A DNA stretch of 64,000 bases. Origin: Bacillus sp. (in: firmicutes). GTDB taxonomy: Bacteria > Bacillota > Bacilli > Bacillales > Bacillaceae. Of this stretch, positions 1 to 64,000 are shown in pieces; position 1 is the first letter of the stretch, and each line of letters begins with the position of its first letter. The stretch lies in assembly GCA_031180805.1 (NCBI GenBank), contig JAPSLL010000016.1, positions 1 through 64,000 of the forward strand, in the 5' to 3' direction. Under the pieces are notes generated by a model. The model was not told the DNA's origin and ran no database searches. It saw nothing but the letters and a program-made list of their open reading frames with translations. The translations under genes were made by a program, and so were the position numbers.

Positions 1-136
1 CTTCGCAGGAGAGTGTGAAATGACCGTAGGATTTGGCTTCTGGAGCTAGATATAAAGAGCGTTAAACTAAGTGAGTGAATGAATATTATAAATCGTTATC
101 TAGTTTTGAAGGAACATCCTTCAAACTAAATATGTA
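1..136 (+). other. 23S-5S rRNA intergenic spacer (partial)
   Basis: Precedes 5S; contains the Bacillus-type spacer string atcgttatctagttttgaagga; no 23S 3' end is visible in the window. Confidence 0.6.
101..128 (+). other. rRNA-processing type hairpin upstream of 5S
   Basis: tagttttgaagga-aca-tccttcaaacta inverted repeat. Confidence 0.5.
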
Positions 137-252
<116 letters not shown>

Positions 253-261
253 AAGATGAAA

Positions 262-290
262 AAGATCAGTAGAAATACTGGTCTTTTTTT
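262..290 (+). terminator. rrn terminator
   Basis: agatcagta-gaaa-tactggtct followed by T-run. Confidence 0.85.
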
Positions 291-490
291 GTGCATAAAT
301 TATTTATTGGGCTTATTGTGAGGGACTTTTATATTAAATTACCATTTAAATATATAAATATAAGGGAAAACAAAACAATATTTTATAAAGAAATGATCTT
401 TTAAAAAATATTGTTTTATTTAAACTTTGTGCAGGAAAATCATCAAAACGACTATTAATAAAAGCAAAGGTTCATAAAAATAGCCAAAGA

Positions 491-517
491 AAAGATCAGT
501 AAAGATTCTGGTCTTTT
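491..517 (+). terminator. second, near-identical rrn-type terminator
   Basis: aaagatcagtaaagattctggtctttttt. Confidence 0.65.
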
Positions 518-603
518 TTAGTAGCTCAATTAATAAATATAGTAAGACAAAAATTTAAATTTATAAAAAAGAATGTTTTGATGATCTTATAATAGGAGAA
601 TGA

Positions 604-1305
604 ATGGTGAATTATATTGAGTTATTTAATCAAGAGATATATACAATATTTTTTCGAATAATTGTTGCAACGTTTTTATGTGGAGTAATTGGTTTGGAAA
701 GAGAATTTAATAACCATCCTGCAGGGTTTCGTACACATCTGCTAGTAGGTATGGGTTCTTGTTTAATGATGATTTTATCATTATATGGATTTAATGAGCA
801 TATTGAAAGTAACGGAAATATTCGCTTTGATCCGGCAAGAATTCCATCATATGTTATAAGTGGAATAGGCTTTTTAGGTGGTGGAACAATTTTAGTAAAA
901 GGTGCGACTGTTAGGGGACTAACTACTGCTGCATCTATTTGGATTGTAGCAGGTTTAGGTTTAGTTATTGGAGCTGGAATGTATGTAGCTGCACTTTTTA
1001 CGACTATTATGGTTTTAATGTGCTTAATCTTTTTAAACCGCCTTGAGAAGTATATGAATAGTAAAAAGTTAAGAAGGAAAATAAAGGTTGTTATAAAATC
1101 TAATAAAAGTAAAGTAGATCAGGTAATTGAAAAACTAAATACATATAATTTAAAAATTACAAAAATCACGTTAACGGAATGTCATAAAAATAGTGAGGGT
1201 TTGGTTACTTTAAACTATACAATTGATGTAAGTATGCCAACAATTGAACAACATGTAATAGAGAGAATTATTGTTGAAAATCCTGAAGTAGAAAAAATAT
1301 ACTAA
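604..1305 (+). CDS. MgtC/SapB family membrane protein
   Basis: GVIGLEREFNNHPAGFRTHLLVGMGSCL motif, C-terminal ACT-like tail. Confidence 0.85.
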   Translation: MVNYIELFNQEIYTIFFRIIVATFLCGVIGLEREFNNHPAGFRTHLLVGMGSCLMMILSLYGFNEHIESNGNIRFDPARIPSYVISGIGFLGGGTILVKGATVRGLTTAASIWIVAGLGLVIGAGMYVAALFTTIMVLMCLIFLNRLEKYMNSKKLRRKIKVVIKSNKSKVDQVIEKLNTYNLKITKITLTECHKNSEGLVTLNYTIDVSMPTIEQHVIERIIVENPEVEKIY

Positions 1306-1355
1306 TGGGTTTTACATAAGGTAATTTTGGCTATATTTAAAGTGAAACAGAAAAG

Positions 1356-1384
1356 TTGAAAAATTTTTCTGTTCGTTTTATAGT
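1356..1384 (+). promoter_or_regulatory. sigma-A promoter of the ctsR operon
   Basis: TTGAAA-17 nt-TATAGT. Confidence 0.75.
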
Positions 1385-1392
1385 AAGATTAA

Positions 1393-1409
1393 AGTCAAAT
1401 ATAGTCAAA
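1393..1409 (+). promoter_or_regulatory. CtsR operator
   Basis: AGTCAAA-TAT-AGTCAAA heptad direct repeat just after the promoter, upstream of ctsR. Confidence 0.85.
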
Positions 1410-1429
1410 GTCAGTGAGGGGGAGGTAGA

Positions 1430-1891
1430 GTGAGAAATATTTCGGACATTATTGAACAATACTTAAAACATGTTTTGGATAATAGTGGGAAAGAAATAGT
1501 TGAAATTAAACGTAGCGAAATTGCGGATAAATTTCAATGTGTACCTTCACAGATAAACTATGTAATTAATACAAGATTTACAATCGAAAGAGGCTATGTC
1601 GTTGAAAGTAAACGTGGTGGAGGAGGCTATATTCGGATTATTAAAGTTCAAGCAAATAATCAAGCACATCTTCTAGATCAAATACTCCATTTGATAAATC
1701 ACCGCCTTTCACAAGCAGCTGCAGAGGATATTATAGGTAGACTCGTTAGTGAGGAAGTTATATCTGAAAGGGAAGCAAAGCTAATGTTAAGTGTTATTGA
1801 TCGCTCAGTTCTGTATATAGATTTACCACATCGAGATGAATTAAGGGCTAGAATGGTAAAGGCAATGTTAACCTCGTTGAAATATAAGTAG
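1430..1891 (+). CDS. ctsR: Transcriptional repressor CtsR
   Basis: MRNISDIIEQYLKHVLDNS...KRGGGGYIRI; operon context. Confidence 0.97.
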   Translation: MRNISDIIEQYLKHVLDNSGKEIVEIKRSEIADKFQCVPSQINYVINTRFTIERGYVVESKRGGGGYIRIIKVQANNQAHLLDQILHLINHRLSQAAAEDIIGRLVSEEVISEREAKLMLSVIDRSVLYIDLPHRDELRARMVKAMLTSLKYK

Positions 1892-1907
1892 AAAGTAGGG
1901 GAGACGG

Positions 1908-2450
1908 ATGATATGCCAGGAATGTAATGAAAGACCGGCTACGTTTCACTTTACAAAAGTGATTAATGGTGAAAAAACCCAGGTTCATATGTGTGAGCAT
2001 TGTGCTCAAGGAAACAGTGATCTTTTTATGTTTAATGGTAGCGCTGGTTTTTCATTAAATAATTTGCTTACAGGTCTTCTAAATATGGAAACAGGAAAGG
2101 TTAAGCAAGAAAACAATGTATTTCATTCGAATGATCAACCACACTGTGAGCAATGTAAAATGACTCTTCAACAATTTAAAAAGGTTGGTCGATTCGGCTG
2201 TTCCAATTGCTACCCGACCTTTAAAAACTATATAACACCAATCCTTAAACGTGTACATGGTGGGAATACAGTGCATGCGGGAAAAATCCCTAAGCGTATT
2301 GGTGGCGACCTTCATATTCGAAAACAAATTGAAATTTTAAAAAATAAAATCAATGAATATATCCTTCAAGAGGAATTTGAAAAAGCAGCAGAAGTTAGAG
2401 ATGAAATAAAATCACTGGAAAAAAAGTTAAGTAATAAGGAGGGATTGTGA
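1908..2450 (+). CDS. mcsA: McsA, Zn-finger/UvrB-motif activator of McsB
   Basis: CxxC motifs, UVR-like C-terminus, context. Confidence 0.96.
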
Positions 2451-3538
2451 TGTCACTCCAGAATTTTACGAATAGGGCAGTTAGTGCATGGATGAAAGAT
2501 GGTCCAGACTCAGATATTGTCCTTAGTAGTCGAATTCGTTTAGCTAGAAATATCGATATGTATAAATTTCCGACCATTTCAACAAATGAAGAGCTCCAGA
2601 ATATTTTAACGTTTTTTGAAACAACGTATTCAAGTAAAGGGTTCGAACATATTGGTCAATTAGAGCTAATAAAGATGAATGAGATGCAACCGATTCATAA
2701 ACGGGTATTGGTTGAAAAGCACTTAATAAGTCCGAATCTAGCAGAAAACTCTTCCTATGGAGGTTGCTTATTATCTGAAAATGAAGAAGTAAGCATCATG
2801 ATTAATGAAGAAGACCATATCCGAATTCAATGCTTATTCCCAGGATTTCAGTTAACTGAAGCGTTGGAAATGGCGAATAAATTGGATGATTGGATTGAAA
2901 AAGAGGTTGATTATGCTTTTGATGAAAAACTAGGATATTTAACTAGTTGTCCAACAAATGTTGGGACTGGATTACGTGCTTCCGTTATGATGCATTTACC
3001 GGCTTTAGTTCTTACGCAAAAAATTAATCGAATAATCCCAGTAATAAATCAATTAGGCTTAGTTGTAAGAGGGATTTATGGCGAAGGTAGTGAAGCAATC
3101 GGGAACCTATTCCAGATTTCTAATCAGATAACATTAGGTAAATCTGAGAAAGACATTGTAGAGGATCTCATTAGTGTTGTCCAACAGTTAATAACACAGG
3201 AAAGAAGTACGAGAGAAGCATTGTATAATTCCTCACAGACCCAACTTGAGGATAGGGTATATCGTTCCTTTGGTACATTGGCATATAGTCGTATAATCGA
3301 ATCTAATGAAACTGCAAAATGTTTATCAGATGTCAGATTAGGTATTGATTTAGGAATAATTAAAGATGTATCTCGAAACATGCTTAACGAGTTAATGATA
3401 TTAACTCAACCTGGTTTCTTACAGCAATACTTTGGTGGACCATTAAGACCAGAAGAAAGAGATGTACGGCGATCTGCTTTAATTAGAGAGCGTTTAAATC
3501 TAGAAATGGAACGAAACAAACGGATGGAGGATGAATAG
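2447..3538 (+). CDS. mcsB: Protein arginine kinase McsB
   Basis: guanido-kinase family SSRIRLARN, context. Confidence 0.97.
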
Positions 3539-3540
3539 TC

Positions 3541-5982
3541 ATGATGTTTGGAAGATTCACAGAGCGCGCACAAAAAGTACTTGCTTTAGCACAAGAGGAA
3601 GCAGTTCGTTTAGGTCATAATAATATCGGAACGGAACATATTTTACTAGGACTTGTGAGTGAAGGTGAAGGAATTGCTGCAAAAGCTTTAATAGCTTTAG
3701 GCCTTGGACCTGAGAAAATCCAAAAAGAAGTCGAAGGATTAATTGGCAGAGGTCAGGATGTATCACAAACAATTCACTATACACCTAGAGCAAAAAAGGT
3801 AATAGAACTATCAATGGACGAAGCGAGAAAATTAGGTCATTCATATGTAGGGACTGAGCATATTTTATTAGGGCTTATTCGTGAAGGTGAAGGTGTTGCA
3901 GCAAGAGTATTAAACAACCTAGGTGTAAGCCTTAATAAAGCGAGACAACAAGTCCTTCAATTGCTAGGCAGCAATGAGACATCATCTAATCATCAAGGTG
4001 GAAGCATGGCTAGTGCGAATACGCCAACGCTTGATAGTTTAGCTCGTGATTTAACTGCGATAGCTAGAGAAGGAAGTCTAGATCCTGTTATTGGCCGTAG
4101 TAAAGAAATTCAACGCGTTATTGAAGTGTTAAGCAGACGGACAAAAAACAACCCGGTATTAATCGGGGAGCCTGGTGTAGGTAAAACAGCTATTGCTGAA
4201 GGATTAGCACAGCAAATTGTCCAAAATGAGGTTCCAGAAATATTAAGAGATAAACGGGTTATGACTCTTGATATGGGTACAGTTGTAGCTGGTACGAAAT
4301 ATCGTGGTGAATTCGAAGATAGACTTAAAAAAGTAATGGATGAAATCCGTCAAGCAGGAAATATCATTTTGTTTATCGATGAATTACACACGTTAATTGG
4401 TGCAGGCGGTGCTGAGGGTGCTATCGATGCGTCAAATATTTTAAAGCCTTCATTAGCACGAGGTGAATTGCAATGTATCGGTGCTACAACACTTGATGAA
4501 TATCGAAAATACATTGAAAAAGATGCAGCACTTGAAAGAAGATTCCAACCTATTCAAGTAGACGAACCAACAATTGAAGAAAGCATAAAAATCTTAAAAG
4601 GCTTACGTGATCGATATGAAGCACATCACCGAGTTTCCATTACAGATGAAGCAATTGATGCTGCAGTTAAATTGTCTGATCGTTATATATCTGATCGTTT
4701 CTTGCCAGATAAGGCAATTGATTTAATTGATGAAGCAGGCTCAAAAGTTCGTTTACGCTCTTTCACAACACCACCAAATTTAAAAGAGCTTGAGCAAAAG
4801 CTTGAGGAAATCCGTAAAGAGAAGGATGCTTCAGTTCAAAGTCAAGAATTTGAAAAGGCAGCTTCCTTACGTGACACTGAGCAACGTTTACGTGAGCAGC
4901 TAGAAGAAACGAAAAAAACATGGAAAGAAAAACAAGGTCAAGAAAATACAGAAGTTACAGTAGAAGATATTGCGATGGTTGTATCAAGCTGGACTGGTGT
5001 TCCAGTATCTCGTTTAGCACAAACAGAAACAGATAAGCTTTTGAATATGGAAAACCTTTTACATTCAAGAGTTATTGGCCAAGATGAAGCAGTAGTTGCT
5101 GTTGCTAAAGCTGTGAGACGTGCTCGTGCTGGGTTAAAGGATCCGAAACGCCCGATTGGTTCTTTCATTTTCCTAGGGCCAACTGGTGTTGGGAAAACAG
5201 AGCTTGCGAGAGCATTAGCTGAATCAATTTTTGGTGATGAGGATGCAATGATTCGCATTGATATGTCAGAGTATATGGAGAAACATTCTACATCACGATT
5301 AGTTGGTTCACCTCCTGGATATGTCGGATATGATGAAGGTGGTCAGCTAACTGAAAAGGTTAGAAGAAAACCTTATTCTGTCGTACTTCTTGATGAGATT
5401 GAGAAGGCACATCCAGATGTATTTAATATCTTGTTGCAAGTATTAGAAGACGGAAGATTAACTGACTCTAAAGGTCGTACGGTTGATTTTAGAAATACAA
5501 TTTTAATTATGACGTCCAACGTTGGAGCAAGTGAATTAAAACGAAACAAATATGTTGGCTTTAACGTCCAAGACGAAACACAAAATTACAAGGATATGAA
5601 AGATAAAGTGATGAACGAGCTTAAACGTGCGTTCAGACCAGAGTTTATAAATAGAATTGATGAAATCATCGTTTTCCACTCATTAGAGAAAAAACACCTA
5701 AAAGAAATTGTTTCTCTTATGTCTGATCAGCTTACAAAGCGTCTAAAGGAACAAGATTTAACGTTGGAATTAACAGATGCAGCTAAAGAGAAAATTGCTG
5801 ACGAAGGAATTGACCTTGAATATGGTGCAAGACCGCTACGTCGATCTATCCAAAAAAATGTTGAGGATCGCTTATCTGAAGAACTGTTAAAAGGTACGAT
5901 TGATAAAGGTCAAAAGATTATTTTAGATGTTGAAAATGGTGAATTTGTCGTTAAAACGGCTGAAAAAGAAGAAGTAAAATAG
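3541..5982 (+). CDS. clpC: ATP-dependent Clp protease ATP-binding subunit ClpC
   Basis: Clp_N repeats, two AAA domains, UVR motif. Confidence 0.98.
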
Positions 5983-5999
5983 CAGTTAACAGGAACATG

Positions 6000-6033
6000 T
6001 GAGGCATACTGAAAAATGTGTGCCTCCTTTCTT
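6000..6033 (+). terminator. Terminator-like hairpin after clpC
   Basis: gaggcatac...gtgtgcctcctttctt. Confidence 0.5.
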
Positions 6034-6153
6034 TATAGTTTCTTGTTTTAAAACGAAAAGAACTCTCCTATTTTAAGCTCCTTTCTATATAATGAATATA
6101 TGTATCATAATTAGCTGGTCTAATGGCTAACCTATTAAGAGAGGAACACATTT

Positions 6154-7527
6154 ATGGCAAAAACAAAATTAAAATATATATGTCAATCATGCGGATATGA
6201 ATCCCCAAAATGGATGGGGAAATGTCCGGGCTGTCAAGAATGGAACACAATGACAGAGGAACTATTAAAATCAGCTTCACCTCGTAAGGCAGTGTTTGCA
6301 CATTCATCGCAAACTGTACAAAAACCTTCCCCAATCACCAATATTGAAACAACTCAAGAACCAAGAATATTTACAAATCTAAAGGAATTTAATCGGGTAT
6401 TAGGAAGTGGAATTGTAAAGGGGTCACTCGTATTAATTGGTGGCGATCCTGGAATTGGAAAATCCACGTTATTACTACAAGTATCATCCCAGTTAGCTGA
6501 AAATGGAAATGATGTTTTATATATTTCCGGGGAAGAATCAGTCAAACAAACAAAACTAAGAGCTGATCGTCTAGGGGTTAAATCTAATAAGCTATACGTA
6601 TTATCAGAGACAGATTTAAGTTTTATTTCCAAGGCAATTGAAGAAATGAATCCATCATTTGTTGTCGTTGACTCGATTCAAACAGTATTTCATAGTGAAA
6701 TAAGCTCTGCACCAGGTAGTGTTTCTCAAGTTAGAGAGTCTACAGCTGAATTAATGAGAATTGCAAAGACAAAGGGAATTGCGATTTTTATCGTTGGTCA
6801 TGTTACGAAAGAAGGATCCATTGCTGGCCCTCGATTATTAGAGCATATGGTTGATACTGTTCTTTACTTTGAGGGGGAAAGACACCATACATATCGAATT
6901 TTACGAGCTGTAAAAAATCGATTTGGCTCAACTAATGAAATGGGCATTTTTGAAATGAAGGAATCTGGATTAGAGGAAGTTCAAAATCCATCAGAAATCT
7001 TTCTTGAGGAAAGGTCAAAGGGAGCTGCGGGGTCAACTGTTGTAGCATCTATGGAGGGTACGAGGCCAGTTCTTGTAGAAATTCAAGCTTTAATATCTCC
7101 GACTAGCTTCGGAAACCCTAGACGTATGGCAACAGGGATCGATCATAACCGTGTCCCTTTATTAATGGCTGTTTTGGAAAAAAGAGTAGGCTTACTATTA
7201 CAAAATCAAGATGCTTACTTAAAAGTAGCTGGAGGTGTAAAGCTAGACGAACCTGCTATAGATTTAGCAGTTGCAGTTAGCATCGCCTCAAGCTTTAAGG
7301 ATGCTCCGCCGAAACCAACGGATGTTATCATCGGAGAGGTTGGTTTAACAGGAGAAGTTAGAAGGGTATCTCGAATCGAACAAAGAGTTATTGAGGCTGC
7401 AAAGCTTGGATTCAAGAGGGCGATTATTCCGTCTGCTAATATTGGTGGTTGGCATGCTCCAGATGATATCGAAATAATTGGCGTGAAAAATGTAGCTGAA
7501 GCCCTCCAGAAAACATTAGGAGGATAA
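6154..7527 (+). CDS. radA: DNA repair protein RadA
   Basis: N-terminal CxxC zinc finger, [14 protein letters not shown] motif. Confidence 0.98.
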
Positions 7528-7530
7528 TAA

Positions 7531-8610
7531 ATGTCAGATAAAGAGAGTAAATCGGGTGATAAAACTTTAAATGAAATTTTGCAATTTGTTGCACCGGGGA
7601 CACCGATTAGAGAAGGGATCGAAAATGTCCTTCGAGCAAAAACCGGTGGGTTAATAGTTGTCGGACATAATGAGAAAGTTAAAGAGGTTATTGATGGTGG
7701 CTTTTCTATCCAATGTCCATTTTCATCAGCACATTTGTATGAATTAGCAAAAATGGATGGGGCTATTATATTGAGTGATGCAGGGAATAGGATTGTTTAT
7801 GCAAATGCACAACTTGTTCCCGATCCATCGATATATTCTTCTGAAACCGGTATGAGGCATCGGACTGCAGAAAGAGTGGCAAAGCAAACTGGTAACCTAG
7901 TGATTGCGATTTCGCAGAGACGAAACGTTATCACGTTATATCATGGTGAATTAAGGTATGCTCTCAGAGACATAGGTGTTATTTTAACAAAGGCAAATCA
8001 GGCAATTCAAACGTTGGAAAAATACAAGTTAGTGTTAGACCAATCAATTGCAACATTAGGGGCACTAGAATTAGAAGAGCTTGTTACATTTAAAGAAGTA
8101 ATTCTTGTATTACATCGCTTTGAAATGGTTTTTCGAATTAAGGATGAGATAAACGATTATGTAAATGAGTTAGGTGCAGAAGGGCATCTCATAAGATTAC
8201 AATTAGCTGAATTGCTCTCTGGATTAGAGGAAGAAGCTACATTATTAATTAAAGATTATTCGAATGAGAAAATAGCGGATGCGAATCAAATTCTCAAACA
8301 ACTTCAGGAGCTTTCTAGCTTTGAACTTATAGAGGATTCGGTTTTATTTAAATTGCTTGGCTATTCCTCGTTTACAACGGTCGAGAGTCCTGTCTTGCCG
8401 CGAGGATATCGCATGTTAAATAAGATTCCGAGACTGCCTACAATAATTATTGAAAATTTAGTGACAGCTTTTAAAAATTTGAAACTTATTTTGCATGCAT
8501 CCGTAGAACAGTTAGATGAGGTAGAAGGTATTGGTGAGGTTAGGGCGAAAAAGATTAAAGAGGGATTAAAGAGATTGCAAGATCAACTTTTAGTAGACCG
8601 TAAAATATAA
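7531..8610 (+). CDS. disA: DNA integrity scanning protein, diadenylate cyclase DisA
   Basis: DGA...RHRTAERVA motifs, C-terminal HhH. Confidence 0.97.
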
Positions 8611-8925
8611 GAAATTTTAATGAAACTTGCAACATTTTTGATTTAAATTCGTCAAATTAGGGTATATTAAAATTGTTTTTTAAAATCACTTTAAGTATAT
8701 AGAGTCATTTTTTCAGCAATGTTTCTTTTCTTACTGTATTTCAACCTCTATTTAGAAAAGGAGCAAAACGGGAAGTCACAGAAAAAAATGACTAAAATTT
8801 TAGAATGCTGTGCAAAACTCTGATAGTTTACAGCATTGTATCAATCTATTTACATTTTTGATTTTTTATTTCACAAAAACAAGAAGTAAGATAAAGTAAA
8901 TATAACGTATAAAGGAGGTGAAGGT

Positions 8926-10023
8926 ATGTTAATTAAACGCATAATACAACTGTTATTTCTATGTGTGGGTGGAATGTTAGGGATATTCCTTATGCCCAAA
9001 CTACTAGAGCTATTATCTATGCAGGACATACCTTTTATTAATACGCCATATACCTTAGCAGTATTAGGTGCAATTATCTTTTTTGTTGCAACTTTTTGGA
9101 TTGTAGATTACGTCGTGAATTGGATAAAATTGTTAGAAGAGGCTGTTGTAAAGGCTCCTGTTACGGATGTTTTATTTGGAAGCTTAGGATTAATCTTTGG
9201 TCTTATAATTGCTTTTCTTATCGGAATTCCATTAAATGAAATACAATATCAATTGTTTAATACAATTATTCCTATATTTTTAACGCTTTTGCTCGGATAT
9301 CTTGGTTTTCAAATTGGTTTTAAGAAAAGAGACGAATTAATTAACCTATTTTCAATGCCAAATCGTATTGGAAAGAAAAAGGGCTCAAATGAGGAAGAAC
9401 TAGAACAAGAGGAGAAGAAGCTAAAAATTCTAGATACAAGTGTCATTATTGACGGTAGAATTGCGGATATTTGTCAAACTGGATTTTTAGAAGGAACGAT
9501 TGTTATTCCTCAATTTGTTTTAGAAGAGCTTCAACATATTGCGGATTCTTCAGATGTTCTAAAGCGTAATAGAGGACGCAGAGGATTAGATATTTTAAAT
9601 CGGATTCAAAAGGAACTTGCAATTAATGTTGAAATTTATGAAGGTGACTTCGAGGATATTCAAGAGGTTGACAGTAAGTTAGTGAAGCTAGCAAAGCTTA
9701 CCTCTGGTGTTGTTGTAACAAATGATTTTAATTTGAATAAGGTTTGTGAATTACAGAAGGTCCATGTTCTTAACATTAATGATTTAGCCAATGCAGTTAA
9801 ACCAGTTGTTTTACCTGGTGAAGAAATGAATGTACAGGTTATTAAAGATGGTAAGGAACATAATCAAGGAATTGCTTACTTAGATGATGGAACAATGATT
9901 GTAGTTGAAGATGGTCGAAATTATATCGGTAAGCATATCGATGTTCTCGTCACTAGTGTACTTCAAACATCAGCAGGAAGAATGATTTTTGCTAAACCCA
10001 AAATGCTAGAAAAGGCATTATAA
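8926..10023 (+). CDS. yacL: PIN/TRAM domain membrane protein (YacL family)
   Basis: [14 protein letters not shown] motif, TM N-terminus, TRAM C-terminus. Confidence 0.9.
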
Positions 10024-10076
10024 CAATGGAAAAGGTAAGATAGAACAAAAATTAAACTTAACAAGTAGCCCATGAA

Positions 10077-10110
10077 GCATGTGAAAACAAATGTTTCATG
10101 GGCTGTTTTA
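10077..10110 (+). terminator. Hairpin terminator after yacL
   Basis: agcccatgaagcat...atgtttcatgggctgtttta. Confidence 0.7.
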
Positions 10111-10156
10111 CATATTTAGGCGAATCTTTTAAGATGATGGTATACTGAATTATTGA

Positions 10157-10861
<705 letters not shown>

Positions 10862-10879
10862 TGAGGAGAGAGGGACATA

Positions 10880-11356
10880 ATGATTAGAGTTGGACAAGGT
10901 TTTGACGTACATCAATTGGTCGAAGGAAGACCGCTAATAATCGGTGGGATTGAAATACCATATGAAAAGGGCCTATTAGGTCATTCAGATGCTGATGTTT
11001 TATTACATACTGTCGCTGATGCTTGTTTAGGGGCAATTGGTGAAGGGGATATTGGCAAGCATTTTCCTGATACAGATCCTAATTTTAAAGATGCAGACTC
11101 AGCAAAGCTACTAACACATGTTTGGTCTCTTGTAAAAGCAAAAGGGTTTGAACTAGGAAACATTGATTGCACAATAATTGCACAGAAGCCAAAAATGGCA
11201 CCATATATAGAAAAGATGAGAGAACGTATTGCACAGTTACTTGAAGCGGATATTTCACAGGTAAATGTGAAAGCGACAACCACTGAGAAATTAGGATTTA
11301 CGGGAAGACAGGAAGGGATCGCTTCTTTAGCAACGGTCTTAATTCAAAAGGTTTAA
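10880..11356 (+). CDS. ispF: 2-C-methyl-D-erythritol 2,4-cyclodiphosphate synthase
   Basis: [19 protein letters not shown]. Confidence 0.98.
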
Positions 11357-11501
11357 CAGTCTAAAGAGTGAATTTATTGTAAAGAATGAAATAGTGAGTT
11401 TTGTATATTGAATAATTTGGTGATAAAATGAAGTCTGTTAATAAAGCGAATTTATTTATAGAGAAGATTCTCTTATAACCAAAGCGTGTGGAGGTTTAGT
11501 C

Positions 11502-12959
11502 ATGACAAATGAAGTAAGGGTGCGTTATGCTCCTAGTCCAACGGGTCATTTACATATTGGAAATGCAAGAACGGCATTATTTAATTATTTATTTGCAAAA
11601 AATCTTAATGGAAAATTCATTGTTCGAATTGAAGATACCGATAAAAAGCGGAACATTGAGGGTGGTGAGCGAAGTCAATTAAAGTACATGAATTGGCTTG
11701 GAATCACTTGGGATGAAAGTGTAGATATTGGCGGGGAATATGGGCCATATCGTCAATCGGAGAGAAATGATATCTATAAGAAATACTATGAGGAACTACT
11801 TGAAAAAGATTTAGCATACAAATGCTATTGTACGGAAGAAGAGCTTGAAAAGGAACGGGAAGAACAAATGGCTCGCGGTGAAACACCACAATATTCCGGG
11901 AAGCATGCCCATTTAACGAAAGAAGAGCAGGATGAGCTCGAAGCAAAAGGTTTACCATACAGTATACGTTTCAGAGTACCTGCTAACAAAGAATATCGTT
12001 TTAACGATATGGTTAAAGGTGAAATTGCATTTGAATCAGAAGGAATGGGCGATTTCGTTATTGTGAAGAAGGATGGAACGCCAACCTATAATTTCGCAGT
12101 AGCAGTAGATGACCACTTAATGAAGATTTCTCATGTCTTACGTGGTGAGGATCATATTTCAAATACACCGAAGCAAATAATGATATATGAAGCATTTGGT
12201 TGGGAAGTACCAGTCTTTGGACATATGACACTTATTGTAAATGAAAATCGAAAAAAATTGAGTAAGCGTGACGAGTCCATTATACAATTTATTGAGCAAT
12301 ATGAAGAGCTAGGCTATTTGCCAGAAGCGCTGTTTAACTTTATTGCTTTACTAGGCTGGTCTCCTGGTGGAGAAGAGGAGCTATTTAGTCAAGCTGAGCT
12401 TATTGAACGTTTTGATGCAGCACGATTATCAAAATCACCAGCTGTGTTTGATACCCAAAAGCTTGCTTGGATGAATAATCAATATATTAAACAATTAGAT
12501 AACGATGCTCTTGTTAGATTAGCTTTACCTCATTTAATTAAATCTGGAAAAGTATCTGAAAATATGAGTGAGGAAGAAAAGGAAAGAATTAACCAATTAA
12601 TTACACTTTATCAGGAACAAATGAGTTATGGGGCAGAAATTGTAAGCTTAACAGAATTGTTCTTTAAAGAAGAGATTTCTTATAATAGAGAAGCAGAATC
12701 AGTTCTTGAGGGAGAAACGGTCCCTGAAGTATTGAAAGCATTTGTGAGCGAATTGGAAGGCATAGAGAAGCTATCTGATGAAAATGTAAAGGCTGCTATT
12801 AAGGCGGTACAAAAGGCGACTGGTCAAAAGGGTAAAAATTTATTTATGCCAATTCGTGTTGCGATTACAGGTCAAACACATGGGCCAGATTTACCAAAAT
12901 CAATAGCTATCTTAGGAAAAGAGACTGTTATTTCAAGATTAAAAAATGTTATTAGTTAA
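11502..12959 (+). CDS. gltX: Glutamyl-tRNA synthetase
   Basis: [27 protein letters not shown]. Confidence 0.98.
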
Positions 12960-13004
12960 CTTTTTTTGAAAAATGTAATATAGTAATGGTAATCATATAA
13001 GGTA

Positions 13005-13277
13005 AAGCGATGAAAAGGAGAGTAGGGTTTTACTTCCTTATTAGAGAGAACCTCCATTGGCTGAAAGAGGTTTATGTGAAGTAATGCTTGAAATGCACCT
13101 TTGAGCCTTTTTCTAAACGTCTTGAATTTGGATTAGTAAGGGAAAGCGTGTTGCTCTGCGTTAAAGAGTGAAAGTTGAGGTGATCGGGCTAGCAAAAAGA
13201 GTGCTGCTCATCCCTAAACAGAGTGGAACCGCGCCCTTGAAGCGTCTCTGTACATTGATACAGAGGCGCTTTTTTTA
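13005..13277 (+). promoter_or_regulatory. T-box leader (Cys) of cysE-cysS
   Basis: GGCTGAAAG and gaaaTGCacctttgag specifier region (TGC 13094-13096), T-box-like gagtggaaccgcg (13221-13233), terminator agcgtctctgta/tacagaggcgct+T7. Confidence 0.88.
13241..13277 (+). terminator. T-box terminator
   Basis: agcgtctctgta-cattga-tacagaggcgcttttttt. Confidence 0.9.
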
Positions 13278-13322
13278 ATTCTTACGCAATGTTAAAGGTT
13301 ATTGTTGGTTTAAGGCACTTTG

Positions 13323-13447
13323 GTGATTGGAGTGGAGGACCCTGAGTCTCCTGCTTAGAGAAAAGTGTCAATGGGAGACCCCACAGTCGGTTGCGCTAAT
13401 GGAGCACGGACCGTCATCGGAAAGGAATGCCTGAAGCGGAAATCAAC
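13323..13447 (+). repeat. MITE-like/palindromic Bacillus intergenic repeat
   Basis: gtgattggagtggagga...gagtctcctgc...gggagaccccacag...cggaaa...tgaagcggaaatcaac; recognised pattern, ends TGATT/AATCA. Confidence 0.65.
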
Positions 13448-13545
13448 AACCATGTTTAACAGAGCAAATTCTTGAAAAAGCTTAATAAAAGTAGTCCTTG
13501 TTAAAAAAGTATAGTCAAACGATCAAAGTGATAGGAGGGAAATAA

Positions 13546-14241
13546 ATGTTTAAAATGATGAAGGAAGATGTCGATGTTATATTTGATCAGGACCCTGCAG
13601 CAAGAAGTTATTTTGAAGTTATTTTAACTTATTCTGGTTTACATGCGATTTGGGCACATCGAATTGCACATGCATTTTACAAAAGGAAACTATACTTTTT
13701 AGCAAGACTAGTTTCACAAATTAGTCGCTTTTTTACAGGAGTTGAAATCCATCCTGCAGCAAAAATTGGTCGCCGGTTCTTTATCGACCATGGCATGGGA
13801 GTCGTAATAGGAGAGACTTGTGAAATAGGTGATGATGTAACAGTGTTTCAAGGTGTTACATTAGGTGGAACAGGTAAAGAAAAGGGGAAAAGGCATCCTA
13901 CTATTAAAGACCATGCATTAATAGCAACTGGTGCAAAGGTACTAGGCTCGATTACTGTAGGTGCTTATTCTAAGATAGGAGCCGGTTCAGTTGTTTTAAA
14001 GGATGTTCCAGATCATTCAACAGTTGTTGGAATTCCGGGTCGAGTGAAGGTGCAAAATGGTCGGAGAGTCGACCAAGACTTAAATCATTGTGACTTGCCG
14101 GATCCAGTGGCAGATCGTTTTAAAGAGCTAGAGGCAGAGTTATCGAGATTGAAATTTGAAGTGCAACAGTTAAGGAAAGGAAAGAATGAACATGACAATA
14201 AAGTTGTACAATACGCTAACGAGGCAAAAAGAAACGTTTGA
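13546..14241 (+). CDS. cysE: Serine O-acetyltransferase
   Basis: hexapeptide repeats, [24 protein letters not shown]. Confidence 0.96.
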
Positions 14242-15589
14242 ACCCCTTGAACAAGGCAAGGTAAAAATGTATGTATGTGGTCCAACTGTCTATAACTATA
14301 TCCATATCGGAAATGCAAGGCCTGCAATCGTCTATGATACAGTACGTCGGTATTTAGAATATCGTGGTTATGAAGTAAATTATGTATCTAATTTTACAGA
14401 TGTTGATGATAAATTAATAAAAGCTGCAAATGAGCTAGGGGAGGATGTCCCAACAATTGCAGAGCGATTTATTGAAGCCTATTTCGAGGATGTTGCAGCA
14501 CTTGGCTGCAAGCAGGCAACAGTTCATCCACGTGTTACAGAAAGTATCGATATTATTATAGACTTCATCCAAGCTTTAATTGATAAAGGATATGCTTACG
14601 AAGCGGGTGGAGATGTTTACTATAAAACGAGAGAATTTAAAGAATATGGAAAGCTATCACATCAGTCGATTGATGAGCTACGTTTAGGAAATCGAATTGA
14701 AGTTGGTGAAAAGAAACAAGATGCCTTGGATTTTGTCCTTTGGAAAGCTGCAAAAGAAGGGGAAATTTCGTGGGAAAGCCCTTGGGGTAATGGGCGCCCT
14801 GGTTGGCATATTGAATGTTCAGCAATGGCGAAGAAATATTTAGGTGATACGATTGATATTCATGCTGGTGGCCAAGACTTAGCGTTCCCACATCATGAAA
14901 ATGAGATTGCTCAATCAGAGGCGCTTAACGAGAAACCATTTGCTAAATATTGGATGCACAACGGATATATCAACATAAATAATGAAAAAATGTCTAAATC
15001 ACTCGGGAATTTTGTATTAGTACATGACATTATTAAAGAGATTGATCCACAAGTTGTGAGATTTTTTATGCTATCTGTTCATTATCGACACCCAATTAAT
15101 TTTTCGCAGGAATTGCTAGAAAGTACACAAAATGCGTTTGAACGATTAAAAACTTCATACATGAACTTACAACATCGAAAAGATAGTAGTAATAATTTAA
15201 CAAATAATGATGAAGACTGGTTACAAAAAATCTCTGAAGCGCAAACGCAATTTCAAACAGAAATGGATGATGATTTTAACACGGCAAATGCCATTTCTGT
15301 CCTTTTTGATTTAGCTAAACATGCTAATTACTATTTAGAGGAGCAAAATACTTCTGAAAATGTGATCCAGACATTTCTTGATGTATTTGATCAATTGGGA
15401 GAAGTGCTAGGTGTTAAATTTGCAGAGGTAGAGCTTTTAGATGCCGAAATCGATGAATTAATAAATCAACGGATTCAAGCGAGAAAGGATCGTAACTTCG
15501 CATTAGCTGATGAAATTCGTGAAAAATTGAAGGGAATGAACATTATCCTAGAAGATACTCCACAGGGTACAAGATGGAAGCGGGGGTAA
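14186..15589 (+). CDS. cysS: Cysteinyl-tRNA synthetase (start may be 14192)
   Basis: [25 protein letters not shown]. Confidence 0.98.
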
Positions 15590-15740
15590 TGGATTACTTT
15601 TTGATTTATTAGGGTATAAAGGAAATAGAAACTAAAGTCCATTTACTTTATATGAAATACGGCAAGCATTTCGGGCACTCGTTTAATTGTTGAGATGTGC
15701 GGTATGCTTGTCAGGGCTTTAAAAAGAAAAGAGGAACTAA

Positions 15741-16148
15741 ATGTTTTTAGATTTAGAACAAATTAAAGATTCAAAGCTATTAAATAGCTTAGCCTTAGCG
15801 TATATTGGCGATGCTGTTTATGAGATCTATGTTAGGCATCATCTCCTTGCAAATGGTAATGTTCGTCCAAACCAGCTTCATAATTTAGCAAAAAAATATG
15901 TTTCTGCTAAAGCTCAAGCTAGCATTTTACATCATCTGTCAACACAAGGCATATTTTCTGAGGAAGAGGAAGCGGTCATTAGGCGCGGGAGAAATGCGAA
16001 GTCTGGAACGGTACCAAAAAATACTGATGTCCAAACATACCGATATAGCACTGCCTTTGAAGCCCTTATCGGATATCTATATTTAGAAAAAAGACATCAA
16101 CGCCTAGAAGAAATCATTCAACTTGCTCTTCAATTCATTAAATCATAA
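15741..16148 (+). CDS. mrnC: Mini-ribonuclease III
   Basis: [19 protein letters not shown]; between cysS and rlmB. Confidence 0.95.
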
Positions 16149-16165
16149 GGAAAGGAGGAGGGCTT

Positions 16166-16909
16166 ATGGAACAAGATTATATTATTGGGAGAAATCCTGT
16201 TATAGAAGTGTTAAAATCCTCCAGAGATATTAATAAGATATGGGTTGCTGAAAATTCATTAAAGGGACAAGCTCAGCAAATAACGAAGCTTGCAAAAGAA
16301 AGAGGAATTACCATTAATTTTGTCCCGAAAAAAAAGATTGACCAAATGGTTGAAGGAAATCATCAAGGTGTTGTAGCACAGGTTGCAGCATATGAATATG
16401 TTCATGTTGACGATATTTTATCAGCAGCGGAAAAAAAGGGAGAGGCACCGTTTATATTGCTTCTTGATGAATTAGAGGATCCACATAATTTAGGCTCAAT
16501 CATGCGAACAGCTGATGCAGTTGGTGCGCATGGTATTATTATTCCAAAAAGGAGATCAGTGGGATTAACAGCAACAGTTGCTAAAGCATCTACTGGTGCA
16601 ATCGAATATATTCCAGTCGCTCGTGTAACGAACTTAGCTAGAACAATCGAGGAATTAAAGGAACGTGGTGTTTGGATCGTTGGAACGGATGCTAAGGGCG
16701 CAGATGACTACCGAAACCTAGATGGGAAAATGCCGTTAGCACTTATTATTGGAAGTGAAGGCAAAGGAATTGGAAGACTAATTAAGGAAAAATGTGACTT
16801 TCTCATTAAAATGCCTATGGTTGGGCATGTTACATCGCTGAATGCATCGGTGGCTGCTAGTCTTTTAATGTATGAGGTATACCGAAAGCGACACCCACTA
16901 GGGGAATAG
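16166..16909 (+). CDS. rlmB: 23S rRNA 2'-O-methyltransferase RlmB-like (SPOUT)
   Basis: DELEDPHNLGSIMRTADAVGAHG, GSEGKGI. Confidence 0.95.
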   Translation: MEQDYIIGRNPVIEVLKSSRDINKIWVAENSLKGQAQQITKLAKERGITINFVPKKKIDQMVEGNHQGVVAQVAAYEYVHVDDILSAAEKKGEAPFILLLDELEDPHNLGSIMRTADAVGAHGIIIPKRRSVGLTATVAKASTGAIEYIPVARVTNLARTIEELKERGVWIVGTDAKGADDYRNLDGKMPLALIIGSEGKGIGRLIKEKCDFLIKMPMVGHVTSLNASVAASLLMYEVYRKRHPLGE

Positions 16910-16914
16910 TCTTT

Positions 16915-17421
16915 ATGGATATCCTACTAGTCGATGGATATAACATCATTGGGGCATGGCCTGACCTGCAGCAGCTGAAGAAAAGTAATCTATCTGAAGC
17001 AAGAGATCGTCTAATTGAAAAAATGGCTGAATATCAAGCATACACTGGTTATCGAGTCATTGTTGTTTTTGATGCGCATCAAGTAAAAGGGATAGAAAAA
17101 AAACAAAAAAATTATCGTGTAGAAGTTATTTATACTAGAGAAAATGAAACTGCTGATGAACGTATAGAAAAGCTAGCTATCTCATTAAATAACATAAAAA
17201 CTCAGGTACATGTTGCTACTTCGGATTTTACAGAGCAATGGGCGATATTTGGACAAGGCGCCCTTCGAAAATCAGCGAGAGAGCTGTTAAATGAAATGGA
17301 AACAATTGAAGGGCGTATACAGCATAAAGTAAAGAAGATTGAGGAGAAAAAGCCTGTTTCAAAAATTTTCTTGCCAGATGATGTCTTGGAAAAGCTGGAA
17401 AAGTGGCGTAGGGGTAACTGA
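16915..17421 (+). CDS. rae1: YacP/Rae1 ribosome-associated endoribonuclease (NYN domain)
   Basis: DILLVDGYNIIGAWPDL, VVFDAH. Confidence 0.92.
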   Translation: MDILLVDGYNIIGAWPDLQQLKKSNLSEARDRLIEKMAEYQAYTGYRVIVVFDAHQVKGIEKKQKNYRVEVIYTRENETADERIEKLAISLNNIKTQVHVATSDFTEQWAIFGQGALRKSARELLNEMETIEGRIQHKVKKIEEKKPVSKIFLPDDVLEKLEKWRRGN

Positions 17422-17428
17422 TAGTTGG

Positions 17429-17458
17429 TTGACGCTTTCAAAATATATACTGTATAAT
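17429..17458 (+). promoter_or_regulatory. sigma-A-type promoter upstream of sigH
   Basis: TTGACG-18 nt-TATAAT. Confidence 0.75.
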
Positions 17459-17491
17459 ATTGTTATCTTGTGTACGGTCGGGGGGATCGGC

Positions 17492-18148
17492 TTGAATTCA
17501 CCAATCAACAAGGGTAAGGTCAACAAAGAAGAGTTTGTGATTTTGGAAGATGAACAAGTGGTTGAACTCGTACATAATGGACAAAGTGAAGCACTTGACT
17601 ATTTAATTTCAAAATATCGAAATTTTGTACGAGCAAAGGCTAGGTCGTATTTTTTAATAGGCGCTGACCGAGAGGATATTGTTCAAGAAGGTATGATTGG
17701 TTTATACAAAGCGATTCGTGACTTCAAAGAGGATAAACTCACATCGTTTAAAGCGTTTGCGGAATTGTGCATTACAAGACAGATAATAACAGCGATTAAA
17801 ACAGCAACTCGGCAAAAACATATACCTCTTAATTCATATGTATCATTGGACAAGCCTATTTATGATGAAGAATCTGATCGGACGTTGATGGATGTTATTT
17901 CCGGTGCAAAAGTCATGGACCCAGAGGAATTGATCATTAACCAAGAGGAATTTGATGATATTGAAGTGAAGATGGGGGAGCTGTTAAGTGATTTAGAACG
18001 TAAAGTCCTCGTGCTATATCTTGATGGCCGTTCTTATCATGAAATTTCAGAAGAATTAAATAGACATGTTAAGTCAATAGATAATGCACTACAGCGAGTG
18101 AAGAGAAAACTCGAGCGCTATTTAGAGCTTAGAGAAATTAGCCTTTAG
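17492..18148 (+). CDS. sigH: RNA polymerase sigma-H factor (TTG start preferred over track start)
   Basis: GADREDIVQEGMIGLYKAIRDF; RBS gggggatc precedes TTG 17492. Confidence 0.96.
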   Translation: MNSPINKGKVNKEEFVILEDEQVVELVHNGQSEALDYLISKYRNFVRAKARSYFLIGADREDIVQEGMIGLYKAIRDFKEDKLTSFKAFAELCITRQIITAIKTATRQKHIPLNSYVSLDKPIYDEESDRTLMDVISGAKVMDPEELIINQEEFDDIEVKMGELLSDLERKVLVLYLDGRSYHEISEELNRHVKSIDNALQRVKRKLERYLELREISL

Positions 18149-18276
18149 TTATAAAGGTATTCACGATTGCTATTGTGGGAAATAATGCTTCCGTTCAAGT
18201 TTTATCGTTTATTGACGAAGAAACGACACTATGTTACATTTTTAGAGAATCTATACGCAAATAGTAGGTGACGGAA

Positions 18277-18426
18277 GTGCGGAAAAAAGTAACATTATCA
18301 TGTACATCATGCGGAAGTCGAAATTATACTACCATGAAAAATACGGTCAGTTCAAATGACCGATTAGAAATAAAAAAGTTTTGTAAGGTTTGCAATTCGC
18401 ATACGAGCCACCGTGAAACAAAATAG
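18277..18426 (+). CDS. rpmG: 50S ribosomal protein L33 (49 aa; not in ORF track)
   Basis: (M)[51 protein letters not shown] start. Confidence 0.95.
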
Positions 18427-18529
18427 TCCTTATATGTTCTTACATCTTATTTTTGCATACCTTAGTGTTGGACAAGGTGCTTTAAGAATGAATTGCTAAG
18501 TTTCCCTATTATTCCTGGAGGTAACATTC

Positions 18530-18715
18530 ATGCAACGTTTAGTTAATTTTTTTCAAAATGTATCACGCGAAATGAAAAAAGTTAGTTGGCCAAAAGGTAA
18601 AGAACTAACTAAGTACACAATAACTGTTGTAACTACAGTTGCATTTGTTACGGTTTTCTTTGCAGTAATTGATTTAGGAATTTCCTCATTAATTCGTTTA
18701 ATTTTGAATAACTAA
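18530..18715 (+). CDS. secE: Preprotein translocase subunit SecE
   Basis: FFQNVSREMKKVSWPKGKEL; context. Confidence 0.97.
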   Translation: MQRLVNFFQNVSREMKKVSWPKGKELTKYTITVVTTVAFVTVFFAVIDLGISSLIRLILNN

Positions 18716-18757
18716 TGGAAAATCGTGCTATAATAGAAATATTAATCTTTGTCTGCG

Positions 18758-18779
18758 AAACCCGTTAAACGGGTTTTTT
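18758..18779 (+). terminator. Intrinsic terminator between secE and nusG
   Basis: aaacccgttaaacgggtttttt. Confidence 0.85.
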
Positions 18780-19119
18780 CATTGTTTAAAAAAATTTTGA
18801 ACAGCCGTTCTATCTAACTAGGGATTAGAACCACTTAAACTAGTATATATGTTTTTAAATAGTTAGGTTAAAAGGGAAACATCTTGAAATGAAACTTTAG
18901 AGAAAAAGGAAATATTCTTCGGTGTTATGTTGCTTTAGAAGCTTGTAATTAGATTTGACCTATAAACAAAGGGAAGATCTTGATTGCGAATGAGCTAATC
19001 CTATATGAATGACGTTCTGGAAAGAATGATGTTTTTATCAGTAGGGAATGGTATCGTACACCACAAGGAGATTGAACTACATTATTTGTGGGGAGGGAAG
19101 GACAAGTTGTCCTGAAGCT

Positions 19120-19653
19120 ATGGAAAAGAATTGGTATGTAGTACACACATATTCAGGTTATGAAAACAAGGTAAAGGCAAACCTTGAGAAGCGTGTTGAA
19201 TCAATGGGAATGGAGGATAAAATCTTCCGAGTTGTTGTTCCCGAAGAAGAAGAAACGGAAATTAAAGATGGTAAGAAAAAGGTAATGAAAAAGAAAGTAT
19301 TCCCAGGCTACGTGTTAGTTGAAATCGTAATGACAGATGACTCTTGGTATGTCGTGCGAAATACACCAGGTGTTACTGGGTTTGTTGGTTCGGCAGGGCA
19401 CGGATCAAAGCCGACTCCATTACTTCCGGATGAAGTGAATTTTATTTTAAAACGAATGGGTATGGATGAGCGTCGTGTAGAGATTGACTTTGAATTAAAC
19501 GAAACTGTAAAAGTTACAGAGGGGCCTTTTGCGAATTTCACTGGTTCCATTGAGGAAATTGATCACGATAAAAATAAATTAAAAGTGCTTGTTAATATGT
19601 TTGGAAGAGAAACACCTGTTGAGTTGGACTTTTCACAGGTAAGTAAATTATAA
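19120..19653 (+). CDS. nusG: Transcription termination/antitermination protein NusG
   Basis: MEKNWYVVHTYSGYENKVKANL; ATG 19120. Confidence 0.97.
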   Translation: MEKNWYVVHTYSGYENKVKANLEKRVESMGMEDKIFRVVVPEEEETEIKDGKKKVMKKKVFPGYVLVEIVMTDDSWYVVRNTPGVTGFVGSAGHGSKPTPLLPDEVNFILKRMGMDERRVEIDFELNETVKVTEGPFANFTGSIEEIDHDKNKLKVLVNMFGRETPVELDFSQVSKL

Positions 19654-19664
19654 TCTAAAAAAAC

Positions 19665-19693
19665 TTGAAATCAAAAGTTAAAAGTGGTAGAAT
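19665..19693 (+). promoter_or_regulatory. sigma-A-type promoter upstream of rplK
   Basis: TTGAAA-17 nt-TAGAAT. Confidence 0.65.
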
Positions 19694-19904
19694 TTCATAG
19701 GTCAGTATGTCTCAGAAATCTGAGATATCATTAAGCTTTTAACTGATCAGAAATACAATTCATTTCTGAATCGAATATGGTATTCAACAAATCTCGAAAT
19801 GAGTTTCTGAATATCTGATTTTACCATTCTTATCAAGAGTGGTTTAGATGAGTGGGAGGGTTTTAACCCAATTACCACATCACGGACTTAAGGAGGTGTG
19901 TCTC

Positions 19905-20330
19905 GTGGCTAAAAAAGTAATTAAAATTGTAAAATTACAAATTCCTGCAGCGAAAGCTAATCCAGCACCACCAGTTGGTCCTGCATTAGGTCAAGCTGGT
20001 GTTAATATCATGGGATTCTGTAAAGAGTTTAACGCACGTACAGCTGATCAAGCTGGTTTAATCATTCCAGTAGAAATCACAGTATTCGAGGATCGTTCAT
20101 TTACATTTATTACAAAAACTCCTCCTGCTGCAGTTCTTCTTAAGAAGGCAGCTGGTATTGAGTCAGGTTCTGGTGAACCAAACCGTAATAAAGTAGCGAC
20201 AGTTAAACGTGACAAGGTACGTGAAATCGCTGAAACAAAAATGCCTGATTTAAACGCAGCAAGCGTTGAATCTGCTATGCGTATGGTTGAAGGTACTGCT
20301 CGTAGTATGGGTATTGTTATTGAAGACTAA
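19905..20330 (+). CDS. rplK: 50S ribosomal protein L11
   Basis: [35 protein letters not shown] start. Confidence 0.98.
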
Positions 20331-20358
20331 TGTTTCGTTAGTTTAGGAATGTTTTTTT

Positions 20359-20393
20359 GGGTTGCGAGTTTGCTTAAAAACAAGTTCGCAACC
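20359..20393 (+). terminator. Terminator/attenuator-like hairpin between rplK and rplA
   Basis: ggttgcgagtttg...caagttcgcaacctttatt. Confidence 0.5.
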
Positions 20394-20442
20394 TTTATTC
20401 GTGGGAGGTTATTCCGCTAAAACCACTAAGGAGGAAAAAACA

Positions 20443-21141
20443 ATGGCTAAAAAAGGTAAAAAGTTAGCAGAAGCTGCTAAGCTTGTAGATCGTTCAAAAT
20501 TCTATTCTGTTCAAGAAGCAGTAGAATTAGTTAAAAAAACAAGCATCGTAAAATTTGATGCAACAGTTGAAGTGGCATTCCGTTTAGGAGTTGACCCTAA
20601 GAAAGCTGACCAACAAATTCGTGGAGCAGTCGTTCTACCGAATGGTACTGGTAAAACTCAACGTGTATTAGTATTTGCAAAAGGTGAAAAAGCAAAAGAA
20701 GCAGAAGCTGCAGGTGCTGACTATGTAGGTGATGCTGATTATATTAATAAAATTCAACAAGGTTGGTTTGAATTTGATGTAATCGTTGCTACACCTGACA
20801 TGATGGGTGAAGTTGGTAAATTAGGTCGCGTATTAGGACCAAAAGGTTTAATGCCAAACCCTAAAACTGGAACTGTTACATTTGACGTAACAAAAGCTGT
20901 TAATGAAATCAAAGCTGGTAAAGTTGAATACCGTTTAGATAAAGCGGGAATCATCCATGTTCCTATCGGTAAGGTTTCATTTGAAGATAGCAAATTAGTT
21001 GAAAACTTTACAACTGTTTATGAAACATTATTAAAAGCGAAACCAGCTGCTGCAAAAGGTACTTACATGAAGAGTGTAAATGCTACTTCTACAATGGGAC
21101 CTGGAGTAAAAGTTGATGCTTCTAGCTTCGCTGTAAAATAA
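20443..21141 (+). CDS. rplA: 50S ribosomal protein L1
   Basis: [25 protein letters not shown] 20443. Confidence 0.98.
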
Positions 21142-21147
21142 TAACTA

Positions 21148-21176
21148 TTGACTTTGATTAGTAGTTTCTATATAAT
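21148..21176 (+). promoter_or_regulatory. sigma-A-type promoter of rplJL
   Basis: TTGACT-17 nt-TATAAT. Confidence 0.75.
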
Positions 21177-21202
21177 AATCAATGTTGTTTAAATAAATAA
21201 TC

Positions 21203-21324
21203 GCTATACCGTAGACAGTAGGTGCTATTATTAGCTTAATTTCCTACCGAGGTGTATTTACGAATAAAGCATATATGCTTGTTGTTGTATTTACAAACCT
21301 CCATGTCTATCGTGGAGGTTTTCT
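21203..21324 (+). promoter_or_regulatory. Ribosomal protein L10 leader
   Basis: Structured leader before rplJ ending in aacctccatgtctatcgtggaggttttct attenuator. Confidence 0.8.
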
Positions 21325-21380
21325 CGTGCAGTCATCACCGAACGGTACTAGTGTCATATGAAACTACAGGAGGTGTAACA

Positions 21381-21881
21381 ATGAGCGCAATTATCGAACA
21401 AAAGAAACAAATCGTTGATGAAATCGCTGCTAAATTCCGTGAAAGTAAATCTACTATCGTTGTAGATTACCGCGGATTAACAGTAGGTGAGGTAACAGAA
21501 CTTCGTAAGCAATTACGTGATGCAGGAATTGAGTTCAAAGTATTCAAAAATACAATGACTCGTCGTGCTGTAGAACAAGTTGAACTTACTGGCTTAAACG
21601 ATGCGTTAACAGGACCAAATGCAATTGCATTCAGTAATGAAGATGTTGTAGCTCCAGCTAAAATTCTTAATGACTTCGCTAAAAAACATGAAGCTCTTGA
21701 AATTAAAGCTGGTGTAATTGAAGGTAATGTTGCTACTGTTGAAGAAGTGAAAGCTCTTGCTGAACTTCCATCACGCGAAGGCTTACTTTCTATGTTGCTT
21801 AGCGTTCTTCAAGCTCCAATCCGTAACTTTGCTCTTGCTACTAAAGCAGTTGCAGATCAAAAAGAAGAACAAGGTGCTTAA
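21381..21881 (+). CDS. rplJ: 50S ribosomal protein L10
   Basis: [33 protein letters not shown]. Confidence 0.98.
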
Positions 21882-21942
21882 TTTAACAAATCTAGTGTTA
21901 ACTATCTAATACCATTAAAGGAAAAACAAGGAGGAAATTATA

Positions 21943-22305
21943 ATGACTCAAGAACAAATCATTGAAGCAGTTAAAAATATGACTGTTTTAGAATTAAACG
22001 ACTTAGTTAAAGCAATTGAAGAAGAGTTTGGTGTAACTGCTGCAGCTCCTGTAGCTGTTGCTGGTGCTGCTGCTGGTGAAGCTGCTGCTGAGAAAACTGA
22101 ATTTGACGTAGTACTTGCAAGTGCTGGCGGACAAAAAATCAAAGTTATCAAAGTAGTACGTGAAGCTACTGGTCTTGGCTTAAAAGAAGCTAAAGAATTA
22201 GTAGACAACGCTCCAAAACCACTTAAAGAAGGCGTATCTAAAGAAGAAGCTGAAGAATTAAAAGCTAAACTTGAAGAAGTAGGCGCTTCTGTAGAAGTTA
22301 AGTAA
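21943..22305 (+). CDS. rplL: 50S ribosomal protein L7/L12
   Basis: [36 protein letters not shown]. Confidence 0.98.
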
Positions 22306-22326
22306 TTTAAAAACATTTATAAAAGA

Positions 22327-22353
22327 AGTCCGCTTTTTAGCGGACTTTTTATT
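22327..22353 (+). terminator. rplL terminator
   Basis: agtccgctttttagcggactttttatt. Confidence 0.9.
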
Positions 22354-22421
22354 TATGTATTTTTGTTACGTATAAATTGACGGAAGATAGTAAAATATAA
22401 ACTCCTGAAAGAGGAGGACGA

Positions 22422-23027
22422 TTGATGAATGATCACTATTATTCAGAAAAGCCTACTGTAGAAAGCGAACGGAAAACATGGGAATTTGAATTAAAGGGAT
22501 ACAACTTTACTTTTCAGAGTGATAAAGGAGTATTTTCTAAAAATGAAGTTGATTTTGGCTCGAGAATTTTAATTGAAAGCTTTATCCCTCCAGCAATCGA
22601 TGGTGACTTCTTAGATGTCGGTTGTGGATATGGACCGATAGGACTCTCGCTTGCTAAACATTTTAATAGACATGTTGATATGATTGATGTAAATGAAAGA
22701 GCAGTAGAGTTAGCGAAGGATAATGCCGTAAAAAATTCTATAAACAATGTGACAATATTTCAAAGTAACTTATTTTCTAACATTGATGAAAAACGTCAAT
22801 ATGCAGCAATTATCACAAATCCCCCTATACGAGCTGGGAAAAAGGTTGTTCATGCAATTTTTGAAAATAGCTATCATCATTTAGTAAATGATGGGGAATT
22901 ATGGATAGTTATTCAGAAAAAGCAAGGGGCGCCGTCAGCGATCGATAAATTAAAAGAGTTATACTCTGAGGTAGAGGTAGTTGATAAGAAAAAAGGCTAT
23001 TTTATTATTAAGGCGAAAAAAAGTTGA
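22422..23027 (+). CDS. 16S rRNA methyltransferase RsmC-like (YbxB)
   Basis: DVGCGYGPIGL, NPPIRAGK. Confidence 0.92.
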   Translation: MMNDHYYSEKPTVESERKTWEFELKGYNFTFQSDKGVFSKNEVDFGSRILIESFIPPAIDGDFLDVGCGYGPIGLSLAKHFNRHVDMIDVNERAVELAKDNAVKNSINNVTIFQSNLFSNIDEKRQYAAIITNPPIRAGKKVVHAIFENSYHHLVNDGELWIVIQKKQGAPSAIDKLKELYSEVEVVDKKKGYFIIKAKKS

Positions 23028-23052
23028 CTCAATATCCTTGTTATGTTAATAT
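23024..23052 (+). promoter_or_regulatory. Candidate promoter for rpoBC overlapping the rsmC end
   Basis: TTGACT-17 nt-TAATAT. Confidence 0.55.
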
Positions 23053-23382
23053 TATAAAATGCCAATATATAATTTCCATAACTGTCTAATTTTTTGTAAA
23101 AACTTGTATGAAAATTAGATATTTGGAAATACTTATAAAATCAATAGTACGATTAAATTGTGGTTTTTCTTAGTTAGAAACCCTTTTTATTTTTTGTTTT
23201 TTCCTTGCGTATGTGCTTCGTTTTCCTTTATTTTTAACTTCAGATTTTATAGTATATATTAAGATATTGATTTTTAAGAGAATGATCATATGTGAGTTCT
23301 CTTATTCGTCTGTCTAAAAAATAAGGTATACATAATAAGTACAACGCAAGATCTATTACGCTTGATTTGAGGGGTGAATGAG

Positions 23383-26300
23383 TTGACGCATCAACTAGTT
23401 CAGTATGGACGACACCGCCAACGTAGAAGTTACGCACGCATTAGTGAAGTGTTAGAATTACCTAATCTTATTGAAATTCAAACGTCTTCCTATCAGTGGT
23501 TTCTTGATGAGGGCTTGAGAGAAATGTTCCAAGATATTTCTCCTATTGAGGATTTTACTGGTAACCTCTCGCTAGAATTTATTGATTATAGCTTAGGAGA
23601 CCCAAAGTACTCTGTTGAGGAATCAAAAGAGCGCGATGTTACCTATTCTGCACCGTTACGTGTGAAGGTGCGACTTATTAACAAGGAAACTGGTGAAGTA
23701 AAAGATCAAGATGTCTTTATGGGGGATTTCCCTCTAATGACGGAGACAGGTACATTTGTGATTAATGGAGCAGAGCGCGTTATCGTGTCTCAGTTAGTCC
23801 GTTCTCCAAGTGTATATTACAGTGCCAAGGTCGATAAAAATGGTAAAAAAGGCTTTACAGCTACTGTTATTCCAAACCGTGGAGCTTGGTTAGAGTACGA
23901 AACAGATGCAAAAGATGTCGTTTATGTACGTATTGACCGTACACGTAAGTTGCCAGTAACGGTTCTTTTACGTGCTCTTGGGTTTGGCTCTGATCAAGAA
24001 ATCATCGACTTATTGGGTGAAAATGAGTACTTGCGTAATACGCTAGATAAGGATAATACGGAAAGTACTGAAAAAGCACTACTTGAAATTTATGAGCGTC
24101 TTCGTCCTGGTGAACCACCAACGGTAGAAAACGCAAAAAGTTTATTAGATTCTAGATTTTTTGATCCTAAAAGATATGATTTGGCAAATGTTGGTCGTTA
24201 CAAGATTAATAAAAAGCTACATATTAAAAATCGACTTTTCAACCAACGTTTAGCTGAAACCTTAGTAGATCCTGAAACTGGAGAAATCATCGCTGAAAAG
24301 GGTACGATGATCGATAGAAGAACACTTGATCGAATCTTACCAAACTTAGAAAGTGGCGTAGGATTTAAAAAAGAGCATCCATCTGGTGGTGTTATTGAGG
24401 AAGAAGTGACTCTACAGTCAATTAAAATCTTTGCTCCAAATGATCCAGAGGGTGAAAAAGTAATAAATGTATTAGGAAATGCCTATGTAGAAGAGGCTGT
24501 TAAAAATATAACTGTATCAGATATTTTAGCATCTATCAGTTATTTCTTTAACCTATTACATGGTGTTGGTGATACGGATGATATCGATCATCTCGGTAAT
24601 CGTCGTTTACGTTCTGTAGGGGAATTATTACAAAATCAATTTAGAATTGGTTTATCTCGTATGGAACGTGTTGTTCGTGAAAGAATGTCTATTCAGGACA
24701 CGAACACAATTACACCACAGCAATTGATTAATATTCGTCCGGTTATTGCGTCAATTAAAGAGTTCTTTGGTAGCTCGCAATTATCACAATTCATGGATCA
24801 AACAAACCCTCTTGCTGAATTAACGCATAAGCGTCGTTTGTCTGCACTTGGACCTGGTGGTTTAACGCGTGAACGTGCTGGTTTCGAGGTTCGTGACGTT
24901 CACTATTCACACTATGGTCGTATGTGCCCAATTGAAACACCAGAGGGACCAAACATTGGATTGATTAACTCATTATCTTCTTACGCAAAGGTAAACAGAT
25001 TTGGGTTTATTGAAACTCCATATCGTCGTGTTGATCCAGAGACTGGTAAGGTTACATCTCGAATTGACTATTTAACAGCGGATGAAGAAGATAATTATGT
25101 TGTAGCACAAGCGAATGCTAGATTAGCTGAAGATGGCTCTTTCATTGATACAGATATCGTATCTCGTTTCCGTGGTGAAAACACGGTTGTTCATAGAGAT
25201 CGAATTGATTACATGGATGTATCACCAAAACAAGTCGTTTCTGCTGCTACGGCATGTATTCCGTTCTTAGAAAATGATGACTCAAACCGTGCGTTAATGG
25301 GAGCGAACATGCAACGTCAAGCCGTTCCATTATTAAACCCTGAGGCACCGATTGTTGGGACTGGAATGGAGTATGTATCAGGTAAAGACTCTGGTGCAGC
25401 TGTTATTTGTAAGCATCCAGGAATTGTTGAACGTGTCGAAGCGAAAAACGTCTGGGTTCGTCGTTATGAGGAAGTAGATGGACAAAAGGTTAAGGGTAAT
25501 CTTGATAAGTACAGCTTGTTGAAATTTATCCGTTCAAACCAAGGAACATGCTACAACCAAAGACCTATCGTAAGTGTGGGTGATGAGGTTGTGAAGGGAG
25601 AAATCCTAGCTGACGGTCCATCTATGGAAAAAGGTGAACTTGCTCTTGGTCGAAATGTAATGGTAGCGTTCATGACATGGGATGGTTATAACTATGAGGA
25701 TGCCATTATCATGAGTGAACGTTTAGTAAAAGATGATGTTTATACTTCAATTCATATTGAAGAATATGAATCAGAATCTCGTGATACAAAATTAGGACCT
25801 GAAGAAATCACTCGTGATATTCCTAACGTTGGTGAAGACGCATTAAGAAATCTTGACGAACGTGGAATTATTCGAATTGGAGCAGAAGTAAAAGATGGCG
25901 ACTTACTAGTTGGTAAAGTTACACCTAAAGGGGTAACTGAGCTAACAGCAGAAGAGCGATTACTTCATGCAATCTTCGGTGAGAAAGCACGTGAAGTTCG
26001 TGATACTTCATTGCGTGTACCACATGGCGGAGAAGGGATTGTTCTGGATGTTAAAGTCTTTAATCGTGAAGACGGTGATGAATTACCACCAGGAGTTAAT
26101 CAACTAGTTCGCGTGTTTATTGTACAGAAGCGTAAAATACATGAAGGCGATAAAATGGCTGGACGTCATGGTAATAAAGGGGTTATCTCACGTATTCTTC
26201 CTGAAGAGGATATGCCTTATTTACCAGATGGAACACCTGTTGATATCATGTTAAACCCTCTAGGGGTACCATCACGTATGAATATCGGTCAGGTTCTTGA

Positions 26301-26964
26301 GCTGCATCTTGGTATGGCTGCTCGTAAGATGGGTATCCATGTTGCGTCTCCAGTATTTGATGGTGCCAGAGAAGAAGATGTATGGTCAACATTAGAAGAA
26401 GCAGGAATGGCGCGTGACGCAAAAACTGTATTATATGATGGCCGTACTGGTGAACCGTTTGATAACCGTGTATCAGTAGGGATCATGTACATGATCAAGC
26501 TAGCACATATGGTTGATGATAAGTTACATGCACGTTCAACAGGTCCATATTCATTAGTTACACAACAACCACTTGGTGGTAAAGCACAGTTCGGTGGTCA
26601 GCGATTTGGAGAGATGGAGGTTTGGGCACTTGAAGCATACGGTGCTGCATATACTCTTCAAGAAATTCTAACTGTAAAATCGGATGATGTCGTTGGTCGT
26701 GTGAAAACATATGAAGCTATTGTAAAAGGCGAAAATGTTCCTGAACCAGGAGTTCCTGAATCATTTAAAGTATTAATTAAAGAGCTTCAAAGTTTAGGTA
26801 TGGACGTTAAAATGCTATCAAGTGATGAACAAGAAATTGAAATGAGAGATCTTGATGATGAGGATGATGACTCTCAACAAGCAGAAGGATTTTCAATTAC
26901 TGAGCAAGAAGAACCAGAGCTTGAAGCTGTCGAACTAGAAAAGGACACAGTAGCGAAAGAATAA
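23383..26964 (+). CDS. rpoB: RNA polymerase beta subunit (TTG start)
   Basis: [35 protein letters not shown] gaggggtg precedes TTG 23383. Confidence 0.98.
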
Positions 26965-27078
26965 TGTTAACCTGAGCGTCTAGATCAGTAAATCTAGGCG
27001 CTACAGTTAACATTAAGATAAGAAAATGTATCTTATAATATGGGTTAGAACCTGAAGACGAAAAGGGAGGTAGGCCCC

Positions 27079-30000
27079 TTGATAGATGTTAATAATTTTG
27101 AATATATGAGCATCGGCTTAGCTTCACCAGATAAAATCCGTTCTTGGTCTTTTGGTGAAGTGAAAAAACCAGAAACAATTAACTATCGTACATTAAAGCC
27201 AGAAAAGGATGGACTTTTCTGTGAACGTATTTTCGGACCAACAAAGGATTGGGAATGTCATTGCGGTAAATACAAAAGAGTCCGTTATAAAGGTGTAGTT
27301 TGTGACCGCTGTGGCGTTGAGGTTACTCGTGCAAAAGTTCGTCGTGAAAGAATGGGGCATATTGAACTAGCGGCTCCTGTGTCACATATTTGGTACTTTA
27401 AAGGTATTCCTAGTCGTATGGGATTAGTACTAGACATGTCTCCAAGAGCGTTAGAAGAAGTTATTTATTTTGCTTCCTATGTTACAACTGATACTGGTGA
27501 TACTCCACTCGAGAAAAAACAATTGTTATCTGAAAAGGAATATCGTGCATACCGTGAAAAATACGGTAACACATTCCAAGCATCAATGGGTGCTGAAGCA
27601 ATTAAGAAGCTTTTATCAGATATTGATTTAGATAAAGAAGTGGATGCATTAAAAGAAGAACTTAAAACAGCGCAAGGGCAACGTAGAACACGTGCTATAA
27701 AACGTCTTGAAGTTCTTGAAGCATTCCGTAACTCGGGAAATGAACCTTCTTGGATGATTTTAGATGTTCTTCCTGTCATTCCACCTGAACTACGTCCTAT
27801 GGTTCAGCTTGATGGTGGACGTTTTGCAACATCTGATTTAAATGATTTGTATAGACGTGTTATTAATCGTAACAATCGCTTAAAGCGTCTATTGGATCTA
27901 GGTGCACCTAGCATTATCGTTCAAAATGAAAAGCGTATGCTCCAAGAAGCAGTAGATGCGTTAATTGACAATGGACGTCGTGGACGCCCTGTAACTGGAC
28001 CTGGTAACAGACCGTTGAAGTCTCTTTCACATATGTTGAAAGGAAAACAAGGGCGTTTCCGTCAAAATCTATTAGGAAAACGTGTTGACTATTCTGGTCG
28101 TTCAGTTATCGTTGTTGGACCAAACTTAAAGATGTATCAATGTGGATTACCGAAGGAAATGGCTCTTGAATTATTTAAGCCGTTTGTTATGAAAGAACTA
28201 GTTGAAAAAGGTTTAGCGCATAACATTAAAAGTGCAAAACGAAAAATTGAAAGAGTACAGCCGGAAGTATGGGATGTTTTAGAATCGGTTATTAAAGAAC
28301 ACCCGGTATTACTGAACCGTGCACCTACTCTTCATAGACTAGGAATTCAGGCGTTTGAACCAACATTGGTTGAAGGTCGCGCAATTCGCTTACATCCACT
28401 TGTATGTACGGCATATAATGCTGACTTTGATGGTGACCAAATGGCGGTACACGTTCCTTTATCTGCAGAAGCTCAAGCAGAAGCGCGTATCTTAATGCTT
28501 GCTGCACAAAACATTTTGAATCCTAAAGATGGAAAACCAGTTGTTACACCATCTCAAGACATGGTTTTAGGTAACTATTACTTAACCCTTGAACGTGCTG
28601 GTACAATTGGTGAAGGTATGATATTTAATGATACCAATGAAGCATTACTAGCATATCAAAATGGTTATGTACATTTACACACACGTGTTGCTGTAAATGC
28701 GGGTGCATTAAAAAATCAAACATTTACTGAAGAGCAAAATAAAATGCTGTTGATTACAACAGTAGGAAAGCTTATTTTCAATGAGATTTTACCGGAATCA
28801 TTCCCATATATGAATGAACCGACAAAACAAAACATTGAAGATAAAACACCTGAAAAATATTTTGTTGATACAAATGTAAATGTAAAAGAGCATATTGCTG
28901 CTCAAGAGGAAATTGCTCCGTTCAAAAAAGGTATCCTTGGAAAAATCATTGCGGAAATCTTCAAGAAGTTCCATATTACAGAAACTTCAAAGATGTTGGA
29001 CCGCATGAAAAATCTTGGATTTAAATATTCTACAAAAGCAGGTATCACTGTTGGTGTTGCTGACATTATCGTATTAAAAGAGAAACAAGAAATTATTAGC
29101 GAAGCACAAGCAAAAGTTGATAATGTTCTGAAACAGTTCAGAAGAGGATTAATTACAGAAGAGGAACGTTATGAACGTGTCATCTCAATCTGGAGTGCTG
29201 CAAAAGACAATATTCAAGGTAAATTAATGGCGTCTCTTGATAAGCGAAATCCAATCTTCATGATGAGTGACTCAGGTGCCCGTGGTAATGCATCGAACTT
29301 TACGCAATTAGCTGGTATGCGTGGACTTATGGCCAACCCAGCTGGACGTATAATCGAATTACCAATTAAATCAAGTTTCCGTGAGGGACTAACGGTATTA
29401 GAGTACTTTATCTCTACTCACGGTGCTCGTAAAGGTCTTGCCGATACAGCACTTAAAACAGCAGACTCTGGTTACTTAACACGTCGACTAGTAGATGTTG
29501 CACAAGATGTTATCATCCGTGAAGATGACTGTGGAACAGATCGTGGTATTCATGCTGAAGCTATTAAAGAAGGTACTGAAATTATCGAGAAGCTTGATGA
29601 GCGTTTGATTGGAAGATACTGTCGTAAAGCAGTCAAACATCCTGAAACTGGTAAAATCATAGTAAATGAAAACGAACTTATTACTGAGGACATAGCAGTA
29701 GAGATTATCGAAGCTGGTATTGAGGCAGTTTGGATTCGTTCTGCATTTACATGTAACACTAGACATGGTGTTTGTAAAAAATGTTATGGACGTAATTTAG
29801 CGACAGGTAGTGAGGTTGAAGTTGGTGAAGCTGTAGGAATTATTGCTGCACAATCAATCGGAGAACCTGGTACTCAGTTAACAATGCGTACGTTCCATAC
29901 AGGTGGGGTTGCTGGAGACGATATCACTCAAGGTTTACCTCGTATTCAAGAACTCTTTGAAGCTAGAAATCCTAAAGGTCAAGCAATTATCTCTGAAATC

Positions 30001-30678
30001 GACGGGGTTGTAGCAGAAATCAACGAAGTACGTGAAAAACAACAAGAAATTGTTATCCAAGGTGAAGTTGAATCACGTTCATATACTGCTCCATATAATG
30101 CTCGCTTGAAAGTAGCGCAAGGAGATAAAATAGAAAGCGGTCAGGTATTGACTGAAGGTTCTATTGATCCAAAAGAATTATTAAAGGTTAAAGATTTACA
30201 AGCAGTTCAAACATATCTACTACGTGAAGTTCAAAAAGTATACCGTATGCAAGGGGTAGAAATTGGTGATAAGCACGTAGAGGTTATGGTTCGTCAAATG
30301 TTACGTAAAGTCAGAGTAATGGACGCTGGAGATACAGATGTATTACCAGGAACACTTCTTGATATCCATCAGTTTACTGATGCAAACAAGCAAGTACTAC
30401 TAGAAGGTAAACGACCAGCAACAGGTAGACCAGTTCTACTTGGTATTACGAAGGCATCACTTGAAACAGATTCATTCCTATCTGCTGCGTCATTCCAAGA
30501 GACAACACGTGTTCTAACAGATGCAGCAATTAAAGGAAAACGTGATGAATTACTTGGACTGAAAGAAAATGTTATCATTGGTAAACTTGTTCCTGCTGGT
30601 ACTGGTATGCCGAGATATCGCCAATCTGAACCAATCATGAAGGTAGAACAAGCCGAAGAGGTTGTTTCAGTAGACTAA
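27079..30678 (+). CDS. rpoC: RNA polymerase beta' subunit
   Basis: [19 protein letters not shown] start. Confidence 0.99.
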
Positions 30679-30686
30679 TGTAATTG

Positions 30687-30734
30687 AAGATGGATGTTAA
30701 ACTTTTTCACTAGGAATGTTGACATCCATCTTTT
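30687..30734 (+). terminator. Terminator-like hairpin after rpoC
   Basis: aagatggatgt...acatccatctttt. Confidence 0.5.
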
Positions 30735-30795
30735 CTGATGTTAATATATTCAAGGTGTGTTAGTCACAACCTGTTACTTTGGAGGATATTTGATT

Positions 30796-31044
30796 ATGTC
30801 TTATGAAAAAGTATCACAGGCACATAAAATCATTGTTGGTACAAAGCAAACAGTTAAAGCCCTGTTAAATAATCAAGTTAAAGAAATTGTTATTGCTGAA
30901 GATGCAGAACCAAGAATAATTCACAAAGTTATTCAAACTGCGGAACAAATGCAAGTACCTTTAACGAAAGTTTCTTCTATGAAAAAGCTTGGTAAAGCTT
31001 GCGGAATAGAGGTAGGAGCTGCAGCTGTAGCTATAATCCAGTAA
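30796..31044 (+). CDS. ybxF: L7Ae-family RNA-binding protein (YbxF)
   Basis: [23 protein letters not shown]...IAEDAEPR; position rpoC-rpsL. Confidence 0.93.
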
Positions 31045-31064
31045 AAACTGTTTTTGCACGATGA

Positions 31065-31574
<510 letters not shown>

Positions 31575-31616
31575 TATAAATAAAATTTCAAACTAATTTG
31601 AAGGGAGGAACATAAC

Positions 31617-32087
31617 ATGCCACGTAAAGGTCCTGTAGCAAAAAGAGATGTATTACCAGATCCACTTTACAATTCAAAGCTTGTTACACGTTTAGTAAAT
31701 AGAATTATGATCGACGGGAAAAGAGGTAAAGCACAATCTGTACTTTACAATGCGTTCGATCTAATCAAAGAACGTTCTGGAAAAGAACCTATGGAAGTGT
31801 TTGAACAAGCACTTAAGAACATCATGCCTGTTCTTGAAGTTAAAGCTCGCCGTGTTGGTGGTGCTAACTATCAAGTACCAGTAGAAGTACGTCCAGATCG
31901 TCGTACTACTTTAGGTCTTCGTTGGTTAGTTAACTACGCTCGTCTTCGTGGAGAAAAAACAATGGAAGAGCGTTTAGCTAATGAAATTCTTGATGCAGCT
32001 AACAATACTGGTGCTGCTGTTAAGAAGCGTGAAGATACACATAAAATGGCTGAAGCAAATAAAGCATTTGCTCACTATCGTTGGTAA
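31617..32087 (+). CDS. rpsG: 30S ribosomal protein S7
   Basis: [28 protein letters not shown]. Confidence 0.99.
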
Positions 32088-32140
32088 TCAATATAATATA
32101 AATATACTAAATTTCCTATTAGGAAGGAGAAATTTACCCA

Positions 32141-34219
32141 ATGGCAAGAGAGTTCTCCTTAGAAAATACTCGTAATATTGGTATCATGGCTCATATCGAT
32201 GCTGGTAAAACAACAACAACTGAGCGTGTACTTTATTACACTGGTCGTATTCATAAAATTGGTGAAACTCATGAAGGTGCATCTCAGATGGACTGGATGG
32301 AGCAAGAACAAGAACGTGGAATCACGATCACATCTGCTGCAACTACAGCGCAGTGGAAAGGTCATCGCGTAAACATCATTGACACTCCTGGACACGTAGA
32401 CTTCACAGTTGAAGTTGAACGTTCATTACGTGTTCTTGATGGCGCGATTGCTGTTCTTGATGCTCAATCAGGTGTTGAACCACAAACTGAAACAGTTTGG
32501 CGTCAAGCAACAACTTATGGAGTACCACGTGTTGTATTCGTTAATAAAATGGATAAAATCGGTGCAGACTTCATATATTCAGTGAATACATTGCATGATC
32601 GTCTTCAAGCGAATGCTCATCCAATTCAATTACCGATTGGTGCTGAGGACCAATTTGAAGGTATCATCGATTTAGTCGAAATGAAAGCTACGTTCTATGG
32701 TAATGACTTAGGAACTGATATCGTTGAGAAAGAAATTCCTGAAGAATACCAAGATCAAGCTAACGAATACCGTGAAAGATTAGTTGAAGCAGTTGCTGAA
32801 TTAGATGAAGAGTTAATGGAAAAATACCTTGGTGGTGAAGAAATCACTAACGAAGAGCTTAAAGCAGCAATTCGTAAAGGTACAGTTAATGTTGAATTCT
32901 ATCCAGTTATTTGTGGATCAGCTTTCAAAAATAAAGGTGTACAAAAAATGTTAGATGCAGTAATCGACTACTTACCATCTCCATTAGACGTACCTGCAAT
33001 CAAAGGTACTGTTCCTGATAGTGATGAGGAAGTAACTCGTGAATCTAGCGATGACGCTCCATTCGCTGCGTTAGCATTTAAAGTTATGACAGACCCATAT
33101 GTAGGTAAACTTACATTCTTCCGCGTTTACTCAGGTACATTAAGTTCTGGATCATATGTTCAAAACTCTACTAAAGGTAAACGTGAACGTGTAGGACGTA
33201 TCTTACAAATGCATGCAAACAGCCGTGAGGAAATCTCTCAAGTACACGCGGGTGATATTGCTGCAGCAGTTGGTTTGAAAGATACAACAACTGGTGATAC
33301 TCTATGTGATGACAAAAACTTAGTTATCTTAGAGTCTATGGTATTCCCTGAGCCAGTTATTGAGCTTTCAGTTGAACCAAAATCAAAAGCAGACCAAGAT
33401 AAAATGACTACTGCTTTACAAAAACTTCAAGAAGAGGACCCTACATTTAGAGCTCACACTAACCCAGAAACTGGTCAAACGATCATTGCTGGTATGGGTG
33501 AACTTCACTTAGATATTCTCGTTGACCGTATGAAACGTGAATTCAAAGTTGAAGCAAATGTTGGTGCACCTCAAGTAGCTTACCGTGAAACGTTCCGCCA
33601 AGGAGCAAAAGTTGAAGGTAAATTTGCTCGTCAATCTGGTGGACGTGGACAATTCGGACATGTTTGGATCGAGTTTGAACCAAATGAAGAAGGTAAAGGC
33701 TTCGAATTTGAAAACAAAATCGTCGGTGGTGTAGTACCACGTGAATATGTTCCTGCTGTTCAAGCTGGTCTTGAAGATGCAATGCAAAACGGTGTATTAG
33801 CTGGTTATCCACTAGTAGACGTTAAGGCAGCATTAGTTGACGGATCTTACCATGATGTTGACTCAAGTGAAATGGCGTTTAAAGTAGCTGCTTCATTAGC
33901 TCTTAAAAATGCTGTTTCAAAATGTAACCCAGTAATTCTTGAACCTGTCATGAAGGTTGAAGTTGTAGTACCAGAAGAGTACATGGGTGATATCATGGGT
34001 CAAGTAACTGCTCGTCGTGGACGTGTAGAAGGTATGGAAGCACGCGGTAACGCTCAAGTTGTTCGTGCAATGATTCCACTTTCTGAAATGTTTGGATATG
34101 CGACAGCATTACGTTCAAGTACTCAAGGTCGCGGTGTGTTCACAATGCACTTTGATCACTATGAAGAAGTACCAAAATCAGTTGCAGAAGAAATTATTAA
34201 AAAAAATAGAGGTGAGTAA
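32141..34219 (+). CDS. fusA: Elongation factor G
   Basis: [22 protein letters not shown]. Confidence 0.99.
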
Positions 34220-34332
34220 TTGATTTTACCCCTTTGTTGAGATATAACTACTTATGTGAGAACAGAAAGTGTTTACATCACTTTCTGTTACATAAACCCT
34301 AAAAAATTTAAACTCTAAGGAGGATTTTTAGA

Positions 34333-35520
34333 ATGGCTAAAGAAAAATTCGATCGTTCCAAAACGCATGCTAATATCGGTACAATTGGTCACGTTGACCA
34401 TGGTAAAACTACATTAACAGCTGCTATCACAACAGTTCTTGCGAAAGCAGGCGGCGGTGAAGCAAAAGGTTATGATCAAATCGATGCTGCTCCAGAAGAA
34501 CGTGAGCGTGGTATTACAATCAATACTTCACACGTTGAATATGAAACAGCTACTCGTCACTATGCGCACGTTGACTGCCCAGGACACGCTGACTATGTTA
34601 AAAACATGATCACTGGTGCTGCACAAATGGATGGTGGTATCCTAGTAGTATCTGCTGCTGACGGTCCAATGCCACAAACTCGTGAGCACATCCTTTTATC
34701 TCGTCAAGTAGGTGTACCATACCTTGTTGTATTCTTAAACAAATGTGATATGGTTGATGACGAAGAGTTATTAGAACTTGTTGAAATGGAAGTTCGTGAC
34801 CTTCTTTCTGAATATGAATTCCCTGGTGATGATGTACCAGTAATTAAAGGTTCTGCTCTTAAAGCATTAGAAGGAGAGCCTGAGTGGGAAGAAAAAATCG
34901 TTGAGTTAATGAACGCTGTTGACGAATATATCCCAACTCCAGAACGTGACACTGACAAGCCATTCATGATGCCAGTTGAGGATGTATTCTCAATCACTGG
35001 TCGTGGAACAGTTGCTACTGGACGTGTAGAGCGTGGCCAAGTAAAAGTTGGTGACGTTGTTGATATCATCGGTTTAGTTGAAGAGCCTAAGAACACAACT
35101 GTAACAGGTGTTGAAATGTTCCGTAAGCTTCTTGACTATGCTGAAGCTGGAGATAACATCGGTGCACTTCTTCGTGGGGTTGCTCGTGATGATGTTCAAC
35201 GTGGACAAGTACTTGCTAAACCAGGTACAATCACTCCACACACTAAATTCAAAGCTGAAGTATACGTATTATCAAAAGAAGAAGGTGGACGTCACACTCC
35301 ATTCTTCTCAAACTACCGCCCACAGTTCTACTTCCGTACAACTGACGTAACTGGTATCTGCCAATTACCAGAAGGCGTAGAAATGGTAATGCCTGGAGAT
35401 AACGTTGAAATGTCTGTTGAGCTTATCGCTCCAATCGCGATTGAAGAAGGAACTAAATTCTCAATCCGTGAAGGTGGACGTACAGTAGGCGCTGGCGTTG
35501 TTGCTTCAATCCAAGAATAA
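34333..35520 (+). CDS. tuf: Elongation factor Tu
   Basis: [21 protein letters not shown]. Confidence 0.99.
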
Positions 35521-35540
35521 TTAACTATAAGAATTAGAAA

Positions 35541-35570
35541 AGACGAGTATTTGTTACTCGTCTTTTTTTT
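35541..35570 (+). terminator. tuf terminator
   Basis: agacgagtatttgttactcgtctttttttt. Confidence 0.92.
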
Positions 35571-35741
35571 GCACAAAATTTTTATATGAAACTAATTGAT
35601 TCCACCTTTTTACAATTAATAAGATATGGTACTTATAAGGATAATAGAAAATTAAACCAGCTAGAATGAACTTGATAATCAACTATAATCTATGTATAAT
35701 ATGAAAAGTGCGCAAGAATACTATATATCTTTAATTTATTC

Positions 35742-35770
35742 TTGCATCTATCACGTTTTTTTTGTATAAT
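35742..35770 (+). promoter_or_regulatory. sigma-A promoter of the S10 operon
   Basis: TTGCAT-17 nt-TATAAT. Confidence 0.8.
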
Positions 35771-35861
35771 AGACAATGTTGGTCTTTGACTGCGATGAGG
35801 CAGGAGGTTGCCGATACACACGGCCGCTTTGCCATGGCGTGTGTAGGAAAATTTCTGCTGA

Positions 35862-36212
<351 letters not shown>

Positions 36213-36251
36213 TTTTAAGAATAATTTCTACGGAATATATAGGAGGTGTGA

Positions 36252-36884
<633 letters not shown>

Positions 36885-36911
36885 TTTCTTTAGGAAAGGA
36901 GGAATTGGATA

Positions 36912-37535
36912 ATGCCGAAAGTAGCATTATTAAACCAATCTGGATCTAATGTTGGAGAAATTGAACTAAATGATTCTGTATTTGGTATCGAACCTAATCA
37001 GCACGTATTATTTGATGCGGTTATCATGCAAAGAGCTTCCTTACGTCAAGGAACTCATAAAGTAAAAAATCGTTCTGAAGTTGCAGGCGGAGGTCGTAAG
37101 CCTTGGCGCCAAAAGGGTACTGGTCGTGCTCGTCAAGGATCTATCCGTTCGCCACAATGGCGCGGTGGTGGTATCGTATTCGGACCAACTCCACGTTCAT
37201 ATTCTTATAAATTACCTAAAAAAGTTCGCCGTTTAGCGATCAAATCTGCTTTATCATCAAAAGTAATTGACAACAATATCGTTGTTTTAGAGGATTTAAC
37301 GTTTAATGCACCAAAAACAAAAGAAATGACTGCTGTTCTTAAAGGTCTTTCTGTTGATAAAAAAGCATTAATCGTTACTGCTGACAACAATGAAAATGTT
37401 GCATTATCAGCACGTAATATCCCAGGTGTAACAGTTGTTACAGCTAATGGAGTAAACGTACTTGATGTACTTAACCATGATAAGCTTATTATGACGAAAG
37501 CTGCGGTGCAAAAAGTAGAGGAGGTGCTTGCATAA
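36912..37535 (+). CDS. rplD: 50S ribosomal protein L4
   Basis: [19 protein letters not shown]. Confidence 0.99.
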
Positions 37536-37822
37536 TGAAAGATCCTCGTGATATTATTAAGCGCCCCGTAATCACTGAACGTTCAACAGATCTTATGACT
37601 GAAAAGAAATATACATTTGAAGTTGATGTTAAAGCAAATAAGACTGAAGTAAAAGATGCTATTGAAGCTATCTTTGGCGTAAAAGTTGAAAAAGTAAACA
37701 TCATGAACTACAAAGGTAAATTAAAACGAGTAGGCCGTTACACTGGTTTAACAAACCGTCGTCGTAAGGCTATCATTAAACTCGCTGCGGATAGTAAAGA
37801 AATCGAATTATTCGAAGTATAA
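37535..37822 (+). CDS. rplW: 50S ribosomal protein L23
   Basis: [15 protein letters not shown]. Confidence 0.98.
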
Positions 37823-37828
37823 TTTTAA

Positions 37829-38680
<852 letters not shown>

Positions 38681-38689
38681 CGTGATTGA

Positions 38690-39016
<327 letters not shown>

Positions 39017-39033
39017 TGAGAGGAGGCATTTAT

Positions 39034-39378
39034 ATGCAACAATCTAAAGCTGTCGCTAAAACAGTTCGCATTGCTCCTCGTAAAGCTCGTTTAGTTTTAG
39101 ATCTTATTCGAGGTAAGCAAGTAGGCGAAGCAGTAGCAATTTTAAACCATACTCCAAAAGCTGCTTCTCCAATCATTGAAAAAGTATTAAAATCAGCAGT
39201 GGCAAACGCTGAACATAACTATGAAATGGACATTAATAGCTTAGTTGTATCTGAAGCTTATGCTAATGAAGGTCCAACTCTAAAACGTTTCCGTCCACGT
39301 GCTCAAGGTCGTGCAAGTGCTATTAACAAACGTACTAGCCACATCACAATCATCTTAACAGAAAAGAAGGAGGGATAA
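39034..39378 (+). CDS. rplV: 50S ribosomal protein L22
   Basis: [31 protein letters not shown] after gaggagg. Confidence 0.98.
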
Positions 39379-39381
39379 TCC

Positions 39382-40667
<1,286 letters not shown>

Positions 40668-40670
40668 TAA

Positions 40671-40952
<282 letters not shown>

Positions 40953-40990
40953 TTTGTTCGGATAGTTAATTCCGAAGGGAGGTAACATAA

Positions 40991-41359
<369 letters not shown>

Positions 41360-41395
41360 TAAATTCGATTGCCTTACTAAGGAGGTGCAACTAGG

Positions 41396-41707
41396 ATGCA
41401 TGTTAAAAAAGGTGACAAAGTAATGGTTATCTCTGGTAAGGATAAAGGTAAACAAGGCGTTGTACTTGCTGCTTATCCGAAAAAAGATCGCGTACTTGTT
41501 GAAGGAGTTAATGTTGTGAAAAAACATTCAAAACCTTCTCAAGCTAATCCACAAGGTGGGATCTTAAACCAAGAGGCACCTATCCATGTATCAAATGTTA
41601 TGCCACTTGACCCTAAATCTGGTGAGCCGACTCGCGTTGGTTATAAAGTGGTAGACGGTAAAAAGGTACGTGTAGCAAAAAAATCTGGTGAAACTTTAGA
41701 TAAATAG
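41396..41707 (+). CDS. rplX: 50S ribosomal protein L24
   Basis: [19 protein letters not shown]. Confidence 0.98.
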
Positions 41708-41732
41708 TAAATAAGGAAGGGAGGTCTGTGGT

Positions 41733-42272
41733 ATGAACCGCCTTAAAGAAAAGTATCAAAAAGAAATTACACCTGCATTAATGAGTAAGTTTTCTTACAA
41801 ATCAGTAATGCAAGCTCCAAAAATTGAAAAAATCGTTATCAATATGGGTATTGGTGATGCAGTTTCAAATTCAAAAGCATTGGATGTTGCTGTTGAAGAA
41901 TTAGCGCAAATCACTGGTCAAAAACCAGTTATTACAAAAGCTAAAAAATCTATCGCTGGTTTCCGTCTTCGTGAAGGAATGCCTATCGGTGCAAAAGTTA
42001 CATTACGCGGTGAGCGTATGTACCAATTCTTAGACAAATTAATTTCTGTTTCTTTACCACGTGTACGTGACTTCCGTGGGGTTTCTAAGAAATCATTTGA
42101 CGGTCGTGGTAACTACACTTTAGGTGTTAAAGAGCAATTAATTTTCCCTGAGATTGATTATGATAAAGTTAACAAGGTTCGTGGTATGGATATCGTTATC
42201 GTAACTACTGCGAATACTGATGAAGAAGCACGCGAACTATTAACACAGTTCGGTATGCCGTTCCAAAAATAA
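41733..42272 (+). CDS. rplE: 50S ribosomal protein L5
   Basis: [18 protein letters not shown]. Confidence 0.99.
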
Positions 42273-42279
42273 TCGCTAA

Positions 42280-42483
<204 letters not shown>

Positions 42484-42513
42484 AACCGTAAAACGGGAAG
42501 GAGGTTATTTTAG

Positions 42514-42912
<399 letters not shown>

Positions 42913-42941
42913 AAAGTTCAAAAAGAATGGAGGTGTATTGA

Positions 42942-43481
42942 ATGTCTCGTATTGGTAAAAAACCACTAGAAATTCCTGCTGGTGTTACAGTTACAATCGC
43001 TGATGATAATACGGTAACAGTAAAAGGACCTAAAGGTGAATTAACTCGTACATTCAACTCTGATATTAAAATCTCTTTAGAAGATAACGTCTTAACTGTA
43101 AGTCGTCCTTCTGATGTTAAAGAACACCGTGCTCTTCACGGTACTACACGTAGTCTACTAGGTAATATGGTAGAAGGCGTTTCTAAAGGTTTTGAAAGAG
43201 GATTAGAACTTATCGGTGTCGGTTACCGTGCTTCTAAATCTGGAAATAAACTAGTTCTTAATGTTGGTTACTCACACCCTGTTGAAATCACACCTGAGGC
43301 TGGTATTGAAATCGAAGTACCATCTCAAACAAAAGTTCTTGTTAAAGGTACTGATAAAGAGCGTGTAGGTGCTATTGCAGCTAACATTCGTGACGTTCGT
43401 CCACCAGAACCTTACAAAGGTAAAGGTATTCGCTATGAAGGCGAACATGTACGTCGTAAAGAAGGTAAAACTGCGAAGTAA
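42942..43481 (+). CDS. rplF: 50S ribosomal protein L6
   Basis: [18 protein letters not shown]. Confidence 0.99.
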
Positions 43482-43514
43482 TATCGCCTAGATGATAAGA
43501 AAGGAGTGACCTAA

Positions 43515-43877
43515 ATGATTACTAAAGCTGATAAAAATGCTGTACGTAAAAAAAGACATGCGCGTGTACGTGCGAAATTAACAGGTACTGCTACTCGTCC
43601 ACGTCTTAACGTATATCGTTCAAATCAACATATTTACGCACAAGTAATTGATGATACTAACTCTGTAACTTTAGTAAGTGCTTCTACTTTAGATAAAGAT
43701 TTTGATCTAGATGCAAAAAGCAATGTTGAAGCTGCACAAAAAGTTGGCGAATTAGTTGCTAAACGTGCTATTGAAAAAGGTGTTAAATCAGTCGTTTTTG
43801 ATCGTGGAGGATATTTATATCATGGTCGTATTAAAGCTCTAGCTGAAGCAGCTCGCGAAGCTGGACTTGAATTTTAA
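43515..43877 (+). CDS. rplR: 50S ribosomal protein L18
   Basis: [18 protein letters not shown]. Confidence 0.98.
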
Positions 43878-43897
43878 TCGCAAAAGGAGGGACATAA

Positions 43898-44401
<504 letters not shown>

Positions 44402-44414
44402 GGAGGGAACTAAA

Positions 44415-44597
44415 ATGGCGAATAAGTTAGAAATTACCCTCACTCGCAGTGTGATTGGTCGTCCTGAGGATCAACGTGTTACTGTTAGAACACTTGGACT
44501 TAAAAAGTTACATCAAACTGTAGTACAAGATGATAATCCTGCGATTCGCGGTATGATTAATAAAGTGTCTCACTTAGTTACAGTAAAAGAACAATAA
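44415..44597 (+). CDS. rpmD: 50S ribosomal protein L30
   Basis: [25 protein letters not shown]. Confidence 0.98.
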
Positions 44598-44628
44598 TAG
44601 ATACAACAATAAATAAGGAGGTGTCCCG

Positions 44629-45069
44629 ATGAAACTTCATGAGTTGAAACCAGCAGAAGGTTCACGTAAAACTCGTAATCGTGTTGGACGTGGTACAGGA
44701 TCTGGTAACGGTAAAACAGCTGGTAAAGGTCATAAAGGACAAAACGCTCGTTCTGGTGGTGGAGTACGTCCAGGATTCGAAGGTGGTCAAACTCCTTTGT
44801 TCCGTCGTTTACCAAAACGTGGATTTACAAACATCAACCGTAAGGATTACGCAATTGTTAACCTTGAGACTCTTAATCGCTTTGAAGAAGGTACTGATGT
44901 TACTCCAGAATTACTACTTGAAACAGGTATTGTTAGCAATGTAAAATCTGGTGTGAAAATCCTAGGTAACGGACAGTTAGAGAAAAAACTTACTGTAAAA
45001 GCTAACAAATTCTCTGCTTCAGCTAAAGAAGCTATTGAAAATGCTGGCGGTACAGCTGAGGTGATCTAA
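44629..45069 (+). CDS. rplO: 50S ribosomal protein L15
   Basis: [32 protein letters not shown]. Confidence 0.99.
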
Positions 45070-46358
45070 TGTTAAAAACAATCTCCAATTTTATGCGCGT
45101 GGGTGATATTAGAAATAAAATTATATTCACCCTTTTAATGTTAGTAGTATTTCGTATTGGGACGTTCATTCCTGTGCCGAATGTTAATGCAGAAGTGCTT
45201 AAAGCACAGGATGAACTAAATGTATTCGGAATCTTAAACACATTCGGTGGCGGTGCATTATTTAATTTCTCAATCCTAGCGATGGGGATTATGCCATATA
45301 TCACTGCATCAATTATCGTTCAACTTCTTCAAATGGATGTTGTTCCGAAATTCACTGAATGGTCTAAACAAGGTGATGTTGGGCGACGTAAGCTTGCTCA
45401 ATTTACAAGATATTTTACGATAATATTAGGTTTTATCCAGGCGTTAGGTATGTCCTATGGGTTTAATGCTCAGTCAGGTGGTGCCTTAATTGAGAATCCC
45501 GGAATCGGCACATACTTGTTAATTGCGATTGTATTAACAGCTGGAACAGCATTTTTAATGTGGTTAGGGGAGCAAATTACCTCTAAGGGTGTTGGGAATG
45601 GTATTTCCGTTCTTATCTTTGCAGGGATTGTCGCGGGTATCCCATCTACATTAAATCAAATATATGCACAACAATTCGAAAATGCAGGAGATCAATTGTT
45701 TATTCGTATAATTACAGTTGTTATCCTTGTATTAGCAATATTAGCAGTAGTAGTAGGGGTTATTTTTATCCAACAAGCACTTCGTAAGATTCCAATTCAA
45801 TACGCTAAGCGTTCTGGTAGCAATATGGCTGGTGGTCAAACGACTCATCTTCCATTAAAAGTTAACCCTGCTGGCGTTATTCCTGTAATCTTTGCTGTGT
45901 CGTTCGTCATTACACCTCCAACGATTGCTTCGTTTTTCGGTCCTAATGATGTAACGGAATGGATTCAAAAAATCTTTGATTATACTCAACCAATCGGTAT
46001 GATTATCTACATTGCGTTAATTATTGCATTCGCATATTTCTACACATTTGTTCAAGTTAATCCTGAGCAAATGGCTGATAACTTGAAGAAACAAGGTGGC
46101 TATATACCTGGTATTCGTCCAGGTAAAAGCACGCAGGAATACGTTACAAAGGTATTATATCGTCTTACTTTTGTTGGTTCTATTTTCTTAGCAGCAATAG
46201 CTGTTCTTCCTGTTTTCTTCATTAAATTTGCTAACTTACCTGATTCTGCACAAATTGGTGGAACTAGCTTGTTAATCGTAGTAGGGGTAGCCCTTGAAAC
46301 GATGAAACAACTAGAAAGTCAGTTAGTGAAGAGACATTATAAAGGTTTTATTAAATAG
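45069..46358 (+). CDS. secY: Preprotein translocase subunit SecY
   Basis: multi-TM, GGALFNFSILAMGIMPYITASI. Confidence 0.98.
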   Translation: MLKTISNFMRVGDIRNKIIFTLLMLVVFRIGTFIPVPNVNAEVLKAQDELNVFGILNTFGGGALFNFSILAMGIMPYITASIIVQLLQMDVVPKFTEWSKQGDVGRRKLAQFTRYFTIILGFIQALGMSYGFNAQSGGALIENPGIGTYLLIAIVLTAGTAFLMWLGEQITSKGVGNGISVLIFAGIVAGIPSTLNQIYAQQFENAGDQLFIRIITVVILVLAILAVVVGVIFIQQALRKIPIQYAKRSGSNMAGGQTTHLPLKVNPAGVIPVIFAVSFVITPPTIASFFGPNDVTEWIQKIFDYTQPIGMIIYIALIIAFAYFYTFVQVNPEQMADNLKKQGGYIPGIRPGKSTQEYVTKVLYRLTFVGSIFLAAIAVLPVFFIKFANLPDSAQIGGTSLLIVVGVALETMKQLESQLVKRHYKGFIK

Positions 46359-46392
46359 CGGGGATATGGGAGCTGCTTCCCATGCCCTTTAA

Positions 46393-47812
<1,420 letters not shown>

Positions 47813-47842
47813 TTGAAGGTGACATTGCTTGAACGAACCTAA

Positions 47843-48113
47843 TTCGATTCCATACATTAGTCAAATGTTCTAAACAAGACTTATGTAATATTGATGGGAA
47901 ATTTCGGATGACATTTCGTTTAAATACTGAAGGAGAATGGGCGTCATTTCAATCTCTCCAGTAAGAAGAATGTTCATCATCTAGATTTTTTATCCTAAGT
48001 ATCTCCGGAAGTTCAGAACAGTATAATGGAAACAGGTCGTGCGACAAAATGAGATGTAGTTTTCATAATTGTCAATGAGCAAGTTACTGATTTTGAGAAG
48101 GGAGAACAGTTCA
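47843..48113 (+). pseudogene. Relic of KOW/L14e-like RNA-binding protein gene (YbzG-type locus between map and infA)
   Basis: One frame reads [85 protein letters not shown] with five stops and no frameshift. Confidence 0.75.
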
Positions 48114-48332
48114 ATGGCGAAAGACGATGTAATTGAAGTTGAAGGAACTGTCGTTGAAACATTGCCTAATGCAATGTTCAAGGTAGAACTTGAGAACGGT
48201 CATACGGTTTTGGCGCATGTATCTGGAAAGATTCGCATGCATTTCATTCGTATTTTACCTGGAGACAAAGTAACGGTAGAATTATCTCCATATGATTTAA
48301 CACGTGGTAGAATAACTTACCGTTTTAAATAA
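48114..48332 (+). CDS. infA: Translation initiation factor IF-1
   Basis: [72 protein letters not shown]. Confidence 0.98.
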
Positions 48333-48352
48333 TTAGCACTCCGTACTATTAA

Positions 48353-48481
<129 letters not shown>

Positions 48482-48488
48482 TTATTAA

Positions 48489-48869
<381 letters not shown>

Positions 48870-48884
48870 GGTAAAGGAGGTTAA

Positions 48885-49280
<396 letters not shown>

Positions 49281-49458
49281 ATTTTCTGTATAGATTTTGT
49301 ATCCCTGTCAATAATGGGTTATGATACAGTATATAAGTTCTAACAGAATCACTTTGTTGTTGTGCACATTCGGGAACTTTTGAATGGGGAATTTCGGTTA
49401 GACATTTAAACATGTTAGGTCTAGCCGGGGTTTCGACGTTTTGAAGGAGGGTTTATAG

Positions 49459-50403
49459 ATGATAGAAATTGAAAAACCAAAAATCGAAACGGTTGAAATC
49501 AGCGATGATGCCAAATACGGTAAATTCGTCGTCGAGCCACTTGAGCGTGGATATGGTACAACTTTGGGTAACTCCTTACGTCGTATTCTTTTATCCTCAC
49601 TCCCTGGTGCCGCTGTAACATCGATCCAAATAGATGGCGTACTTCATGAGTTTTCAACGATCGAAGGTGTTGTTGAAGATGTTACTTCGATTATCTTAAA
49701 CATTAAAAAACTTGCTCTTAAAATCTATTCAGATGAAGAAAAGACGCTTGAAATTGATGTTCAAGGCGAAGGTAGTGTAACCGCATCGGATATTACTCAT
49801 GATAGTGATGTGGAAATTTTAAATCCAGATCTTCATATCGCAACTCTTGCATCAGATGCTAGCTTTAGAATGAGACTAACAGCTAAGCGTGGACGTGGAT
49901 ACACTCCAGCTGATTCAAACAAGAGAGAAGATCAGCCAATTGGTGTCATTCCAATTGATTCGATTTACACTCCTGTTGCACGTGTTTCCTACCAAGTAGA
50001 AAAAACACGTGTAGGTCAAGTTGCTAATTATGATAAATTAACGCTTGATGTCTGGACTGATGGTAGCACTGGACCAAAAGAGGCGATCGCTTTAGGTTCA
50101 AAGATCCTTACTGAACACTTAAATATTTTTGTTGGCCTTACTGATGAGGCTCAAAATGCAGAAATTATGGTGGAAAAAGAAGAGGATCAAAAAGAAAAGG
50201 TTCTTGAGATGACGATTGAAGAATTAGACTTATCTGTTCGTTCCTATAACTGTTTAAAACGTGCTGGTATTAATACTGTACAAGAGCTTGCTCATAAAAC
50301 AGAGGAAGATATGATGAAGGTACGTAATTTAGGTCGTAAATCTCTTGAAGAAGTTAAGGCAAAGCTAGAAGAACTAGGATTAGGTCTTCGAAAAGACGAC
50401 TAG
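49459..50403 (+). CDS. rpoA: RNA polymerase alpha subunit
   Basis: [28 protein letters not shown]. Confidence 0.99.
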
Positions 50404-50502
50404 TTAGAAAGTTAACTAGCGTTTTCGTATGTTTCAATAGACAATTTGTTTCTTTAGTAGAAACAATAAAACATACATTAAGAACGAAGGAGGGGACATC
50501 TG

Positions 50503-50898
50503 ATGTCATACAGAAAATTAGGCCGTACGAGTGCTCAACGTAAAGCGATGCTTCGTGATTTAACTACTGATTTAATTATCAGTGAGCGTATTGAAACAAC
50601 TGAAGCTCGTGCTAAAGAATTACGTTCAGTTGTTGAAAAGATGATCACTTTAGGAAAGCGCGGAGATCTTCATGCTCGCCGTCAAGCAGCTTCTTATGTA
50701 CGTAATGAGGTTGCAGAGGTTGTAACAGTTACAACTGAAGAAGGTAAGGAAAAAGATAAACCTAAATATGCTTTAGAAAAGCTATTCAGTGATATCGCTC
50801 CACGCTATGAAGAGCGTCAAGGCGGATATACTCGTATCATGAAACTTGGACCACGTCGTGGAGACGGTGCTCCAATGGTTATCATTGAATTAGTTTAA
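50503..50898 (+). CDS. rplQ: 50S ribosomal protein L17
   Basis: [25 protein letters not shown]. Confidence 0.98.
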
Positions 50899-50916
50899 TT
50901 TACATTATTTACTCTC

Positions 50917-50958
50917 AAGGGCGTGACAGTTGTTAAACTGGTTCAATGCCCTTTTTTT
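50917..50958 (+). terminator. rplQ terminator
   Basis: aagggcgtgacagttgttaaactggttcaatgcccttttttt. Confidence 0.75.
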
Positions 50959-50985
50959 ATAGGTGCTTTGTTGTGAATTAATAAA

Positions 50986-51131
50986 GTGTCTTAGTTATAG
51001 CGCCAAGCGACTAGTAAACTTCGCATTCCTCCTTACGATAAGCGTGCAGCGAATCGCTTAAGCTTTCGCGTTTCCTATATCATGGATTGCTCTTATTTTT
51101 ACGTCGCATAGAAAGGCGCTAACGCTTTTCG
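50986..51131. repeat. Degenerate palindromic intergenic repeat, copy 1
   Basis: gtgtcttagttatagcgcc...aaaggcgctaacgcttttcg. Confidence 0.7.
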
Positions 51132-51133
51132 AG

Positions 51134-51276
51134 GTGTCTAGCTATAGCGCCCTAGTGACTATTAACTTTACAATCCCTTATGAGATTAAACGGACTTTCT
51201 TTGGATATGTGTGTATGTAATCTCATATGGATTGTCCTTCTTTCTATATCGTTACAAAGGCGCTCATGCTTTTTAA
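51134..51276. repeat. Degenerate palindromic intergenic repeat, copy 2 (tandem)
   Basis: gtgtctagctatagcgcc...caaaggcgctcatgcttttt; internal arms acaatcccttatgagatta / taatctcatatggattgt. Confidence 0.7.
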
Positions 51277-51299
51277 TTGGAGACTAGGAGAGACGAGCG

Positions 51300-52139
51300 A
51301 TGGTTCAAACAATCATAGATGTGAAAGATGTAACATTTCATTATCATCAGGAAGCTACTCCCGCATTAAGCAATGTATCATTTCAGGTGAAACAAGGTGA
51401 ATGGCTAGCCATTGTAGGACATAATGGTTCTGGCAAATCAACCTTAGCTCGGATTTTAAATGGGCTATATATTCCGAGTGCCGGTAGTGTTCATATATGT
51501 GGCATCCAGCTTTCAGAAGAGACGATATGGGACATTCGAAAGCAGGTTGGAATGGTTTTTCAAAATCCAGATAATCAGTTTGTTGGATCAACAGTAAAAG
51601 ATGATGTTGCTTTTGGACTTGAGAATAATGCAATTCCGCGTGAAGAAATGAATAGAAGGATTGAATGGGCTACGAAAAGGGTTAAAATGGATGGTTTCCT
51701 CGATCGAGAACCACATCATCTTTCAGGTGGTCAAAAACAAAGGGTAGCTATTGCTGGGGTTCTAGCTGTCCAACCTACTATCATTATTTTAGATGAAGCT
51801 ACTTCGATGTTAGATCCTATAGGTAGAAACGAAGTGATTGAAACTGTTCGTAAGTTAAAGGATCAAAGCTCATTAACGGTTATATCAATTACACACGATT
51901 TAGAAGAGGCTTCAAAGGCTGATAGAATCATTGTGATGAACGGTGGAAAAAAGTTTGCAGAAGGAACACCTGAAGAAGTCTTTCTTATGGATGACAAACT
52001 TGTAGAAATTGGACTAGATTTACCATTCCCTTTTCAGTTAAGTAAAAAATTAAAAGAGGCTGGCATTCCAATTCAGAAACATCATCTTACAGAGGAAGGC
52101 TTGGTGAATGAGTTATGGACATTACAATTAAAGATTTAG
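51300..52139 (+). CDS. ecfA1: ECF transporter ATPase EcfA1
   Basis: GHNGSGKSTLARILNGL, LSGGQKQRVAIAG; context. Confidence 0.96.
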   Translation: MVQTIIDVKDVTFHYHQEATPALSNVSFQVKQGEWLAIVGHNGSGKSTLARILNGLYIPSAGSVHICGIQLSEETIWDIRKQVGMVFQNPDNQFVGSTVKDDVAFGLENNAIPREEMNRRIEWATKRVKMDGFLDREPHHLSGGQKQRVAIAGVLAVQPTIIILDEATSMLDPIGRNEVIETVRKLKDQSSLTVISITHDLEEASKADRIIVMNGGKKFAEGTPEEVFLMDDKLVEIGLDLPFPFQLSKKLKEAGIPIQKHHLTEEGLVNELWTLQLKI

Positions 52140-52981
52140 AACATCGCTACCAAGCTAGAACTCCTTTTGAAAGATTAGCTCTTTATGATGTGAATTTAAC
52201 AGTTAAAAAGGGAACATATCTATCGATCATCGGACATACAGGATCAGGGAAGTCAACGATTCTTCAGCATTTAAATGGACTTCTTAAGCCTACAAAGGGA
52301 TCAATTCTGATAGGAGACTATTTGATTGAGGCTGGTAAGAAGCAAAAGAAGCTAAAGGTTGTTAGGAGCCTAGTCGGGATTGTTTTTCAATTTCCTGAGC
52401 ATCAGCTTTTTGAGGAAACGGTTGAAAAGGATATTGCCTTCGGACCAATGAACTTTGGTATGAATGAGGAAGAAGCGCTAGCAAAAGCTAGGGAAACATT
52501 AGAGCTAGTTGGACTACCTGAAGAGATCCTTAAAAAATCCCCCTTTGACTTAAGTGGAGGGCAAATGCGCAGGGTTGCTATTGCCGGAGTGCTAGCGATG
52601 GGACCTGAAGTTCTCGTTTTAGATGAACCAACTGCCGGATTGGATCCAAAAGGGAGAAAAGAGATGATGGAATTATTCTATCGTCTTTACAAGGAACATC
52701 ATTTAACCATTATCCTCGTAACACATAGCATGGAGGATGCAGCAACATACTCTGATGAAATTATCGTTATGCATAAAGGGACGATTGAGATGAAAGGAAC
52801 GCCGAAGGAAATATTTCAGAAGGCGGACAAATTAAGCTCATTAGGTCTCGACTTACCTGAGACTGTGAAGTTCCAGCATAAGTTAATTGATAAGGGAATG
52901 GCAATTACGGACACCGCCCTCACAATGGATGATATTGTTACTCAAATAAAGGCCTTTATGAAGGAAGGTGGACCTTTATGA
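52115..52981 (+). CDS. ecfA2: ECF transporter ATPase EcfA2
   Basis: GHTGSGKSTILQHLNGLLKPT, LSGGQMRRVAIAG. Confidence 0.96.
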   Translation: MDITIKDLEHRYQARTPFERLALYDVNLTVKKGTYLSIIGHTGSGKSTILQHLNGLLKPTKGSILIGDYLIEAGKKQKKLKVVRSLVGIVFQFPEHQLFEETVEKDIAFGPMNFGMNEEEALAKARETLELVGLPEEILKKSPFDLSGGQMRRVAIAGVLAMGPEVLVLDEPTAGLDPKGRKEMMELFYRLYKEHHLTIILVTHSMEDAATYSDEIIVMHKGTIEMKGTPKEIFQKADKLSSLGLDLPETVKFQHKLIDKGMAITDTALTMDDIVTQIKAFMKEGGPL

Positions 52982-53775
52982 TGGATAGCATTATCATTGG
53001 AAAATATGTTCCTGGGAATTCTGTTATTCACAAACAGGATCCCCGTTCAAAGCTGCTAATGATTTTTCTATTTGTTTTTATTGTCTTCCTAGCAAATAAC
53101 TTTATTACTTATTTATGTCTCGGTCTTTTTACAATCATTATAGTTCTTTTAACGAAGCTGCCTTTCAGTTTTTTGCTAAGAGGTTTAAAACCGGTATTAT
53201 GGATTATCCTGTTTACTTTTATTTTGCATATTCTTGTAACAAAGGAAGGGAGAGTATTGCTGGATTTAGGTTTTTTCCGTCTACATGAGGAAGGGCTTAA
53301 GCAAGGTTTTTTTATTTCTCTCCGTTTTCTGTATTTAATCGTGATGACAACGATATTGACGTTAACAACAACACCGATTGAAATTACAGATGGAATGGAA
53401 AGTTTACTGGCTCCATTAAAGAAGCTGAAATTCCCGGTACATGAGCTTGCTCTAATGATGTCTATTTCGTTAAGGTTTATTCCAACCTTATTAGAAGAAA
53501 CGGATAAAATATTAAAAGCGCAGATGGCCAGGGGAGTAGATTTTACAAGCGGACCAATAAAAGACCGTATAAAGGCAGTTGTCCCGTTACTAGTCCCTCT
53601 ATTTATAAGTGCGTTTAAACGTGCTGAGGAGCTCGCTACGGCGATGGAGGCAAGGGGTTATAGAGGTGGAGAAGGCAGAACAAAGCTAAGGCTGTTGAAA
53701 TGGGGCTACAAAGACACGATATTATTAATAGCCCTTCTTGCTTTAGGAATATGTTTATTTTATTTACGGGCATAG
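52978..53775 (+). CDS. ecfT: ECF transporter transmembrane protein EcfT
   Basis: AQMARGVDF...AMEARGYRGG coupling motifs. Confidence 0.96.
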   Translation: MMDSIIIGKYVPGNSVIHKQDPRSKLLMIFLFVFIVFLANNFITYLCLGLFTIIIVLLTKLPFSFLLRGLKPVLWIILFTFILHILVTKEGRVLLDLGFFRLHEEGLKQGFFISLRFLYLIVMTTILTLTTTPIEITDGMESLLAPLKKLKFPVHELALMMSISLRFIPTLLEETDKILKAQMARGVDFTSGPIKDRIKAVVPLLVPLFISAFKRAEELATAMEARGYRGGEGRTKLRLLKWGYKDTILLIALLALGICLFYLRA

Positions 53776-53781
53776 GAGCAG

Positions 53782-54525
53782 ATGATGAGAATAAAATGTA
53801 TTGTTTCTTATGACGGTACTCAGTTTCATGGCTATCAAATTCAACCGATGAAAAGAACAGTTCAACAGGAAATTGAAACGGCTTTGACAAAGCTTCATAA
53901 AGGACAAAACGTTAAAATCCATGCTTCAGGAAGAACAGATGCTGGGGTGCATGCTGTTGGACAAGTTTTCCATTTTGATACAAAGATGAACATTCCAGAG
54001 CAAAAATGGCCATATGCACTCAATCGTTTTCTACCAGAAGATATTGTACTTCAGGCAGCAAAATATGTTCCAAGTGACTTTCATGCAAGATATGATACAA
54101 CTGCAAAAGAATACCGATATATCATTAGTCAAAGGGAAATAATCGATGTATTCAAAAGAAATTACAGCTATCATTTCCCATTTAGACTGGATTTAACAGC
54201 CATTAGGCAGGCTTGTATGCATTTATGTGGTACACATGATTTTACAAGTTTCTGTGCTGCTAAAACAGAAGTAGAAGATAAAGTGAGAACCATCTATTCT
54301 ATTCAAGTAATAGAGGAAGGCACTGACATTATTTTTTGTTTTAAAGGAAATGGTTTTTTGTATAATATGGTAAGAATTTTAGTGGGTACTTTGTTAAATG
54401 TTGGACAAGGTTTAACTGACCCTGATACTATTCCTTCAATTATTGCAGGACGTGATAGAAGCTTAAGCGGAAAGACGGTTCCAGGGCATGGATTATATTT
54501 ATGGAAAGTTTACTATGACAACTAA
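53782..54525 (+). CDS. truA: tRNA pseudouridine synthase A
   Basis: SYDGTQFHGYQIQP, ASGRTDAGVHA. Confidence 0.97.
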   Translation: MMRIKCIVSYDGTQFHGYQIQPMKRTVQQEIETALTKLHKGQNVKIHASGRTDAGVHAVGQVFHFDTKMNIPEQKWPYALNRFLPEDIVLQAAKYVPSDFHARYDTTAKEYRYIISQREIIDVFKRNYSYHFPFRLDLTAIRQACMHLCGTHDFTSFCAAKTEVEDKVRTIYSIQVIEEGTDIIFCFKGNGFLYNMVRILVGTLLNVGQGLTDPDTIPSIIAGRDRSLSGKTVPGHGLYLWKVYYDN

Positions 54526-54543
54526 ACCAGGTGTAACATTTTC

Positions 54544-54572
54544 TTGACATTATAGGTTATACGTTATATTAT
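54544..54572 (+). promoter_or_regulatory. sigma-A promoter of rplM-rpsI
   Basis: TTGACA-17 nt-TATTAT. Confidence 0.75.
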
Positions 54573-54589
54573 ATTTGATGGTATGTATT

Positions 54590-54679
54590 TCAACCCCACG
54601 TATAAGCCCCGGAAACTTATCGTGTTATGAAATAGAATAGGAACCATAAAAAATAGTTATCAATTTAGGAGGGAATATC
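54590..54679 (+). promoter_or_regulatory. Ribosomal protein L13 leader
   Basis: ccccacgtataagccccggaaacttatcgtgtta structured leader before rplM. Confidence 0.7.
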
Positions 54680-55117
54680 ATGCGTACAACGTTTATGGCA
54701 AACGCTGGAAATATCGAACGTAAATGGTACGTAGTAGATGCAGCTGGCAAGACTTTAGGTCGCCTTTCAAGTGAAATCGCATCTATCTTACGTGGTAAGC
54801 ATAAACCAACATATACACCACACGTTGACACTGGTGATCACGTAATCATCATCAATGCTGAGAAAATTGAATTAACAGGTAAAAAATTAACTGACAAAAT
54901 TTATTACCGTCATAGTATGTACCCAGGTGGTTTAAAAACTAGAACTGCTTTGGAAATGCGCACAAACTATCCTGAAAAAATGCTTGAATTAGCAATTAAA
55001 GGTATGCTTCCAAAAGGTTCATTAGGACGTCAAATGGCGAAAAAATTACATGTATATGCTGGTAGCGAACATCCACACCAAGCACAACAACCAGAAGTTT
55101 ACGAACTTCGCGGATAA
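54680..55117 (+). CDS. rplM: 50S ribosomal protein L13
   Basis: [29 protein letters not shown]. Confidence 0.99.
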
Positions 55118-55137
55118 TATTAAAGGAGGTTATTAAT

Positions 55138-55530
55138 TTGGCACAGGTTCAATATTACGGTACTGGTCGTCGTAAAAGCTCTGTAGCTCGTGTACGTTTA
55201 GTACCAGGCGAAGGCCGTATCGTTGTAAATAATCGCGATGTAAAAGATTACATCCCATCAGCTGCTTTAATCGAAGATATTAAACAACCATTAAACTTAA
55301 CTGAAACTGCAGGTAGCTACGATGTTCTTGTAAATGTTTCAGGTGGTGGATATGCAGGCCAAGCAGGCGCTATCCGTCACGGTATCTCTCGTGCTTTATT
55401 AGAAGCAGATCCAGAATACCGTGCATCACTTAAACGTGCAGGTTTATTAACTCGTGACGCTCGTATGAAAGAACGTAAAAAATACGGTCTTAAAGGCGCT
55501 CGTCGTGCACCTCAGTTCTCAAAACGTTAA
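55138..55530 (+). CDS. rpsI: 30S ribosomal protein S9 (TTG start)
   Basis: [20 protein letters not shown]...[17 protein letters not shown]. Confidence 0.99.
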
Positions 55531-55545
55531 TTACTGGCGTTTCAA

Positions 55546-55581
55546 AGGCTCTTTTCACTTATGTGGAAAGGGTCTTTTTTA
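55546..55581 (+). terminator. rpsI terminator
   Basis: ctcttttcacttatgtggaaagggtctttttt. Confidence 0.8.
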
Positions 55582-55642
55582 TTTGCGAAAATAGCTTTTG
55601 ACTAAGGATGCGATATTGACCACACGTGGCCACATTTCATGC

Positions 55643-55770
55643 TCAATGTACTACTGAAATTTTTTGCGCAGTTTGTTCTTTTATAAGGTCTGTAACGTGT
55701 GTATATACGTTCATTGTCATTTCAATATCGGAATGTCTTAATCGTTCCTGAACCTCTTTAAGCACTAGCC
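55643..55770 (-). pseudogene. Tyrosine recombinase (phage/ICE integrase) C-terminal relic
   Basis: Reverse strand reads LKEVQERLRHSDIEMTMNVYTHVTDLIKEQTAQKISVVH*, the integrase box II with catalytic Tyr. Confidence 0.82.
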
Positions 55771-55990
55771 CTCGCCTCTTGGATTATTTTCCATAATGAA
55801 GATTATTCAAAGAAACAAATATTGGACAAACGTAGAAGTAAATTAAAAGGGGAACAATAATAAAGCTTTAAAATGTAACATTCTAAAAGAACAATGTGTC
55901 ACTCCATTTAATATTTAGGAGTGCAGGCAATGCGCTAGAAAGTTTTACGGCCTGAGAGAACACTTTTATATGGAAATCATAACAAGAACA

Positions 55991-56029
55991 CAAAGATAGC
56001 CGTGCAGCATCCTTGTACGGCTATCTTTG
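55991..56029. terminator. Strong hairpin caaagatagccgt/acggctatctttg
   Basis: 13-bp perfect arms in an otherwise non-coding stretch; probably terminator of a lost gene. Confidence 0.5.
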
Positions 56030-56268
56030 TGGCTTTACAGAAGGTCTCATATCTTTTAAAAAAATATAAGTTTTTCATCACATTCACAGTTTGGTAATGA
56101 TTAGATAAGATTGCTTTATTCGATATTTTGATATAGAACGACCTGTTCAATCAGCTATCGTCTTCTCGGTGATTTTCCTATTGAGGGAGGCAAGTAAAAT
56201 TGCCCTTGCCTCTATTAACGTTTTAATAGAGGTGACGATATTAGAAATACCTTATAGAATGTCTAAAA

Positions 56269-56296
56269 AAAAGTGACCGTTGCAACGGTCACTTTT
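56269..56296. terminator. 28-bp perfect palindrome; terminator-like on the minus strand
   Basis: AAAAGTGACCGTTGCAACGGTCACTTTT with flanking A-run (T-run on -). Confidence 0.5.
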
Positions 56297-56344
56297 CAGC
56301 GAATTGTCTTTTATATTGTGTGTTAGTATTTTTATCAGGGAGGC

Positions 56345-57841
56345 ATGGAGATGAGTTCAAATTGTAACCGTGAACAAGATTTGTTACTGTTTCTTTCAAA
56401 AAATCAAGGTTATGTTACTTCAAAGGATCTCCTAGAAGTACTAAATGTTTCTCAAAAAACAGTATATCGTTTAATAAATAAAATTAACAACGAGTGCGTG
56501 GACAGCCCTTTAATTATATCTGAAAGGGGGAGAGGGTATAAACTCGATTACGAAAAATTTATTAATTATCAAAAAAACAATAATAAATACAAAGAAATAC
56601 AATTTTCCCCTAATGAGAGACGTAAACGAATTATGGAAGAACTATTGTTGTCTTCGCCTAAACCTATAAATGTTTACCACTTATTTAGTCATTATCATGT
56701 AGGAGACTCCGTTGCTTTTAATGACGAACAGATAATGAGCGAAGAGCTTAAAAAATACAATTTAGTTCTAGAGCGAAAAAATAGAACACTTGCCATACAA
56801 GGGGATGAAGTTAATATTCGAAAGGCCATTAAGGATATTATTGAAATCTTTAATACGATTGATATCGATGATTTAAAAAGGAATCAAGAACTTAGTTTCA
56901 ATCAGTACGATGTTTTGTTTATATTGGATCAATTAAGAAAGATTGAAGAAGATTTAGATATAACAATTCCCTATCCATATAATGTAAACATTTTCTCGCA
57001 TCTATATATACTACTAAGTCGCTCAAGAAAAGTTCCTACTAGGCTATTTACCGATAAGATTTCGATTGAAGAAATGGAAAACATGAAAAGAGATATTTTA
57101 TATCCGGTTGCAAAAGCTATTGTCCATAATATTGAAAAATATTTGAACAGTTCTTTGCCAGATATAGAGATTTACTTTCTTTATCAGTATTTAGTGTCAT
57201 CAAGAATGCAAGGATCTCTTGTTAAAACTTCGACTTTTTCATCAAAAGTTATCCAAGTAACAAAAGCATATATTGATGGGGTGAGTACTAGTTTAGGAAT
57301 TGATATAGACAGTCAATCCATTTTCATCGATTTAGCCAACCATATTAAACCGATGCTTAATCGATTAGAGCATAAAATTCGAGTTAATAACAGCTTGTTA
57401 AGTCAGATTAAGGTAACGTATGAAGAAGTATTTTTCAGTGTAACAAACGTGTCCGAATTGGTAAGTGGAAAATTTAACTTACCAGCCATAAATGACGATG
57501 AGAATGGGTTTATCACCCTATACTTTGCAAAAGTGATAGAAACGGGCCAATATCAACGTCCAATAAAAACATTAATCATGTGTACGACAGGAATTGGAAC
57601 TTCAGAACTTTTAAAGGCGAAAGTTTCAAAGAAGTTTCCCGAGTTAGAAATTGTTGATGTAGTAGCATCACGAAATATAAAAATGATAAAAGAGAAATAC
57701 ACAGATGCTGAATTGATCCTGAGTACTGTTCATATTAAGGAAGAAGTACCCATTCCTTATTTATTAGTGAGTGCGATGTTTACAATTGATGACCAGAAGA
57801 GACTTCAGGGAAAGATAGAGGAAATTTATCATGGAGATTAA
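56345..57841 (+). CDS. LicR/MtlR-type PRD transcriptional activator (HTH-PRD-EIIB-like)
   Basis: N-terminal HTH, PRD-like FSHLYILLSR and IDLANHIKPMLNR, EIIB-like LIMCTTGIGTSELLKAKV. Confidence 0.88.
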   Translation: MEMSSNCNREQDLLLFLSKNQGYVTSKDLLEVLNVSQKTVYRLINKINNECVDSPLIISERGRGYKLDYEKFINYQKNNNKYKEIQFSPNERRKRIMEELLLSSPKPINVYHLFSHYHVGDSVAFNDEQIMSEELKKYNLVLERKNRTLAIQGDEVNIRKAIKDIIEIFNTIDIDDLKRNQELSFNQYDVLFILDQLRKIEEDLDITIPYPYNVNIFSHLYILLSRSRKVPTRLFTDKISIEEMENMKRDILYPVAKAIVHNIEKYLNSSLPDIEIYFLYQYLVSSRMQGSLVKTSTFSSKVIQVTKAYIDGVSTSLGIDIDSQSIFIDLANHIKPMLNRLEHKIRVNNSLLSQIKVTYEEVFFSVTNVSELVSGKFNLPAINDDENGFITLYFAKVIETGQYQRPIKTLIMCTTGIGTSELLKAKVSKKFPELEIVDVVASRNIKMIKEKYTDAELILSTVHIKEEVPIPYLLVSAMFTIDDQKRLQGKIEEIYHGD

Positions 57842-58280
57842 TTCAATCTATCAAGTTTATTTTAATTGTGAGTTAAAAACAAAAGAAGAAGTACACTCTT
57901 TTATCTCTGAAATCGTATGTCAGGATAATCCTACGCAAAAAGCGGAAGTCATCAATCAATTAAATGAAAGAGAAAAAGTAGGCAGCACATTAATCGCTGA
58001 ACATGTGTTGTTGCCTCATTTCGAAAGCAAGCAAATAAAGAAGAGTCAAATTCTATTAATTCGGTTAGCCAATCCAATCCGTTCATGGGATTCCCAGACA
58101 AAGGATATCCGTTTATTGATTGTTATTATATTAAAGGAAAATGAAAGCGTTCAAATAAAGAAGGAAATAGCCTTATTCACCCGCTCTTTAGCAGATGAAG
58201 AGTATTTAGATCGATTATTGAACAGTCGTGAAAAAGAAAGCTTTATTAAAGAAATTTTAAAAAAACAGGAGGAAAAATGA
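57831..58280 (+). CDS. PTS EIIA (fructose/mannitol-type) domain protein, regulator-associated
   Basis: VGSTLIAEHVLLPHFES; overlaps regulator by 11 nt in another frame. Confidence 0.75.
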   Translation: MEINSIYQVYFNCELKTKEEVHSFISEIVCQDNPTQKAEVINQLNEREKVGSTLIAEHVLLPHFESKQIKKSQILLIRLANPIRSWDSQTKDIRLLIVIILKENESVQIKKEIALFTRSLADEEYLDRLLNSREKESFIKEILKKQEEK

Positions 58281-58597
58281 TGAAAATAGTAGGAGTTGCA
58301 GCATGCACAGTTGGGATCGCACACACGTATATCGCACAGGAGAAATTAGAGAATGCCGGAAAGAAAGCAGGCCATGAAATTCATATTGAAACACAAGGAA
58401 CGATTGGAACAGAGAATGAACTGACTCAAAAACAGATCGATGAAGCAGACATCGTTATCTTAGCTGTAGACGTTAAAATCGCAGGAAGAGAACGTTTTGA
58501 AGGGAAGAGAATCATCCAAGTTTCGACAGAAATAGCTGTAAAATCACCAAATAAATTAATTGAAAAAGCGGTAGAAGTTGTAAACCAAAAGAAATAA
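58277..58597 (+). CDS. PTS fructose-family EIIB component
   Basis: MKIVGVAACTVGIAHTYIAQEKLE. Confidence 0.9.
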   Translation: MMKIVGVAACTVGIAHTYIAQEKLENAGKKAGHEIHIETQGTIGTENELTQKQIDEADIVILAVDVKIAGRERFEGKRIIQVSTEIAVKSPNKLIEKAVEVVNQKK

Positions 58598-58624
58598 TTT
58601 AGCCATCAAAAATAGGAGGGGAAT

Positions 58625-59080
58625 ATGATGGAAGTAAAAGATATTGTCGATATAAATACAATCAAAACCAACATAAATGTTAAAAGCAAGGAAGAAGCCA
58701 TCCAAGAATTAGCAGAGGTGTTGCTACAAAATGAATACATTACAGATATTAAAGAGTTTTTAAAAGATATCTATGCTAGGGAAGCAGTGGGACAAACTGG
58801 AATCGGAAATTATATTGCGATTCCTCATGGTAATAGTCATTCTGTAAAAAAAATAGGAGTAGCAATTGGAATTACACAGAAAGAAATCCCTTGGGAGACA
58901 CTCGATGGGAAAGGTGTAAAGGGGATCATACTTTTTGCTGTGGGAAAAGAAAATGATGGATCACAACAACATCTAAAATTATTATCACTATTTGCAAGAA
59001 AATTGGGAAACGATGAAGTCGTTGAGAAAATGCTACAGTCGAAAGATGCTGAAGACGTGAAAGATGCTTTATGTAATTAA
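58625..59080 (+). CDS. PTS fructose-family EIIA component
   Basis: REAVGQTGIGNYIAIPHGNS. Confidence 0.92.
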   Translation: MMEVKDIVDINTIKTNINVKSKEEAIQELAEVLLQNEYITDIKEFLKDIYAREAVGQTGIGNYIAIPHGNSHSVKKIGVAIGITQKEIPWETLDGKGVKGIILFAVGKENDGSQQHLKLLSLFARKLGNDEVVEKMLQSKDAEDVKDALCN

Positions 59081-59109
59081 AAAGACTTTTAGTAATAGGG
59101 GGGGTAAAA

Positions 59110-60204
59110 ATGAGTAAAATAAAAAATTTAAATCTTAAAGGTCATTTATTGACGGCAATTTCATATTTAATTCCAATTGTGTGTGGTGCAGGTTTTTTAA
59201 TCGCAATTGGTATGGCTTTTGGAGGTACTAGTCAAGGCACATTAGTACAAGGTGAATTTTCCATTTGGGATGCTTTAGCAACTATGGGTGGGGCTGGCTT
59301 AGGTTTGCTACCTGTCGTTATATCTACAGGGATTTCTTATTCAATTGCAGGAAAACCAGGAATCGCTCCAGGTTTTATAATTGGTTTAACTGCTAATGCA
59401 ATTGGTGCTGGATTCATTGGTGGGATTTTAGGAGGTTACTTATCGGGTTATCTTGCTGTAGCTGTTTTAAAACATGTTAAAGTTCCTAGCTGGGCTAAAG
59501 GATTAATGCCTACTTTAATTATTCCATTTTTGACCTCTATTATTGGTGGATTAATCATGGTTTATATTATCGGTATCCCGGTCGCTGCTTTTACATCGTT
59601 ATTAACAAATGCATTAAACGGTTTAGGGTCTTCTTCATTGTTAGTATTTGGTGCAATTATAGGTTTATTGAGCGGAGTAGATTTTGGTGGGCCCATTAAC
59701 AAGACGGTATTTGCCTTTGTATTGACAATACAGGCAGAAGGAATTAATGGACCTATTACAGCCTTACAATTAGTAAATACAGCAACACCTATTGGATTTG
59801 GGTTAGCTTACTTTATAGCAAAAATGTTTGGTAAAAACATCTATACACCAGTAGAAACTGAGGCTTTGAAATCGGCAGTTCCAATGGGTGTTGTTAATAT
59901 TGTTGAAGGTGTTATTCCGATTGTTATGAATGATATTGTTCGTTGTGTAACGGCAGTAGCGATTGGTGGAGCGGTAGGTGGTGCCGTAACGATGGTGTTA
60001 GGAGCAGATGCAACTGTCCCATTTGGTGGCGTATTGATGTTACCAACGATGTCTCAACCATGGACAGGAGCTGTAGCCATATTAGTGAATGCTCTTGTAA
60101 CAGGGATAGCTTTGGCATTGCTTAAGAAAAATGTGAGTCTAGAAGATGAGCGAGTAGAAGTTGAAGAGGAAGACATTGATTTAGATGATATTCAAATTAT
60201 TTAA
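59110..60204 (+). CDS. PTS fructose-family EIIC component
   Basis: LLTAISYLIPIVCGAGFLIAIG, GVDFGGPINKTVFAF. Confidence 0.92.
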   Translation: MSKIKNLNLKGHLLTAISYLIPIVCGAGFLIAIGMAFGGTSQGTLVQGEFSIWDALATMGGAGLGLLPVVISTGISYSIAGKPGIAPGFIIGLTANAIGAGFIGGILGGYLSGYLAVAVLKHVKVPSWAKGLMPTLIIPFLTSIIGGLIMVYIIGIPVAAFTSLLTNALNGLGSSSLLVFGAIIGLLSGVDFGGPINKTVFAFVLTIQAEGINGPITALQLVNTATPIGFGLAYFIAKMFGKNIYTPVETEALKSAVPMGVVNIVEGVIPIVMNDIVRCVTAVAIGGAVGGAVTMVLGADATVPFGGVLMLPTMSQPWTGAVAILVNALVTGIALALLKKNVSLEDERVEVEEEDIDLDDIQII

Positions 60205-60246
60205 GCAAGATGCAAGTGAAATGAAATGTTAGGGTGCTGAAAATGT

Positions 60247-60318
60247 AAACGCATCAATACTTTAGGGCTGGTTGATGGGGAGACGACAAACCCTACTATT
60301 GTTTCTAAAGAAAAAATA
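60247..60318 (+). pseudogene. Relic of transaldolase / fructose-6-phosphate aldolase (FSA/TalC-like) N-terminus
   Basis: KRINTLGLVDGETTNPTIVSKEKI; matches family ...LGLVDGVTTNPT..KE. Confidence 0.65.
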
Positions 60319-60344
60319 ACGGTTTTGTGGAGGAGAAACAGATT

Positions 60345-61034
60345 ATGAGAAAAGTAGAATTTTCACCATCATTGATGACAATGGACTTAGATAAGTTTAA
60401 AGAACAAATCACTTTTTTAAACAATCATGTAGACTCTTATCATATTGATATTATGGATGGGCATTATGTTCCTAATATTACATTATCACCATGGTTTATC
60501 GAAGAAGTACGAAAAATAAGTGATTTACCAATGTCCGCCCATCTTATGGTAACGGATCCAAGTTTCTGGGTTCAACAATTAATTGATTTAAAGTGCGAAT
60601 GGATTTGCATGCATGCAGAAGTACTTGATGGTTTGGCTTTTCGATTAATTGATCAAATACATGATGCTGGATTAAAAGCAGGGGTAGTATTAAATCCAGA
60701 AACGCCAATTGAAACGATTTTCCCTTATATTGAATTAGTAGATAAAATTACAATTATGACAGTGGATCCAGGGTTCGCTGGGCAACGTTTTATCGAAAGC
60801 ACCCTAGATAAAATTGTAGAATTAAGAAAACTAAGAGAAGAAAAAGGATATCAATATGTCATTGAGATGGATGGATCATCTAGTCGGAAAACATTTAAAA
60901 GAATTGATGCAGCCGGTCCTGATATTTATATCGTAGGTCGTAGCGGTTTATTTGGATTAGATGAAAATATCGAAAAATCATGGGGAATCATGTGTAAAGA
61001 TTATGAGGACATGACTGGGAAAGTAATATCATAA
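60345..61034 (+). CDS. alsE: D-allulose-6-phosphate 3-epimerase-like (RPE superfamily, AlsE subgroup)
   Basis: HIDIMDGHYVPNITLSPWF, MTVDPGFAGQRFI, IEMDGSSS; resembles E. coli AlsE more than Rpe; start ATG 60345. Confidence 0.82.
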   Translation: MRKVEFSPSLMTMDLDKFKEQITFLNNHVDSYHIDIMDGHYVPNITLSPWFIEEVRKISDLPMSAHLMVTDPSFWVQQLIDLKCEWICMHAEVLDGLAFRLIDQIHDAGLKAGVVLNPETPIETIFPYIELVDKITIMTVDPGFAGQRFIESTLDKIVELRKLREEKGYQYVIEMDGSSSRKTFKRIDAAGPDIYIVGRSGLFGLDENIEKSWGIMCKDYEDMTGKVIS

Positions 61035-61104
61035 TAATTTAAAGGGACTGGGGTAAAACCCGCTATTGCGTCGAGAGGATGAACGTCGCATATTCCTCAA
61101 AAAA

Positions 61105-61147
61105 CATAAAAAAAGTGAAATCAACGGTGGATTTCACTTTTTTTATG
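61105..61147. terminator. Bidirectional terminator after alsE
   Basis: cataaaaaaagtgaaatc-aacggtg-gatttcactttttttatg. Confidence 0.88.
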
Positions 61148-61355
61148 TTTCAGAAGCTAATAACAGTGGAATTACGTTGTTAAACATAATCACCATTTAG
61201 AACTACTATCTATTGTTTGATAAATCCCTTTTAATTTTGACGACGATACATATATATAACGGGATATTATTTTATTGTGGTAAAAAATGCTAAACCTAGA
61301 TAGGACAAGAATTGTTTTGTTTCGTATTTCTTCATATTGTATATGTATATAGAAT

Positions 61356-61430
61356 AACGTGAAAAATACGGTGTTAAAGGCGATCTCACACACTCAATTC
61401 TCAAAACGCTAATGGTACGTTTCAAAGTCT
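61356..61430 (+). repeat. Degenerate duplicate of the rpsI 3' end (attR-like)
   Basis: aacgtgaaaaatacggtgttaaaggcgatctcacacactcaattctcaaaacgctaatggtacgtttcaaagtctc aligns with 55472-55551. Confidence 0.85.
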
Positions 61431-61457
61431 CCCAAGCTTTATGCTTGGGTTTTTTTA
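61431..61457 (+). terminator. Terminator downstream of rpsI duplicate
   Basis: cccaagctttatgcttgggttttttt. Confidence 0.88.
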
Positions 61458-61665
61458 TGTTTGAAAGTAGTGTTGACAATTTAGCTAATCATTTCAACCT
61501 TCTTCAGACTTTCATTCATTGGACCAGCTAAACTATTACTGTAATTTTTTCGCTATCTAGTATTTGTCTTGTTCGTTATTAGGAGAAGCTATCTTAAGCA
61601 GTCTTATTTTTTTATAAAAAACAATTCACCATTATTTTGGAAAATTTAATCTAGTAATTCGTTTA

Positions 61666-61679
61666 TGAAAACGCTATAA
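61666..61679 (+). promoter_or_regulatory. LacI-family/CcpA-type operator-like site 1
   Basis: tgaaaacgctataat. Confidence 0.4.
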
Positions 61680-61786
61680 TTATTCTATGGAACATCATAC
61701 CACGATGTGGAACAAGTTGTTGTTGAATGTTAAGTTTTGAGTCTAATCTAAAGTTGTTTTACGGAATGTTGTTATTCACCAATTAA

Positions 61787-61800
61787 TGAAAACGCTTAAT
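61787..61800 (+). promoter_or_regulatory. LacI-family/CcpA-type operator-like site 2
   Basis: tgaaaacgcttaat, just upstream of kduI. Confidence 0.45.
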
Positions 61801-61830
61801 TCAAAAAGACAATAAAGGGAGATGGAGATT

Positions 61831-62661
61831 ATGGAAATAAGATATTCAACACACCCAGAGCAAGTAAAGGCATTTACAACAGAGGATATACGCAAGCATT
61901 ATCTCATCGAGGAATTGTTTGTACCAAATGAAATAAAGCTTGTTTATACGATGGAAGATAGAGCAATCATTGGTGGGATTACACCAACTACAGAAGCAAT
62001 CTCTTTAGAAGGCTATGATGAAATTAAAGCGGATTACTTTTTAGAGAGAAGAGAGGTTGGGATTTTTAATGTAGGTGGTCCTGGCAGCATTTCTGTAGAT
62101 GATGAGCAGTATCAAATGGAAAATAAGGATTGCTTATACGTTGGGTTGGGTAAAAGGGAATTATTGTTTTCTAGTGAAGCATCTGAAAATCCAGCAAAAT
62201 ACTATTTGTTTTCAGCACCAGCACATAAGGAGTATCCAACTCAGCACGTAGCATTCAAGGATGTTGAAGGAGACCGATTAGGATCACTTGAAAATGCCAA
62301 TGATCGTGTGATTAGAAGAATGATACATAATGAAGGAATCCAAAGCTGCCAGGTTGTGATGGGAATGACACAATTAAAGACGGGCAGTGTGTGGAACTCA
62401 ATGCCAACTCATACACATAATCGCCGTATGGAGGTATATCTTTATATCGATTTAGATGAACGATCAAGAATGTTTCATTTAATGGGAGAGCCAACAGAAA
62501 CAAGACATATTGTCATGAAAAATGAAGAAGCCGTTATTTCACCTCCTTGGTCAATTCACTGTGGAAGTGCAACGAGTAGTTATACATTTATTTGGGCAAT
62601 GGCAGGGGAAAACAAAACCTATAATGATATGGATGCCGTATCAATTGAACAATTACGCTAG
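61831..62661 (+). CDS. kduI: 5-dehydro-4-deoxy-D-glucuronate isomerase
   Basis: MEIRYSTHPEQVKAFTTEDIRKHYLIEELF, GGPGSISVD; alternate ATG at 61822. Confidence 0.95.
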   Translation: MEIRYSTHPEQVKAFTTEDIRKHYLIEELFVPNEIKLVYTMEDRAIIGGITPTTEAISLEGYDEIKADYFLERREVGIFNVGGPGSISVDDEQYQMENKDCLYVGLGKRELLFSSEASENPAKYYLFSAPAHKEYPTQHVAFKDVEGDRLGSLENANDRVIRRMIHNEGIQSCQVVMGMTQLKTGSVWNSMPTHTHNRRMEVYLYIDLDERSRMFHLMGEPTETRHIVMKNEEAVISPPWSIHCGSATSSYTFIWAMAGENKTYNDMDAVSIEQLR

Positions 62662-62830
62662 GTTAAAATAAATCCAAAGATCGGGGTCAATATAGAAGAC
62701 ATCTAAAGAATAAGAAAAATTCCTTTGATTTCATAATAGATAAAGAACGCATGAGCAGCATGAAAAGTCAACTCTATCTAATTAAGCCTTGAAATTACAC
62801 ATTTTAATTTGAAAGGTAAGGTAGATATTT

Positions 62831-63826
62831 ATGAAGATTATGAAGACGATTGAAAAAATCCCTGGAGGTCTAATGCTCGTTCCGTTGTTTCTCGGAGCTA
62901 TTATTCGTACACTTGCTCCAGAATCAGGGGAGTATTTCGGTTCATTTACAAATGGATTGATGACTGGAACTGTACCGATACTAGCTGTCTGGTTTTTCTG
63001 TATGGGTGCAGGAATTAACATTAAAGCAACTGGTACAGTATTAAGAAAATCCGGAACACTTGTATTGACAAAAATAGCAGTTGCCTGGTTAGTGGCAATT
63101 GTAGCGTCTCTGTTTATTCCTGATGGTGGTATTCAATCAGGCTTCTTTGCTGGATTATCAGTTCTTGCACTAGTGTCTATGATGGATATGACAAATGGTG
63201 GTTTATATGCTTCTATTATGCAACAGTATGGAACAAAAGAAGAAGCGGGTGCGTTTGTTTTAATGTCGCTAGAATCAGGACCATTAGTAACGATGTTAAT
63301 TCTCGGAACAACGGGGTTAGCTGCATTTGAACCACAGGCATTTGTCGGTGCTGTGCTACCATTTGTGGTTGGATTTATTCTTGGAAACTTAGATCAAGAT
63401 TTTCGTAATTTCTTTAGTAAGGCAACACATACGATGATTCCGTTCTTCGGATTTGCTTTAGGTAATACAATTGATTTAACTGTTATTGCACAAACGGGTC
63501 TTTTAGGAATCATTCTTGGAATTCTAGTGATTATTGTAACAGGAATACCATTAATGATTGCAGATAAATTTATTGGGGGAGGAAACGGTACAGCAGGGAT
63601 TGCGGCATCAAGTACAGCTGGTGCAGCGGTAGCAAACCCTATGATTATTGCTGAGATTAAACCTGAATTTCTTCCAGAGGCACAGTCAGCTACTGCATTA
63701 GTTGCTGCAGCTGTCATTGTTACATCGATATTAGTACCAATTTTAACAGCTTATTGGTCAAAGCATATGGATAAGAAGAATAAAAAGCCAGTTATAAAGG
63801 ATGAAAATAACGCTACTGTATTATAG
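62831..63826 (+). CDS. kdgT: 2-keto-3-deoxygluconate permease
   Basis: [23 protein letters not shown]; KdgT family. Confidence 0.94.
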
Positions 63827-63886
63827 CTTTATATGACAATATTATTTATGACGTAATACTGTCAACATTCGGGAGGGGTTTTTAAG

Positions 63887-64000
63887 GTGAGTAAAATTTT
63901 AACTGTAGGGGAACCGATGGCTTTATTTGTAGCAGAAAAGGAAGGACCATTGGAAGATGTTGAGCATTATAGTCGTTTTGTAGCAGGAGCGGAGGTTAAT
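63887..64000 (+). CDS. kdgK: 2-keto-3-deoxygluconokinase (partial, runs off window)
   Basis: GTG start after gggagggg; SKILTVGEPMALFVAEKEGPLEDVEHYSRFVAGAEVN, PfkB-like N-terminus. Confidence 0.85.
   Translation, partial: MSKILTVGEPMALFVAEKEGPLEDVEHYSRFVAGAEVN

Follow-up and report, generated by a model that had tools for sequence, protein, structure and literature searches.

Our results suggest with high confidence that 55.53-61.43 kb of the window (the 64,000 nucleotides analysed here, part of contig C58 of a 4.58 Mb genome) is what is left, in decayed and immobile form, of an island that a tyrosine integrase inserted at the rpsI 3' end. Insertion of this kind had been proposed in the preliminary description, and four observations support it: an integrase remnant, a right end shared with elements of relatives, a native terminator behind the distal copy of the rpsI tail, and a hotspot at this gene in half of the genus. 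The same description called the island mobile or formerly mobile; formerly mobile is sustained and mobile is not, since the integrase is reduced to 38 residues. The features on which this reading is based are as follows.

55138..55530, + strand: rpsI (30S ribosomal protein S9), intact, the target gene (ORF list; the rplM-rpsI region is 86-99% identical to genus relatives)
55465..55531, + strand: left-end att repeat, the rpsI 3' tail of about 65 nt (alignment of all tails)
55531..55583, + strand: element-borne terminator, now ending rpsI (same sequence class behind rpsI in G008, G009, G015 and G017)
55658..55771, - strand: C-terminal remnant of a tyrosine integrase, 38 aa, with the catalytic-Tyr motif NVYTHV, convergent with rpsI (tblastn)
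61234..61352, + strand: right end of the element (local match to the right end of the G015 element)
61353..61413, + strand: right-end att repeat, the degraded, displaced host rpsI 3' tail (79% identity, E 6e-10 genome-wide)
61413..61460, + strand: displaced native rpsI terminator (nearest to the rpsI terminators of empty-site relatives)

The rpsI tail, together with the approach to its terminator, is repeated in degraded form at 61353-61431 (79% identity, E 5.8e-10 in the 4.58 Mb genome). The local alignment of the two copies scored 77; rpsI against other window regions reached no more than 32, and 200 shuffles of 8 kb gave no score above 30. Both copies lie where they had been reported, although their true start is a few bases to the left of 55472/61356, and, as also reported, the second copy lacks a net 2 nt of its coding part and is out of frame. 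The second copy is no stray S9 paralogue, and no relative was found that has both copies and nothing between them. From 61.4 kb to the end of the contig, no further att copies were present. A tRNA-type att site was ruled out, as the window has no tRNA.

Distal copies of the rpsI tail were found in 10 of the 20 genus genomes with detectable rpsI, 1-17 kb downstream and with varying cargo between; G009 has up to three of them. Four genomes (G002, G016, G006 and G019) have empty sites. The conserved genes beyond the site are ybaK-cwlD-salA-gerD-kbaA-pdaB, which follow rpsI almost directly in G002 and G016. When all the rpsI tails were aligned, the distal copies shared nearly one start (AAAGAACGTAAAAAATACGG), whatever precedes it. 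An ordinary tandem duplication of rpsI, followed by loss of all but the 3' end of the second copy, could by itself yield a degraded gene end with no recombinase involved. We regard this origin as extremely improbable: in a genome-wide similarity search the distal copies of the ten genomes began within a few bases of each other (window positions 55465-55468) despite their different distances and cargo, integrases or their remnants adjoin rpsI, and the terminators are swapped as site-specific recombination predicts.

In support of this, the terminators of the two copies differ, as noted earlier, and they do so informatively: the native type stands behind the distal copy and the element type behind rpsI. 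The distal terminator aligned best with that of rpsI in the empty-site genome G019 (42/47 aligned identities, score 32), followed by those of G006 (25.5) and G002 (24), compared with 14.5 for the window's own rpsI terminator. Moreover, the class that now ends rpsI in the window was not found behind rpsI in the four empty-site genomes. Such an exchange of the sequences behind the stop codon is predicted by recombination inside the rpsI tail.

The integrase remnant (GLVLKEVQERLRHSDIEMTMNVYTHVTDLIKEQTAQKI) lies 127 bp past the rpsI stop. It is 76% identical (tblastn, E 3e-16) to the intact, 386-aa, rpsI-adjacent integrase of the genus relative G015, which it matches in position and orientation, and it matches the end of the PF00589 profile (Pfam, E 3e-4, below the gathering score). 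All six of the best-matching relatives that the G015 integrase has in other genera (46-74% identity) directly adjoin rpsI, so this integrase family appears to be specific for rpsI. At the other side of the island, the G015 element and one G009 element have right ends that matched the about 120 bp left of the distal copy (local score 64, z 12-16 for G015; z 7 for G009); elements of the other integrase class showed no such match at their right ends. Thus, judging from these similarities, both ends of the window island belong to one element class.

Between the att copies there is no full integrase. The Cro/CI and Xis HTH genes and the virE/DUF3987-type gene, present in G015, are absent from 55.5-61.4 kb (ORF list, Pfam). 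No relaxase or conjugation module was found, the long ORFs between the att copies all being PTS, regulator or epimerase genes (ORFs, Pfam, NCBIfam), and no phage-interference or packaging genes were seen among the ORFs (ORF list, Pfam). We discarded a phage origin of the element, as the nearest phage integrases are only about 40% identical and no viral-contig integrase exceeds 42%; the island is thus unlikely to be a prophage remnant.

In the history that we propose, an element that has since become extinct used its integrase to recombine its attP with the tail of rpsI. It would have brought its own S9 C-terminal codons and terminator, and for this reason rpsI was kept intact, while the host's rpsI tail and terminator would have been displaced 5.9 kb downstream. 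The cargo would have been a PRD-regulated fructose-family PTS with AlsE. Later, the integrase would have shrunk to its 38 residues, the recombination-replication genes would have been lost and the distal att would have decayed, and by these losses the island would have ceased to move by itself. Since no integrase is left, excision as a circle is predicted to be lost. The rpsI tail remains a usable target: the nearest relative carries a second, unrelated island there.

This relative, G008, is 99% identical to the window over rplM-rpsI. Its sequence is that of the window with about 6.5 kb added precisely at the rpsI tail, which is present twice; beyond the second tail the window sequence resumes, including the integrase remnant and the PTS genes. 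The inserted island (L031) encodes TIGR03693, a SagD-type YcaO, SagB and a ThiF-like protein, a thiazole/oxazole-peptide maturation cluster, and no integrase was recognisable in the about 6.5 kb between its two rpsI tails. Since G008 carries this other island at exactly the same point, the window is, by comparison of the two sequences, the natural empty site of the YcaO/SagB island.

Note that window positions 61240-61579, with the right att, are missing from G008, so that the right boundary rests on one genome. It is simpler to suppose that G008 has lost this segment by deletion. That these 340 bp were instead inserted later in the window lineage is very unlikely in our judgement: in G008 the base preceding 61240 is indeed joined directly to 61579, and the resemblance to the right end of the G015 element sets in near the 61240 breakpoint, but the segment holds the very parts expected at a right boundary (the element end, the host rpsI tail and the native terminator), and loss of a right repeat has a precedent in McRImecD-2 of Macrococcus (PMC5341023). 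A short stretch behind alsE, at 61160-61205 (AACAGTGGAATT...GTTAAA), seems inverted relative to G008.

Beyond the island lies the following block.

61822..64000, + strand: kduI-kdgT-(kdgK) block, beyond the att pair and separate from the island (Pfam/NCBIfam)

Insertion of this block by the same element was ruled out by its position outside the att pair, and the block was probably already in place when the PTS island landed. Its kduI is an extra one, with a 56%-identical copy elsewhere in the genome. From the distal att to ybaK, which in the window genome is found only near 68.0 kb, there are kduI-kdgT-kdgK, an IclR-type regulator and a SulP-type permease (the last two named by sequence inspection). 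The preliminary description expected rpsI to be followed, in relatives lacking the island, directly by the sequence after 61430; this holds only for about 45 bp of terminator, and beyond it the lineage-specific kdu-kdg genes precede ybaK-cwlD. The kduI-kdgT-kdgK and IclR-type regulator block, to about 65.8 kb of C58, is common to G008.

Inside the island, where G+C is lower (34.2% compared with 38.1% upstream), we found a six-gene cassette and its likely terminator:

56345..57841, + strand: PRD-domain transcriptional regulator, HTH-Mga-PRD-EIIB-like (Pfam, NCBIfam)
57831..58280, + strand: PTS EIIA, fructose-family, first copy (PF00359, E 3e-21)
58277..58597, + strand: PTS EIIB, fructose-family (TIGR00829, above cutoff)
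58625..59080, + strand: PTS EIIA, fructose-family, second copy (TIGR00848, above cutoff)
59110..60204, + strand: PTS EIIC, fructose-family (TIGR01427, above cutoff)
60327..61034, + strand: alsE, D-allulose-6-phosphate 3-epimerase (NF007266, 379 bits, cutoff 271)
61102..61150, no strand assigned: inverted repeat with 24-bp arms after alsE, likely terminator of the cassette (repeat search)

From these assignments, the PTS and AlsE would probably take up a ketohexose, for instance D-allulose, in the form of its 6-phosphate and convert this to fructose 6-phosphate. The cassette is patchy, with EIIC at E<=1e-60 in 15 of 300 genomes of the order. It lies at rpsI in G003 and G008 of the same genus and, with all six genes, in two other families of the order (G048 and G255 of family f14, G083 and G226 of family f3). 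In seven genomes (G289, G214, G327, G127, G244, G011 and G013) it is away from rpsI, and in G217, G192 and G056 rpsI and the cassette are on separate contigs. Across families the cassette is more alike than S9 and L13 (AlsE 87-92%, S9 72-78%), and its trees conflict with kinship, G289, from another family, grouping with the window. On these grounds the cassette is best described as horizontally spread. In G056 (L114) it stands directly behind groEL, in G013 (L117) it lies beside a different tyrosine-integrase remnant (PF00589, E 5.5e-10), and in some genomes it is followed by transketolase and transaldolase-like genes.

The PRD regulators of the cassettes at rpsI fall into two groups, one of the window and G008 and the other of G003 with G048, G255, G083 and G226 (one group, 100/99, separate from the window's). 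At least two arrivals of the cassette at rpsI are therefore likely. In G083 and G226, rpsI ends in a left-end terminator as in G003 and G032 (z 29-36), which is that of a second element class; this suggests that an island stood at rpsI there too, where no integrase or distal att remains. A suspected integrase remnant beside rpsI in G255 (DIAYVSKRIGHINSQTT...) was dropped (blast E 0.6, no Pfam integrase match). We put forward tentatively, as a possibility and not as our expectation, that the rpsI tail served as a shared docking site to which one cassette was delivered at least twice, in three families, by elements with different integrases.

We infer that the PTS genes of the window arrived with this very element, since they lie between two ends that match. 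We word this with caution because of the layouts in G003, G048, G255, G083 and G226, the missing element genes and the one-genome right boundary. The G003 cassette is distal to an att copy, with none on its far side; in the other four genomes the cassette is at rpsI without detectable att copies; and tandem accretion is plain in G009, G013 and G008. These layouts would suit accretion with swapping, in which a PTS-alsE cassette that was already there, or that came with a different element, was caught between another element's ends. We consider this unlikely, however, as both ends in the window are of the same element class, and as G011 and G013, whose cassettes are sisters to that of the window by the PRD gene, do not have them at rpsI, which favours arrival over long residence. 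Arrival with the element whose ends now flank the cassette thus remains our preferred reading.

rpsI is already known as an island site, and the window island is a new, decayed example. The Macrococcus resistance islands McRImecD-1 and McRImecD-2 are inserted at the rpsI 3' end with a tyrosine integrase adjoining rpsI; the 61-bp att core of their direct repeats, of which the end of rpsI forms part, is found also in Bacillus, and an int-regulator-xis layout of SaPI/PICI type was noted for such islands (PMC5341023). In streptococci, IMEs and ICEs with several tyrosine-integrase families, for example IMESag-rpsI, are inserted in 3' rpsI (PMC5357655, PMC5090054), and tandem accretion and decayed elements occur at this site (PMC5357655). 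As occurs with McRImecD, the window island lies at the rpsI 3' end between repeats that contain this end, the second being degraded here. The intact G015 element (L036; int, HTH, HTH, Xis-like, DUF3987) has the same layout as McRImecD, the McRImecD integrases being compared by description. An integrase gene at rpsI, typical of the McRImecD kind, is intact in G015 and six other genera, whereas the window retains the C-terminal remnant; and where McRImecD carries mecD, the decayed window island has a sugar PTS. With the streptococcal elements it shares the rpsI 3' target, accretion and decay, but a scan of the ORFs in the window island and in the G015 element revealed no relaxase or coupling-protein gene. 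The int-regulator-xis layout of the SaPI/PICI phage satellites is likewise that of the G015 element; unlike in those satellites, packaging or capsid-interference genes were not seen here. In the literature searched, we found no published account of rpsI islands in Metabacillus.

Islands at rpsI, known mainly for resistance genes and IMEs, are thus extended to a hotspot that half of a genus uses and that receives cargo for metabolism and defence (CBASS, restriction-modification) as well as of bacteriocin type. The site offers a natural series: empty in G002, G016, G006 and G019, intact in G015, decayed in the window and stacked in G008. The G015 element also carries two C5 methyltransferases, a type II restriction enzyme and an extra murA. 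In G032 (L042), a CBASS locus at 11933-16891 (SAVED endonuclease, CD-NTase, E1-E2, JAB) belongs to an rpsI island whose integrase, next to rpsI, is intact and which has a distal rpsI tail. Finally, shorter distal copies, which start only about 22 nt before the rpsI stop and run on into a common AT-rich stretch, were observed in G009 (L034, 19388-19425) and G013 (L038, 15179-15219); they are perhaps a third kind of element end.
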